From positions 378,990 to 442,989 of the forward strand of contig BCKL01000019.1 in assembly GCA_001600635.1 (NCBI GenBank): DNA of 64,000 bases, in the 5' to 3' direction. This document shows, piece after piece, positions 1 through 64,000 of the stretch. A program made the position numbers and the translations under genes. Every line of letters begins with the position of its first letter. Position 1 is the first letter of the stretch. This stretch comes from Leucosporidium creatinivorum (taxonomy: Eukaryota; Basidiomycota; Microbotryomycetes; Leucosporidiales; Leucosporidiaceae). Under the pieces are notes generated by a model. It worked only from the letters and a program-made list of their open reading frames with translations, had not been told where the DNA came from and searched no databases.

Positions 1-1754
1 TCCCACTTCTTCTCGTACCCTACAGAGACGACGGCGGTTCCGAGAGCAAGCAAGATTGCATAAGGCCAGAGCGCGGGAAGGCGGTGCTCCGGCTCTCGGA
101 TTCCACGGTTGCGAGAGGTCAGCACCCTCCCGAGAAGATCCCCCGAGGGCCCTGCCGTGACAAGGCCAATGATGGCTGTAGTGAAGCAGACGGGTCAGCG
201 GCGCATTGTAGTTGGCGGCTCAAGCAGTCCTCACCGCCTCCAAGAATCGCCAAATTGGTGTATCTGTGGAGGAAGCAAGTCAGCCGACGCTCGGCGATCA
301 TTTCAGCAAGTCGACTCACCCCACGGATCCCGCGCTGAAGTTATAGGGCGGCGCAGCGAAGACAAGGCTCTGAGTGAGGTTGAGGACCAGGAAGCATGAC
401 GAGCTGAAGGACACGACGAAGGAAGACCATTGGACGATAGGGAAGGCGAAGAGGCGCCAAGGTGTGAGGACATCGCGGAGGAAGAGCTTCTTGTTGCCTT
501 CGAAGCCGGAGACGGGGAGGAAGGCCTTGGCGGAGGGACGTCCTCGACCGAGTGCCTCGTCGACGTGCTTCTCGATACCGATGGTGCTGATCTGGTCCTC
601 CTCCTGCTTGGGGAGGTCGACCGCCGAAGAGGGCGCCAGCTCGTTGGCGCGCTTGTACTTGGTCTCGGGTAGCCAGAAGACGGAGAGGACGGTGAGGAAG
701 GCGAAGAGTGCGACGTTGAGCCACCAGAAGCTTTGCCAGCTGGAGAAGGAGAGCTGGTCAGCTGGGGAGGCAGCGCCGAGGGCTGAGAAGCGACGAACCC
801 GTATTTCTCGGACATGACACCAGACACGACGGGTCCGACCATGAGTGATCCGAAGTATGCCCACCAGTAGGCGCCCTGCAGCGGTGGCAACCCCATTGAG
901 TACGATCAGCAAGAGTTCGGCGATAGCGCTGGGAGCTCGGCGACCTCTGCCGTCGGGTCTTGACGCCTCAGACTCACCATGTAAGCGCCGCGCGTGTGCA
1001 AAAAGGTCACGTCAGAGATGATGACGGGGGGTAGGGTCTCAGCAGGACCCGCTCCAATGCCGTTCAGGATGCAGGCGCCGAGGAAGGAGTGGTAGGTCGT
1101 CGCTCGAGCGCGCCAGATGCATGACCCAAGGCAAACGAGGTTTGAGAAGATGGCGACAGGGCGTCTTCCGAGCTGTGTAGCTAACGGTATCCAGAAAAAA
1201 TTGGAGAATCCAAGGACCTGGTCGAGTGCAGAAGTGAGTCCGTTAGATGAAGCACTCGGCGGCGGTAAGCTTGCGAAACGGCCTACGAGGATAGCTGAGG
1301 GAGAAGCAAGTCAGTCTCGGTGGATGACGGGCCTTAGCACTCGGTCACTCACTAACACCGATGAGGTTGATAATGTCGTTGACCGGGCGATTGAACTCGG
1401 CAATGTAGTAGGGGACTTGGGAGGAGAGCGAGAGAGGACCGAAGCCTGCGCCGAGGGGGAGGTCCGAGGGTCAGCATGCTGTCGTCGCTCTTCGGTCTGC
1501 AGCTCGCTTGTGTATTGGAGCATGCACTCACCCTGGATGAAGCCCAAGAGGACAGAGCAGGTGATCGCGCCCGCTTTCCAAAATCCCGACCAGTTGAGAG
1601 GGTCCTCAGGATCCGATGAAGGCTGAGGGATGAGTACCGTGTTGCCAGACTTGATGAACGAGACATGCGAAGTGTCCGTCATGACCTCGGTGCCAGGCAA
1701 GATCTCGTAGTTGAGCTCCGCCTCGAGCTTCTTGATGTCGGTGTGCATCTCCAT
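1..1754 (-). CDS. MFS transporter (DHA1/HOL1-like), 3' end cut by window edge
   Basis: Multi-exon gene for a proton-coupled small-molecule transporter of the major facilitator superfamily, expected in the plasma membrane; the substrate cannot be told. The N-terminus carries the fungal pre-TM1 signature PQPSSDPEDPLNWS, followed by a first membrane segment. Later exons show FWIPLATQLGRRP (TM2-3 loop), a GAGPAETLPPVIISD stretch with FLHTRGAYM (TM4-5), then QGAYWWAYFGSLMVGP, the TM6 segment FWWLNVALFAFLTVLSVFWLPETKYKR (given in part) and a central cytosolic loop. The last visible exons read IIGLVTAGPSGIFSG and run off position 1, so the C-terminal membrane segments are missing. I chose the ATG at 1754 because it starts the MEMHTDIKK reading frame; the frame stays open upstream to about 1883, so a 5' exon is possible. 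Family certain; subfamily inferred. Confidence 0.85.
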
Positions 1755-2156
1755 GATGGCGAGGTGGGCTGGTCGAGGGTTAAGAGAAGTGAGATGAAGA
1801 AGGACAACCTCCAGAGCTGCTTGTCCCCGCCCTTGCTTCAGATGGGGAAGCGTCGATGGCCAGCTTATCCTCCGGCGACTCACTTCTGCCTGGCCATTGC
1901 GGGGACGAGATCTGGATGAATGGGCTAGGAGACTCGGTTGATGCTGTTCCGCGAGACCATTTGAAGCGCCTCGACGCTAAAAAGGGAGGATCATCGCGAA
2001 GGGAAAAAGAGCAAGCGAAGCGGGGAATCTGGGCTTGAAACTCTCCTTCGGTCGCCGAAGAGCAACTCGCTCGTGAAAGGCCTTGCTGGACGTCTATGAG
2101 AGTGTACAGCACGTTCCTACACATCTTTTAGCACTTTCTGAGAAGCAGCTCAGAGC
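1755..2156. other. intergenic: MFS 5' leader and 3' flank of small gene
   Basis: About 400 nt between two minus-strand genes. It holds the upstream region of the MFS gene, with an acceptor-like CAG just before its ATG that could end a leader intron. I see no further coding exon. Confidence 0.4.
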
Positions 2157-2593
2157 TCAGAAGCCCTTCGCGTTAACTTGACCGCCCTCGGCGAAGAAAG
2201 TCTCCTCGAAATCCCTCAGCCTGGCATCGTTCTTCCACTCCAAGACTTCCAAGGGATCCTCGAACTTGATCTCCAGTCCATGGCCAGAGACGGTGTAGCT
2301 CACCTCGACCTCGGCGAGATCTCCTTCGTAATTGGGTCCAGCGGCGGCGAGGCGAGCCCAGTTGAGCTCGTCTTCCGTTCGAGAAATCTTCCCACTTCAT
2401 GTCTTCGGATGGGCGGTTTAGGCGAAGAGAAGGGACGACGACGGTCAGCGAAGGTCCTTACAAATGAGTCGGAAGCCGAGCCAAGCTCGACTGATCAATG
2501 GCGAGCGTCTCGCCGGTCTTCCTCCGAGAGACGAGAATCGAACTCACCAATACACAGCGCCACCATCCTCGCCGCTGTGATCTTGTAGCTCAT
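2157..2593 (-). CDS. small hypothetical protein, about 86 aa, one intron
   Basis: I do not recognise this protein. Exon 1 (2593-2548) encodes MSYKITAARMVALCI. A GTGAGT donor follows, and exon 2 begins near 2371 and reads DELNWARLAAAGPNYEGDLA, then an acidic, charged tail with KFEDPLEVLEWKND and FEETFFAEGGQ to the stop at 2157. The intron (2372-2547) has the usual GCTGACC branch site, but at 176 nt it is longer than its neighbours and could hide another exon. The protein would be acidic and soluble with a short basic, hydrophobic N-terminus that could be a mitochondrial presequence or a clipped membrane segment. Coding is supported by the splice signals and by host-like codon use (GAG, GTC, TTC). 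The function is unknown. Confidence 0.5.
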
Positions 2594-2808
2594 GCTCTTG
2601 AGCGGTATGTACCCTGAGCTCCGCCGCAAAGAGAGAGCAAGCAAAATACGGAGAGCTGTGGGTGCGAAGCCCCGAGGGGAGAAGCTGTTGCGAAGCTCAA
2701 CAACTCGCGTGTCTCCTTCGCGCCACCACGGGAAGGGTCAAGCAAGATGGTAGTTACGACACTGAGGTACTGCTGTGTAGTCAAGACGAGGGGAACTGCT
2801 GTAAAGCT

Positions 2809-5326
2809 CTATGGCGACCCATCGTTCCACTTCTCCCCCTCCTTCCTCTCCACCGAAGGAAACCGAATGACTGGCGGCCTTCTAGTCCTACTAGGCTCAC
2901 TTCCCTCCACAGTCAAGAACCCGCTACCCGGCACGAACCCACCGCCCGCCTCGAGATCCCCTCTCCCCTCCTCTTCCACCTCGCCGAACTCAATCCCCAT
3001 TCCCACGTTCGCCGAATCCCGATGACCTGCTTCCGGTCCTGCACCAAGGAAGGTGTCGAGTCCGACTGCTCCGACGCCCCCTTCGTCGTGAGGCATGGCA
3101 CTCGGTCGACGGTCGTTGCTGAGCGACATGGCGCGTTCTCGGCGACGATGGCGGCGGGTGGCGATGAGGGAGTTGAGGACGAGGAAGGTGCAGCCGGTGG
3201 AGTAGATGATGGAGAAGGCCCAGGGGCAGAAAAAGTAGCTAAACTCGACACTGTGAGGAGAGAGAAAGGCGAGGTCAGCGAGCGTGCTCCGGATGCTGAC
3301 GAGGAGGAGCAGCAGCGGGAGAGGAGCAGGACGAGAGCTAACAACAGAGAGCACTTACGCAGGCCAGCTAACGTCGTTGGGAAGGACGTAGACGAGGTTC
3401 CAGACGTTCTCGGCGCCGAACATGAGCCCCATCGCGATCACCACCGAAACGCACTGCAGAGACAAGGATCAGCTACAGCTCTCCTACTGTAAGCGAGAGC
3501 ACTCACGATCAACAGATCTCGCTCAGCCCTCTTCAGGTCCAGCAGCGTATCCCTCCCGCCCAAGTCAATCGGTAGCGCCGGACTGTTCGGCGCTAACCTC
3601 GCCTTCAGACCACCCGGCGACCACTTCTCTCGCCACGCACCCCATCCCGCCGCTCCATCAGGCGAGGTGACCGCCAGCATCGCCTCCGAGCTCTTCCTAC
3701 TTCCCAGCTTGGCGAGCACCGGCAGTCCCAACCGCGCGATGAACGGCTGGTCGTGCTCCTCGAGAGGCGTCTCGGGTCCGCCATGGAGGTCGAGAACGTA
3801 CTTCTCGGGGCTGGACTGAGCGCTGGGGAGTGATGGACGTTGAGGTGGGGGATTGGGGTCGAGAGGGTCGACAGGAGCGAGGTGGGGGGAATGCACGGGG
3901 AGGGGAATGTCGCGCTTGTTGAAGGTGAGCTTCTCGGGTGGTTGGGCTTGGAGGGCGAAGACTGAGATATTGGAGCGTCGGGCGAGGGAGGCGCGGATTT
4001 GGCGGCGGAGGAGGAGGACAAGGGCGACGCTGCCGATGTTGAGCTGGAGGCGCCGAGCAGGAAAGGGGAAGGAAGGGAGCAGGGAGAAGGGAGCAAGGAG
4101 ATGTCAGCGAAGAGCTCTGTGAACCATCAAAGATAAACGTTGAAGCTCACCAGGGCAATGAGGAAAGCGCAGACAATGAGCGAGACAACCATGGCGTGCT
4201 GGAAGGGGAGATTCTGAGCGACCTGAGTCTCGACGTTGGCCTTGAGCTCGTTGAGATCGAGGAGCTGGGTGACGTTCATCGCTCCTGTCCACGTCGACTC
4301 GTAGTTGACCAAGCGATGTCTCAGGGTGCAGATGGCCCGCCACGCCTGACTCCAGCTGACGGCGAAGGCGATGTCGGATCCCTGCCAACAAAGAGAGTCA
4401 GCGACCGCCTCGGCTCAGTCGTAGCGTTTGGTCACTCACAATCATCGATCCAGCCATCGCTACGGTCACAAAGACGAAGCAAGCGTTGAACACTCTTGGA
4501 GGAGGAATGAAGGACCATCCGCCGCTCGAGCGGTTCATGCGCTCTGACTTGCGCGCGACGACAACGTAGGCTCCGAGAGAGCATGCGGTGACGAGCCATC
4601 CTTCGAGGGTGACGGAGAGCCTGTAGAGCGTAGCCGTTAGCGGGCAGAAACGAGCGCCGAGCATGAGCGAATCTCACCAGACAAAGCTACGGAAGGTGTT
4701 GATCGCTCCCATGTACTGATGTTTGGCGAGCACGAGATACTCGGCATCTATAGGTGTGTTAAGGTGGAAGGGAGCCGAACAAGTCAGCGATTTGCTATCG
4801 CCGAACCCGGGCCATCGGCCTCTTCCGCTGTCTTCTCGACAAGCAGGCTCCTGGGAGGAAAAGGACGTACAGGTATACACCAACATGCAAGCGCACGCAA
4901 AGCAGCCGCCCCACGGCACCACGGCGTGCGAGTTCAACGTCCAATAACCATCCTTTGCCCTCAATGTCCAGGCTTTCGGTAGGGGTCTACCGCCAAAGGT
5001 TTCCTCTTCTTGCGACGAAGAGTATTGGGCGCGCAGGCTGTTCCAGTAGACGACCGAGATGAGCATACCACTGCGCGGGGCACGGGTCAGCTCCAAGTTG
5101 CGCATCTCGAGACGAAGAGCTGCAGGAATCACTCACTAAGCGCAGATGGTCATGAGCACAATGACTCGATAGTAGAAGGCTGCAGGCGGCGACTGGTACA
5201 GAGTGTCGTCGAGAGCAGCGAGATCTACGGAAGCGGAGGATCAGCTGCTGAGGCATCAATCAACGCGCGCGGAGAAGGCTTACAGGCTGTGTAAGGGTTG
5301 CCCGAGGTTACTGTAGGTACTGACAT
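2809..5326 (-). CDS. seven-TM membrane protein, unrecognised (GPCR-like topology)
   Basis: A gene of about nine exons starting MSVPTVTSGNPYTAYLAALD at 5326, each junction supported by GTGAG donors and CTGAC branch sites. Seven hydrophobic stretches are visible in order: YRVIVLMTICAYGMLISVV; VVPWGGCFACACMLVYT; SVTLEGWLVTACSLGAYVVV; VFNACFVFVTVAMAGSM; HAMVVSLIVCAFLIAL joined to NIGSVALVLLLRR; VSVVIAMGLMFGAENVWNLV; and FFCPWAFSIIYSTGCTFLVL. A loop of more than 150 residues, rich in Pro and Ser, lies between TM5 and TM6, and a charged tail of about 110 residues follows TM7. This is the layout of a receptor with a long third cytosolic loop, but I found no motif of a named fungal GPCR class, so it is left unassigned. 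A transporter or scaffold role is equally possible. Confidence 0.7.
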
Positions 5327-6073
5327 GCCGCCTGTGCTCTCCTACGAGCTACGATGTAGGCGAACGAGCAAGACGTCAAAGGGCGGGAGGCAGAAGCTCT
5401 CTGAGGGAGGGGCGGCCGGTACAGGGAGCAAAGCGTTTGGGAGCTTCAGGGAGGCGAGGGCACAACATCCTGGAATTTGGCAGATCTGGGTCGAGTTCGA
5501 GCCGAGCGGGAGGTCGATCCTTCCCCCGAGCAGCTTCCAGAAGCGGGGGGGAGGGCAAGCTGTCCCGTCTTTTTGCTTTCGCCGTCTTTACTGTGATGCA
5601 AAACTGTGCTCTTCTGATGCGAAGTGCTGTATGATGCGGTGGCATTAGATCTGTACCCAACCCGGCGAGCATTCGTACGCTCTGCAGCCTGCTGGCGAAC
5701 ATCTCGGCGATAGTCGATTCGGCCCTTCGCATGGGGGATTCCAGCTTCGTGGGAGGTTCCCTGCGACCTGAGCGCCGCTCTGCCCCGCCAGCCAAAGATC
5801 GTAGGAGACGAGCCTGTCGATAAATCGGAACTCGCAGCTGCGAATCCTCTTCCCGACCGAGCCAAAGGCCTCGATCCCGCCTCCCTTTCCTCTCGCCTTG
5901 TCCGGCGCTGGCTTCTGTAGCTCTTCGCCTTCCTCCCACGTTAACGCACAAAGAGGCACTACTACTTTACATCTGCTCCTATCTATAGTGGACAACGCGC
6001 GATGCCGAAGCCGCTCGCTACCGTCGAGTCGATCCGCTCCGAGCTGATCAGGTTGAGCCAGCCTTGCCGAGTA
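5327..6073. other. intergenic, promoter of the seven-TM gene
   Basis: About 750 nt between two minus-strand genes. It should contain the upstream region of the seven-TM gene and the 3' flank of the arrestin-fold gene. Overlapping open frames at 5376-5995 lack splice signals, homology and consistent codon use, so I read them as chance frames in GC-rich DNA. Confidence 0.4.
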
Positions 6074-9000
6074 TCAACCTTCTTCGGCAGCGTCCAAGTC
6101 CTCCGGAAACGGCGTGAAGGCAGGTAGAGGCTCATCGTCGATGCCGAGCTCGTCATAGTCTATTGGAAGATCCAAGGAGTTGCTCTCTCGCCTTGCAGCC
6201 TCAGGTGCGCCGAAGTTGAACGACGGCCCCGAGGAAGCTGGGGATGGGGTGGAAGGGCTGGCAGCGGCCATATGCGAGAAGGAAGTTGGTGCTCCCGACG
6301 ACGTGGATGCGATGGGCGGTGAGGAGAGGATGGAAGGAGCTGGAGCGGCTCCGTAGGCGGCGTTGGCGAAGGAGTAGTGGGTCGCCGACGAGGAGCCGTG
6401 GGAGACGGCAGAGCCCGAGATGTGCGAAGAGGGCCGTCGGGTGAGGTTCTTGCTGTCGGGTATGGGCTTAGGCGAGGCGGGAGTGGAGGCTACTGGCGAG
6501 GTGGGGAGGGGGAGCAGCTCCAAGTTGAGTCCACGAGCTATAGACGAGACGGGAAGGGGTCAGCTTTGCTCGGATGGTGAGCAGAACAGCTTCTCACCTT
6601 GCACCTCGATCGCCTTGTCCAGCCCGCAGCTTGTAGGAGCACGAGCGGTGAGCATGTAGCTGTGGAACAGAGGCAGAGCGTTAGTCGAGCGAGCTCGGCG
6701 CTGAGGGCGAAAGGAGAAGGGCTCGCTCACCGAACTGAAACATTACAGGTCACCAGTGATCGCGCCTCATGTCGTGAGACTTCGATGACTCCACCTACGA
6801 GAGCGGGAGCGAAAGGTTCAGCAAAGCTCTCCAGCTTTTCGGCGCTGCTCGGCGAGTCGAAGTTCGAACTCACCATATCGCCATTTGCCCGTCCCATCCT
6901 GATCCACGACCAGCTTTCCCACCTCTCTCTCCTTCTCCTGAAAAGCCACCTTCAACGCCGGCAGTTCTTCCTCCTTATCCTTGTCCTTCTTGCCGGCGTG
7001 GAAGAAGACGATTCGGCGCGAGAGGGAGAGGGTGAAGCTCGCTTCCAGCTTAGCGAGGGCGTGGTTGAGGTAGTTGGGGCCGGAGGTACGAGAGTCGAAA
7101 GTGAGGGTGATACGGTAGGGAATGCGGCAGAGGCTGAGGGAGGTGGAGGGGAGGAGCTGGAAGGCGAGCTGCGGAGAGGGAAGGCGTCGGTGAGCTGCAT
7201 CGTAAAGGGTGAGAGGGTGGGACATGTGACGCACCTCGCTCGCGACAATCTTGGTGTTTTGTCCCTCGACCGAGATCTCCCTGCGTGACGTTGACGTGAG
7301 CCAAGGACCGTCTCGCCCTTCCTCCATGGGGTTGACTTTGAGCTTTGATGTGGTGTGAATGATGGGGTCAGGTAGAGGAGAGTGTACGGCAAGCATCTCC
7401 GAGATCCTGGACCGAGTACCTAGGTCAGCTCCCCTCTCATCCTCGCCGAGCACCTCGAAACTCACTTTTCGCTCTTCGCCAACCTCCCCATCTTCTTTGC
7501 GACCAACTCGACTCGATACGACGTCCTAAAGTGCTGATGTGTGTATGACGAAGGGATGCCGAAAGGCTCGTGAGGGTAGCGGCAGTCGCAAGCCTGCTTC
7601 TGGGGGAGGGTCATGGTCCAGGCGAAGGTGCGTTGACCGAGCCCGACCTCGCGCACGTCGGGGGAGAGAGGAAGGATGTTGGAGGTGAGGGTAAGGAAGT
7701 CGTGGTTGTCGGAAGGGTCTGTTCAGGTGCGAAGGAGCAGGTCAGCTCTGCTCGGCCTCGGCGCGCTGCACGCCGTCCGCCAGACTCACCTCCCGGCCAG
7801 ACGTAGCTGTTCCCAATGAGCTTGACCTCAATCTTCTCAAAGCTAGCCAGCGAGACCTTCTGTCCGAGAGCAAGTCGCATCTCAAACTTCTGTCCTGGAC
7901 CGAAGCGACCGGCGTCGAGAGCAGGCGCAGTTTGGAGGTTGAGGTTCTTGGATTCGTAGGTCTTGGGCTCTTGGGAGATAGGCTCGAAGGATCGGTTCGT
8001 CATGACCTATAGTGGAAGAGGATGAGTTCATTTCGTTGATGAGTTGTGCGAAGAGAGACGACTCACCCGTTCGACAACGCCCCCTCCGCCGAAGCTCGTC
8101 GCCGCCGTAGTAACTGACTCCTCGCTAATGCTCGCGGGGCCGCTATGCGTGCTGATACTCCCACTACCCTGACTGGCGATACTTGCACCTCGAGCTCGTC
8201 CTTCGACCGAGGTTGGCGTGGGATGCGAGTCGAGAGGTCGAGAAGGCGCGGAGGAGGAGAGGGCGGGAGGAGCTCGGGGTGAGGAGGAGAGAGGCTGAGA
8301 TAGCGATTCAGAGTGTGTGCGAGGGGTGTGGCGAGTAAAGGGGTTGCGGAGAGAGTGGGAGCGGGAGGCTTGCGGTGGGGAGGAAGGAGATGTCGAGTAG
8401 GAGGGACCTGCGACGGCTGCTTCGATTGACCCCCGACGGAACAGCCTTCCAGGCCCATGCTCTGCGCTCCCATGCGCCTCGTAGCTGCCGTATACAGTCC
8501 TCGCTACCTCCTGCGCCGGAGTAGGCTGGTCCATCTCATCCGGCTCCCTCACTCTCGCTCCTCCCCAAGTCGCCTGCTGCGTCGCTCCTCCTCCCCCTTC
8601 TCCGAGGTCAAGAGCTCCCACCGCCGTCTCAAAATCATCTCCCTCCTCATCCTCATACTCATATCGACTCCCGCTCGTGCTCACGGTTGCAATCGTGCGA
8701 AGGCTCATCGTATCGGCAGGGAATGGCGGCCGCCGAGGTGAGCGGTGGATCATCTCGTCTTCAAATTGAGGTGGCGAGTGCATGGACTGATTTCGTGGCG
8801 GAGAGACGGGGATAGGAATGGGAGGGGAAGTGCGATCTTGGAGATTCGGGCGAGGAGGGGAGGAACGTCGAGGTTCGTCGATGGGGCGAGGCTCGACTGC
8901 TTTGCCTTTGTCGATGTTCGTTCGGAGGGGAGAGGTCGCTTCGGGTGAGGTCGAGAAGTATGAACGAGGAGGAGTGGGAGGGCGAGGTGGGGGAGGAAGA

Positions 9001-9731
9001 GGTGGGGCGACGAGGGAGCGAGAGGGTGAGCCGAGGGTGAGTTGAGAGATGGTGGGAGGAGAAGCTGCAATGGGTGAAGCTGGCCGGCTTGCCGAGAACG
9101 ATATCGGATGATCTGGCGAGCTGATGGATGGGCTCCAAGTCGCGGAGGCGCTGGGGCCGAGCGCCGAGGTCGAGGGCGGCGTTCCGAAATTGCTGGAGCC
9201 GAGGGAAGGCTGTCGGATGACGGAAGCTTGCGGGAGGTATTGTGATGGACTTGTGACGTAGGATCCACTCCAGCTCGAGGAGGAGGTAGGAGAGCCGAGG
9301 GTGTGGGTCGGCGACTGCGCCGAGGTCGGGTACTGGAGAGTCGAGGTCCTTGATCAGCGCGACGGCTTCGGCAGGATCGCTCAAGTACGACGCCCTTGCT
9401 CTGTAACAACGTCCTTCCACCTATGCCATCCTTTCTTGCACCCACAAGCCAGGCAGTCCTTCTCCCCTCCCGCCCAAACCGGGCATCCACATCCCTTCCT
9501 CTTGCAGTACTCCAGCGGCTCTCCACCTTCCTCCTTGATGCTCATCGCCTCCTCTGTCTCGAGCTCCCGCCTCGCAAGATGTTGCCAAAGCGAATGCTCG
9601 CACAGCTCGCACTCCGCGAACAGCGATCCCTCATCGCTTGCTGCTTGGTATTCGAATTCGGGGCAGTTGCAGTCGTCGGAGTGGTTTCGGCAGTAGGTTG
9701 GTTTTGTGTGAGCGAGGGGCAGGGTGGCCAT
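6074..9731 (-). CDS. Cys-rich zinc-binding-like module + disordered linker + arrestin-fold protein
   Basis: One long spliced gene. The first about 110 residues (ATG at 9731) carry two copies of a Cys-rich unit: CRNHSDDCNCPEF with CELCEHSLWQH, and CKRKGCGCPVW with CLACGCKKGWHRW, likely two metal-binding modules. After an intron near 9345-9425 (exact edges uncertain) comes a disordered linker of more than 400 residues rich in Ser and Pro, then an acidic patch YEYEDEEGDDFE. After the intron at about 8000-8068 an arrestin-type beta-sandwich starts at RSFEPIS and continues with GPGQKFEMRLALGQKVS, IEVKLIGNSYVWPG, SDNHDFLTLTSNILPLSPDV and GQRTFAWTMTLP, then an arrestin-C-like half with SLCRIPYRITLTFDSRTSGP. 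The tail ends in an acidic segment, DYDELGIDDEPLPAFTPFP. No PPxY motif was seen. Likely a trafficking or ubiquitin-ligase adaptor (inference). Confidence 0.75.
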
Positions 9732-11081
9732 TCACCGAGAGCGGGTCGACGGGCGAAGGTGCCAGGCGAGGAGGGCCTGTAAAGCGATAAAGAGGTCAGC
9801 GGGAGCACAGATAGATGTGTACAATGCTCGTCACAACGCTGAGTTGCTGTCTCAGCCGCTATGTACTCTCCTAGGACGCCAGCGAGCGTCCGGCGCCTCT
9901 GTTCGCGCAACGAGCTCCAGCAAGTTTGCTGTAGGCGGGTAGACCGTCCCAGCAGGAGCTAGCATGTGGCCCTCCACATGTCCCGCTGCCTTGCCTCGAA
10001 TCAAGACGGCTCACCTGTTTCTGGCAGACGAGCGGGCGGGGAGGCTCCAAGAGATCAAGCAGCAGCTAGGCGCCGAAGAAGTGGAGTACAGAAAGGCGAG
10101 CTGTTGTAGGTGAAAAGGCTCTGTCGCGTTCGTACTGGTAGGAGCGCGAGTCGTGAGAAAGCGAGCAAGATGAAGGCGGAGGACAAGCGCCGGACTCAGC
10201 TCGGAGGTGGGGGAGAAGGCGAAGGTGACAGAGGAGATGTACAGGGATAGGACTTGGCTGCAGAGTCGACGTTCGAGATTTGTTTGGTTTGGGAATCAAT
10301 CCAGAAGATCGTCTGCTGTACAAGAGATGCCCGCCCGACATGCTCGGCGAACCCCTTCGCTCGCAGAAAGCCTCAGGATTGCAAGGGATATATCTGAGCC
10401 GCCAGTTGTTGGACGGAATCATTTCTGACGCTCCCTGCTCTCTCCCTTCTCGATGGCATCATACAGCACCTCAGCACCTGCTCTACTGGACTGCGCCCGA
10501 CTCGGCGATGGTTCACGCTTGGTCGGAGCGCAAGTCCCCGCACTGAGAACCCGCAGACATTACGAGCGTGTTCAAAGCACTATCCTGAAGTTACTCTGGA
10601 GGTCAGGATGCTTGACAAATCGCCCTTCTGCTCTACCGCTGCTCTCGGCCGAGGTGGCTACTTCGCCGAACTCGAGGGGTTGCTCAGTAGCGACCATACC
10701 CAAGCCTCTCAGGCGCAGATCTAAACCTGAGATGCACCACTCTCAAAGATGCTCTGCTGCTTCTCTGAATCCTCGTCACTCACCGAAAAGTCGATCCCAT
10801 CGCGCACAGCTCCCTCCGCCGAACCGACCTCGCAGCACGGTTCGGCGTTCGTTCTGTATGCGTATGGGAGCATGGTCACAACGCTGTAGTGCTCCAGATG
10901 ACCTCTGTGCACCTGCTTGCAACAGTCCAACTCTGTACCCCAGATGTCAGCCCTGTGAGGTCACTGGACATGTTTGCGAAAAGGACGAAACGAGGGGTCG
11001 ACGCCTCTTTCTCTCCGCCTCTCACCTCGTTCCATCTCGCTCGCCTCGGTTCTCGTCGTTCGGTACTCCTACAGAAACAGC
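9732..11081. other. intergenic, divergent promoter region
   Basis: About 1.35 kb between a minus-strand and a plus-strand gene. A CTGAC-pyrimidine-CAG acceptor at 9780-9806 on the minus strand suggests a 5' leader intron for the arrestin-fold gene. The open frames at 10066-11109 show no consistent codon bias or homology, and I see no gene here. Confidence 0.4.
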
Positions 11082-13369
11082 ATGCTTTCTTCCCTACTCT
11101 TCTCGGTAGCCACGCTCGCCCTCGCCGCCTCCGCCCAAGAACTTAGTTCAACAACAGCAGCGACCGAGGTTTCGTCGAGCGTCTCAAGCTCTGCCGCTGC
11201 CGCGGTGAGCGACATCAGCAGCACGGTAATGTCGACAGCTGTCGCTAGCGCCGCCGACCCCGCTGCAACGGACGCCAGCAACACGACTTCGTCGGCGGAG
11301 GAAACGGTCTCGAGTTCGCAATGTGAGTTACTCCTTTCTCATAGCCACTGGGGACCTGTAGCTGATCTAATAATGCACTACAGATTGGCATGAACGGTAC
11401 CATGGTATCCTCAGTATGGCCGTAAGTCGAGATGACTTAGAAATGGCGAACGGAGAGGGACAGGACAGCGCCGAACGGGACCAGGAGAGCTGTTCAGGTG
11501 AAGTTAGAGATCTGACCGTTTGCTCTCCTACAGATCTACGGAGACTACGCCACCCTCTGCCCTCTGCAGACCTTTACGCAAGAGGCCCTGCTCAAGTCGT
11601 TCCCCGACAGCACCGCCGAGCCTTGGACCGTCGTCGAGACCTGGGGACCTACCGCATCAGGACTCGAGGGTATCACCGTTGTTATCCCCGGTACGTGCAG
11701 CTCCCTACAGTTCAGCTCCGCCCCGTCTCGGCTCAGCTCTCGCAGCGCGGCTCAGGCTCAGCTCAGCTCGGTCCTCCTGTATCTCAGCAGCTGACCTCTT
11801 CATTACACAGAGATGGACAAGGTCGTCATGGTCTTTAAGGGAATCTACGGCTGGGAGCAATTGTGAGCAGCATCTTTTGTTTGCCAAGCTCGCGCGCCTT
11901 CGGCGCAAGTTCCTGGGACGCGGAGGTGGAGGAGGAGGGCTTCTATGGACGAGCCGAAGCGAGGAAGGAAAGCTGACCGATTTGATGCATCGAAACAGCA
12001 ACATGACTGCTGCTCCTATCGGCGATGTATTGAACCTCGGCTGCGCCAACTGCACGGCTCACGACGGCGCCCTCACTTCCTACCTCGAGGCCAAGGAGGC
12101 TACCAACGACTGGGCCGTCATGAAGCAATACGTTGCGTCCACCGTGAGTATTTTCCTCCTTCTGCTCTCCGTTTCGGAGGAGGAGACTGAGTTTGGTCGG
12201 CTGCGGCTGCGCGGGGAGAGGAATGGGATCGTGGTGACAACGAGGTGCAGAGATGCTGACGGGTGCGTTTGTTCGACTACAGGGTGCTCAATGGTCGATT
12301 ACCGGACACGCCTTCGGTGGCATGGTCGCCCAGATTGCCGCTCTTGGTAAGTTCTCACAAGATGCTCGGTTCGGCGCTCAAGCTCGGCGCCAGATGTTGA
12401 CCGAGATTCTCCTCCTTCCCCTCTACGCTCGCCTCCACTCTCCCCTCTTCTCTACTCTCACACTCGTTTCCCTACACCCCTCACCACTCCACCTCCCTCG
12501 AACACCTCGCCCGATCCTCACCCCTTCGCCTCGCTCACCAGACCTCGGATGGCGCGGACTCTGCCACTGGTCGCACTCTCACGGTGCTCCCCGTGTCTTC
12601 AACCCCGCCTCGGCCAACATGTACAACTCGCTCTTCGGCGGTGAGGCCGGACAGCGCACCGTCGCCAACAAGGATTCCGTTGTCACCATCATCCCCGAGT
12701 CGGAGGACTACACCTTCACCCTCGAGGGCTTCCATATCTACGGCACCAACTCGACTTACGGCATGAGCGTGAGTCTGAGGGTGGCTGGCTGAGTTCGAGA
12801 GGGAAACGCTGACCCGCCGAGCTTCTCTCAAACAGTACACCGTCTGCGTGACCGACCCTACCGACCCCGAGTGCGCTGGTGGAGACGTCGCTACCGACTC
12901 GCTCTTCTACTACACTCCTGTACGTCTACTCCACTTTAGTCAAGGCGGAGCAATCGCTCACCTCCCGCTCTTTCTCGCAGATCGGACAGTGCGGTTCGCC
13001 CAACGTCAAGAACTGGACCCAGGAGGCCGCTGTTCAGCGCACCATGTCCTCTGAGTGAGTCTGCTCTCTACATGTCCTCGAACTAAGAGCTGACCCCGCC
13101 CGCCTCGGCTCAGGTTCTACGCTACCGCGACCTCGACCTTCACGCCCCCTACCCCCTCTACTACTTCTACTACCTCATCTAGCGCCTCCTCATCGGCCGA
13201 GGCAACTCCCACCGACGCCACCACCGTCAACGGAGGCGCCTCAGCTGCCGCCGCCGACGTTTCCTCCTCCGGACCTTCGTCGACCCCCGCCAGCGGAGCT
13301 ACTCGCGCCGGAATCAACGCCGTTGTCGGCCTCGGAGTCGTTTCCATGGGATTGATGCTCCTCGCTTAG
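11082..13369 (+). CDS. GPI-anchored class-3 lipase homologue with nucleophile Ser replaced by Ala
   Basis: Secreted protein of the fungal lipase class 3 (alpha/beta hydrolase) family. The ATG at 11082 starts a signal peptide (MLSSLLFSVATLALAASAQE), followed by a Ser/Thr/Ala-rich stalk. After several introns the hydrolase core reads YGDYATLCPLQTF, a strand KVVMVFKGIYGWEQL where FRGT is usual, CANCTAHDGALTSY, and the nucleophile elbow GHAFGG where the family has GHSLGG. The catalytic His region (EGFHIYGTN) and a cysteine pair (VCVTDPTDPEC) remain. The C-terminus is a Ser/Thr-rich linker plus a hydrophobic end (GINAVVGLGVVSMGLMLLA) typical of a GPI signal, so the protein should sit at the cell wall or membrane. 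The elbow codon is plainly GCC at about 12310. Without Ser it should not hydrolyse esters by the usual mechanism, which suggests a binding or structural role. Confidence 0.85.
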
Positions 13370-13903
13370 ACGCTACTGGGTTTACCGGGATGGACACTTC
13401 TCTCTTCGCATTTCTCTCTTCTCTTCGCCTCTCGCTTTTGCAAGACTTCCCTCTGCCTCCCTGCCTCCCCTCGACCTCTCTTATATACCACCTTTCCCCC
13501 ATCACCACCTTCTTCTTCTTCTAATACCATAGCTTGGGTAGACTCGATCGCACAAACACGCATTTGCAGATTCCCCGCCGTCGGTTTGACAGCTCGGCGA
13601 AGCAGAGGAGCGAGAGGAAGCTGTGAGACCCTGAGTCTGCCAGGTGGGGTAGTAGACTATGAGAGAGGTGCTCGTCGTTGCGCACCGTCGAGGGCTGAGC
13701 TTGATAGGGCTGCTCTCCGGGTCAGTCGAAACTTGATCCTCGCGAACGCCGAGGCAGCGGCCAGCTCACCCATGACAGCCAAGCTGGATCTCCCAATGGT
13801 TCGAGGTATTAATCTGCCTGCTCCGCTGCAATCCTAGATGTACAACAATGGCCGTAACGCCCTCCTACCTCCTTCCACCCTCGCCCTCGCCGAGCACCCT
13901 AGC
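13370..13903. other. 3' flanks of convergent genes
   Basis: About 530 nt between two converging stop codons. A pyrimidine-rich stretch follows the lipase stop (13385-13520). No coding sequence is seen. Confidence 0.4.
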
Positions 13904-14430
13904 TCACTCCCAAAGCCCCTTGGCCCTCTTCTTCTTCTCCTTCTTGCCCTCCACGCCACCCTTCCTGTGCTCCAACTTTTGCGCCCTCTCCATTCCCTTC
14001 TCCTTATTCTTGGCTTTCAGAGCAAGAGCTTTTGACGAGGCGGAGCGAGACTTTTTGGCCTTCTGCTCGGCGGCGGGGGCGACGTGAGGTTGGGTTGCTG
14101 TGGGTAACAGAGAGGAAGTAGCGGAGAGGGCGACGAGGGTGGACGGTGCCGAAAGAGGCGATACAGGTGCAGAACGAGCGGCGGAAAGGGTTGTTGTTGG
14201 ACGAAAGCGCGGTCAGCGATTGCCGTACAGCTAGGAGATCTAAGGAAGCAGCGAAAGCAGCTACTCACCTGCTAATGAAGGCTCGGGAGCTGCTTCGGGC
14301 AGCTTGACGTCGGGGATTGGCTCTGCGCGCTTGAGGGAGCCTTTTTGCGGAGGGGAGAAGCAGAGGATTAGCTGTTGTAGGAGAGCACGGCAGGTAATCA
14401 CTCACGCTCGTCGGTCTTGACTCGTGCCAT
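13904..14430 (-). CDS. small lysine-rich protein, possibly nuclear/ribosome-biogenesis
   Basis: A three-exon gene of about 100 residues. Exon 1 is MARVKTDE (ATG at 14430) with a GTGAGTGATT donor. Exon 2 reads RSLKRAEPIPDVKLPEAAPE. After an intron with a CGCTGACCGC branch site, exon 3 reads VAPAAEQKAKKSRSASSKA, then NKEKGMERAQKLEHRKGG and EGKKEKKKRAKGLWE to the stop at 13904. The C-terminal half is a charged helix dense in Lys and Arg, as in small nucleolar ribosome-assembly factors, but I cannot match it to a named family. The frame is well supported by in-phase splice sites. Its start faces away from the RasGEF gene, so the two may share the upstream region. Confidence 0.6.
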
Positions 14431-16043
14431 TGTAAGTGAATTGAAGTGCAAGGTGGGAGGGAGAGAGCGGCGGCAGATTCGGCGAGGGTCGAGCTTGAGG
14501 AACGTCGATGTTCGCTGCGAGCTGTAGGCCGTCAGACGCTTGCTCAGAAGCATTGAGAGCTTCATTGAACTGGTAATACAGCTCGTCAGCTCCCTTCTGA
14601 GCAGTATAGACGCCGAGCTCAGACGATTTGGCTTCGCCGAGCCGGCTTTCGATGCAGCGGAAGAATCCATGGGAGGCATTGGCGATTAAAGAGGTGTTAA
14701 AAGGTCTGACCATTCGCTCTGAGCACTCTCCTGCATCTTGCTCGGACTGCACAGCCGCCAAAAGCGCTCGAGCTCTCTCGGCGATGATTTGGGGGGAGCT
14801 GCGGGCTGGCTAGGCGGGCCTTTGAGCTGGCTTTGTCATCGGTTCAACTGCAAGTAATAGCTGCACTCTTTCAAAGATGCCTTAGCCGGGGCTGGTGAAG
14901 AGCACCGGCGCGTTCCTCGTCGCCGAACTCCGCTCAGTCTGTGACAGCTGCTCCTAGTGCAGATCGAACTTCAACGGATATGTAGCGATCTGGTCATAGT
15001 AGTTAGCTATCTCAGAGAGGCGAGCTAGCTGTACAAAAGGGAAAGCAGGGGTACACAGAGGCTCACTTCTAGCGCCCCCGCGCCGAGGAGAGCTCCCTGC
15101 TCTCTCTCTCTCTTGCTCTCCCTCATACCACGTTCTCGTCTGCAGCTCCTTCGAGTTCTCGTACCCTATCTCACTACAGAGCGGCTTCACCAGCCCTCCT
15201 AATCACCTACAGCCAGCCGCAGTCGACGTCACGGTCCTTCTCGCTCGCTCGAACCTCGGCTACTTTCGTCTCCCGTCGTTCGAGTCGCTTGCAGGTGAGT
15301 CTCTTAGTTCGTAGTCTGTTACAGCAGACCGAGCTCATGCATCTCTATTACTCTGCTGCAGCTCCAGAGCCGGCGAGCTGCTCCTTCGCTCGGCCGCTGG
15401 AGAGCTCGCGGCGCCGTCGCCTCGCTCTCGCCCTCGCTGTCCCTGTACAGGACGAGTTCGTTAGCTGCAGCAGCAGCACTACCGAAGCAGCTAATCGCCT
15501 GCAGAAGCGTTTCGGCTTTCGCTCGCCAACTGCGAGCAGAACGGGCTCCAAGATCTGCGACGAGGCCTCGAAGCGGGCAAAGGTGAGTTTGAGCTGGCTG
15601 GCCGACTTGGGCAGGTGTTGTAGGACAGGGTGATGAGAGTGCAGAGAGCAGGGGAAGGGTCTTCAGGGAGTACAAAAGCTGATGTACCTCATCACGCAGT
15701 CCAGCGGCCCAAGGAGCGACCTCGAAACGACGGCCGAGCGTGAGTAAGCAAGCAATACCGAGTTTACTAGTCGGATAGTTATCTCAGTAAGCCTTTCCCC
15801 TCCGCCGCCCTTAATGAAAGCTAATAAGGTTTGACCCCTTCGCTGTTCTCGCAGCGCCGTCTCGCCCAAGTCGTTCTCTTCTACCACTTTCTCTCGCACG
15901 CTCGTTTCCTTCGGCTTCGACGGCACCTGTACAGCACTAGACCTCCCCCGCGCTTCGCCTCCTCCTTCTACCGGCCTCAGGACCCTCCCCCCTCAGCACC
16001 ACAACAAACCCTCGGCCGCCGCTCCTTCGCCCATTCCAGAGGC
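14431..16043. other. intergenic, divergent promoter and probable long RasGEF leader
   Basis: About 1.6 kb without a convincing coding exon. Several CAG|GTGAGT-like donors (for example near 15290-15300) and acceptor-like tracts up to 15855 suggest a spliced 5' leader for the RasGEF gene. Short open frames are present on both strands but carry no recognisable protein. Confidence 0.4.
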
Positions 16044-19000
16044 ATGCGCTCGCCGCAATTGCCAACATCGCCCATACTCGCCAGCTCAGAACAAGGACCG
16101 AGCAGCGAGTACGTGCGAGCGCTACATGACTTCGAGCCCTCTGCCGGGTCGACGACCTGCCTCTCGTTTCGAGCGGGCCAAGTGATTCGCACTCTCAACA
16201 AGGACGGCAGCGGCTGGTGGGATGGGGAGCTCGAGGGCAAGCGAGGGTGGTTCCCTAGCAACTATGTGGAGGTGCTGCTTGGTCCTAGGAGCAATGGAAG
16301 CAGAGTGAGTAGGCGATCTTCGCGTCTCGTTAGGCTGGACCCTTCGCGATGGGCAGGCGTCTGTTTTTCGGCGCTTGTCGAGTGAAGCAGCCGAGCTGAC
16401 TCCTTCTGCACCGCTTCTCGCAGTCACGATCGGTATCACTAACAACTAGTCGAGCGCCCAAGGCTCGTCCACGGTCCTCAGAGGGTTCGTCGATGCCTTC
16501 GAGCTCCCGAGCGCCAGTTCGTCTCTCAGCGGACGGCAAGAGCTCCACGGTCCTCGACTCGATCCACCAAGCCATCACCCTCCTCCAGAACGCCGTCGAG
16601 GCGAACCGAGTCGCTCACTTCCAGCCGAGCACAGCCTGGTGAGTTCAGTTGAAGCGCAGCTTCGGGCGATCGCTAATCTCGATTCTCGACCTTCCTTCTC
16701 CTCTCCAGTGTCATTTCCTCTGTTCGCACCGTCCTCTCTGCATCCGACTGCCTCACTCGCGAGTCAGCGGCTCTCAGGACCCACCCCTCCCTCGCCTCGA
16801 GTCGGAAACGGATCCTCTCCTCGCTCGCCTCGCTCGTCAACCAGGCTCGCAAGGCCTCATCACCAACCAACTCGCCAGAAGAGGCCGCTATCGATGCGCG
16901 AGAAATGCTCGCCATGGCCGATTCGGTCGTTGGCTACGTTCGGTCGTTCTTGGAGGAGGCCAAGCGGTGTGGAGTCAAGCTCGTGCTTCCTCCAGCATCA
17001 GCAGAGGGTGCAGATGGGAGGAAGGGTAGCATCGATTCTATCGGCGCTCGAGTAGCGGGAGGGATGAGCCTCAGAGCAGCTCGCAGCATGGGCGACCTCA
17101 AGAGCCACAAGCGGCCCTCCCCTCCCATCTCCACCGTGCCTCGGCGGGACGCCTCCCCTTCCCTCAGCTCCGCCTCTCATCCATCTCCCTCCCTCTCCTT
17201 CTCCTCCGCCTCCCCAAGCCCCGGAACCACCTCCTCCATCGTCATTCGCACTCCTTCAGCACTCTCGACCCTCCTCTCCACTCAACATGATGCCCTCCTC
17301 TCCACCATCGCCGCCTTCATAGGGCACGTCCACGCCCATACCCGCGCCTCCCACTCGAGCAGCTACGCCCAACTCATCGACCTCACTCGCGAGACGATCG
17401 AAAAGGTTCGCGAGGTTCTCGTCGTCGTCGAAGCGGTCAGCAGCCACCCCACGCTGGTCAAGGGCGTACGTGGAGCCAGTGCGGTCGGCCTCGTCGGCGG
17501 AGAGGACGGCAAGGCTTCGTCGAGTGAGCTGGACGTCCTCGAGGGATGCAGGGAACGGCTCTACGTCGCCACGACGGCGCTCGTTACGGCCGCTCGAGTC
17601 GCTACATCTGCGCCGACTTCAGACGACGCCAGCTCGGAGGACGAGGAACGGCGCTCGCTACTCGCCAGCGCGACGGCTGTGCTGAGGAGTGGAGGCGACT
17701 GCGTTGGAGCAGTCAAGCTCTGCATCATGCAGCCGGCGGGCAAGGGCGAGAAGGAGAGCGAGTTCGAGCTGGTGTTGCCGAACTTGGAGAGAGCGAGGTT
17801 TGGAGGAGCCAAGGAAGTTGAGGAGGAGGAGAGCGTGGCAGATGCAGAGGTGGAGCAGACGGCCAAGGCAGTGAGCAAGGTCAGCTTTGGCGAGGAGGAG
17901 AAGGAGGATGGGGAGAAGGTCTCAGGGTCGAGGGCGGGCAAGCGTGCCAACCACACCCTCAGTATGCTCGGGAGGAAGGCGACGAGTCTGAGCTGCCTTC
18001 GGGATATGTACGAAGCCGGTGGGGAGCTTGCAGAGGAGGACGAGGACGAGGAGATGGAGGGAGACTCGGAAAGGAGGGGCTCGGAGGCTTCCAACCACAC
18101 GGCCAAGACGAGCCAGACGGTCGACGAAGAGGCCAGCACGGGAGCAGGCACGCCCATCGCTCGCCATCGCACTCGGGATCGCAGCATGAGCGCCTCATCG
18201 TCGGCCGACACCACCACCGACACGGTCACCTCCGTCGGCTCGCCTTACTCTCCCTACTCTCCCGATCCCGACCTCGTCTCCTCCCCCGACAGCACTCCTC
18301 GCGCCACTCCTTCCAACGAGACCGTCTCTACCGCCTCGATCGCCATGTCGCGAGGCGAGAGCTCGAGGACGAGCGAGTCGGCCGCCAGCTCGAGGAGCGC
18401 CCTCTCGCGGACTTCGACCAACGATACGAGCCCTCGTTCCAGCCTCAGCACCACTCGGACCGACAGCCATCACTCGCACAAGACTTCGGGCACCGTTCCC
18501 GCTCTCCCCTCATCCTCCGCCATCTTCTCGGCTCCGTCCGGCAGCGCCTCTGCCCCGAACCTCCCTTCGCGCTCCATGACTCAGCCCCAGCGCCCCTTCT
18601 CTCACGACAGCCCTTCTATCGCCAACAGCAGTCGATCCTCGACAGCCAAGGAGCCGGTCCCCGATTACCTCGCTCGCGATTACGAGTCGCGCGAAATCTC
18701 CTTCAACGCCGACGGGCACGTCACTGGAGGAACTCTGCGCTGCCTCGTCGAGCGTATGACTCTGCACGACACCACCATCGACCCGACCTTCGCCAACACC
18801 TTCTTCCTCACCTTCCGCATGTTCACCACTCCCCTCGAGCTCGCCGAGTCGCTCTACACTCGGTTCGACATCTCGCCGCCGAGGACGCTGGAGCCGACCG
18901 AGCTCAAGCGCTGGAACGACACGAAGCTCACGCCCGTTCGGTTGAGGATCTACAACCTCTTCAAAACGTGGGTCGAGACCTACTGGCAGCACGAGACGGA

Positions 19001-20446
19001 TCAAGCGGTCGTCGAAGGGCTTCTCGCCTTCTGTCGCGGCAGGCTCGCCAGTGCCATGTCGAGCGCCGCTCTCCGCCTCGTCGACATTGTCCAGAAGCGC
19101 GTCGTCGCCGCCAGCGCCAACGGTTTCCCCTCCTCGCCCAGCCTCCGCTCCGAGTCGCCCATCCCTTCCGCTATCGCCCAGCACCGCGGTCTCACTCGCA
19201 TGCAGTCGACCGATCGCTTCCGCGCTGGCAAGATTCTCCCTACTCCTCAGCTCTACTCCTCGACCCACTCTCCCGCCTCCATCTCGCCCTTCGGCAACTC
19301 TGGACCTCCTCCTCCAGCTCCCATCCTCGGTCGCAACCTCGTGCCGCTCCTTCGCGCAGGACCTCCCCCTTCGTTCAGCATCCTCGACATCGATCCTCTC
19401 GAGCTCGCTCGCCAGCTCACCATCATGGAGAGCCGCGTCTACTGTGCGATTCGGGCGGACGAGCTGCTCGGGCAGGAGTTCTCGAAGAAGGGCGGTGTCA
19501 AGGCGGAGAACGTCAGGGCTATGAGCACTCTCAGTACGAGGTTGACGGGTTGGATCGCCGAGACGATTCTGAACGAGCAGGATGCCAAGAAGCGGACGGC
19601 GCTCATCAAGTACTTCATCAAGCTGAGCGATGTGAGTTGCAGAGCTTCTTCTCTTCTCGCGTGCGATCGCTGATCTCTCCGCAAACTCTCCAGCGCTGCC
19701 TCTCTCTCAACAACTACAACACGCTCTTCGCCGTCCTCTGCGCCCTCAACTCGTCGACCATCTCGCGCCTCAAGAAGACCTGGGACGGTCTCGCTCCCAA
19801 GTACCGCACCCTCCTCGATCAGCTTCGCAAGGCCACTGAGCACGCTCGCAACTACGCCGAGTACCGAGCCAAGATCAGGAGCGCTGTGCCACCTTGCTTG
19901 CCCTTCGTCGGCCTCTTCCTGTGAGTTTCGAACCGAGCGGACAATCGCCGAACAGAAGCTGACCGTGCTCCCCTCCCCACAGGACCGACATCACCATGTG
20001 CTCGGAAGGCAACCCTCCTCAGCGTCCTTCGCCTGGCGACTCGTCGTTGCGGCTCATCAACTTTGATCGTTATCAGGTTCGTTCTTGACTCCCTTCGGCG
20101 CTCATCACAGCCGCGTTGACATGCTCGCTTCCGCAGAAAATGGCTCGCATCGTCGGTGACCTGCAACGCTTCCAAGTCGCCTACAACCTTCTCGAGGTGC
20201 CCGAGATGCAGACTTACCTCGGCCGAGCACTCGAAGGCCTTGCGCATGGAGGAGACGCTGGCAGCCTCTGTACGATCTCGTCTCCTGCTTCTCTTCACTC
20301 GCGAGCCATACGCTGACCTCTCGTGCCATTCAACAGACCGCCAGAGCCTCCTCGTCGAGCCTCGTTTGACCCCGAGTGGAGCAGCTTCCTCCGCTTCCTC
20401 CATCTCCTCCCACCACCGCACCGACATCTTCGGCTGGAAGGGATAA
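16044..20446 (+). CDS. CDC25: SH3-domain Ras guanine-nucleotide exchange factor (Cdc25/Sdc25 type)
   Basis: Exchange factor that loads Ras with GTP, acting at the plasma membrane upstream of cAMP/PKA signalling. The protein of about 1,300 aa begins MRSPQLPTSP at 16044. An SH3 domain lies at roughly residues 28-85 (ALHDFEPSAG, DGSGWWDGEL, GWFPSNYVEVL). A long, partly helical and disordered middle with many Ser-rich tracts follows. The RasGEF-N module starts near SREISFNADGHVTGGTL and holds TFFLTFRMFTTPLELAESL. The catalytic RasGEF domain opens with DIDPLELARQLTIMESRVY and continues with STRLTGWIAETILNE, IKYFIKLSDRCLSLNNYNTL, FAVLCALNSSTISRLKKTW, PCLPFVGLFLTDI and LINFDRYQKMARI. The order SH3, REM, Cdc25 is that of yeast Cdc25. 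Seven coding exons were joined in phase. The upstream TTG-initiated extension is ignored; the ATG is the first in this frame before the SH3. Confidence 0.93.
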
Positions 20447-20766
20447 CCACACCCTTCTCCTGCTAGCTCTTCATACGTCATGTTCGCTTCGTGTCCCCAT
20501 CTGTCGTATTATTCGCCGTTCACCTTTGTGCTCACCCTTTCCCGCCCCTCGCTCCCTACGAGCAGGATTTCTTCGCCTGTTGTCTCCTACACTACTCCCT
20601 CTCTCTCAGCTTCTTTCTTCTGTTATCGTTTAGTATTCGTGCAAAGGCTAGTTCGAGGCGCATGGAGCGGACGAGACGAAGCGAAGCCCACAATAGCGAA
20701 GGCGAGTCGACCTTCGGCTCAGCGACTTGGGCTCTTTCCTTCCTGCCGCTCGCTCCTCGTCGCCTC
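20447..20766 (+). other. intergenic: RasGEF 3' end and HSF gene promoter
   Basis: About 320 nt, pyrimidine-rich from 20510 to 20640. An in-frame upstream ATG at 20662 could extend the HSF protein by 35 residues. No other gene is seen. Confidence 0.4.
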
Positions 20767-21928
20767 ATGTCGCTCGATTACAACTCGTTCGAGGACAGTC
20801 TCGATCGTCCGCGCTGCGCGGACCATGCCCAGTCACTCAATGGCTCCAGCAGCGACGACGACCTCTCGCTCAGCAGCTCGCTCAGCCCCGAAGTCGAGCT
20901 TCGACCGCTTACGCGAGCTCAAAGGAAGCAAGAGCTAGCGTCGAAGCAGCTAGCGTACATTCCCTACAGACTCGATCAATCTACACCGGCTCCCGCGATT
21001 CAAGAGACGATGCACAGCGATTCGCACTCGGTGCTCCACTCGGCGTCGACCTCGGGAGGCTCGTTCTGGAGTCCATCGCATCTCGAGCACTCGGGAAAGA
21101 TCGTTGACGCGTCTTACAAGACCGAGGATACCATGATGCCGTTCGTTCGCCGTCTGAGGAGCATGCTCGCCGACGAGGAGGGCTATTGCGACGTGTTGAG
21201 GTGGGAGTGAATTGCTCCCGCGCTCTTACTTCGCCGACTGTGAGCTGACAGACTCGATGGCCGTTCCCAGCGACGCTGGAACGAGCTTCATCGTCCGCCA
21301 TTCGTCACCTAGGCTGCTCGGCGAGGTGCTCCCCGAGGCATACGGTCATTCCAAGTACACTTCTTTCACTCGTGAGTATCGGTACACAGCCCGTCACTAT
21401 CTGGAAGCGTATTTTGACCTTTAAATACTCATCAGGCCAGCTCAACGTCTGTCAATTTCTCTCGTCACTTTCGCCGAGCTCGCGGCTGATCGCTTTTCGC
21501 CGGCCACACAGATCTACGGCTTCACTCGGCTGTCCAACTCCACTCTTGCCACCCTTCTCGAGCCCGATTCTAACAAGGGAGACCTCCAGTCCTTCCACGG
21601 CTGGACCCACCCCTCCTTCTACCGTGGCTACGCTCCTCCTTCCTCCCCCTCGCCTCCCAACGCAGCTTCTTCGCCTCAGTATCAACACCGAGGCAAGGAG
21701 AGCTTCCCGTGGGATCTTGACGCCCGGAAGAGACCCGAGGACGACAAGGAAGCGCAGAAGGCAGCCGCGACGATGAAGCCGAGGGAGAGCAAGAAGAGGC
21801 TCGAGAAGAAGAGGCTGAGAGCGGCGGGGAATGCGCAAGGCGGGTTGGCGACTGTGACTGAGGAAGAGGAGGAGAATGGCGCGCGCTGTCCGGACGCTGG
21901 ACCGAGTAAGAAGAGGAGGAAGGAGTGA
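20767..21928 (+). CDS. HSF-type DNA-binding transcription factor A
   Basis: Nuclear regulator with a heat-shock-factor-type winged helix. After about 125 disordered residues (ATG at 20767; an in-frame ATG at 20662 is an alternative) the domain begins MMPFVRRLRSMLADEEG, continues with TSFIVRHSSPRLLGEVLPEA and YGHSKYTSFTRQLNIYGFTR (the recognition helix), and closes with HGWTHPSFYRGY. The SFTRQLNIYGF core and the WTHPSFYRG end match the HSF family (F-x-SFVRQLN-x-YGF and F-x-HPxFxRG). The Arg-Gln-Leu-Asn piece lies on an 11-nt exon (21436-21446). The C-terminus is a basic, Lys/Arg-rich tail (KKRLEKKRLR, KKRRKE), likely a nuclear signal. There is no clear leucine-zipper trimerisation region, so it may act like Skn7/Sfl1-class or orphan HSFs. 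At about 290 aa it is short for Hsf1. Confidence 0.85.
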
Positions 21929-22393
21929 GCCTCAGCCTGCGCCGACGGCTTCGATGGCGACGAGCAGGGCAACAGCTTATAGGGTGAAGTAATAGGGAGC
22001 AGTGGCTTCGGAGTCTATACTATGATCTCTGCGATCTCGATTCGATCCTGCCTGACCGCGATACAGCTGCTCGCAGAGGTTGCGAGGGCGATTCAGAGAA
22101 GGGAGCGGTGCTAGCTCGGTTCGGCGCCCCCAAATCAAGTCAAATTGACCCGATCTTGCTTTATAGAACGAACGTGCAACGCTCTGCTGACGCGCTGGCC
22201 TCAAGTGCTGTGCTACATTTAGCTATTGCCGTTGAGCTTGACGCACAGGATAAAGCGACAGCAGCCACTCAGAGCTCAGCATCGTCTCTTGCCGTCGCCG
22301 ATCGCAGCTCAAGCTTTCCTTCGCGCATCGCTCTTCTCTCTCTTGCCTTCCTGCCTCTCACTTCGCTCTCATAGAAATCTTCTTTAGATCGCC
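21929..22393. other. intergenic, upstream of cytochrome b561-like gene
   Basis: About 465 nt holding the 3' flank of HSF A and the promoter of the b561-like gene. No coding or RNA gene is recognised. Confidence 0.35.
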
Positions 22394-23244
22394 ATGCCTT
22401 CCTTCAACCGCCAGCTCGTCTACGCCGGAGGTCTCCTCTCCTTCTTCGCCCCTCAGGCGCAAGCGCTCGCCGAGAAGCAGAACGCGTCCGATGGAGGCTC
22501 AGCAGGGGCCTCTTCGGGCTACTCTAAGACCGACAAGTATCTCATTGCTCATGGTGAGTATCCAGCCCGTCTGTCCTCTTCCACCAGCTGATCTGGCCCT
22601 CTCGGCGTTCGCAGCGGTTCTCGCCTCGCTCGCTCTGGCCGTCTTTGCACCTACGGCGGTGCTCGTCGCTCGCTTCTTCCGTGGATCAAAGTGGTACCCA
22701 AGTCATGCCACCCTCAACTACCTGTCCACCGCGATGTTGCTCGGTGGGGTGGCGCTCGCAATCTCCACGGTCCACGAGGACCACTTCTCGGAGACCCACC
22801 AGAGGTGAGCTTCGCTTGGTGCCTCAGCGAGAGCTTGCGCTCACTCCCTTCTCCATTCCCAGGCTCGGCATCATCGTCTTCGTCCTCGTACTCGCGCAAG
22901 TGGCACTCGGCGCCTTCGCCCACTCCCGTCCCGCCGATCCTTCGCCCACCGCTCGTCTTCCAACTCTAAGCACAAAGTCCCCCTTCCGTCTTCTTCACAT
23001 TGTTCTCGGCATCGCCATCCTCGGCCTCGGCTGGGTCACCATCAACGAGGGCTTCGACACCTGGGAGGAAGCCTCGGACGCTCAAACGCCCGTGCCAATC
23101 GCCGTCAAAGTGGTGTTCTACATCGTCATCGCCCTCTTCGCTCTTGGATACGTTGCTGGATGGGTGCTGGAGGCGAAGGGAGGAAACAGAGCGAGGAAGG
23201 CGGACGACGGAGAGCGTCGGGCCGAAAAGCAAGCACTGAGGTAG
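22394..23244 (+). CDS. cytochrome b561-domain membrane protein
   Basis: Small integral membrane protein of about 220 aa, with a likely signal peptide (MPSFNRQLVYAGGLLSFFAP). It then shows membrane helices ASLALAVFAPTAVLVARFF, YLSTAMLLGGVALAIS, GIIVFVLVLAQVALGAFAH, LLHIVLGIAILGLGWV and VFYIVIALFALGYVAGWVL. His residues sit at the ends of helices as in the b561 superfamily: KYLIAHAVLAS, HATLNYL, SETHQRLGIIVF, FAHSRP and RLLHIVLG. These could bind two hemes for trans-membrane electron transfer, for example ferric reduction or ascorbate recycling (family knowledge, not shown here). There is no DOMON or reductase domain. Introns at about 22554-22613 and 22805-22861 join in phase. It lies between two HSF-type genes. 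Family call good, electron donor unknown. Confidence 0.8.
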
Positions 23245-23563
23245 ATCTGGGAGAGGGCTGGACCCCTCCCTTGGCTCTCGTTAGATCCTATGTTCTCCTG
23301 TTTCACGTAGCTTCCCTTCTGTGCATTTCTTCCATCGTGCCTTTAGACTCTCGTCTTCGCCTCGACCGAGTCTCAGACTCTCAGCTCGCAAGTCAAGGGC
23401 GAAACATCGACTGAGTGAAACGAATGCTTGATGACACAGAAAAGATGAGTATAAACAAGGTACTAAATGAGGCTATATATGTGCCGATCCCACAACAGAC
23501 TGTCCCGTCGGCGCCGTCGTAAATGTGGTGCGCCGAACATCCTCCCTCCGTCCGTTTCCCACC
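23245..23563. other. 3' flanks of convergent genes
   Basis: About 320 nt between the converging stops of the b561-like gene and HSF B. Nothing else is seen. Confidence 0.35.
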
Positions 23564-25070
23564 TCAGCGCGAGTGGTTCCACTCATCCATGGACGAGCCG
23601 CTCGAGCTCCCACTACCACTGCGACCACCGGCACTGCGACCGAACCTGCCTGCTCCCGCACCGCGGTGCAAAGCGCTGTTTCCGCTGCCGTAGATCGACT
23701 CGCGCCGAGCCTTCTCCTCCTCGTCCATGCGAGCCTGCTTCTCCATCTTCTTCTGCAAACGAGCGCGAGAAGGCTTGGGAGTGAGGGTGTGGATCACTGT
23801 AGACCAGTACGAGGTCAGCCGCGGTCCTCGAGCCGGTAAGAACTCGGCAAAAAAGGAAACGTACTCGAACGGTCGTCTCGGCGGAAGGCTGGGTGACTCC
23901 AACCCGAGTAGGAGGAGACGAGCGAGGTATCGAGCCTGTCGGACAGCTCGGCCTGACTCATGCGCTTGAATCCATAGACCTGGGTAGCGGAACGGGCAAA
24001 GGTCAGCGATCGCCGAAACGGTCAAGCGATCTCCGAACTAACATTAAGCTGGCCTGTGATGGCAGAGAGAGGTCAGCGATGGGTCAAAATGGTGTACATC
24101 AGAATCAGCGTACGAGTGAACGAGTTGATGTTGCTGTGTTTGAAGTTGGCGGGAAGGACTTCCTGCAGCAGGCGAGGCGAAGTGTTGCAGACGATGAGGC
24201 CAAACCCGGCCGAGTCCCAGCAGAGACAGTCGTTGTAGCTGTTTGAAGCGAGCGAGGTCAGCGCCACGCCGTGAGACGCAAACAGTACAGCATCGAGGCT
24301 CGACAGAAGCCGAGAGTGGGGCTTCGCTGAGAGGTCGAGAATAACTCACTTATCGTCGTCGAGGAGCTGGAGGAGGGCCGCGGGGAAGGCAGCAATCTTG
24401 GTAGGGTCAAACTCGCCCATCCCGATGATCTGCAGAAGCGGAAAGGGGAGGAAAGGCCCTGTCAGCGCCATTCGGGCAGGACCGAGCCGAGCCTCTCAGA
24501 ATGCATCAGGTCGCGTCAGGGAAAGAGTAACACACCTGCTCGTCGGTGCTGAGCCTGCGCTGGGACGGCGTAGGAGAAGTGTGGATGTCGTGCACCGGTA
24601 GATGATTGAGATAGTCTCCTATGGTCGCTCCTTGGTTCTGCTGCAGCGCGACGTCGACTGCTCCGACGAAGGGCTCGGCGCCTTGAGGGTAAGGAAGGTA
24701 GTTGCTGGTGGTGTTGTAGGACCCTGCAGTCCACCTAGCAGAGTCAACCGGCCCCGAGAGGTCTGCATGATGCTGAGAGTACTCGAAGTGCTCCAGGTGG
24801 ACAGCGAGTTTGGGCGAGTCCCAGCTGCCTGCCAGATCGCAGGGTGAAAGCGAGTAGTTGGCGGCGTAGGGCGACACAAGCGCATCGTCGTAGCTGTACT
24901 GGCGCTGATCCTGAGCTTGAAGAGTCGCCATGAGGATGTTAACGAAGAGGAAGAAGACAAAGAGTTCAATCCGGGGTCGGGAAGCGGAGCCTCGTTGCTC
25001 TTCGTGATCGTCGAATCTCGATGCGGAGGACATCATCACTCACGCCCGAGACAGCTTTCTTGCGTGTCAT
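23564..25070 (-). CDS. HSF-type DNA-binding transcription factor B
   Basis: Second HSF-type regulator, divergent from the GAF-like gene. I start it at the ATG at 25070: exon 1 MTRKKAVSG ends in a GTGAGT donor, and the next exon begins DQRQYSYDDALVSPY after an acceptor near 24919. A Tyr/Ser/Pro-rich N-terminal region of about 150 residues follows. The DNA-binding domain reads FDPTKIAAFPAALLQLLDDD, YNDCLCWDSAGFGLIVCNTS, PRLLQEVLPANFKHSNINSF, TRQLNVYGFKRM and YSGWSHPAFRRDD. The C-terminus is basic and helical (RARLQKKMEKQARMDEEEKA), then Gly/Ser/Arg-rich. Introns in the recognition helix fall at exactly the same codons and phases as in HSF A, with an 11-nt exon at 24043-24053. That supports common descent of the two genes. 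Confidence 0.87.
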
Positions 25071-27021
25071 TCGAGGCCGATGTAGAAGACTAGAGACGCT
25101 GCCGACTTTCAAAGCATGTATCAACGGATATGCGGGTACTTGAAGCTCAACAGGGTCGAGTTTTGTGCTTGTGCTGGAGCTCCCTATGATGCTACAGAAG
25201 GAGCAGGAGCAGCCGAATGTGGAGCTCAGCTAGTTTCGGCGCCGCCTCGCAGCCCGCCGGCGGCGCTACCCATTCAACAACTAGGCCCATCGAAGGAAGA
25301 TCTAGTGAGCTCGTGCATGATGGAGGTGTGCTACATCCGAGAGGGAGCCGAGTAGCTTGCACAGCCAGCGCCAGCCGAGGTTTCAAAGCGAAGCCTGCTC
25401 GGCGAAGGCTTCAGTGAAGGTCTCACGAGGTTGCAGCACTCGTCGCGGCCTGCACGTGCAGCGCTCAACATCACTCAGCTCTCTGCGGGTCGAGATAGCT
25501 GTGCAGTCCGCCCTCATGAAGAGCGAGGCTGCCTTGATCCATCGTCGCCGAGCGTCTCCCGCCAAGCCTTGCCCCCCGAACGAGATCACGCTTCATCTCC
25601 ACTCGGTACCGCTTATACAGCTACACATCACCTGGCAACTAAGCCCCCTCCATCGAGCTGGCCACGACATCAGTTGCACTCCTCCCACCTTGGCGCTCGC
25701 AACCGCTGCTCCCATCATCTTCGAGCCACCCACCAGCAGGCAGCTCCTGTTCCGAGTCAGCTCCCTTCATCACCGTACCCACCGAGCCCTCCAAGTCCCC
25801 TACACCGCCGAGAGGACCATCTCAAAGCGAGCGAGCCAGCAGCTGACGAAGCGAGAGCGAGAACAAGCTGTACTGAGTCCTGAGAGGGCTGAGTGCGGAT
25901 TGTGAAGAGTCTTGACCTGCTTCTGAAGCGATGTAGCGAGTTAGAAGGACGAGTGCAGTGCAGGAGAACAACTTTCGAATTCGATCTCGGCGAGCTCTTC
26001 ATCTCTAGCCTCATTTCCCAGCTTCAACGTCGTCGAATCGTCCTCAAGAGGATCGCGCAGGGGCTCACGAGGCGCGCTGCTTTTTCTTCCTCAGCTGGTA
26101 CTCTCATACAGGTCGCTAGGTTCGGAAGAGCTCGTTACTCTCGACGACTCGGTCGTTCTGGCTGCGGTTCGTCCCGCAACACACCTCGGAGAGCCACTCC
26201 GACTGGTGCTCTGTGCTCTGTACATCATACTCTATGCGCTCTGTGTCCGTCACGCCATCCTGGGCTGTTCCAGCTCATCATCTCGGTCGAGGACCGACTC
26301 GCAGTCGCCGTGAGGGAGGTCATAAGGCCTCACTGGAGCTCTGTTAGCCTTGCATGCATCTTGGAAGATTCTTCTAAAGTGCTTCAGACGAGAAAGAGCG
26401 CCAGACATCCGAAAGGAGCGCAAAGCGGTCGCCGCTCGTGCTCGGCGGAAGCCAGTCGGAGTGAAGAGGCTGCGATCCCTCTCTGCAAGCCACGGCGGGA
26501 AGGCTATCGAGAGCCGTGATGTTAAGCTTCACCCGTCAAATAATTGCAGCAGCCAAGTGATTCATTGCACTGATGAGAAGGGCCGGCGCATCAGTCCTCA
26601 TCCACGCCGACGACCCCTTCGGACATCTCGCCTCCTTCCTTCTTCGCCGCGTGCGATCTGGGAGTGCAGCATAGCTCCCATGCACCAGGCTCGAGCTCGC
26701 GTAATCGGAGCATCTGCAGCCGGTGACCGAAGCGAGATAGGTGTCTCAACCGGCTCGAAGAGGCAGCTGGAGCCAAATCTCTCTGTGCACTAGAGCAGTG
26801 AAGTGAATGTCGCGCCTGGTCCTCCTCTCGGAGGTGTAGGCGACCGAGATCTTCCATCACCTTTGACGTACAAATGGTGGGGTAGAGCTGAATGCATAGG
26901 CAAGGCGAGACGGAGAGCAAGATCGTCGCTCATCCGGCAAAGACTCGCCGATGTCGACCATCTGCTCGCCAATCTATATCACCTCTCTTCTTTACACCAC
27001 ACCCGCTACCTTTCTATCAAG
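25071..27021. other. gene-free 1.95 kb, divergent promoter region
   Basis: A large intergenic region between divergently transcribed HSF B and the GAF-like gene. Frames at 25357-26519 are open on the plus strand but start at non-ATG codons, have poor codon bias and show no domain. I see no tRNA or snRNA signature. Long leaders or a non-coding transcript are possible. Confidence 0.35.
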
Positions 27022-28118
27022 ATGGTCCGACGCCCCAGCAGTAAGGAGGGACTTGGCCTCAGCTCACCCGCCCTCAACATCAACGAGAAGCTTCTCACCC
27101 CTCCCCATTCGCCGAAGGAGCGTGTTCGAGAGCTCTTCTCCACTTCCTTGCGCCGCCTGCGCTCTCCATACAGCCCAAAGAAGTCCTCTTTGTCCCCCTC
27201 GCCATGCCCCACCCCTCCAACGCTCTACATCGAGCTGCCGGAGCTCTCTCCTCCTTCTCCCCGAAGCAAGCTCCTTCCTGTCCCGCCCCTCGACGATTTC
27301 GAGGACTGGCGCACCATCTACCGGCAGGTGAGCTTACATATTCGATCTTCCGGGTCAGTATCAGCGGCTGACTCTGTTCGCTACAGGATCTCCACAAGGA
27401 GCTCGACCGAGGTTGCCCCTCCCCGGCTCGTCCCGCCTTTTCGGGCCTCGAGCCAATCGCGGGAGGCCTTCAACTCGACCTCGACCCAGCAGCAGCTCAA
27501 GTTAAGCTCGACATGGAAGCCCTCGCCTTCGGTGGTCGTCGACCCACCTCGGTTCCCGCCGCCTCGTCATTCCCGACCGAGCTTCGCAAGACGACCGAGG
27601 CGCCAGTCAGCAAACGACGACCTCGAGGCTCAGAGCTAGGATGTATAGCCCCTCATGGATCCTCAGTACGCGAGGCCGTCTCGGAGGAAGCCCGCGCCTA
27701 CTTCGACCTCTCCACACGCCTGCTGTGCGGATCCCTCGGCCTCGACTTTGTCGCCATTGTGGCTCTTCCTCTCGGCGCCTCGTCCTCGTCCTTACCCCTC
27801 CAGCTCTTTTCACATCACAACCTTCCCATGCCCTCCCCCTACTTCGATATCGCCGCCCACACTGCCCTCTTTGACCCATCCCACCCCTCCTCGGCGATCC
27901 TCTACGCCGGTCCACAACTCTCGCCCGCTTCCAACGAGTTCTCCACTGGTCTTCTGTCAAAGTTGGACATTCTTCTGCGGCTTGCTGGGGAGGAGAGGAG
28001 TATGGCTTCCTCCTTTCGGGCTATAGTGAGGACGAGGGAAGGGAGCTTACGGTCGAAGATCTGCACTTCTTCAAGCAGATGGCGGCCGAGTTGATCTTGA
28101 AGCTCGCTAGTATGTAGC
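27022..28118 (+). CDS. GAF-like domain protein with apparent frame break
   Basis: The ATG at 27022 starts MVRRPSSKEGLGLSSPALNI, a Ser/Pro-rich N-terminus; an exon ends at ...DDFEDWRTIYRQ and the next begins DLHKELDRGC. The second half resembles a GAF-type sensory domain: VREAVSEEARAYFDLSTRLL, LDFVAIVALPLG, then FSTGLLSK in one frame and VGHSSAACWGGEEYGFLLSG plus RELTVEDLHFFKQMAAELIL in the next frame, ending at the TAG at 28116. The frame change lies at about 27965 and no well-formed intron bridges it; the best candidate donor upstream (GTCCAC at about 27909) is weak and would remove codons that look host-like. Either a one-base deletion or base-calling error is present, or the gene is newly broken. 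If read straight on, the first frame ends at 28094. Confidence 0.6.
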
Positions 28119-28672
28119 TCAGCACAGCTTTTCAGTACCTCTCTAGCCGTGGTTGCAACCCATCAGTCCCTGTTGTAGCATCTCATCGGCTGGAGCTCGG
28201 CGATCCTTTCTCGGCGAGACTAGAGAGCTCCTTACTTTTTTTGCGCCTCTGCGAGATCTGCGAGAGCTTCATCAAAGAGACTTGATAATTTGTACACGAT
28301 CCCTCAAGCTGTAGTGCTTCATCCTAGCCATCGCGGCTGTGAAGGCGCTCGGCGACCTCGGCGGAGCTGCCAAGCGGGAGTGAGTAGCGCTGTCACCTCG
28401 GCACAGCAGCTATAGGTCATTCAAGACCATCCCACTCGCTTGGAGGTGCAGGAGGTAGCCTTTGGGCCCAGCTTCAGAACTCGAACTCAGCGCCAGAAGA
28501 ACGGCTCGTCGACTCAGCGCTCTTTCTCTTCTCCAAATCGCTTTCTTCTCGTCAACTACAATCTCCGACTCGCACCTATCATACGAACGACACCTGGACG
28601 TGCTCAGCGCCTTTACGACAGTTCTTTGTCCCGATTCAAACGCTCGAACGCGTGCTCGCCTGAGCTTCTCGA
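28119..28672. other. intergenic, promoter of alpha-arrestin gene
   Basis: About 550 nt. No coding sequence recognised; open frames at 28440-28836 overlap the start of the arrestin gene in wrong phases. Confidence 0.35.
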
Positions 28673-30552
28673 ATGGCGCCGTCAGAGAAGGGAGACAAGA
28701 GCAGGGAGGGCCTAGCAGGGCACATTGGCTCCTCGGCTACACGCTCGTCCTCGCCTGGGTTCTTTTCACGAGTAGGACTGGCTCAGCCGTCGCTCAAGGC
28801 AAGCTCTCGCGTCTCTTTCCTCAGCGGCTGAGCTAACCTCTTCTGCACCATTGAACAGATAAGCCTGGACGAGACGGTCCTCTTCTTGCATCCTACACCA
28901 AAAGGCCAGCCCTCGGAGGATCCCGTGGTGTCTGGCACGTGAGTCAAGGGGAAGCTCTTCGGATCGCTATGAGCTGACGGCAGCTCTTACACAGGATCAC
29001 GCTGTATCTACCGAAAGCTCGAAAGCTCGGTGGGCTAACAGTACGACTTCTCGGCCGACAAGACATCACCTTCGGCGACATGCGCGCCCACGAGACGTCC
29101 ATTTCGCTCGACAAGGAGGTCGCCCTCGATGTCGGTCAGGACAAGATCTTTGAGAAAGGAGAACATCTACTACACTTCAGCATCATCATCCCTTCGTCTA
29201 CCGCATGCTTCGAACGGTGCAACTACGGTCGAGTGAAGCACACGGTCGTAGCGACGGCCAAAGGACTCGGGCAGCTCGGCGGTGACGTGACCAGCCCTTC
29301 CGTCCGATTGGCGCTCATCGTGAATGTGAGCCAGCTAGACTTCGATTTCTGTGCCCGTGGAAGAGCTCTATAGCTGACTCTTTTGCCCAACTACAGCCCG
29401 GAGGAGCTGGAGCGAGCGAACCGCCGCCTTCGTACTCGCAACATCATGAGGGCATCTCGGAGGATATTGGGGTGCGTTCAAGCCACTAATGCAGCTTCAT
29501 ACGCCCAGCTGACTTGTCTGTTCCCTCACAGAACTACACCATGTCCCTTCGCTCGCAAGTGAGTTCGGCGCCTCGGCGCTCGTTCGCGATTCGCTGTGCT
29601 GACTTGCTTCTCGTCTACAGCATCTCATGGTTAGTGGATGAGTACGCTCTTCTTCTTGCGAGCGTAGCTGACTGCTCCTATGCAGGTGGGCGGCCTCATG
29701 CTCTGTCGTTTCCACCTCTTCTCGGCGTCTTGCGACATCCTCCTCCACTCTATCAAGATCAAGGTCATCCAGCACTTCAACCTTATCTCGCCATCCGATC
29801 CAGCACGTACCTCAACAATGCCAGAAGACGTCCAGACGGTGATATCGCTCGGCAGCCATTCCCCGCCGAACATGGGCAATATCGACCAGCGCGAGCGGTA
29901 CGGCTCGGGACCTCTTCACCACATCAAGAAGGGCGATGAGTACAAGATGCACCATCTCGGACGGCTTGGCAGGGTGCCTGCTCACGACTTTCTGCGGCCG
30001 TCGACGTCCGAATGGAGCGAGTCGGCGATTCGAGTGCGCCACGAGATCTCGTTCGAGGTCACCTACCAAGTAGTCGAGGATGTACCGAGCCGATCCAAGT
30101 CGAAGGATCGAGGCGGCAAGGGCAAGGAGAAGGAGAAGGATGATCATTACAAGCCGAAGAAGCTCGTCGTCTCGCAGCCCTTGACGCTGTTCTCAGTGAG
30201 TAGCGGTGTTGGGGCGCTCTTGTCGGTTCGGCTCACTGAACAAATTTCCATCGCAGTGCTGTGCTTTTGTGGACTCTCTCACCCTCCCCGTCTACTCCCT
30301 CGATAAGCCCGAGCTCGACGAATCACCGCCATGCCTCTGCGGCTACGACATGAAGTCGTGAGTCGTCTTGTTCGATTGTTCCGATATCCGCTGACCCTGA
30401 TCCACCTCCTAGGGTTACCGACTACCACGGTCAACGCCTTCAATTCGAGTGTCTGGACGATGACGAGGACGAGCGGCGGCCCTTCTTCGAGCGGCGGGTC
30501 ACTGGCTCCAAGATCGACTCGGCACCTCCAACACCCCCATCCTACGACTGAG
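28673..30552 (+). CDS. alpha-arrestin (ART family) with two PPxY motifs
   Basis: Adaptor that would recruit a Rsp5/Nedd4-type ubiquitin ligase to membrane transporters. The ATG at 28673 begins MAPSEKGDKSREGLAGHIGS. The arrestin N fold follows: ISLDETVLFLHPTP, SGTITLYLPKARKLGGLTVR, LLGRQDITF and EKGEHLLHFSIIIPSSTACF, then YGRVKHTVVATAKGLG and SPSVRLALIVN. The C fold contains GGLMLCRFHLFSASCDILLH, KVIQHFNLISPSD, RVRHEISFEVTYQVVED and KLVVSQPLTLFS. PPSY appears twice, once at the domain junction (EPPPSYS) and once at the extreme C-terminus (TPPSYD); PPxY is the docking motif for Rsp5 WW domains. Exon 1 ends in AAG|GCAAGC, a GC-AG intron (28799-28858). A 9-nt exon (29621-29629) sits between two complete introns. 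About ten exons, all joined in phase. Confidence 0.88.
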
Positions 30553-30905
30553 GGTGCTCGTGCTGGCCTCTCGTATCTCCACGCTATCCTTCGCCCGCCG
30601 CAATCGCCCGCCTCGTCGCCAACCTCGGCGCTCGACAGCAGAGCAGCTAGCGTCGCCGTACTTAGCATACCCCTTCCATTGATACCCCTTGCCCTCATTA
30701 CATTGTCATGCAAGATCTCTCGCTCTCACTCTTTTACACGGCTGATTGGAGAGGGTGGCAAGCTCGGCGATGGCGGATCTGTTTCGCGACAGACTTCGCC
30801 CGCTCCCAATGCGACAAAGATGAAACGACAAACACAGATTACTTTTGTACGACCCTTCTAGCTCTACATCAATATCAACACACCTCGACTAAGCCTTCAA
30901 CCCCT
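30553..30905. other. 3' flanks of convergent genes
   Basis: About 350 nt between the converging stops of the alpha-arrestin and ammonium permease genes. No gene seen. Confidence 0.35.
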
Positions 30906-32997
30906 CTAAACCTCGAGAACCTGACCGCTCGCCTCCTCCTTGCCGTCGTGCGATCGGTCGCGCGAAGATGAGGTAGTCTCAACAGCGGGCAGGAAAGGAC
31001 GAGACTGAAGAGCGGTGTACTCGAAGCTCTCGCCGCAGGCCGCCTCGTCCATGCCGGTGATGATATCATCCTCGGTCGCCAAAACCTCGAGACCAGGAAT
31101 GCAGTCGATGAGGGCGATGAGGACGTAGGTGACGACGAAGGAGTAGGTAGTGACTGCGCAGCAATCTGCGAGCTGTAGCCCGAGTCTGAGAAAGAGCTCA
31201 GGTCAGCACGAGAGAGAAGCAGACTCGGCGGCGCAGACGACGACTTACTGCCTGAAGTTGCCGTCGAGCCAGCCACCTGGGATGACCGTGGCTCCATCAG
31301 TAGCAGCAATAGCCGCTTGAGCAAAGATTCCGGTCATGCAGTTGCCGATCATGCCTCTGCAGCGACGGGGAAATTTCAGCATCGGCTTCGGCGATGAACG
31401 CCGAGCTCGACTCACCCGACAGCGTGAGAGATGAAGACACCAGCGGGGTCGAGAATGTTGTAGCGGACGGCTAGGGAGCAGTGACGGAGCTTGTCGGCGT
31501 AGTAGCAGGTGCCCGAGGTGACAGCGCCGATGAGGAGAGACGCGGGCAATCCAACGTAGCCACAGCCAGGAGTGATGCCGACGAGTCCCTGTTGGCAGTC
31601 GAAGGTCAGTATAGCTCAAAATCGGGCGCTTGACATGGCAGAGAGCACTCACGCAGATGGCTCCGGAGACGAAGCCGGCTAGAGACCATTTCTTGGTGTG
31701 CATGTACTGGAGCATAGTCCAAGTGAAGCCTCCCATCGAACCGGACAGTTGCGTAGTGTTCATCGCGACAAAGGAACGAAGGTTCAAAGCCAGAGTTGAT
31801 CCTCCGTCGAAGGCGAGCCATCCTCCCCAAATCAGGACGAGCGAGAGAGACAAGGCGAAGAGGTTCTCGGGCTTGTGCTCGACCAGCTTGAGGGCTCGGG
31901 ACTTGTTCTTGCGAGAGCGGAAGAGGGGATGACTGAGGTAGATGCTGAAGGCGAGCGCCGAGGTTCCACTGGCGATGTGGACGGGAGATCCTCCAGCACT
32001 GCCATCGCCGAATGGGTCAGCTTGGAAGCCTTGAGGAGGTAACGGGCGCTCGAATTAAGGTGTAGGTGGGTGCAGAAGTCGCATAAGGTGCTGAGGGAGC
32101 CCAAGACGCCCGGGGAGAAGGTGCAAATCACTCACAAGTCGTAGGCGCCGAGCACGTAGAGCCAGCCGTTCGAAGCCCATGTCCAGTGGGCGATAGGCGA
32201 GTAGACGACGAGAGGCCAGAAGAAGATGATGACTGGTAGGCATGCTAGACGAGCACGCTCAGCAGCTCCTCCCACTGTAAGGGAAAAGAGCTCGGTCAGT
32301 TCGAGCGACGGCGACCAACGGCGATTTGGACGTACTGAAGATAGCTACCGTTGCGACACTGAAGACGAGCTGGAAGATGCTGTACTCGAGCTCGGGGATC
32401 GCATACACAGCAGTGCCCATGGCCTTCAGCGGGGAGGCAAGGTCAGCGCCGAGCCCTGCCGAAGCGAGAGAGAGGCGGGAAGACTCACTCCGGCGTGACC
32501 AAACAGACTAGCATCGCCAATGAATCCATTCCCAACGCCGTAGGTGAGCGAGTAGCCCATAGTCATCCAACTGATGCTTCCAATGGCAAGGACCCTGCGA
32601 GCGATTCAAGACGTGAGCTTCCGCGCCGAGTCGCTTGCTGTACCCGAGACTCACATGAAGCTGGTGAGAACGGTGGAGAGCGCATTGCGCTTGTCGGTGT
32701 ATCCCGAGTAGAGGTAGCCGATTCCGGGGATGATGCCCCAGCAGACTATCGGAGGGCGAGAGGGTCAGCGATTGAGCGAAGCCGAGAAGCTGGTGCTGAG
32801 GCGGGAGCGTAGCCTTACAGACGGTAGCTGACGCGATCCATGCCATGTCTCCAGCACTGGTTTCGGGCAGCGAGTTAGCTCTGAACCATGCGAGACGAGG
32901 CCAAGCGAAGCTCCAGCGAGAGCGGCAAGGACCTGCCACGGTGCACGTACTTGTAGTCGGCGGCAAGAGCCAGGAATTCGTCTGCGGTTGCTGCCAT
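30906..32997 (-). CDS. ammonium permease, Amt/Mep family
   Basis: Plasma-membrane ammonium channel/transporter used for nitrogen scavenging. The ATG at 32997 starts MAATADEFLALAADYK. Motifs in order: DMAWIASATV, FCWGIIPGIGYLYSGYTDKR, SWMTMGYSLTYGVGNGFIGD, YSIFQLVFSVATVAI, AERARLACLPVIIFFWPLVV with YSPIAHWTWASNGWL, AGGSPVHIASGTSALAFSIY (first pore His), ALSLSLVLIWGGWLAFDGGS (given in part), GSMGGFTWTMLQYMHTKKWS, LAGFVSGAICGLVGITPGCG, and GVFISHAVGGMIGN (second pore His). Both twin-His positions are kept, so the pore should conduct. The cytosolic tail is about 50 residues, ends at the TAG at 30906 and carries Ser/Arg/Asp stretches typical of the regulated C-terminus. Whether it is a Mep2-type sensor cannot be told. 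Confidence 0.93.
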
Positions 32998-33709
32998 AGT
33001 GCTGTGTAGTACGTTACGTTGAGAAGGAGAGCTGTCCAAGCTTTCGAGAGCTGCAATCGCCCTCGAGCCAAGCCTTCGGACGAGATAGCTAATCTACCCG
33101 CCATTTGCCCCTTCGTTCCAAGGTGGAGGGCCCACGATACGAGCAATCAGCACACACCTCAAGCAGAGCCAAGAGTCTTGTTGAGCTGCAGGACGAGCAA
33201 ACATGGGAAGGCAAAGAAGGGAGAGAGAGCAACTCGGATCTCCCGCCGGTCTGGTCTGCTGCTCGTCTCGAATTGGCTCTCCTTTGCAGAGCCCTGCTGA
33301 GGTGGGATCGGCTCTAGCGATATTTTAAGGTGTTCTACGCCAGGCGTGGACTTCCATCAGCCTCGGAGAGCGCGATAGTGGACCGTGAACCTGTAGCCAT
33401 GTCCTTGCCCTCTTGCCTGCTGCTCGGCCGCCTCGGCGCAGCTCGGCGGTCGGGCGGGCGCGATAGCGGGGAAGTCTCGTCTGTGCTTGGGCAACGCTCG
33501 GTGGTGCTCTCGAAGCTCTCGCGATAATATCGTGCAACTCTCGATGGCTACCCAAGCACAGACGAGACTTCCTCTGGTCATCGAGCTCGCTGCCCATCGC
33601 GAGCAGGCAAAGCAAGCGCGGCGTTCACGGCAAAGGCTCTCTCGTAGTCGAAATGGATGAACGAAGTATGTACAAGAACAGCTATGTACGAGACACGGTC
33701 GTCGTCCTC
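32998..33709. other. intergenic with a 22-bp perfect inverted repeat
   Basis: About 710 nt between the ammonium permease start and the DDB1 stop. It contains the inverted repeat listed separately at 33470-33572. No coding gene is seen. Confidence 0.4.
33470..33572. repeat. 22-bp perfect inverted repeat around a 59-nt loop
   Basis: The left arm (33470-33491) and right arm (33551-33572) are exact reverse complements over 22 bp, starting GGAAGTCTCG and ending GTGCTTGGG on the left. The 59-nt spacer is not itself symmetric. It could form a hairpin in RNA, be the termini of a small non-autonomous transposon remnant, or be a transcription or replication boundary element. No target duplication is obvious outside the arms. 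Confidence 0.8.
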
Positions 33710-36700
33710 TCAATGCATCCTCGCCATCTCCTCCACGACCCTGAGCACCTCAGCCTTGCTCACGCCCAACTTCTCATGCTCACTTCCGCCCTCCATCACC
33801 TTCTGCACCTCCTCAGCACTGAGATCAGCGAAGCGCTCGACAAAGTTGCCGTCGACGAATCCGGCGGGAGGGGAGGTCCGACGTTCGGATTTGAAGGAGC
33901 GGAAGCTGCGAGCGCGAGCAGGGAAGGGTAAGCCATGCTCAGGGGATCAGAGGCGGAGAGTAGGCTCACTCTTCCTGCTTCAATCCGCCGACACTCTCGA
34001 GCACGCGACGCATGTTACGCTCGAGGTCGGAAAGCAGCTTGCCTGACTCGGAGTCGAGCTCGGCGATGATACCGAGGGAGCCAGCGGAGGTGGTGTAGAT
34101 GAGGCGAGGAGAGGCGACGCCCGCGGTATCGCCGAGTTGTTGAACGAGGGAGCCTGTAGTGAGACATGGAAGTCAGCTCAGTCGCCTGAACGGAAGGGGC
34201 CGCGAGGCTCAGAACTCACCTCGCCTGAACTTGGAGACCATCTCTCCCAAGTGGAACACACCCCTCGGCGCCAGCGCCGTATCATCCACCGCAATCGACC
34301 TCGTCGCCCCCGTCGTCTTCTCCTTCCGCACCGTAAACAGGTTCAAGTCTGTCTCTGCGCCGATCAACTCCTCCTCGGCCGACTCTCCAATCGCCTCGAT
34401 AGCAGACATGTAGTGCGCATCGTAATCGCGAGCCGTTTCCTCGAGCTTGTAGGACGGCGTAGTGGTGAGTTGGAGGACGGTGATGGAGCGGAGAGCGTCG
34501 CCGACGAGGAGGGTCGTCTGGGAAGGGCCGATGGAGATGAGGTTGAAGGCGACGAAGGCGCCTCCCCAAGTAGCTTTGGATTCGAGGGAGTGGGAGAAGG
34601 CGTCGATCGAGTAGACGATGACCTGCGATCGCCGCAGAGTTAGCGCCGAGGACGCGAGACCAGCTTGAGAACGACAACTCACCTGCGAGTTGATAGCAGC
34701 TGCGACATGCCCATTCCCAGCAGCAGCGAGAGCATAAGGGCATCCACCAATCTCAAGCTCGTTGACCTGGTCGAACGCGCGCCTCTCCGTCTCCTCGGCG
34801 AGAACGAGCAATCGACCCTTGGTAGGCTCGGGCTCGGCGGAGTCGACGATGGCAGTACCGACAACGAACGCGGTGGAGTCTCCACGAGTGGCGACGGCGA
34901 TGTTTTGACCTTCTTCGTTGAGCTGGAAGGGGAAGTCGGCGAGCACTGCGAGTGGAGCGAGAAAGGTCAGCTCTCGTTCTGCGCGGAGCTGGAAATTCGA
35001 GGGAGGCCGTACCCTCGAAAGTCTGATCATCAAACACCTTGACACTTCCTCTACTCCTCTGCTCCCCCGTCACACGATCGACATCTCTCCTCAAGCACAC
35101 AACTCCGAAGCTTCTCGTCTTGGGATCATGAGCGATCCTTCTCGGCTCATCCTCGTCGAGCGGGATGGCACGAATATCGACGCGCTGGATATCCTCGATG
35201 CGGCCGACGAGCAATGAAGTTGGGGAGGCGAGGGCGAGAGACGTGGGGTAGGAGGAAGAGGAGAAGGGAGTGAAGGCCGTGATGTCCTGTGACATAAACT
35301 CGGGGTCAGCGAGAGCGGGAGGAAGAGAAGGAGATGACAGCTCACCTTGAGGTTGACGCTCAAGTAGACGAGACGGTCGTTAGCCCTCGAGATGACCGTC
35401 GGCCTATCACTCGAGACAAAGACGTTGACCGCGCCCTTCTGCTTGAACGTGCTCATGACCAGAGGCTTGGTGCCGAGCGTGACGGTCTTCTCCGATCCTT
35501 GAGCAATGCTCCCATCCTTGACGTCGACATCAAAGCTCGACAACGAGCCATCTCCAAGTCCAGCGAAGAGGGTCGAGATACCGTCAGGGAAAGTGACAAC
35601 GAGGACGGAGCGGATGAGGTAGGTGGTTGTGAGAGTTTGGGTGGAAAGAGTGGAGAGCGTCGGAAGGGCGATGAGAAGGATAGTGTTGAGCGTCCAAAGG
35701 GCGACGATGGCGACGAGCTGGGAGCCGAGGGTGGCGAGCGAGAGGCAGGCGACTTCGTTGTCGAGCTGGGTGGAGCTGGGTAGGAATGAGAGAGGTCAGC
35801 GATATTGAGGAGCGATGTGAAGCGCCCTCGACGCACCCGAGCTGAACCAGCTGCCCATCCTTCATGCCGAGCAGGACAACAACCCCACCCTCCACCGCCA
35901 GCAGAACATGCTCTCCCATTGCCGCTGCCAGCGTGACCTTCTTTCCTCCCTCTGCACTCCACTTGCCCGCTCCCGAGCCATCCTCCTGCGCAAAGCCAGC
36001 TCCCGCGGTAGTGACTTGAACGAGGAGATCGCCGACGGTAGCGGCGAGGAGAGTAGGTTGGTCGGCGGCGAAGAAGGGAAGGTCGATCTCCTCGATCTCG
36101 TCTTCGCCTTCGGGGGATGAGAGGCTGAGGATGCGGGTCTCGTTGAAGAAGCTGAGGACGAGAAGTTCGTCGGCGCTGTGTGGGAAGGGAGGGGTCAGCT
36201 GGGTGCGGCTGAGAGCTGCGAAGGGCAGGAACGTACGTGGAGTTGCGTCTGAGCGACCACAGACGTTGGATGCCTTCCATCTCGAGGTTCGCGAGTTCCG
36301 AGAGCTGCGAACGGGAGGCGGGTCAGCTTCGACGAGCTCGAATCGTCAAGAACGACTCACTCCGACTCCCTGCCTCACTACACGCAGACTTCCTCCCTTG
36401 TAAGCACCAGAGCAGGTAACGACATGACTCTGCGCAGATTCACATATCAGCTCGAGACTCTCGGCGATCGTGAGTCTCTGAACTCACCGCTCCACCTCCC
36501 TCGCCTTCGACTACAACACAGTCGAGAATCGGCGCCAAGCTAGCAAAGCTCGCTACCAGTTGGATGCCCTCCTCCTCTTCCTCTCCTTCGACGTCCATGG
36601 CGTTGGCGTCCTTCGAGCCTGAGGTTGAGGCGGAGAAGGTGGAAGGCGGGAGGCGGATAAGTTGCGAATCGCCGAAGCGCGAGGAGAGATAGAGGAGGGT

Positions 36701-38141
36701 GTCGGTGAGGAAGACGAGGGATGTAGGTGAGGCGGTCTGTGAAACCAGATCTAAAATCAGCGAAGTGCAACTTGATGGGGTGAGAACGCTCGAAGCTCAC
36801 ATCGCCGAGATCGCGAGTCTGGAGAGCGGCGACTTTGCCTGACGAGCTACGGATGACCTCAACGGCCAACAGTTTGCCGTAGATGTCGCCAATGAGGAAG
36901 CGATTGGGCGAGCCATCGACTTGGGTCCATCTGCGAGAACCGAACCTAGGTCAACGTGCTGCTCGGCGCGCCTCGCTCAGGGCCGAACTCACGCCTGAAC
37001 ATTTCCCACCGGTAGCCGACACTTGATCCTCCCCGTCTCCCCAGCTTTGCCCTTGCCTTTCCTCTCCGACTCGGCCTTCCCAACCCCCACCCAACTCAGA
37101 CTCTCCTCGCCGACGACAATCACTCCATGTTCCGCTCCCTCCCGCCCAGCCACGGGGATGACCATCTCGCTCCCCGGATCTTCAAGCACGCAATCTCCCA
37201 CTGGTCCCTCGGTGAGCTCCTTCTCGTCCAAGTCGACTACATGCGTTTCGAGCATCTTGCGACCGCTGTGGTTCGAGTAGATGAGGGCGATGGGGGGGAA
37301 GGGAGCATCGGCTTCGTCATCGTCGGTGGCGGTAGTGGTGGTAGAAGGTGGAAGGAATGCGATGGAGGTGACGTTCAACGAGGGAAGGCGGACATTGTAG
37401 CCCCGAGAGAGGTCGATGGCCGGGGATCCGACTGCTCCAGCAGCAGCTCCGCGCGAAGAGCTCTTGCTGCCTTTACGTCCTTTGGTTGCTGGTGGTGGTG
37501 TGAGAGGTACGATGCGAACGAGTCCATTATAAGCGTGTACGAGGAGGCAACGCCGAAGCGGGTCGACGAGGATGGTCTGGTACTCGGAGAGCCGGCCGAA
37601 TTGCTCGAGGATGGAGGTGGTCGAGGTGGTGGTGATGTGAGGTGCTGTAGCCGAGTAGCTCAAGCTGAAGAGCTGCAGCGAAGTCGTCAAGACGATGATG
37701 GAGCTTGTTGGCTGACCCTGGGCGACGCAACGGCATTAGTCAGCTCGGCCTGCTCGTTCTAGTCGACTACAGCTCCCGCGAGCAAGGCTGGGCTGTAGCT
37801 GCATAGTATCGCATCCCCCTGCTTCCAACGCACCTCTAATTTGACGCTGGTAACGGCGGCGATGGTCGAGTTCACGGGGATCTCGAGCGCGCTGCTCAGC
37901 TCTTGCTCGTCCTCATCAAGCTGGTACACCTCGAGCCGCGTAAGCTTGCTGTAGGGCAGTAGGTCAGTACAGTTTCGGCTTACAAGCCGTTCACGCGTCC
38001 CGAAAGGATCGGCGGGTCTCAGCGCCGAGAAGCCTGTCGGACTCACTTGACGATGAGAGCTGGGGAGCCTGAGACCAGGAAATCACACTTGAACGCGCCG
38101 AGCTGAGCTGTAGCCGGTTGGGCCGAAGCGACGTATAACAT
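33710..38141 (-). CDS. DDB1: DNA damage-binding protein 1 (CUL4 ligase adaptor)
   Basis: Large WD40/beta-propeller protein that links CUL4-RBX1 to substrate receptors in nucleotide-excision repair and chromatin control. The ATG at 38141 starts MLYVASAQPATAQLGAFKCD, as in the DDB1/CPSF-A family, then KLTRLEVYQLDED. Diagnostic blocks follow: DPLRRCLLVHAYNGLVRIVP, YNVRLPSLNVTSIAFL, SMVIPVAGREG-like (here SEMVIPVAGREG), VIVVGEESLSWVG, NRFLIGDIYGKLLAVEVI, SSRFGDSQLIRLP, VVTCSGAYKGGSLRVVRQGV and GLSELANLEMEGIQRLWSLR. The C-terminal part has FNLISIGPSQTTLLVGDALR, GVFHLGEMVSKFRRG, FVDGNFVERFADLSAEEVQK and ends VVEEMARMH. FVDG...VVEEMARMH corresponds to the FIDGDLIESF...VVEELTRIH end of human DDB1, which separates it from Cft1 and Rse1. 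At least twelve exons; total about 1,150-1,200 aa, the family's usual size. Confidence 0.93.
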
Positions 38142-39257
38142 GCGAGTGTATGCTGCTGCTCCTGCTGTCCTACAAGAACGGGCGAAGCGGGCCGAATCGA
38201 GAGGTGCCTGTGGGAGAAGTGAGAGCCGTGAATTTTCGATTCGAGCTGAGAAGGGTGCGGGGTCGCCGGTCTTGGGCAGAGAGATTTCGAGCTCGCTGTA
38301 TGCTGTAGGCTCTCAGTTGCGCAGACGTAGGCCAAAATTTATCTGTACACCTTGCAATCGCCGAATCGACGGTCCGGGCGGGATCAGAGCCCAGCGAGCA
38401 ACGATCCCATGCAGCCCCAAGATTGAAGCAAGAGCTTCGAAGCTCGCGCCGAGCGGGAGCTGCAAGGCCTCTCGAGGGCTCGGTCAAGGCTGAGGGAGCT
38501 CGGCGCGCTGGGATCTTCTCTCGTTTCTCTCTTATCCTCTTACCTTGTTGCTGGCTCTGCTCTTCTGCACCCTATGCTGCTCTCTAAACGCCCAGGAATC
38601 GGCTTTACCTCTTTCCACTCACTCCTGCTGCACGCCCGGGTCGCGTTTGCTCGGAGCTGCCTGTTTGAGCGAGCTTCGCGCTCGTTTGGGCCAGAGCTCT
38701 TGGCCCTTCGCAGAGGTGCATGCAGCAACTCCGCACTCACGTCCCGATAGTGAAGGGTTCGCCCGAAACACGCCCCAAGCACGTCGCGCTTCGTGATGCT
38801 GACTTGCCGGATTGGGCCAGACCCCAGACTCCGACTGCTCGACTCGACTCTGCTCGGCCCACGGCCTGCGTGCGGAGGAAGGGTTACCTTTTTCCTCGAC
38901 TGTGGTGCAGCGAGGTTACCCCGGCTTCGATCGAGGGGGCCCAGCAACGGAAGCTCGGAGCTAGCCCAGGAGCAGGACTCGAACGAGCCGAGCTCCTTCC
39001 CAATCGGCTTAAACGACCTCAGGTTGCTGCTGGTGGAGCCTTGGGGAAGTCCGAGTTGTAGCCACATCACAGCAGATCGAGCTCCCGTCCCGATTCCGTG
39101 GACGAGCGAGGGCGAGGGCGAGGGCACTTCTTCACCGAGGTTTCTGGGCTCTCTGCCTTTCTCTTTCCTCTACACCACTCTCTTTCGTCCACACTCGCTT
39201 TCACTTTCGCTCTTCCCTTCTCCTTCAACTCCATCCTCCCCCCCCAACTCCTTCGAC
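38142..39257. other. intergenic, divergent promoter of DDB1 and PriA-like gene
   Basis: About 1.1 kb. The last 100 nt before 39258 are pyrimidine-rich (CTTTC tracts at 39150-39250), a common leader of strongly expressed fungal genes. Open frames here (38540-39127 minus, 38793-39371 plus) show no domain or codon bias. Confidence 0.4.
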
Positions 39258-40899
39258 ATGCGCTCCGTCATTGTCGCTTCCCTCGCCCTCCTCAGCTTCG
39301 GCTCCTCGGTCCTCGCCTCCCCCCTCAAGGGTGCGTCTTTTCCCTCCCCTCCCTATCGCACATCTCCATGACATGTTCTAACTTGCTCTCCTCCTTTCCC
39401 CTGCTACAGAGTTCTCCCTCGACGATCCCTCCCTCCTCGGCCGCGACTACCCCCTCCTCGACAAGCGTGAGGCTCGCGAGGCCGCCGCCTCCCGCGTCCT
39501 CTCTACCAAGGCTCGCGCCGCCAAGAAGGCCCGCGCCCTTGAGTATGAGGATCACTTCAACATGGTCGAGCGCGCCGTCGCCGAGATCGCCGAGTCGCAG
39601 GGTGAGCCGTTCTCCGAGCCGTCGATGTGTAGTCGAGTGACGTCGATATGTTGGCGAACATCCTCGACATGTTATTGAGCAACTTGCTGACCATCGCCTG
39701 CCTTCTATCGCCTCACAGGACTCACCAAGAGGGACCTCGAGAACCGCGCTATCGCCCGCCGTGCGATCGCCAAGGTTCAGTGCGGAAAGGGTACCAAGGC
39801 CAGCAGTACGTCTCTCCTTCTTTGCTTGCCTGGGGACGTTTCTAAAGTGGGTAGGAAGCTAACCCGGCCGCCCTACTCTTCGCCGAGCAGCTCCCATCTG
39901 CCGTAGGTCTTCTGACGCTTTCTGCAGCTTCTCCGCCTCCATCTGACCTCTTCTTCTTATCAAGAGAAATACGCTCGCAGTGACGAAATTCCATCCTTTG
40001 GTAAATATAAATTAGAAAAGTACCTGCCACGATCGCCGAGCTGACACGCTTCTTTACCTTACAGGCCACGTCTCCTGCAACCAGAACACCGGCTTCTGCA
40101 TTCTCAAGTGCGCCAACGGATGTACGTGTTTCTCGCTTTCACCCGGAGCCGCCTCGGCGATCCTACGAGGCCTGGTCTCCGGCTCCGTCCCCTGCTCGGC
40201 GCTGGCTTTCGGCTCGACGCCGTTGCTCTTCAAGGACTCGCAAGCTGACTTTGCGTCTTCTCTCATCCTGCAGACACCCTTCGCAACGAGATCTGCTACA
40301 AGAACGCCGCCAACTGCCAGGCTAAGGTGAGCTTGCTTCGAGCTGCTCGGCGCCGACGACGACGAAGCTGACTTTGGCCTCGCTCCACCTTGTTAGACTT
40401 GCCCTCCTGCTCCTCGCAACGGTGTCTACCTTTGCGTTCCCGGACCCGCTTGTCGCCTCGTTTGGTAAGCTTCCATCACTTCGACCAGCCCCCTCGGCGA
40501 TCGTCGTCGCTGACCTGAACTTCCACCAACAGCAACTTCGGCCAGACCCCTAACGCTGCCGGAAACGCTTGCGTGAACACCAAGTTCGACGTCAACAACT
40601 GCGGTGCTGTGAGTACTTGATCCTTCGCTGCGTTCAATCTCGGCCGAGGCTGACCCGTCCTCGCTCTCTCCTTCTTCAGCCCGGAAACTCCTGCCCCTAC
40701 TCTTACAACGGTCTCGGAACACGTTCGTGCTACGACTCGACCTGCAAGATCACCTGCCCCAACGGTAAGCCTAAGCCTCTCACATCCCGTCGTCGTCGTC
40801 TTCTCGGTCCGATCGCTGATCTCTCTCTCTCGCACCTCAGGCTACTACCGCAAGACCACCGGCACCGGTGACCGCTTCTACTGCTCCACCAAGCCCTGA
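39258..40899 (+). CDS. secreted cysteine-rich protein, PriA-like
   Basis: Secreted protein of about 240 aa in nine exons. The ATG at 39258 opens a signal peptide (MRSVIVASLALLSFGSSVLA). A helical, charged pro-region follows with dibasic KR sites (LLDKREAREAAA, GLTKRDLENRA, RRAIAK) that a Kex2-type protease could cut. The mature part is Cys-rich: VQCGKGTKASSHVSCNQN, FCILKCANGYTLRNEICYKN, CQAKTCPPAPRNGVYLC, GPACRLVCNFGQTPNA, VNNCGAPGNSCPYSYNGLG, SCYDSTCKITCPNGYY and FYCSTKP. This resembles the priA family of basidiomycete secreted proteins, whose role is not well established. Intron 3 (39806-40064, 259 nt) is the longest and has an AT-rich patch. An abundant wall or secreted protein is likely given the pyrimidine-rich leader; this is inference. 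Confidence 0.82.
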
Positions 40900-41859
40900 A
40901 CGGACAATCTCGGCTTCGGTTCTCGTGTTGCTTTCTCTTCCGTTTCTTAATCAGGTGTTCCTCCCCGCTACTCGGGCTTGTCTTTTCTCATCCGCTGTGT
41001 TCTCCCTTATATCGCCTTCTACCTCCCTCTTCTCCCCTTTGCTTACCCACACACTGTCCTTTCTCCCACACCCACCCATGTATCTATGACCCCTACTCTT
41101 CTCGGTGATAGAGGCCTTCTTGAAGGACGATTTCTCTTCCCTCTCCCATTTTCTTGCTGTGCTTCGTGACGCTGTAGTTAGCTGTCCGAGTAAACAAATG
41201 GAACAATGAGTTCCCAAGCATCTCTAGCCTTGACCGAGAGAGACTCCGCGCGAGCCACACAGAGAGCGAAAAAGACGGCCGAGCTTCGGCGATCATTCGT
41301 CGAGGTGAACCTGACCTCGCTTGGCCTTTGAGAAGCTGCTGTAGACTTGAATAGTGATGAGATGTGGGTGTCGCTTCCCCCGACTGCTCGGAAGAGCTAC
41401 AGAACGACTCGAACTCGACCGCGAAGGATCGGTCCACCTTCGCCGAGCCGACAAAGGGGGGCTACTCGGCAAGGGGAAGCAGAACAAGCGCCGAGAGATG
41501 AACACCGTCTACAGACTGTGCTAGGCAGCGCCGAGCGGTGCGTCACAATCCCTGCAGCAGAAAGGACTCTCTGCCTTGCGTGCTTCGCAAGCTTCAGCTC
41601 AGCTCCTTAGCCTCCTTCCATATCCCCCTCGTCGTCTCTTGTCGCCGCTCGTTTTCGGACTTCTCGGACAGCTCGGCCGGCTGCAGCGCTACAGAACTCC
41701 AATACAGCCTACGCTACTGCTCCCCGCTCAAACCTCGAACGCGCCACCCAAGCTTTCGAGCGTAAGTGGAGCCTTGGCGCGCTTTGTAGCCCCGCTTTCA
41801 AGCTGATAGAAGCTTTTATCGGTCTACAGAGCTACAGAGCTACACGCCTATCATCCAAC
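40900..41859. other. intergenic, promoter of heme oxygenase gene
   Basis: About 960 nt. A pyrimidine-rich 3' flank runs from 40900 to 41160. The rest holds no recognisable gene. Confidence 0.35.
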
Positions 41860-43018
41860 ATGGCCGCCCTCTCCCTTCCGACGCCCTATCCTTCCCTCCC
41901 CTCAACGCCTGGACCTCTCGCGCTCAATACACCCCCGTTCAGCACACCGCCAGCTGTACCAAACTCGGTCGGCCTAGCTCAGCGTCTGCGTGAAGCTACA
42001 GCGCAAGCACATCAGGATGTCATGATGCCCGCCGTTGTGCACCTTCTCGTCAAAGGCCAACTTTCGCGGTCCATGCACCTGCGGTACTTGATGCTCCTGC
42101 ATGGCGTCTACTCGGCATTGGAGGACGCGCTCGCTGCTCATGCTACCCACCCTTGCTTGAGTGGGGTGTACGATCCGGCGTTGCTGGCGAGGGCAGGGGC
42201 GTTGGAGGCGGATTGCGAGTATTATACGGGCGAACGGGAATGGAGTGAGCAGAGTGAGGAGGGGAGGAAGTTGAAGAGGGACAAGCCTGAGGCGGTGAGG
42301 CTGTATGAGGCGAGGTTGAGGGATCTCGGCGAGAAGGAGGAGGGCGAGACGGGCGAGAGAAGTCCGACGCTGCTGCTCGCGCATGCCTACGTTCGCTATC
42401 GTGGGTCTACTTCGCACTACAGCTCTTCGGAGCACTCTCACTGACATCCTCCTTCTCCCCACCACAGTCGGCGACCTCTCCGGCGGGCAAGCGATCGCCC
42501 GTTCCCTCCGCAAGGCCTACGCCCTCCCCTCCTCAGGCGAAGGGTCAGCCTTCTACGAGTTCTACCTCCCCAACACCGTCTCCTCCACTGGTCTACCCGA
42601 GCGCGCCGACCTGAACGAGACGAAGCGGATCAAGGAGTGGTTCAGGGAGGGATTGGATCGGGCGGGGGAGATGATGACCGAGGAGGAGAGGGTGAGGGTG
42701 TTGAGGGAGGCGAGGGAGGCTTTCGTGTATAATATTGGGGTGCGTTGTCTTTCTCTCTGTGCGCAAGAGCTCCCGAGCTAAGCCCCTTATCTCCCACAGC
42801 TCTTCTCCTCCTTCGACCCACTCCTCGCCGCCGACCAAATCCAAGCCGAAGTCTCCGCCGCCAACCACCAGGACGCGCACGACCTCAAGGCAGCAGCACT
42901 CAAGCTCTCCGTCCAGCCACCGACCCCCTGGCCCGTCTTCGCCGGCGTGGCTTTGGCCGTCGTCCTCGCCATCTTTGTCGCGACGAGGGGACTTGTGGAG
43001 GAGAAGATTGCGCTTTAG
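41860..43018 (+). CDS. HMX1: heme oxygenase with C-terminal membrane anchor
   Basis: Enzyme that opens heme to biliverdin, CO and iron, tethered to the ER face by a tail anchor; used in iron reuse and heme detoxification. The ATG at 41860 starts a Pro-rich leader, then LAQRLREATAQAHQDVMMP, where the His is the proximal heme ligand of the family. RYLMLLHGVYSALEDAL follows in the helix after it. The signature LGDLSGGQAIARSLR (distal helix, GDLSGGQ) lies just after the first intron (about 42400-42468). FYEFYLPNTV and EAREAFVYNIGLFSSFDPLL complete the fold. The end is a hydrophobic helix, WPVFAGVALAVVLAIFVATR, followed by a short luminal tail. Three exons, about 335 aa, the size of other fungal Hmx1 proteins. 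All key motifs are kept, so activity is likely. Confidence 0.93.
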
Positions 43019-43534
43019 GGTGGAGGGGAGGTGGCTTAGAGGAGAAGGTTTCACAAGGGGGCGTGGTCAATTTGTTGTGCTCTTATTGCTTGGGAGGGAG
43101 GAGGCGGAGGCGGAAGAGGAAGGAGGCCCGAGTTGACGAGCGTAGATAGGTGCAGCGGCTTAGCGGGCAATCAGAACTATCGTTTATCCCATTTCACAAG
43201 CCGGCTATCAAGCTGCTGACCGTCGAGATGCCCTGCAGTGCATCCCACTCGCGTTCTCAAGGACCGGGAAGCTCGGCGCGAGCTCGACTTCGGCTTTGGC
43301 GCTCAGGCTCTATCTGCAGGGCTCTAGAGGGCTCGGAGCTCACTCCAGCACGCTCACAGTGCTCTACAGCCGGCGCGGAGGACTGACGACGCCTCGTTAC
43401 GCCCAGAGGAGGGAAAAAGGAGCTCGGCGTGCGCTAGGCTGAAGGGCGGCTTCAGAGAGGCTGTAGGCGTCCCAGCGGCTCGCCGCAAGCTCGGAGGCCT
43501 GCCTACTACATCCAGGACTGCGCCGCTACACGCC
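43019..43534. other. intergenic, left border of the rearranged island
   Basis: About 515 nt from the heme oxygenase stop to the break inside the tRNA copy. Nothing coding is seen. The junction with the inverted-repeat arm falls at about 43535-43539. Confidence 0.35.
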
Positions 43535-43646
43535 CTGGCTGGCGAGGGTCGAACTCGCGACCATCACGTTCCATTTGGCTCGTTAAACGAGGTTTTCCGA
43601 ATTGAAAGTATAAGCATGAGGCTCTGACCGACTGAGCTACAGAGGA
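43535..43646 (-). pseudogene. tRNA-Ile(UAU) copy with damaged acceptor stem
   Basis: This copy keeps the D arm, anticodon arm with TAT, intron and T arm of the intact gene at 51998-52109. The last four bases of the acceptor 3' strand are lost: the strand reads CAGCCAG where CAGAGGA is needed, so pairs 1-4 of the stem fail apart from a G-T wobble. The homology with the other copy stops exactly here, which marks a rearrangement breakpoint inside the tRNA. It probably does not yield a working tRNA. Confidence 0.8.
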
Positions 43647-44415
43647 GAATTATCCTGCACCCTTTCCGAGTTGCGTACGAGTAGAGCGAGCTCAATTGGA
43701 CCAGAAACAAGGGAGAACGAGGGAAAAGAAGATTTCTGCTCGGCGTCGACTTGGCGACACTCTCCTGGCTCTGTAGCTGATCGCCTACTCTGCTTGTTAG
43801 ACAGAGCACACCCTGAAGCTGTATCGTTTCCCTGCTACAGGTCATACTGCCGTGAAACTGCTGTACAACGGTGCAATAGTGCGATTGACCCTGGCATCAT
43901 CTCTTGGTCTTCCCCTTCGTTTCGCCCGTTCTGTTCATCGTCTGCCATTGCCAGTTGGACAGAAGTTATCACAAAGATGTAGCGCGGCGCTGGAATGCTT
44001 GAAGTGACCCCGAAAGTGGCGTACAGGCGCTCGACGACTCACGCGGCGCGCCGGCGTTCTCGGTGGTCTTGCTTCTCGCGCCCCGCTCATCCTGCACGTC
44101 GCCTGTTGCCTTCTCACTTGCTCTGCAGCAGATACAGACCTTACTATCGTGCTGCTGCAGCGTTCCAAATCGCCAAACCGGCTTCTTTGCGCCTCAGGTT
44201 AGAGCGCGCCGACCTGACCCCATCGGCGCCGAGCTGAGTCCTTCTGCTGCACGTGCCTCTGCCAGCTCTGCGCTCTGCGTGCAGCCACGTATTCTTCCGT
44301 CACTCTTGCTTGGCGGACCTGCAACGCATCAATGTCGCCTTCTGTCAAAAAAACCGCGCCCCTCTCTCGAGCCTGAGGAGCTGAGCCTTCTGTCGGCGCA
44401 AAGCTCGCGAGGGTC
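43535..44415 (-). repeat. left arm of the large inverted repeat
   Basis: Nearly identical, in reverse complement, to 51085-52109. It runs from the broken tRNA outward end to about 125 bp past the permease stop. Only scattered single-base differences are visible, plus one missing block of about 146 bp that is present in the right arm. The frames open within it mirror the same DNA and give no independent sign of coding. Confidence 0.9.
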
Positions 44416-44539
44416 TCCCTTGACCGATCGGGGTCTATGAAGCACAAATAATATTCCTGAATCTATACCAGTCTACACGCGAGTCCCAAAAGCTGCACAG
44501 ATACCCATAAGCCCTACAGATGTCACCTCGGCGGCGACT

Positions 44540-47224
44540 CTACTTTGATCCCTTCGCATCCGAGCTCGCGTCCTCCTCCATCGGCGTACTAGCTCCTCCC
44601 CACATCGCCTCTCCCATCGCGTAAGGTGGTAACTCGTCCTTGAGGAGGTGACCGTGAGTGTCGGCCATCTCACAGAACTTGAGGCGAGCGGCGAGCTCCT
44701 CGTTGCCGGGAGGGAGGAGAGGGACGGGGAAAAGCTTGGTGAGGGCGTAGTAGATAAAAGCGGAGGTAGAGAGTGAGATGACCCATCCTACAGTGAGAAA
44801 GGTCAGCGAGGAGCGGAGAGCACAGGAAAACGAGCAGCTCACCCGAAGAGTACATCCGAGAAGCAGGCGAGCCGACCTTGGCGGGCATGTAGGCCTCGAT
44901 GAGCCCAGGGAGGACCATCGCCTGTGGGTGAGGTGCATCAGACGCTTGCTTCGTAGCGGTAGAGAAGCGGACCACTCACAATACCCGAGATGAAGCCGAC
45001 GAAGCCGCGCCAGTTGTTGCGAATCCGCGAGTTGAAGCAGTAGATGGACGAGATGTCGCGGTCGTAGAAGGAGGGGACGTGGTAGTTGCCGCGACGAATG
45101 ACGTAGAAGTCGACGAGGATAGGACCGGTCACCGATGCCCTGTAAGGAGAGAGGACGAGTCAGTTCTCGGCGCGGATTGAAAAGCTCTGACGAAGCGTCA
45201 AGAGAGAGCTGGGAGCGAAATACTCACATGAAGAAGGTGTAGGAGCCGAGGAAAGTGAGCTGTGCATGAGGGGAGGATCGTCAGCTGCAGATCTGGAGGT
45301 TCCAGCTCCGACCATCCATCGCCGAGAAGTGGTCGAGCAGCGGCAACACCGAGAGAGGGGAGGGTAGTGTGTAAGCGGACTCACGAACTTGGCTCCCGAG
45401 GTGAAAAGCATCCAGGGAACACATGCGGGAGAGATGGCGGCGATGATGAACTGACCTCGCTTGAACGAGATCCACCTGGGGAAGAGCGAAGAGACGTCGG
45501 CAGCCTGCAGGATGTGGTGCAGGTGGTCAGTCTGGGTCTCTTAGAGCTGCTGCTGAGCCGCTCAGACGTACGAAGGGGACGGTGTTGGCGTAGGCGTTGG
45601 TCATCGTGGAAGAGAAACCAAAGCCGAGCGCGATGATGAAGCATCCGAAGCGAGTCTTGGCCGACCACTCGTTGTCGAGAATCAGGTCGAGCTGATCCCA
45701 GATCTGTAGGCAAGGAGCGCAGATGAGCACGCATTCGTGACCAGGGCAGAGGGCGAAGAACGCCTCACGTTCCACAGGGGAGTCTCGAGGTTGTACCGGA
45801 AAGTAAGGAAGGATGTTGCGAGGATACCGAGGAAGACAGAGAGCACCTGTTGGTAAGCAGATGATCAGCTGTAGCTCTTTAGAAGTCCGCTTAGGCGCCT
45901 GCCGGGCGGCTGCGCTCATCGCCGAGCAGACACCCACCTTGGTAGCGAAGAAGGCGGCTCCCTGGGGCCATCCGGCAGCCTTGGGTCGGGAGGCGTAGCG
46001 AGTGATATCCGATACGTTACTGCACTGAGGAGCAATGGACGCGACGATGGAGTTGACGCCGCTCAAGAACGCCCACGCCTTCGCTGACCAGGTTGCGAGG
46101 GTCGTTTGTTGGAAGGAGAAGCCGGGGAAGGACTCTCCGGGCTTGTGGAGGCCGAGGTAGGCGCACCATCCGAAGAGGGCGAAGTAGACGATGGGACCGA
46201 TGATGGAACGGGCGTTGAACCAGAAGGCCAGCTTGCGAGGGACGACGAAGACGAGGGGGAAGATGATGATCCAGGCGATGAAGAAGGCGAGGATGAGCTG
46301 GGCCGAAGCTCCACCGGAAGAGGCGCCCATGACGGGTAGCCAGTCGTTCCACTGCATGGGCAGGGAGTTCAGCTACGCTTCGGCGAAGCTGTGAAACGCC
46401 TCGGCAAACTCACCTTATAGCCGAAAATACACCTCAGCATGATCTTGACCATGTAGCCGACGTAAAGCGCTTCCACCGCGTACCCTGATTGTGTACAGAA
46501 GAGAAGGGAGGCGACGAGCAAAGGTCAGCTCGGCGGGAAGAGCAAAGCAAGCGCTATCGGTCGAGTCTCGGCAGCGTACAGATGACTCCGACCAGTCCAC
46601 GAAGCATGACAACCCATTTAGCACCTGGTGGGGTTGACAAGCAAAGTCAGCAGAGGGTTCACTTCGCTCATCTGCCGCGCCGAAGCTCACCTCCGACGCC
46701 GAAAGTCGCGCGAATGAGCGAGGGGAATCCGATATGGTACTTGGCGCCGGGCATGCCCATCAGAGTGATGGCTACAGCGGCGAAGAGGGCTGAAGAGGTG
46801 TGATGGTAAGCCTCAACGTTTCAGTGAGAAGAGTCGCCGAGCTCCGACTCACAACCGATGATGACGGGAGGGCAGCATTGAGTGACGGTGAGTCCAACGT
46901 TGATGAAGGAGGATCCGATCTATCGTTTGGAAAGGGAAGGGGATTGCGGGTGCTCGAGTCAGCAGGGTGAAACGGCGAAAAGGGAGGGCGACTGAGAATC
47001 GGCTCACGTTCCACTGATTGATATCGAAGCTCGGGCCCGACCAGACAGCGATGAAGTCAAGTGCAGACCAGGTGCGCTCAGCAGGAGGGGTAGGCAGCGT
47101 TTCCTGGCGGGGATGGGGGGTCAGCCAAGCAGCGACCGAGGCGGGAGCGGCGATAGCTCACCTTGTTCACCCCTTGATAGCTTCCTTCCTCCTCCTCGAT
47201 CTTGTACTTGTCTAGTGCTCCCAT
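44540..47224 (-). CDS. NCS1-family permease (uracil/allantoin/thiamine type)
   Basis: Plasma-membrane symporter of the nucleobase-cation-symport-1 family (Fur4, Dal4, Thi7 relatives). The ATG at 47224 starts MGALDKYKIEEEEGSYQG. TPPAERTWSALDFIAVWSG and PSFDINQWNIGSSFINVGLT match the family's first two helices. Further helices: AVAITLMGMPGAKYHIGFPS, ATFGVGGAKWVVMLRGLVGV, LILAFFIAWIIIFPLVFVVP, SAKAWAFLSGVNSIVASIAP, VLSVFLGILATSFL, RFGCFIIALGFGFSSTMTNA, GQFIIAAISPACVPWMLFTS, FLGSYTFFM, TGPILVDFYVIRRGNYHVPS and WVISLSTSAFIYYALTKLFP. The hydrophilic tail ends at the stop at 44540. At least a dozen exons. It faces away from the P450 gene with only 297 bp between the starts, so both may share control. 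The substrate cannot be set from sequence. Confidence 0.9.
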
Positions 47225-47521
47225 GGTGTACGTCGGTAGGCGATTGTGGAAGGTGAAGCGAGCGAGAGAGAGTGGGGAAAAGAGGAAGGAGATGAGCGAG
47301 CGAGGGGGAAGGGGATGAACGTCAAGTCGGTATCAGGTATCGGCTTCTATCGCTCTCTTCCGTCTCCCCCACACTTTCTTTCGGCTTCGGCTGGTCGTCG
47401 GAGGATGAACCAGGGCCTTGGTGAGGCTCCCCTTCCGCTCGGCCGTCTTATCTACCCGCCAGATTGATCTCGAACGACCTGTATCCCAGTCTTATCGTGC
47501 CCTCGTCGAAGCTGTACCAAG
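47225..47521. promoter_or_regulatory. short divergent promoter of permease and P450
   Basis: 297 bp separate the two start codons, so the promoters must overlap or share sites. This supports co-expression of uptake and oxidation genes. I cannot name a binding site with confidence. Confidence 0.5.
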
Positions 47522-49538
47522 ATGGACGCCTTGCAGCATCTGCACCCCTACACAGAACCAGCACTCGTCGTTTTCAGCCTTTGCCTCCTCTTCCTCGCCG
47601 CCCAATCGCTTCGCCTCGCCTTCTTCAGCCAGCCGCTGAGCAGCATCCCAGGTCCGCTCCTGGCCAAGTTCACCAACAACTGGGCTCTCTACCACCAACT
47701 CAACGGTCGCAAGTTTGCCAAGGTACACGAAGCCTTTCTCGCGCATGGCCCGGTCGTTCGCGCTGGGCCTTCCACCGTCTACATCGCCGACTACAAGCTT
47801 CTTGGTGCTGTGTACCAATCCAAACTTGACAAGGTACATCTGAGACCTCACTGCGAGCTTCTCGACTCCCACTGTCGCTCGCCGTGCTGATTCAACCTCT
47901 CATCTCTCGCACCAGATCCCAGCTTACGCCGGCTTTAAGACGAACCGAGGAGTTCACAATGCCTTCTCTTCCATGTGACCTTCCGGCCCACCTCCCGCGA
48001 TTGATCCTGCGCTGACTAGACACGGTACAGCGAGGCCAATGTCGCCTCTGGTCGTCGCCGAGGCATGCTCCCTCAATACGCTACCGCATCCCTCCTCGAA
48101 TGGCAGGAGACCTTCGACTCTCATGTACGTATTCTTGACCTGTAGCAAATCAGAGAACTCGCAGGGCTCACCCTTCTTCCTCGCAGATCGAAGAGCTTCG
48201 CACCGTGATTGAGCAGTTCGGCCCCGACACGAGCATCGACGTCCTCTCCTGCCTTGCACACGTCCTCATCGATGTCAGCGCTTCTCCTCCTGCTCATCTT
48301 TCGAGCTGTCTGCTCACCTAGCTCGCCTGCAGGTTCTCGGCGAGATCGTTCTCGACTGCAAGATCAACTCGCTCGGCGATTACGCCAAGGGCAAGAAGAA
48401 CCCCATCGTGCGCGCTATCACCCTCTGGCCCAAGCGTGGAACAATTGTGAAGTCTGCGTCACTCTCTCGCCCGTTCCCTCACTCATATCTCGCTTCTCGC
48501 TTGCGCAGATGGGAGTTCTGCCGAGGCCAGTCTGGGCGATTCTTTCGCGCATCCCTTACGCACCTTGGCAGGACCTTGTGCAGAGTGATGCAAACCTAGC
48601 TGATGTGAGTTTGATTTCTTCAGTCAATCGGCTTCTCGAGCTGAGCCCTTCCTCTCCTTCGTAGTTCGTTCACCCTCGAGTCGTCGAGGCGCGGGCCGCT
48701 CTTGAGCGTGGAGATGCCCCAGAGCGGCGCTCACTCGCTCACAGGCTCTCTGTTGCCCAAGACTCGCATACGGGCAAGCTTTGGCCGCAAAAGGACGTCA
48801 CCGCCGAGTGCATCGACCACTTCGTGAGTCGCGCCGAAGCTCGGTCGAAGCTCGAGCTGACGATTTTCGGTCTCTCCCGTAGCTCGCCGGCACCGAGACC
48901 ACCTCTACTACTCTCACCTACGCCCTCTACACCCTCTCGAAACGCCCCGACGTCATGGCCAAGCTGCAGGACGAGCTGGACGAAGCGTTACCCGACGCCG
49001 AGCTCATCGGGCTGCAAGAGGCGGGTCGTCTACCCTACCTCAACGCCGTCCTCAAGGAGACGATGAGGCTCTGCACGGCAGGTCCTGGAACGTTTGATCG
49101 CATCGCTAAGGACGGGATGGAGGTGCATGGCGTCTATTTGCCGCCCGGCACTGTCGTCGGCCTCCAATCGTACACGCTGCACCGAGATCCGATGGTGTGG
49201 GGAGAACCTCTCGGTGAGCTTTCGTCTCTTGTCTTGAGCACACCGGTTGATCAATGCTGACGTCCTTTCTTCGAGCAGTCTTCCGTCCCGAGCGATGGTT
49301 TGAGGAGACTCAGGAAATGAAGGCCTCTTTCATCCCCTTCTCGGTCGGCGGTCGAGCCTGCCCTGGTCTCAACCTCGCCTGGGTTGACATGCGCCTCCTT
49401 CTCTCCGCCATTGCAAGGCGGTTCAACGTCTCGCCAGCTCCCGAGACGACCGACGAGTCGATGGCCCCCTTCGACTTGGCCACCGTATCGCCTATGAGCG
49501 GGGAGTGCAAGCTGTTCTTTGAGCCTAGGTCTTTGTAG
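47522..49538 (+). CDS. cytochrome P450 monooxygenase
   Basis: ER-anchored heme-thiolate monooxygenase. The ATG at 47522 begins MDALQHLHPYTEPALVVFSL, a membrane anchor, followed by a proline-rich hinge (SIPGPLLAKFTNNW). The I helix holds AGTETTSTTLTYALY, the oxygen-activation motif. The K helix has LPYLNAVLKETMR (ExxR). The PERF-like segment is VFRPERWF, and the heme loop is FSVGGRACPG with the axial Cys. About ten short exons joined in phase; roughly 500 aa, normal for the superfamily. It shares a divergent promoter with the permease and is followed 282 bp later by a short-chain dehydrogenase in the same direction. That order fits hydroxylation then oxidation or reduction of an imported compound (inference). 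Family number not assigned. Confidence 0.93.
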
Positions 49539-49820
49539 TACTGCAAGAGGTTGTTGCCTATGTGACACAGCGAAGGCAGAGTCTCGGAAATTGGAGGCGA
49601 ACTTGCGCCGAGAATCATCGCCGAGAAGGCTTCTCACGACTTGGCACTGCTCTCGACGCCACTCACCACAGGCTCAATATACAGCTGCACCGTTTAGGCT
49701 CACCTTCGCCTGCAGGCGGATCAGCTTTACCCCGCTCTTTCGGCTCCAGCACCCCCGCTCGCCTCTCCAGCTCCGACGAAGCTCGTTTTCCCTCAATCCG
49801 CATCTCGATACGCAGCAGCA

Positions 49821-51018
49821 ATGGCACCGACACTACAGGGAAAGGTTGCTATCATCACTGTGCGTAGCTCTCTGGCTCTGAACTCGTCTTTACTGAGCTG
49901 ACGCGCGATAACGAATCGTGCAGGGCGCGGCCAGCGGAATTGGACTCTCTACAGCTCTGGTGAGTCCGGAGGAGCACCCAGCAGATACTCTTCAGCTCCT
50001 TGAGGCTTACAGGTGCACATCTACAGGCATTTCTCGCCGCTGGCGTAGAAGGCCTTGCTCTCGTCGATCTCTCGCTCGCCGCACTTCAAGACGCGTTCTC
50101 CTCGGCGCTCGCTACACCTGGTGGACAGCAGAGGATCCTACTACTAGCAGCAGACGTTTCCGACGAGGCTTCGGTCATTTCCTACGTCTCTCAGACGGTC
50201 GAGCGATTCGGCCGGCTGGACATTTCGGTGCAGAATGCTGGGATCGCTCAGCAGCCGATCAGTATCATGGAGCAGGATGTAGATGGGTGGGATCGGATGA
50301 TGCGCGTGAATGTACGAGGTCGTGAGTGATTCTTACAGCTTTCGGTGCCCTCTCGGCGCTCGTTGACCTCTCCTGCGTCCGCTTCGCAGCCTTCCTCGGG
50401 GTCAAGCATTCGCTCAAAGCTATCTTGGAGTCACCAAACGGCGGCAAGGGAGGCTCCATTGTCCTCACTGCTTCTCAACTCGGCTTGGATGGCGCGCCCG
50501 AACTCTCGGCATGTAAGCTCGGACTTGCGGGGCTTCGCCTTGCTTCGTTAGCTGAATTCCTTGCCTTCAATAAACCAACCAAATCCTACCTCCCTTCTCT
50601 TTCTTCCCTTCATTCGTCCTCGCTTAGATTGCTCCTCCAAGTTCGCCGTTCGAGGACTGATGCTCTCGGCGGCGGCGGAAGCTGGTCCCAAGGGCGTACG
50701 GGTGAACGCTATCTGTCCAGGACGTGAGCAATCTATCTCAAGACTCGTTCGCCACGCTTTTGGAGCCTCAGCTCTGCGCCGGATCGAGCTGACCCTTCTC
50801 CTCTCGCCTTCTTTGCTCCCTCTACAGCCGTCGTGACGCCTATGATGGAAAAGACACCGCGCGAGCAGTGGAGCACGTTTGCAGGGAAGGCAATGCTAGG
50901 ACGGCTGGGTCAGCCTGAGGAGATTGCCGGCGGCATCCTCTTCCTTGCCTCGGAGGAGAGCGCCTTTGTGACGGGCACATCCCTCAAGGTAGATGGCGGG
51001 TGGAGTCGGTTTGCCTAA
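49821..51018 (+). CDS. short-chain dehydrogenase/reductase (classical SDR)
   Basis: NAD(P)-dependent oxidoreductase of about 265 aa in six exons. The ATG at 49821 starts [13 protein letters not shown], and the next tiny exon supplies [12 protein letters not shown], the Rossmann TGxxxGIG loop. VQNAGIAQ is the NNAG-type motif. The active-site Ser lies in [15 protein letters not shown] and the Tyr/Lys pair in YCSSK, split by an intron whose junction builds the Tyr codon. [19 protein letters not shown] and [20 protein letters not shown] close the fold. All catalytic residues are kept. It ends only about 70 bp before the right inverted-repeat arm. With the P450 and permease it makes a three-gene cassette; substrate unknown. 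Confidence 0.92.
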
Positions 51019-51794
51019 TTGACGTTTGCTACACGCTTTGATGAGATTCAGCAAGCTCTACATGCCTCGTCGCCGGCGGCTTGCGGAGACACGCGAGCTT
51101 TGCGCCGACGTAAGGCTCAGCTCCTCAGGCTCGAGAGAGGGGCGCGGTTTTTTTGACAGAAGGCGACATTGATGCGTTGCAGGTCCGCCAAGCAAGAGTG
51201 ACGGAAGAATACGTGGCTGCACGCAGAGCGCGGAGCTTGCAGAGGCACGTGCAGCAGAAGGACTCAGCTCGGCGCCGATGGGGTCAGGTCGGCGCGCTCT
51301 AACCTGAGGCGCAAAGAAGCCTGTTTGGCGACCTGGAACGCTACAGCAGCACGGTAGTAAGGTTTATATCTGCTGCAGAGCAAGAAGGCAACAGGCGACG
51401 TGCAGGATGAGCGGGGCGCGAGAAGCAAGACCACCGAGAACGCCGGCGCGCCGCGTGAGTCGTCGAGCGCCTGTACGCCACTTTCGGGGTCACTTCAAGC
51501 ATTCCAGCGCCGCGCTACATCTTTGTGATAACTTCTGTCCAACTGGCGATGGTAGACGATGAACAGAACGGGCGAAATCGAAGGGGAAGACCAAAAGATG
51601 ATGCCAGGGTCAATCGCACTATTGCACCGTTGTACAGCAGTTTCACGGCAGTATGACCTGTAGCAGGGCAACGATACAGCTTTAGGGTGAGCTCTGTCCA
51701 ACAAGCAGACGTAGGCGATCAGCCACAGAGCCAGGAGAGTGCCGCCAAGTCGACGCCGAGCAGTAATCTTCTTTTCCCTCGTTCTCCCTTGTTT

Positions 51795-51940
51795 TTTTTT
51801 GGATCTAATCAGGTTCATTACGAGTAAAAAGGCTAAGCAAGTCTACCTAGAACAGGTGTGGTGATGAGGAGAAGAAAGGATGGGGAGAGAAATACTGCTA
51901 AGTACGCCCGAGAAGGACAGTGTGGGACTCCGATCGCTTT
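51795..51940. repeat. 146-bp insertion in the right arm, flanked by TTT
   Basis: The left arm reads straight through CTTGTTTCTGGTCC where this arm carries an additional block. Both edges lie in TTT, which could be a 3-bp target duplication. The block has a T-rich start and no open frame; it is not identified with any known element. It could equally be a deletion in the other arm. Confidence 0.6.
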
Positions 51941-51997
51941 CTGGTCCGATTGAGCTTGCTCTAGTAGTACGCAACTCGGAAAGGTGGAGGATAATTA

Positions 51998-52109
51998 TCC
52001 TCTGTAGCTCAGTCGGTTAGAGCCTCATGCTTATACTTTCAATTCGGAAAATCTCGTTTAACGAGCCAAATGGAACGTGATGGTCGCGAGTTCGACCCTC
52101 GCCAGAGGA
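51998..52109 (+). tRNA. trnI-UAU: tRNA-Ile(UAU), with 39-nt intron
   Basis: A full cloverleaf can be drawn. Acceptor TCCTCTG pairs with CAGAGGA; the D arm is GCTC...GAGC; anticodon stem TCATG pairs with CGTGA (one G-T pair); the loop is C-T-TAT-A-A; the T arm is GCGAG-TTCGACC-CTCGC. The intron (52036-52074) lies one base 3' of the anticodon, the standard eukaryotic place. The anticodon TAT reads AUA, a rare Ile codon in this GC-rich genome. The mature length is 73 nt. It is the only intact one of three copies in the window. Confidence 0.93.
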
Positions 52110-52375
52110 ATACCCTTTTGTAGGCAATCAGCCGGCGTCAGGATTATGTTTCGGAGCAGAGGGGGCCAACCGGCGCCTTCTTTTTGCCTTCCTGGAGTAT
52201 GTTGCTGCCGAGGTGGCTTGTTTTGCCACAGTGTTGGCGCTCTGTGTGCTCTTACTTGCCAAGAGGGATTGCGATCAAAGTAGGAGGGCCCATTGTAGGT
52301 GAGCCAGCAGCACACGGTCCAGCCTTGGACTAGGTCTCGGGATTCATGTTGCCTTGTCTGCTATGGTTTGCAACT
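52110..52375 (+). repeat. arm of second inverted repeat (tRNA downstream flank)
   Basis: This stretch, which directly follows the intact tRNA, is repeated in reverse complement at about 56175-56445. Identity is high next to the tRNA and fades towards 52375. It is poor in CpG compared with the rest of the window. Confidence 0.85.
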
Positions 52376-53395
52376 CTTCGGCCCCAAGCAGCTAGCCCCA
52401 GACACAGAGCCTGTCTTGATGGTCTTGCACTGCAAGTCACCCTCAGGGTCTGTCCCTGCACATTTTCACATCCGCCCGTCTTGGAGTCTTGGTGTCCTCA
52501 TTGCAGGGGCCCGCGGTCGTCGGGAGAGACGAGAGCTGTCTTCCTGCTTATTGGCGAGTCGAGACGAGGAGATGCGAGTCGAAGATGAAGCTCTCGAGGA
52601 GGGACGAGGTCGAGAACAGTGTATCGAGTATAAGTTGCGAAGGAATAGATGAGAGATGGGGGATGTAGCTGAGCAAGGCGGAAGGCGAGGGAGGGGGAAG
52701 GAGTGCTAAGGAAGGGAAGAGTAGATTCTACGTTCAACACCCGAGTGACCCCGCTGCAGCGCACTATAGCCCATCTGAACCGAGACTGAGGTCGATGAAC
52801 CTTGAGCAAGGGTGAGCGTTGAAGCGAGCCGGAGTTGAGGGGCGAGATTAGGACCGGGGAAGGTGAGGAGTCGAATCGGGAAGTTGGGTGAAGGTCGAGG
52901 GGGGCGAAGGTTTTGGCGACGGGGAAGGATGAGGGTTGACAGCGATGGGAGAGGGGTTGACAGCAATGGCGATGGCGATGGCGAGGATGTCGATTGAGTT
53001 GGAGGAGAGATGTGGGCAAAAGGCTTGAGACCGAAGGAGCGACTGAGGGAGGAAAATGGGGACCGAGCCAGCAGTGCCGAGTCCTTCAGACAGGGGCGGC
53101 CGACCCGCTGAGTCAGCGCGTGTACTAGAGAGATGTGGGAGAGAAAAGGCACTCAACTAGAGGACCGATGGGCGAGCGAGTGTGAGGAGAGCGAAGGATC
53201 CTTGCACTCATGGATGCAGTCCAGCCATGCGCAACTGCTGTGACAGCAGTCAGCCTGCAGGCTCATGTATACACCATTAGTCTGGCAGCTTTGAGCCAGC
53301 CTGCACATTGTCAGGAAAGCTGGGACGGCTGATGAGGTGCTGTTGGGTGTCCTGATGCGGGCGGCGGCAGTGATGCCGCAAGAGTTGAGACTCAC
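52376..53395. other. gene-poor stretch inside the second inverted repeat
   Basis: About 1 kb. A missing last exon of the hydroxylase gene would be expected at its right end, but the usual NYGKxxRxWD-type segment is not found. Long minus-strand frames (52498-53152) are low-complexity Ser/Pro/His translations without domain. Parts of it (52400-52510, 53170-53330) are CpG-poor. Confidence 0.4.
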
Positions 53396-54063
53396 CAGGC
53401 TTGCCGTAGCGGTGGTGCTGTAAGATGTTATGTCAGCGTGTGGATGAGTGGACGGCAAAGAGCTGTATGTACAAGATCATGGTCTTCAATAGTAATATCA
53501 GTTCCGAAGGGCAAAGTGCTCAGCCAGGTGTTGGTGCATGGCGCGTGCATCTGCACTCCCGAGTGACCGAGCGTCTCCACGTAGGCCAAGCAAAGATATA
53601 GGACCTGCTGCTTGCCGCAGGGGAGAGGTACAAATGCCAAAGGAAGCATTGGAATCACCACAATCTCCATAAAATATTGGGCGTGAGTCCCGAGGATTGT
53701 GTGTGCCATGGTTGAGTGCTTTAACCAGTGGTGTAGGGCATGAACCGACCACAAGAAGTCAATCTGTATAAAGGTACAATGAGAGAAACAAGGGAGAGCG
53801 AGGAGGAAAGAGGTCAGCTTCGGCTCGGCGAAGATCCCCGGCTCGGCCAGGTTCTGCGGCTCGACCTCTGCGCTCTACTGCAGCTTCTCAAGTGCTGTAA
53901 GACTCACCTCATGTGTAGCGCGGTGGTAGGCGTAGAAGACGTAGTCCATGATGATGAACCACGCCTGCCAGCGGAGGATGTAGGTCCAGGTGAACTCGCT
54001 CAGGTGTGCAGCAGTGGGGTCGTACTTAAAGGTGATGTTGTAGCCGACACGGGAGAAGTCCAT
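53396..54063 (-). pseudogene. fatty acid hydroxylase/sterol desaturase-type gene, 3' truncated
   Basis: Di-iron membrane hydroxylase superfamily, normally in the ER. From the ATG at 54063 (the frame is open to about 54135) it reads MDFSRVGYNITFKYDPTAAH and TWTYILRWQAWFIIMDYVFY, then the His motifs in order: YHRATHE; after an intron VHALHHW; ETLGHSGVQMHAP; and, across a 55-nt intron (53418-53472), EDHDLHHRYGKP. All His boxes are present, but the conserved end of the family after this point is not found before 53160. Codons such as TTA, CTA, GTA, ATT and GCA are frequent here and rare in neighbouring genes. I read it as a 3'-truncated relic or transferred gene, although a far-off last exon is not excluded. 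Confidence 0.65.
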
Positions 54064-54420
54064 GGGGACACCATCCTCTCTCTCAGCAGCCCATTTTGAT
54101 GAGTTTGCTGACTCCCCACACACCCCGGTCCCCAACTAGCCTCTTCCTGCCTTTGTGCTGGGCACACAGCGGCAACTTCTCTATTGCACCCATGACAAAG
54201 GATCAACTGCCCCTGCACTTGAGCTGGGACCACAACTTCCTCATGTACTGCTGCCTTTGAGCTTGAGAAAGTTGGGGGCCATCACACTTGCTGCAGTGGT
54301 CAGGTAGGTAACTAGAATTCGGAGCTGTTCTCTAAATGAGCAAGGAAAGACAAGGGAGAGCGCTACTGCAAGTTTTGGGGGAAGTCTGGCTCGTTGCCTC
54401 GTCGTCTCATCTCAGCTCGC

Positions 54421-55938
54421 CTAAGTCAACCGATCTCCAACTACTACAAGGTAAGCCATCCTCCCCATGAAGATGAGGAGCATGGAGCATCCGAAGAGGC
54501 CTCCTGCAATGGTCGGCGCGAGCCAGTGGACCGAGGGCTTCGCCGAGGCGGCAAACCACGCGAGGGAGATGGGTAGGAGCTGTAGGTGAGTGAGATCAAC
54601 GTCAGCTCGGCTATCCTGCAGAGGTCCAGCATCTCCTCCCCAATTCTGGAGAAGACCAGCTTCTCCTCAGCTATCCTGCCGAGAATCAGCCTCTCCTCGC
54701 TCGACTCACCACTCCACGAATGCAAGCTCCCCTCAACCGCTCCTCGGGCGCCAGAGGTCCATCCGATTTGGCCAGCTTCTTGCCGTAGAGGATTGAGTTG
54801 TAAACGGTTCCCGCCATTCCAAAGAGCATTCCGATGCCCACGGCGATGAAGGGGAGTCCTGCGGGTCCTTCCTTCCATCCTCGGTCTTGTACAAAGACAA
54901 CGGGATAACATCCGAACATCAAATACAGGATGCCGTAAATGATAGCTGTAGGGGAGTAGGAGGTCAGCTCTGGGCTCCCTGGCAGCAAGAAAAGCGACTC
55001 ACCAGCGTAGAGAGCAAAAAGCATGACAATAGGCTTGTGGAAGAGGAGGACCAAAGGTCGAGTGAAGTAGGTCTTGATGGAGGGTATACTCCGACCGCGA
55101 ACGTAGACGTCGTAGAGCAATTTGTAGGTCTTGCCGGTGGCGGCGCTGAGAGCCATCGCACGGCGGCGGAGAATGACGGGGGCCTGTAGGGAGGCAGGTC
55201 AGCTCCAGCTTGAGTATGAGAACCCAAATCATGTACATGCGTCTCGGGGATGAACACTCCGCCGATGAGGCATATACCGGAGAGGATGCTGCGCAGAGAG
55301 GGTCAGCCGAAATTCAGGATCTCGCTCAGAGAGCTACTTACGTGGTGATCCAGAACAGCCATTGCCACTTCCATGATCCTACGTAGCCTCCCACAATGGG
55401 CCCGAACACGGGTCCTGTTTTCCCCCTCTCATCAGCACTCACACCTGCCACAGTTCTCGGACCATCAGAGCTCACCTAAGAAGGGATCAGAGCACACACC
55501 ACAAGGGGGACTCCGTGCCCCTGTGCCGTGGAGACACCCCCGACAACACCGGCGAAGTTGGTGAGCGGCACACTGCCAATGATCCGGCCAGCATGCGGCA
55601 GACATTGAGCGTTTCTGAGGGAGCGCCGAGCAGGTTAGCAGGAAGCGCTGGAGGCGGCTGAGAGCACCTAGGTCAAGCATAGATGTACCAATGTTCTTCG
55701 GACTGCACATGAGATTTGAAGGATGAAGAAGGGGATAAAGGTGGAGATGAAGACTGGTTGGCGCCCGATGAGCTTGCTCATGGGAGCCCAGAGCATTGCT
55801 GTAGTGGTGCAGAGAGCCAGCAATCTGCTAGCGTAAGTGTGAGAGAAAATCACGCACACCCGATTCCCATGCCACCGACATAGAATGAGAGGCCGAGCAG
55901 GGCGACGGTCACGGACAGAAAGAGCAGCCCAAAGATCA
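54421..55938 (-). pseudogene. MFS drug/polyamine-type transporter, truncated at both ends
   Basis: Middle of an MFS (DHA1) transporter. Visible in order: SVTVALLGLSFYVGGMGIGS, MLWAPMSKLIGRQPVF (the TM2-3 loop), STFIPFFILQISCAV, GPVFGPIVGGYVGSWKWQWL with FWITT, ILSGICLIGGVFIPETHV, RRRAMALSAATGKTYKLLYD, FTRPLVLLFHKPIVMLFALY, SPTAIIYGILYLMFGCYPVV, GPAGLPFIAVGIGMLFGMAG, LLPISLAWFAASAKPSVHWL and APTIAGGLFGCSMLLIFM. Just after this the family pattern stops and the frame ends at 54421, so TM11-12 are missing. Upstream, TM1 is missing or replaced by unrelated coding-like DNA. It therefore looks like a host gene broken by the rearrangements. The last intron contains a 30-nt tandem repeat. Confidence 0.7.
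54609..54698. repeat. 30-nt tandem repeat, three imperfect units
   Basis: Units at 54609-54638, 54639-54668 and 54669-54698 share the pattern CTATCCTGC-GAG-CAGC-TCTCCTC (gaps vary). They lie in the last intron of the truncated MFS gene and, being a multiple of three, are open in frame on both strands. Confidence 0.85.
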
Positions 55939-55980
55939 GTGATTTGTGCCGCTGGAAGGGTTGTAGCAGCTCTTCCTCAC

Positions 55981-56161
55981 CTTGCGGCACTTATACACCA
56001 TCATCTCAGTCCCTCCCACGTACACGAACAAGCCAAGAGCAACAGCTGCAGGGCAAAAAGGGTCAGCCTGGGCGCCGTTGTGCGGAGAGCGAAGGGCAAG
56101 ACTTACTGAAGGTTGCTGAGCTGGAGGTAATCAGGTAAGCCCATACATATGCAGTACAACA
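55981..56161 (-). pseudogene. unassigned two-exon coding-like fragment
   Basis: Two short exons with good signals (donor GTAAGT at 56106, branch GCTGACC, acceptor before 56045) read AYVWAYLITSSSATFT and VALGLFVYVGGTEMMVYKCR. They look like two membrane helices with a basic end. The fragment ends at the border of the repeat at about 56175 and does not join the MFS frame downstream. I cannot name the parent gene. Confidence 0.4.
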
Positions 56162-56174
56162 GCTAGAAGGGCCT

Positions 56175-56445
56175 TGCAAAATCTGTAGCGGGGGCAGACG
56201 AGGCAACAAGAACCCCGAGACCTAGTCCAAGGCTGGACCGTGTGCTGCTGGCTCACCTACAATCGGCCCTCCTGCTTTAATCGCAATCCCTCTTGGCAAG
56301 TAAGAGCACACAGAGCGCCAACACTGTGGCAAAACAAGCCACCTCGGCAGCAACATACTCCAGGAAGGCAAAAAGAAGGCGCCGGTTGGCCCCCTCTGCT
56401 CCGAAACATAATCCTGACGCCGGCTGATTGCCTACAAAAGGGTAT
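56175..56445 (-). repeat. second arm of second inverted repeat
   Basis: Reverse complement of about 52110-52375. Next to the tRNA fragment the two are nearly identical; the far end is ragged with small gaps. The pair encloses 3.8 kb with the broken hydroxylase and MFS genes. Confidence 0.85.
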
Positions 56446-56504
56446 TCCTCTGGCGAGGGTCGAACTCGCGACCATCACGTTCCATTTGGCTCGTTAAACG
56501 AGGT
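56446..56504 (-). pseudogene. 3' half of tRNA-Ile(UAU)
   Basis: Carries the acceptor 3' strand, T arm, variable loop, anticodon-stem 3' strand and the last part of the intron of the tRNA-Ile gene. Homology ends inside the intron at about 56504, so the 5' half, including the anticodon and D arm, is absent. It marks a second breakpoint within a tRNA sequence. Confidence 0.85.
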
Positions 56505-56882
56505 CTGATGTCTGGAAAGAGACCGCAGCGAGCTGCTAGGCGGCCTGAGGCCTGAGCGCTCTGAGGGCCTCGGCGCTCGGCGCTCACATGCCTAGCAAGA
56601 TGGGACAAAAGGTCCTGGACCAAGTGTGACTTCGTGTACTAAAGTTAACATGGCGTATAGAAGTAGCTGGTCATCACGCCAGGACCATTTAGGGCACAGA
56701 AGCGAGGCAGAGCCCCAGCGAAGGCTCCGAACGCTCGGCCACTCGTCGCGCTCTGCTTTTGCTCGCCGCTCATGCTCTCTCCGCTCCAAAGTCCCTTCAA
56801 AATGCCTGATGCAATGTCAATGCAGTGCGGTACTTCCCCCCTCACTCTACTAAGCCTATCGACGCCCTCCCTCCTCCACCTC
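56505..56882. other. intergenic, right border of the island
   Basis: About 380 nt between the tRNA fragment and the carboxylesterase stop. No feature is recognised. Confidence 0.35.
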
Positions 56883-59633
56883 CTACCGCGCAAAGATGGG
56901 ATTATTGATGTTCAAAAACCGCATAGCCTCGAGACGGTCGTCATCAGCGATAACCGAGATGTTGTGGCGAATGAAGTGGAGGGTGCGGCGATCCATGCCG
57001 TATTGAGGCCAGTGGCGGACTGAGGAGCGCCGAGGGGAAGGGAGATGCAGGAGGAGAGCGACGGCAAGTCAGCGTAGGAAGGAGAGTAGCATCAGAGTGA
57101 AAGAACGCACGTCCTGGCCCATTGGGGTCCATGTTAGCGACAAAGTTGCTGTTGACCGCCGAACGAGAAGATCAGCTCCGAGAGCCAGACTCGAACGACG
57201 AGACGAGGGGCCTACATGAGGTACGAGGACATGTGCCGCGAGAGATGATGCATCTCAATATCGGTGCTGTTGGGGTGACCGAACCAGCTCTGCAGGTCGG
57301 CTGCATGTTGAACTGCGAGAGCGAAGTGAGATCAGCGTCTCGACTCCCCTGCACATCGCCCAACAGGTCCAACTCACCTCCCATCCTCTCCTCCGCACCC
57401 GCCCTCGGCTCCTCATACAAGTAGTTCCAACTCGGCTCCCCAAAGTCCTTGGGCGTCTCGCGGAGAAAGTGCCTTCTCGGCGCTTGGAAGAAGATGTCGC
57501 CGAGTAGCGAAGCCTGTCGTTTGTAGCTCGGCGCGAGGCCGAAAGTCTCGTTGCCGGTATGGTAGGGAGAACCGGCGGAGGGCTCTTCGGGGTAGAACTC
57601 CCAGATTGGGGTCAAGAGCTCCTCGATAGCCCCGAAAGTGAAGTCGAAGGCACCTGCAGACGAGGTCGGAGGTCAGTCTCAGCTCGACAAGAAGATAGCT
57701 CTGGCGTAGAGCGCACCTCGGATGGCGTCGCGGATCATCTCTTGTGAGCTCTGCTCGGGGCTCGTGAATCTGCGAAGGCGGCGAAAGGCCAGCGGTCAGC
57801 TCTCAGCCCTCTTCCACACAAATAAACAAGCTCACCTAGTGCCCTCATCCACCGTACTACCCATAATGACCGGAATCCTCGAGTAAGTCCCCCTCACAAT
57901 CCTCTCACTCGGCCTAAAGTCCAACCAGCTACCATCCCAGTCTCCCTCCAGCACGGGATACCAAGGGAACCAACCATTGACAGGCGAGCGGTCGGAGAGA
58001 GATTTGGTGGCGCGCATGAAGTCGCCGAGGGGCATCTCGCGGAGACAGGCGAGGAGGAGGGCGTTGGAGGGTGGGCCGTACTCTTGCTGGACGGGAGAGG
58101 GGCATTGAGCGGGGCCCGGGAGAGGGTGGAGGGTACGTGCTCCAGCGTCGTGTGGCCATGGGACGGGGAAGCTGTGAGTGAGAAGCGTTAGCGAGTGGGA
58201 TAGCAGCGGAGCGGAGACGGCGAGGACCGACGAAGTAGGAGCGCCCGAGAGCATGAAGGCTGCGACGAGGACGGATCAGCAGCTGATTCGCTCAATCACA
58301 GTCTGAACAGCTCACCTGCACGGAAGAGGTCGGGCGGCGAATAGATCTGATGCAAGCCGACCGAGATGGCTCCAGCACTGTGGCCGACGAGGGTGACCTG
58401 GTTGAGCGAAGGGGTGAGCTGGTACTCGACGAACGATGTAGCACACCACTTACCTTCTCTGGATCTCCTCCCCAATTCTCAATCTCCCTGCTGATCCACT
58501 GCAGCGCCTCGAGCTGATCCTTGAAGCCAACGTTGAGGTCGAGGTCGACCGGCGCCTGCACGGGAATGTGAGGCGCTATTGGCGGCTCGCCGGGCGGTGG
58601 TGGTGCAGCTGAGAAGCCGAGAGCGCCGAGGCGGTAGCTTGTGGGGAGGATATCGAGGCAGGGGGTGAAGGGTGGGGGCGAGGGGAGCAGGGGAGCGAGG
58701 TCAGCGTGGGAGCTCACAGCTCATCGTGGAACAGTACGTACTTGATGGACACGAATACGAAGGGCTGATTCATCGAGATAGCCCGAGACATGAGGTCTGA
58801 AGGGTCGTACTTCTCCTCGTTGGAAGAGCCCGAGACGAATCCTCCACCGTGGATCCTGCGAGTTGACAGAAAGAATTGGAGCGACGATGCTGCGTCGCAA
58901 GAGCAGTACGCACCACACCATGACCGGGAACAGCTTATGTGGTATCCGCTTGCGAGGCGTGAAGATGTTGAGCCTGCGAAGGGGAAGGGGAAAGCGAGGA
59001 GGTCAGCTTCGACGTCGAGAAGCGCGAAGCAGCCACCAAAGCTTACTTTAAGCAATCCTCGACTCCGCTGTGCCCCGCCGATCCCGCTACGTTGTTCTCC
59101 GGTCGCGGGCAGCCCTCACTCCACTCAAGCGCATCAATCGGCCTCAGCTTCTCCCACTGCTCCTCCGTCCTCTCCTTCACCACCACGGGCACAGCTCTTC
59201 TGAACCTCCTCTCACCGACCGGCGGCTCAGCATACCTCACTCCCTTGAACCCGATAAACTCCTCCCGCTCATCAACCTCTCCTCGCCATTTCTGACCCGC
59301 CGCTCGAACGACCGGCTCCACCACGACGGCTCTCGGGCCTGTCAGAGTATCCTTCCAGCTCTTGTCCCATCGTTCGGGATTTGAATAGAGGTAGGTGAGG
59401 AAGCGGTAGGAGAGGTAGGATAGAGCGCCGAGGATGATCCACCGCTTCCAGTTGACGGTACTGAGGTATGAAGGCTTGCCGTCTCGTGGGCGGGCGCGAG
59501 GGGAAGAAGAGGAAAAAGGGTACGAGTCGTCGTAGTCCGAGTCCAGAGAGGTGAGAGGGACGGATTCTTCGGCGTCGTCGTTCGGTCGAGATGGGGTGCG
59601 CCGATTTTGGGGCAGGAGTTTGGAGAAGTTCAT
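56883..59633 (-). CDS. membrane-anchored type-B carboxylesterase/lipase
   Basis: Alpha/beta hydrolase of the carboxylesterase type B family. The ATG at 59633 starts MNFSKLLPQNRRTPSRPNDD, a Ser/Arg-rich cytosolic end, then a single membrane helix (RWIILGALSYLSYRFLTYLY), so it is a type-II membrane protein with the enzyme in the lumen or outside. Motifs: FIGFKGVRYAEPPVGERRF, EDCLKLNIFTP, IHGGGFVSGSSNEEKYDP (oxyanion hole HGGGF), VSIKYRLGALGF, NVGFKDQLEALQWISREIEN, WGGDPEKVTLVGHSAGAIS (nucleophile elbow GHSAG), and PVIMGSTVDEGT with the acid residue. The late HAADLQSWFGHPNST segment carries a candidate catalytic His. The end reads WPQYGMDRRTLHFIR and ...NINNPIFAR, stop at 56883. About nine exons; the catalytic set looks complete. 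Confidence 0.9.
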
Positions 59634-60548
59634 GTCGGGCTATCGATGCATGTGGGAGTGGTGCGATATCTGTAGAAGGTTCTGGAGGTCAGCGGCTACT
59701 CTACATCAGCTTTCGAGCTCAGCCGCTCGGCCGCCGCCGAAGTGTGTAAGCGGGATGGACCGCACACCTAGAGTCGGGCGCCGCGGTACTGTAGTGGAGG
59801 GAGTCGATCGCTTCCAGCTGATCTGTAGCAGACTCGTTCGAGTCTGTAGCAGCCCAGCAAGATTCAACTCTTCTCCCTCCCGCACGCGTCGACAGCACCT
59901 CAGCGAGAGCAGCCAGCGGAAGCAGCGAGTGCATAGCAGCGGCAGCAAGACAGCCAAACAGCACTTCTGTTGCTCGAACGCCCAGCAGAGCTACGGCCTC
60001 TGCCCCTCCCCTGCCTTCCCTAGCCTCCCGCCGGCAGCTCTCGCGTCAAGCGTCGAGACCGGCGAGGCTAGCCCCCAGCGAGCAAGCTGCAGCCCTGAAT
60101 AGCGAGCACATCTACCAGTCCGTCCCGCGCTCACCCTCACCTTCTCTGCTCTCCTTCGACCTTGACGCGGAACGTTGGCGTTTCAGCTGGCGCTAGTAAC
60201 GGCGAAGCGGCGCTGTAGGTGAGCTGCAAGGCCGGAAGATGTAGCCTGGATCCTTCCTGTAGTAGAGTAGTTCCCGAGTGCTGGCGGAGAGGTGACGAAG
60301 AAGCGACGAGGCAGGCGGAGGAAGAGGGGCGGAGGGGCAGCGCTATCACAACGGCTTGTAGTTTCGCAGAAGGCGAGGAGAGTGCTCAGTGAGAGAGAGA
60401 AAGAGCTATTCGAGTGTTAGACCATCCTACAGAACGATAAGGAGGGCACACAGCTCGCCTCCTCTCGGCTCGCAACTCATCGCCGAGGTCGAACTCTTCA
60501 AGTCTGTAATGCTATGCTATTGGGCTAGATGTCTAAAGGCTGCTTTAT
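59634..60548. other. intergenic, promoter of the carboxylesterase
   Basis: About 915 nt between two minus-strand genes. Open frames at 59551-60102 (plus) show no domain and overlap the esterase start. Nothing else is recognised. Confidence 0.35.
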
Positions 60549-62592
60549 CTACCTCTCCTGCTGCAAAATCCTCCCCCACTCCAAGACTAAAAGATACGCA
60601 TACAACATGTGGTCCTCCCTCCTCGCGCACTGCCTCGCCCAGTCCTGCCCCTGCTCGGCGACAGCTCTGAGCTCCTCCAAATGATCCACCGCCGCTTCGG
60701 CACTTTTCCTCGCCTTCTTCCCTACCACCGCTCCCTCGCTCTCCCCTCCTCCTCCCACCGCCTGCGCCAGAACGTCCTTGACGCCGAAGAAGAAGCCCAG
60801 CAGCGACGGCAGCTCGGCGAGGCGCACCGAGACGGGTATGTAATGATACCACGGTATCAACGAGTGCTCCACCGCCTCCTTGAACGAGTGCGCCTTGAAC
60901 ACCGCTCCCTTGCTCTGCATCAGCGCGAGGAACCTTCCCGAGTAGGCCGTCCCGTCCAAATCCAACATCGCCTTGCTCTTGTAGTTCTCCTCGAACGGCG
61001 TGCGTTCCGTGAAGCGGAAAGAAGGGTCCGAGCGCTGTGCGTCGAGGCTGTCGGCGTCGCCTTGGTCTGGTGCGGCGAAGGCGATGTCGGTGAGACCTTG
61101 GTTGAGGGAGTGGGAGGGGAGCAAGGTGGAGAGGGATTGGCCGGAGGCGGAGGCGAGGAGGAGGGAGGAGGAGTGCGACCAGGAGGAGGGGACGTTGGAT
61201 TGGCTGACGGCGCGGGAGCGGAGCCAGCCTTTGTAGTTGAGGGCGATCGAGTAGCCGCCCGTGTTGCTGCCTCGCCAGAAGAGCTGTTACGATGTAGCAG
61301 GGGGTCAGTCGAGGCTACGCAAGAGACTGAGAGATCCCGACTCACCTTGTTCGACTTCTGCTCCCAATCAACGTCTGCGCCGGCCTGGTACCGGCTCACT
61401 TGGAACCAATACCACCACGAAGGGATGAGGATGTCGTCGAAGCCGCCAATCTTGGAATTGCCAAAGACGGGGAAAGGCTGGCTGGTGTAGGTGAAGGAGA
61501 GAGGGTGGATGTAGGCGGCATGGAGATCTTGTAGGTCGGGCTGATCGCACCAAGTCGACTGCTCGAGCTCGGGCGAAGCGAGGAAGGCGCCCTCCGAGGT
61601 GACGAAGCGCTTGGTGTACTGCTGGGAGATGATGGGGTTGGATCCGGAGTGCGCCGAGACCTGTGCTTTCCGAGCCGCCGAGGACGGAGGGCAGGTCGTG
61701 CGGAGCTGCTCGAAGGCGGTCGGGCAGGTGGTGGAAGGGGCGAGGCAGATCTTGCGGACCTTGTCGGCGAGGGTGACCTCTCCACCAAAGCTCCGAAGCT
61801 CGAATGGTTCATCGACGGGTTTCCGCACTGTGAGGGTGAAGGGGAATCAGCCAGACGCTCGGCTCGGTCGAGACGAGATGACGAACCTCGGCCATGATCC
61901 GCCATCATCTCCAGCTCCTTCCGTAGCTCGTACGGTAGCGATACTCGAGGTTCGTCGTAACCATTGACGAAGAGGTCCACTGCAGTGCAGCAAAAGCGGC
62001 GTCAGCCTTCAAGCGCGGCGATCTTTTCTCGGCTCGAGGGCGACGTACAATCGGGCAGCTCTGCTCGGAACTCGCCGACGACAGCTTCCAGCATAGACTG
62101 CATCGCTCTCCTCGCATCCGAATCCTCCCCTCCCGAGCCCTTCTTCTCCCTCTCAATCTCATCCCACCGCCTAATCTGCCCATTCCTCACTTTAACCCTG
62201 CCCAGCCCTCGAATCACCGGCATCCGCTCCATCCTCCCTTTGATCTCCCCCGGCGACAGCGCCCACCAAATCTTGAGACTGCGGTACATCTCCTCGAATC
62301 CATCAACGCGACAGGTGTTGACGCGCTGGGCCGTCTCGAACCAATGCGCAAAGCCTGGTGGAGGTTCCCGTTGATGCTGACGCCAATACCGAGCTGTAGC
62401 TTCTTCGTAGGTCGATGAGCGCTCGGCCTGCTGCTGTGCATGTCGGGCTTTGGCGTCCTTCAAGAGCTTGAGGACTGGGTGCTGTGACGACGGCCGAAGA
62501 GCATGTAGGGCAAAGAGGACGAGAGTGAGGGTGCTGAAGGCGAGCGGTATTCGTAGCCGCGAGTGTGCCAGCACTGCTATTAGCGACACCAT
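60549..62592 (-). CDS. GT90 (CAP10-like) glycosyltransferase
   Basis: Golgi type-II membrane glycosyltransferase of family GT90, which includes the Cryptococcus capsule protein Cap10 and beta-1,2-xylosyltransferase. The ATG at 62592 starts MVSLIAVLAHSRLRI, then a membrane anchor (PLAFSTLTLVLFALHALRP). The stem reads YEEATARYWRQHQREPPPGF and HWFETAQRV. Family motifs: FGNSKIGGFDDILIPSWWYW, LFWRGSNTGG (the WRGSxTGG donor-site block), KSKAMLDLDGTAYSGRFLAL, MQSKGAVFKAHSFKEAVEHS and LIPWYHYIPV. The C-terminus, REDHMLYAYLLVLEWGRILQ, is also typical. Four or five exons, about 600 aa. Likely adds xylose or a related sugar to wall or capsule polysaccharide or glycolipid (family inference). Confidence 0.9.
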
Positions 62593-63142
62593 CGAGTGAG
62601 ACGAAGGAGCGAAAGTCCGACAACTCGCTCCTCGCGCTCGACTTTCAATTGCTCGCGAGACCAACTTTTGATCTCTCCAGTCCCAGGTCCTTTCAAAGCA
62701 CTGTGTGAAGGTACACAGCCGCCAACAGGCGCTAGAAAATGCCCTCTGCTTAGCCAGTTAGTCGCGAGAAGCACCTCCTGAGCAGCTGGCTCGCTGCGAA
62801 CGCGCCGAGCAGGCGACGAGACGCCTGCGCCTGCGACCAGCTTGGGGGCAGTTCGAAGGCCACTAAGAGACGTAATGAAGCAGCCCTGTGACCCTCAGAG
62901 TCTGCATCGACGCTGCACGGTTGTCTAAGCTCTCGCCGAACTCGCTGGCCGAGCGCCGAGCTTTCCGTCACGTCTCATGCTGGCTCCTTCGCACTCGCGA
63001 TCACTCGGAGGGTCATGTTGAATAGTAAAATAATGTGTCGATTAGATATGCCCTCCGACCTGGGTCGGGCTATGTACAGCTATGAGCAGAATGCGAGGAA
63101 ACCGGGCGTTGGGAAATGGATGGTCTAGAAGAGACTCCACAA
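62593..63142. other. intergenic
   Basis: About 550 nt holding the 5' flank of the GT90 gene and the 3' flank of the elongase gene. No gene or RNA recognised. Confidence 0.35.
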
Positions 63143-64000
63143 TTAAGGGTTCTTCTGGAGGGTGGTCTGCCTGACGAGCTCGACACCCGAAGCCTTGAGG
63201 ATCTGAGCCTCGGAAGGGGTCTGGTCGGCGGGAGCGGCGACGGCGGCGGCCTTCTTGGTCTTGTAGGTCGCGCGGTAGAAGGCCTGTAGGGAAGGGGGTC
63301 AGCATGCGAAGCTCAGAAGAGAGCGCGGGAGTAACGCACGATGAAGAGGAAGAGGTAGGAGGTGAGGAGGGCGCATCCGAAGACGGCGGCTCCCTCGGTT
63401 CCGGCGCACTGGCCAAAGTGAGGGAGGGAGGTGGGGGCGTAACGAGAGACGAAGAGGGTCCAGGCTGTGTGGGAAGACTAGTCAGCGATGCTCCGGAGAT
63501 GTAGCTTGCGAAGCTGAGGAGGCTCACAGGCAAAGTACTGCGAAGGGAGAGGTCAGCGAGAGCTCATTCGACCAAGGTGAGAGGGAGCAACTCACGACAA
63601 CGCAAAGATCGATGATGAACTGGGAGATCTGCATGGTAGTGAGGTACTTCTTCCACCAGATCTTGTAGCCAGCGGCTGAGGAGAAGAAAGCCGAGGTCAG
63701 CTTTCGGCGCCCAGTAAGGCGAAATAAGAGAGTAACGCACTGGTGGCGAAGTAGTAGTAGTACATGAGGACTGTAGAGCGAGAAGCGCGGGCGCGATCAG
63801 CTACATGCTTGCGACGAAAGAGCGAGACGAGTCCGCGACTCACCGTGGACGGTCAAGTTGAGAACGATGGGGACCCAGGAGACGGAAGTCTTGCCGTTGA
63901 GCTGAACGAAGGTGAGGAGAGCAGTGGCCGAGTGGTGGAAGACGTGGAGGAACTTGAGAGGCTTCTTCTTGGCGACGAGGAACATGGTGTCGGCGAGCTC
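63143..64000 (-). CDS. ELO-family fatty acid elongase, 5' end cut by window edge
   Basis: ER membrane condensing enzyme (3-ketoacyl-CoA synthase) for long-chain fatty acids. The window starts inside the gene at [17 protein letters not shown]. The catalytic box [20 protein letters not shown] (HxxHH) is intact. It is followed by [40 protein letters not shown] and [20 protein letters not shown], all diagnostic of ELO proteins (LNxxVHVxMYxYY, TxxQxxQF). A Cys-bearing loop ([15 protein letters not shown]) and a last helix precede a Lys/Ala-rich cytosolic tail ([11 protein letters not shown]) ending QTTLQKNP at the stop at 63143. A 10-nt exon (63528-63537) encodes YFA and the first base of the next codon. 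The N-terminal helices lie beyond the right edge. Confidence 0.92.

Follow-up and report, generated by a model that had tools for sequence, protein, structure and literature searches.

Inverted arms around three metabolic genes in Leucosporidium creatinivorum are partial copies of a tRNA gene and its flanks

Introduction

In the basidiomycete Leucosporidium creatinivorum, genes encoding an NCS1 permease, a cytochrome P450 and an SDR lie between two inverted repeats in a 64,000-nucleotide stretch of contig BCKL01000019.1 (hereafter the window). This arrangement raises the question of whether the genes form a unit that was moved as such, or whether the repeats have an origin of their own. The arms proved to be inverted duplications, local and incomplete, of the sequence surrounding one tRNA gene, read as Ile(UAU). 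Many other places of the assembly show duplications of this class: in the part examined, tRNA genes were multiplied within one contig, more often in inverted than in direct orientation. The locus is probably best explained by local inverted duplication at a tRNA gene followed by sequence exchange from arm to arm, with the metabolic genes as passengers.

The inverted arms and their tRNA sequences

The enclosed genes, the arms and their parts were placed as follows; Pfam was run on spliced gene models, and the gene finder was home-made and merges neighbours, so that models are approximate.

43539..44409, minus strand: left arm (t'A'), which copies 51092-52105 in part and in inverted orientation, without the ~143-bp insert
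43539..43646, minus strand: tRNA-Ile(UAU) remnant of the left arm (Rfam 33.8 bits, model 5-66 of 71)
44540..47224, minus strand: NCS1 permease gene, approximate model, 12 exons (PF02133 Transp_cyt_pur, 8e-65)
47522..49538, plus strand: cytochrome P450 gene, approximate model, 9 exons (PF00067 p450, 4.2e-65)
49821..51018, plus strand: SDR gene, hand-spliced, 6 exons, 259 aa (PF13561 adh_short_C2, 4.6e-58)
51092..52361, plus strand: central locus A-t-B, the tRNA gene with upstream (A) and downstream (B) DNA, a template-like full copy
51795..51937, minus strand: insert, central copy only; 3'-terminal part of a dispersed element that finishes in GATTAGATCCA(A)n
51998..52110, plus strand: complete tRNA gene, read as Ile(UAU) (Rfam 51 bits, model 1-71 of 71)

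A sequence-only reading had described near-identical inverted arms around the three genes, starting about 70-125 bp beyond the outer stop codons. Both points were borne out: the arms were 95-96% identical, and the distances measured were 124-131 bp on the NCS1 side and 67-74 bp on the SDR side. Self-comparison of the window resolved them into an inner block (43705-44409 with 51092-51794, inverted, 96.2% identity) and an outer block (43539-43707 with 51938-52105, inverted, 94.7%), between which the right arm carries the ~143 bp that the left arm lacks. Besides this insert, the arms differed by 33 substitutions in 873 columns and four small indels. The left-arm homology may extend to about 44416. 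Since only six repeat pairs at E<=1e-10 were found in a 79-kb self-comparison (the window and 15 kb to its right), four from the tRNA locus and two being gene-fragment pairs of 86% identity, the arms are not a product of chance. They were found at no other locus of the assembly, and their four longest open frames (three left, one right) gave no Pfam match at E<=0.01.

The complete tRNA gene contains a 39-nt intron, placed by hand at 52036-52074. In the left copy, divergence starts inside the 3' strand of the acceptor stem and the end of the stem is missing; therefore, the description of the arms as ending in tRNA-Ile genes is true of the right arm, which has the complete gene, and fails for the left one, which gives a partial Rfam match. 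A sequence pattern for this tRNA matched the left and central copies only. A tRNA search with bacterial settings called no tRNA at this locus, and ARAGORN misplaced the intron at 51998-52110 and gave the isotype as Pro.

The insert lies upstream of the central tRNA gene, at a distance of about 60 bp. A solo LTR was rejected as its identity because copies of the element have an A-rich 3' end in common but vary in their 5' ends, features that fit a putative 5'-truncated retroelement. A short dispersed element entered the DNA upstream of the central tRNA gene only.

A second inverted copy to the right of the central locus

Besides the arms, another copy of the same tRNA locus was observed, which the sequence-only reading had missed: its downstream half, 52053-52361, recurs inverted at 56194-56502 with 98% identity.

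52362..56193, no strand: stretch between B and B', with gene fragments and a dispersed repeat
56194..56504, minus strand: right outer piece (B't'), 52053-52361 repeated in inverted orientation at 98% identity, with its end within the tRNA intron
56450..56504, minus strand: 55-bp direct repeat of 43539-43593, 100% identity, tRNA 3' half and part of the intron

The left arm and the right outer piece both end inside the tRNA gene, and their overlap of 55 identical bp, in direct orientation, means that the two ends could be joined into one continuous copy. One base is common to both outer pieces and different in the central copy. Self-comparison also showed each segment to be flanked on both sides by single-copy DNA duplicated in inverted orientation. 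In the stretch between B and B', the fragments at 53400-54072 and 54446-56189 were 86% identical to two genes that lie farther to the right on the contig, one for a fatty-acid hydroxylase and one of the MFS, with their order permuted and their orientation kept relative to these full-length counterparts. This stretch also contained a fragment (52506-53180) with 78% identity to contig C15 and a dispersed repeat at 54322-54442, and 10 open frames from it gave no Pfam match.

That both halves of one tRNA locus have inverted copies speaks for local duplication; against it, two partial copies meeting within 55 bp would be more neatly understood as one full copy that was split. Such a split would follow if the three genes, A-t-B and the gene-fragment stretch had been part of a circle, together with a complete inverted copy B't'A', and if this circle had been opened inside t', with the 55-bp overlap, and joined between the heme oxygenase and carboxylesterase genes. 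In favour of this, the outer pieces are complementary halves of one inverted copy with a direct overlap, they share a base, the 86% fragments stand in permuted order, and circles of this kind are documented in wine yeasts (PMC3053389). However, no second insertion site or permuted copy was found in this assembly, the shared base may reflect a change that the central copy acquired later, and the age of the 86% fragments far exceeds that of the arms. Moreover, if the central tRNA gene is the only intact one, its native place needs explaining. We regard the circle as a possible but rather unlikely origin.

tRNA genes with copied flanks across the assembly

The survey of flanks covered 54 ARAGORN calls from 45 sources, a sample chosen by score, since 63 of 485 candidates were scored. 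The ARAGORN labels are wrong for the tRNA-Ile and one tRNA-Leu at least. Isotype labels were assigned by hand in a hand-compiled table of 66 tRNA genes, which takes in two truncated copies and from which were dropped the C46 copies (they mirror C45), the calls whose isotype was not read (C45:1-99, C46:60166, C55:1453, C19:58309, C1:1861661, C1:441441, C37:213548 and C31:191303) and the doubtful calls C54:21022 and C5:126785. A query for truncated tRNAs scored 40 of 84 candidates and is no census.

Every homology of >=180 bp containing a called tRNA joined two places on one contig (54 calls, 45 sources). In the 66-gene table, same-isotype pairs lay on one contig in 48 of 91 cases against 4.4 expected (maximum of 12 in 5000 shuffles), and 20 of the 25 adjacent pairs within 50 kb were opposed (p 0.002). 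Adjacent same-isotype pairs with copied flanks were inverted in 14 of 20 cases, on 12 contigs, and direct in the other six (one-sided p 0.058), the C10 and C26 inverted pairs, of two isotypes each, being counted once; this marginal excess over all 20 pairs counts against local inverted duplication. When the pairs had to be less than 10 kb apart with a copied flank, eight of nine were inverted (p 0.02), the C26 arm pair that carries two tRNA-Gln isotypes being entered a single time (9/10 in the table itself). The copied flank measured about 0.2-2 kb in the part of the assembly examined, the C26 arms being cut by the fetched stretch and hence longer than stated. Altogether, at least 14 local inverted tRNA-flank duplications were found, about 80 to 99.7% identical.

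Five duplication ends inside tRNA genes were noticed, a number of encountered cases rather than a genome-wide enumeration; two fell at the acceptor 3' strand and three in the anticodon-intron region. They are not the rule, because most other pairs carry the tRNA well inside the arm. At C19:145-152 kb, an identical direct repeat of 1110 bp ends inside two tRNA genes. Local duplication is favoured by this other C19 case, also with ends inside tRNA genes, and by the unlike interiors at different loci.

In another explanation, two neighbouring segments were inverted by staggered breaks that started in the tRNA gene, so that the far end of each segment was left with an inverted duplicate. Each segment is indeed flanked by inverted duplicates of single-copy DNA, a signature described for inversions of Drosophila mojavensis (PMC3355041), and the 1110-bp repeat ends as this explanation predicts. 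However, that repeat is direct and not inverted, and two events reusing one tRNA gene would be required. Staggered breaks are accordingly an improbable source of the arms.

The enclosed genes

Local inverted duplication at a tRNA gene would leave the permease, P450 and SDR genes as DNA that happened to lie between copies. Comparable arms at other tRNA genes, in the loci looked into, enclose other genes or less than 0.5 kb; as arms recur at other tRNA genes around other DNA, the three genes look like bystanders and not like a mobile cassette.

The sequence-only reading had proposed a discrete uptake-and-oxidation cassette, and a mobile element or composite transposon bounded by the arms would agree with a compact functional gene set placed exactly between them. 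This proposal did not survive as the main reading and is now very unlikely. The three-gene DNA occurs once in the assembly, with no second copy at the DNA level, and the arms are confined to one locus. No k-mer of 5-12 bases was common to the 40 bp outside the left and right outermost ends, as a target-site duplication would have left, and none of the segment's scanned proteins and open frames matched a mobility family. The unrelated DNA inside arms elsewhere also speaks against this proposal.

Other models were also considered. A bacterial-style tRNA island was rejected, no integrase having been found in the window segment. A Campbell-type single crossover into the tRNA gene was rejected, as neither outer flank carries the tRNA sequence onward, and a centromere, suggested by the fission-yeast parallel, is not favoured because the segment holds ordinary genes. 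In the unrelated C45 pair, a weak Phage_integrase match was observed (24.9 bits, cut-off 27.1).

Finally, duplication of the arm by the assembler is scarcely credible, since the arms differ by the substitutions, indels and insert given above and the locus lies inside a 615-kb contig, even though tRNA or repeat sequence stands at the start of contigs C25, C45 and C13, and C45 and C46 apparently have one end in common.

Probable local inverted duplication and its possible significance

Local inverted duplication at a tRNA gene would begin with a break or stalled DNA synthesis in that gene, followed by joining or template switching onto nearby DNA in the opposite orientation, a process suggested by the ends observed inside tRNA genes. 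Later, the arms may have exchanged sequence by gene conversion, as their patchy identity suggests. Differences from copy to copy were clustered: the left copy showed 34 events in 866 columns with a longest identical run of 162 (run test p 0.028), and the right copy showed six events in 309 columns with an identical run of 223 (run test p 0.003), which includes tRNA sequence. A bin-variance test gave moderate evidence of clustering on the left (p 0.023) and weak evidence on the right (p 0.053), and the identical runs could reflect constraint rather than conversion. The earlier idea of duplicated edges that might permit inversion holds in form only, in the inverted arms and their patchy identity. 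An occasional crossover between the arms may also flip the 6.7-kb segment, by analogy with the Saccharomyces flip/flop region.

tRNA genes are known sites of fork stalling. The duplications, with their range of identities, would form a natural series from young to old for studying formation, homogenisation and decay, and would tie fork-stalling tRNA genes to chromosome structure. Both the genome-wide scale and the five duplication ends seen inside tRNA genes are possibly new. A bolder and doubtful generalisation is that tRNA genes are recurrent points of breakage or DNA-synthesis arrest that seed inverted copies of themselves and their flanks genome-wide, that copies ending inside a tRNA gene do so at the acceptor 3' strand or the anticodon-intron region, and that some copies arise through a circle, so that tRNA-bounded, possibly invertible blocks would be a standing feature of chromosomes. 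In practical terms, a gene block between inverted repeats should not be assumed to be a mobile cassette.

Comparison with known systems

According to the sequence-only reading, no fungal element of this form was known to have been described; however, the flip/flop region of Saccharomyces chromosome XIV has such a form (PMC9731477). It is a well-studied tRNA-bounded invertible block, in which the cause of the lasting likeness of the repeats is unresolved. In that region, a 24-kb gene block lies between near-identical inverted repeats of 4.2 kb, each beginning at a tRNA-Ile(AAU) gene and containing two protein genes and an intact tRNA (PMC9731477). The authors of that study infer that the repeats grew from an opposed pair of tRNA-Ile genes that is older; both orientations are known, although about 53,800 mitoses and 950 meioses yielded no flip. 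In three strains, one of the arms has a Ty3 element or LTRs a short distance upstream of its tRNA, a position resembling that of the dispersed element described here. Both systems have a gene block enclosed by inverted arms, here of ~1 kb, whose outer ends carry tRNA sequence. Unlike flip/flop, the present arms contain no recognised protein gene, the left tRNA is broken, the block measures 6.7 kb, a second inverted half copy lies on the other side, and many similar loci are found in the genome.

In wine yeasts, region B was spread by extrachromosomal circles; different strains hold several insertions in permuted form, and the replication origin works (PMC3053389). Circular permutation and end-joining-like junctions of that kind would explain the split inverted copy, whereas the present assembly has one place and no permuted second copy. 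The D. mojavensis inversions produced inverted duplications from staggered breaks (PMC3355041), likewise of single-copy DNA at both segment ends; the ancestral order is known there only, and a tRNA gene is involved here, while none is mentioned in the part available of that account.

In Candida albicans, recombination between kilobase inverted repeats inverts the DNA between them, as revealed by PCR (PMC6591007). The inverted kilobase form is alike, but the repeats listed as novel exclude tRNAs, unlike the tRNA-bearing arms here. Lastly, the peri-core repeats of fission-yeast centromeres are flanked by tRNA genes, and the authors who describe them suggest an origin by tRNA-gene-mediated recombination (PMC10085805). 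Those repeats are centromeric and the present arms lie among ordinary genes, with tRNA-flanked repeats being common to both.

Inverted Arms and Enclosed Genes

The window corresponds to C19:378990-442989 in an assembly that comprises 27.7 Mb in 63 contigs, and the genome was inferred to be fungal from its intron-rich genes and gene families. Self-comparison confirmed the inverted arms claimed by the sequence-only reading over two blocks, 43705-44409 versus 51092-51794 (96.2% identity) and 43539-43707 versus 51938-52105 (94.7%), and an extra ~143 bp (51795-51937) was found in the right arm only. Three genes were enclosed, each identified by a Pfam match on an approximate model:

44540-47224, minus strand, NCS1 permease gene
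47522-49538, plus strand, P450 gene
49821-51018, plus strand, SDR gene

The tight spacing reported between the arms and the outer stop codons also held, with 124-131 bp on one side and 67-74 bp on the other. However, the proposal of a discrete metabolic cassette misread this real feature, which is instead a tRNA-anchored inverted duplication.

Left of the arms, part of a heme-oxygenase-like gene (41740-41954), named by reading its protein sequence, had a 213-bp copy with 98% identity on contig C24 (335167-335379), possibly a templated insertion.

The tRNA Locus and Its Second Inverted Half

The right arm holds a complete tRNA gene at 51998-52110 (Rfam, 51 bits, whole model covered), in which a 39-nt intron was placed by hand at 52036-52074 and the anticodon was read as UAU (Ile); ARAGORN put the intron elsewhere and assigned the isotype Pro. 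The left copy scored 33.8 bits with Rfam, its divergence beginning within the acceptor stem. A narrow pattern for this tRNA, searched assembly-wide, matched only these two copies.

It was further observed that the downstream half of the locus (52053-52361) was copied in inverted orientation at 56194-56502, with 98% identity; the earlier account had missed this second copy. With A and B as the DNA upstream and downstream of the tRNA gene t, and primes marking inverted partial copies, the locus runs from t'A' through the three genes to A t B, and on through the gene fragments to B't'. Whereas the left copy stops in the 3' strand of the acceptor stem, the right one breaks off within the intron. 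Both outer pieces contain the same 55 bp, identical and in direct orientation, from the tRNA 3' half and intron.

Between B and B', the segments 53400-54072 and 54446-56189 showed 86% identity to C19:445474-446147 and C19:450153-451900, which belong to a fatty-acid-hydroxylase and an MFS gene lying beyond them on the same contig. These fragments were opposed in orientation and permuted in order relative to their counterparts. A 78% match to contig C15 was also present, and Pfam searches of ten open frames in this stretch gave no match. A short dispersed repeat (54322-54442; 90-92% to C5:92675 and C20:566877) lies between the two gene fragments.

A Dispersed Element in the Central Copy

The ~143-bp insert had 13 matches in 12 other loci (best 98%), and another search revealed further places. 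Its copies have an A-rich 3' end in common, their 5' ends vary, and several sit upstream of tRNA genes (three times on C25, and on C5 and C13). This pattern fits a retroelement fragment favouring tRNA surroundings, perhaps from a tRNA-targeting retroelement; the fragment would have arrived after the duplication or been lost from the left arm. Contigs carrying the element include C25, C5, C13, C4, C35, C20, C21 and C59.

Proposed Formation and Possible Sequence Exchange

The window contains a local duplication in inverted orientation, with its outer ends within the tRNA gene. At least five ends within tRNA genes were noticed, two of them in the acceptor strand, the others within the intron or next to it; in most other pairs the tRNA lies well within the arm. 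A 1110-bp direct repeat at C19:145-152 kb (145219-146328 and 151344-152453), 100% identical, starts at the acceptor 3' strand of a tRNA-Cys and ends in the intron of a second tRNA, read as Leu(UAG) and called Stop by ARAGORN. Some 5 kb of repeat-rich DNA is enclosed by this repeat. On C45, a partial copy (232 bp, 91%) stops near position 36 of a tRNA-Ser, beside the intron.

Such structures probably arose from a break or stalled DNA synthesis at the tRNA gene, followed by template switching. Inverted duplication in yeast has been attributed to fold-back after breaks (PMC10622511) and to leading/lagging template switching (PMC11790251), the latter citing fork stalling at tRNA genes. Insertion of the segment from a DNA circle is a less likely origin, favoured by the 55-bp overlap of the outer pieces and by their being complementary halves; that the 86% fragments stand in permuted order is compatible with it. 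Inversions with staggered breaks, for which the tRNA-Cys/Leu locus of C19 speaks, are less probable still.

Gene conversion between the copies was suggested because their differences were clustered (run test, p 0.028 left and 0.003 right; bin-variance test, p 0.023 left and 0.053 right), and constraint may also generate such clustering. Divergence of the left versus the right copy showed no reliable difference (Fisher p 0.12).

tRNA-Flank Duplications across the Assembly

Rfam scored 63 of 485 candidate tRNA loci, and the flank comparison took in 54 ARAGORN calls from 45 sources. In this set, all homologies of at least 180 bp with a called tRNA lay within one contig, and none of the cross-contig homologies among the matches listed had a called tRNA. 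Adjacent same-isotype pairs with a copied flank were inverted in 14 of 20 cases and direct in six (one-sided p 0.058); among those less than 10 kb apart, eight of nine were inverted (p 0.02).

Contigs of adjacent pairs with a copied flank
Inverted pairs (14): C10, C11, C12, C13, C15, window locus, C25 (two), C26, C3 (two), C43, C45, C8
Direct pairs (6): C11, C12, C13, C19 tRNA-Cys pair, C4 (two)

A second count used 66 tRNA genes tabulated by hand. Both members lay on the same contig in 48 of its 91 same-isotype pairs, versus a mean of 4.4 and a maximum of 12 in 5000 shufflings. Adjacent pairs were opposed in 20 of 25 cases within 50 kb (p 0.002); without a distance limit the figure was 23 of 31 (p 0.005). 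The enclosed DNA varied from pair to pair among those inspected:

C26 pair: ~2.8 kb, gene resembling a sugar transporter by eye
C3 pair: ~4.2 kb
C45 pair: ~8.1 kb, different predicted genes and a weakly matching integrase-like remnant
C15 pair: 3.8 kb with a predicted gene
C13 pair: 0.5 kb
C8 pair: 1.1 kb

The tRNA-Ser arms on C45 are 99.2% identical, and a frame between them gave a weak Phage_integrase match, whose 24.9 bits fall short of the Pfam cut-off. A mirror of this region is apparently present on C46.

Comparison with Known Systems

The titles and abstract openings of the matches listed described no genome-wide collection of inverted duplications of tRNA flanks for any fungus, which does not imply absence. 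A survey of eukaryotic tRNA genes (PMC2888827) found pairs within 1 kb to be mostly parallel, whereas an excess of opposed pairs was observed here, over a longer distance range. The Saccharomyces flip/flop region is described as 4.2-kb inverted repeats, each starting at a tRNA-Ile gene, around 24 kb (PMC9731477). It has undergone repeated inversion and seems to have developed from a more ancient pair of opposed tRNA-Ile genes; in three strains a mobile element lies close upstream of one arm's tRNA. Zero flips were recorded there in ~53,800 mitoses and 950 meioses, and therefore flipping at the window locus need not be frequent either. The window feature is a tRNA-anchored inverted duplication of a type already known in Saccharomyces. 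It has a further inverted half on its other side and belongs to a series of such features in the genome.
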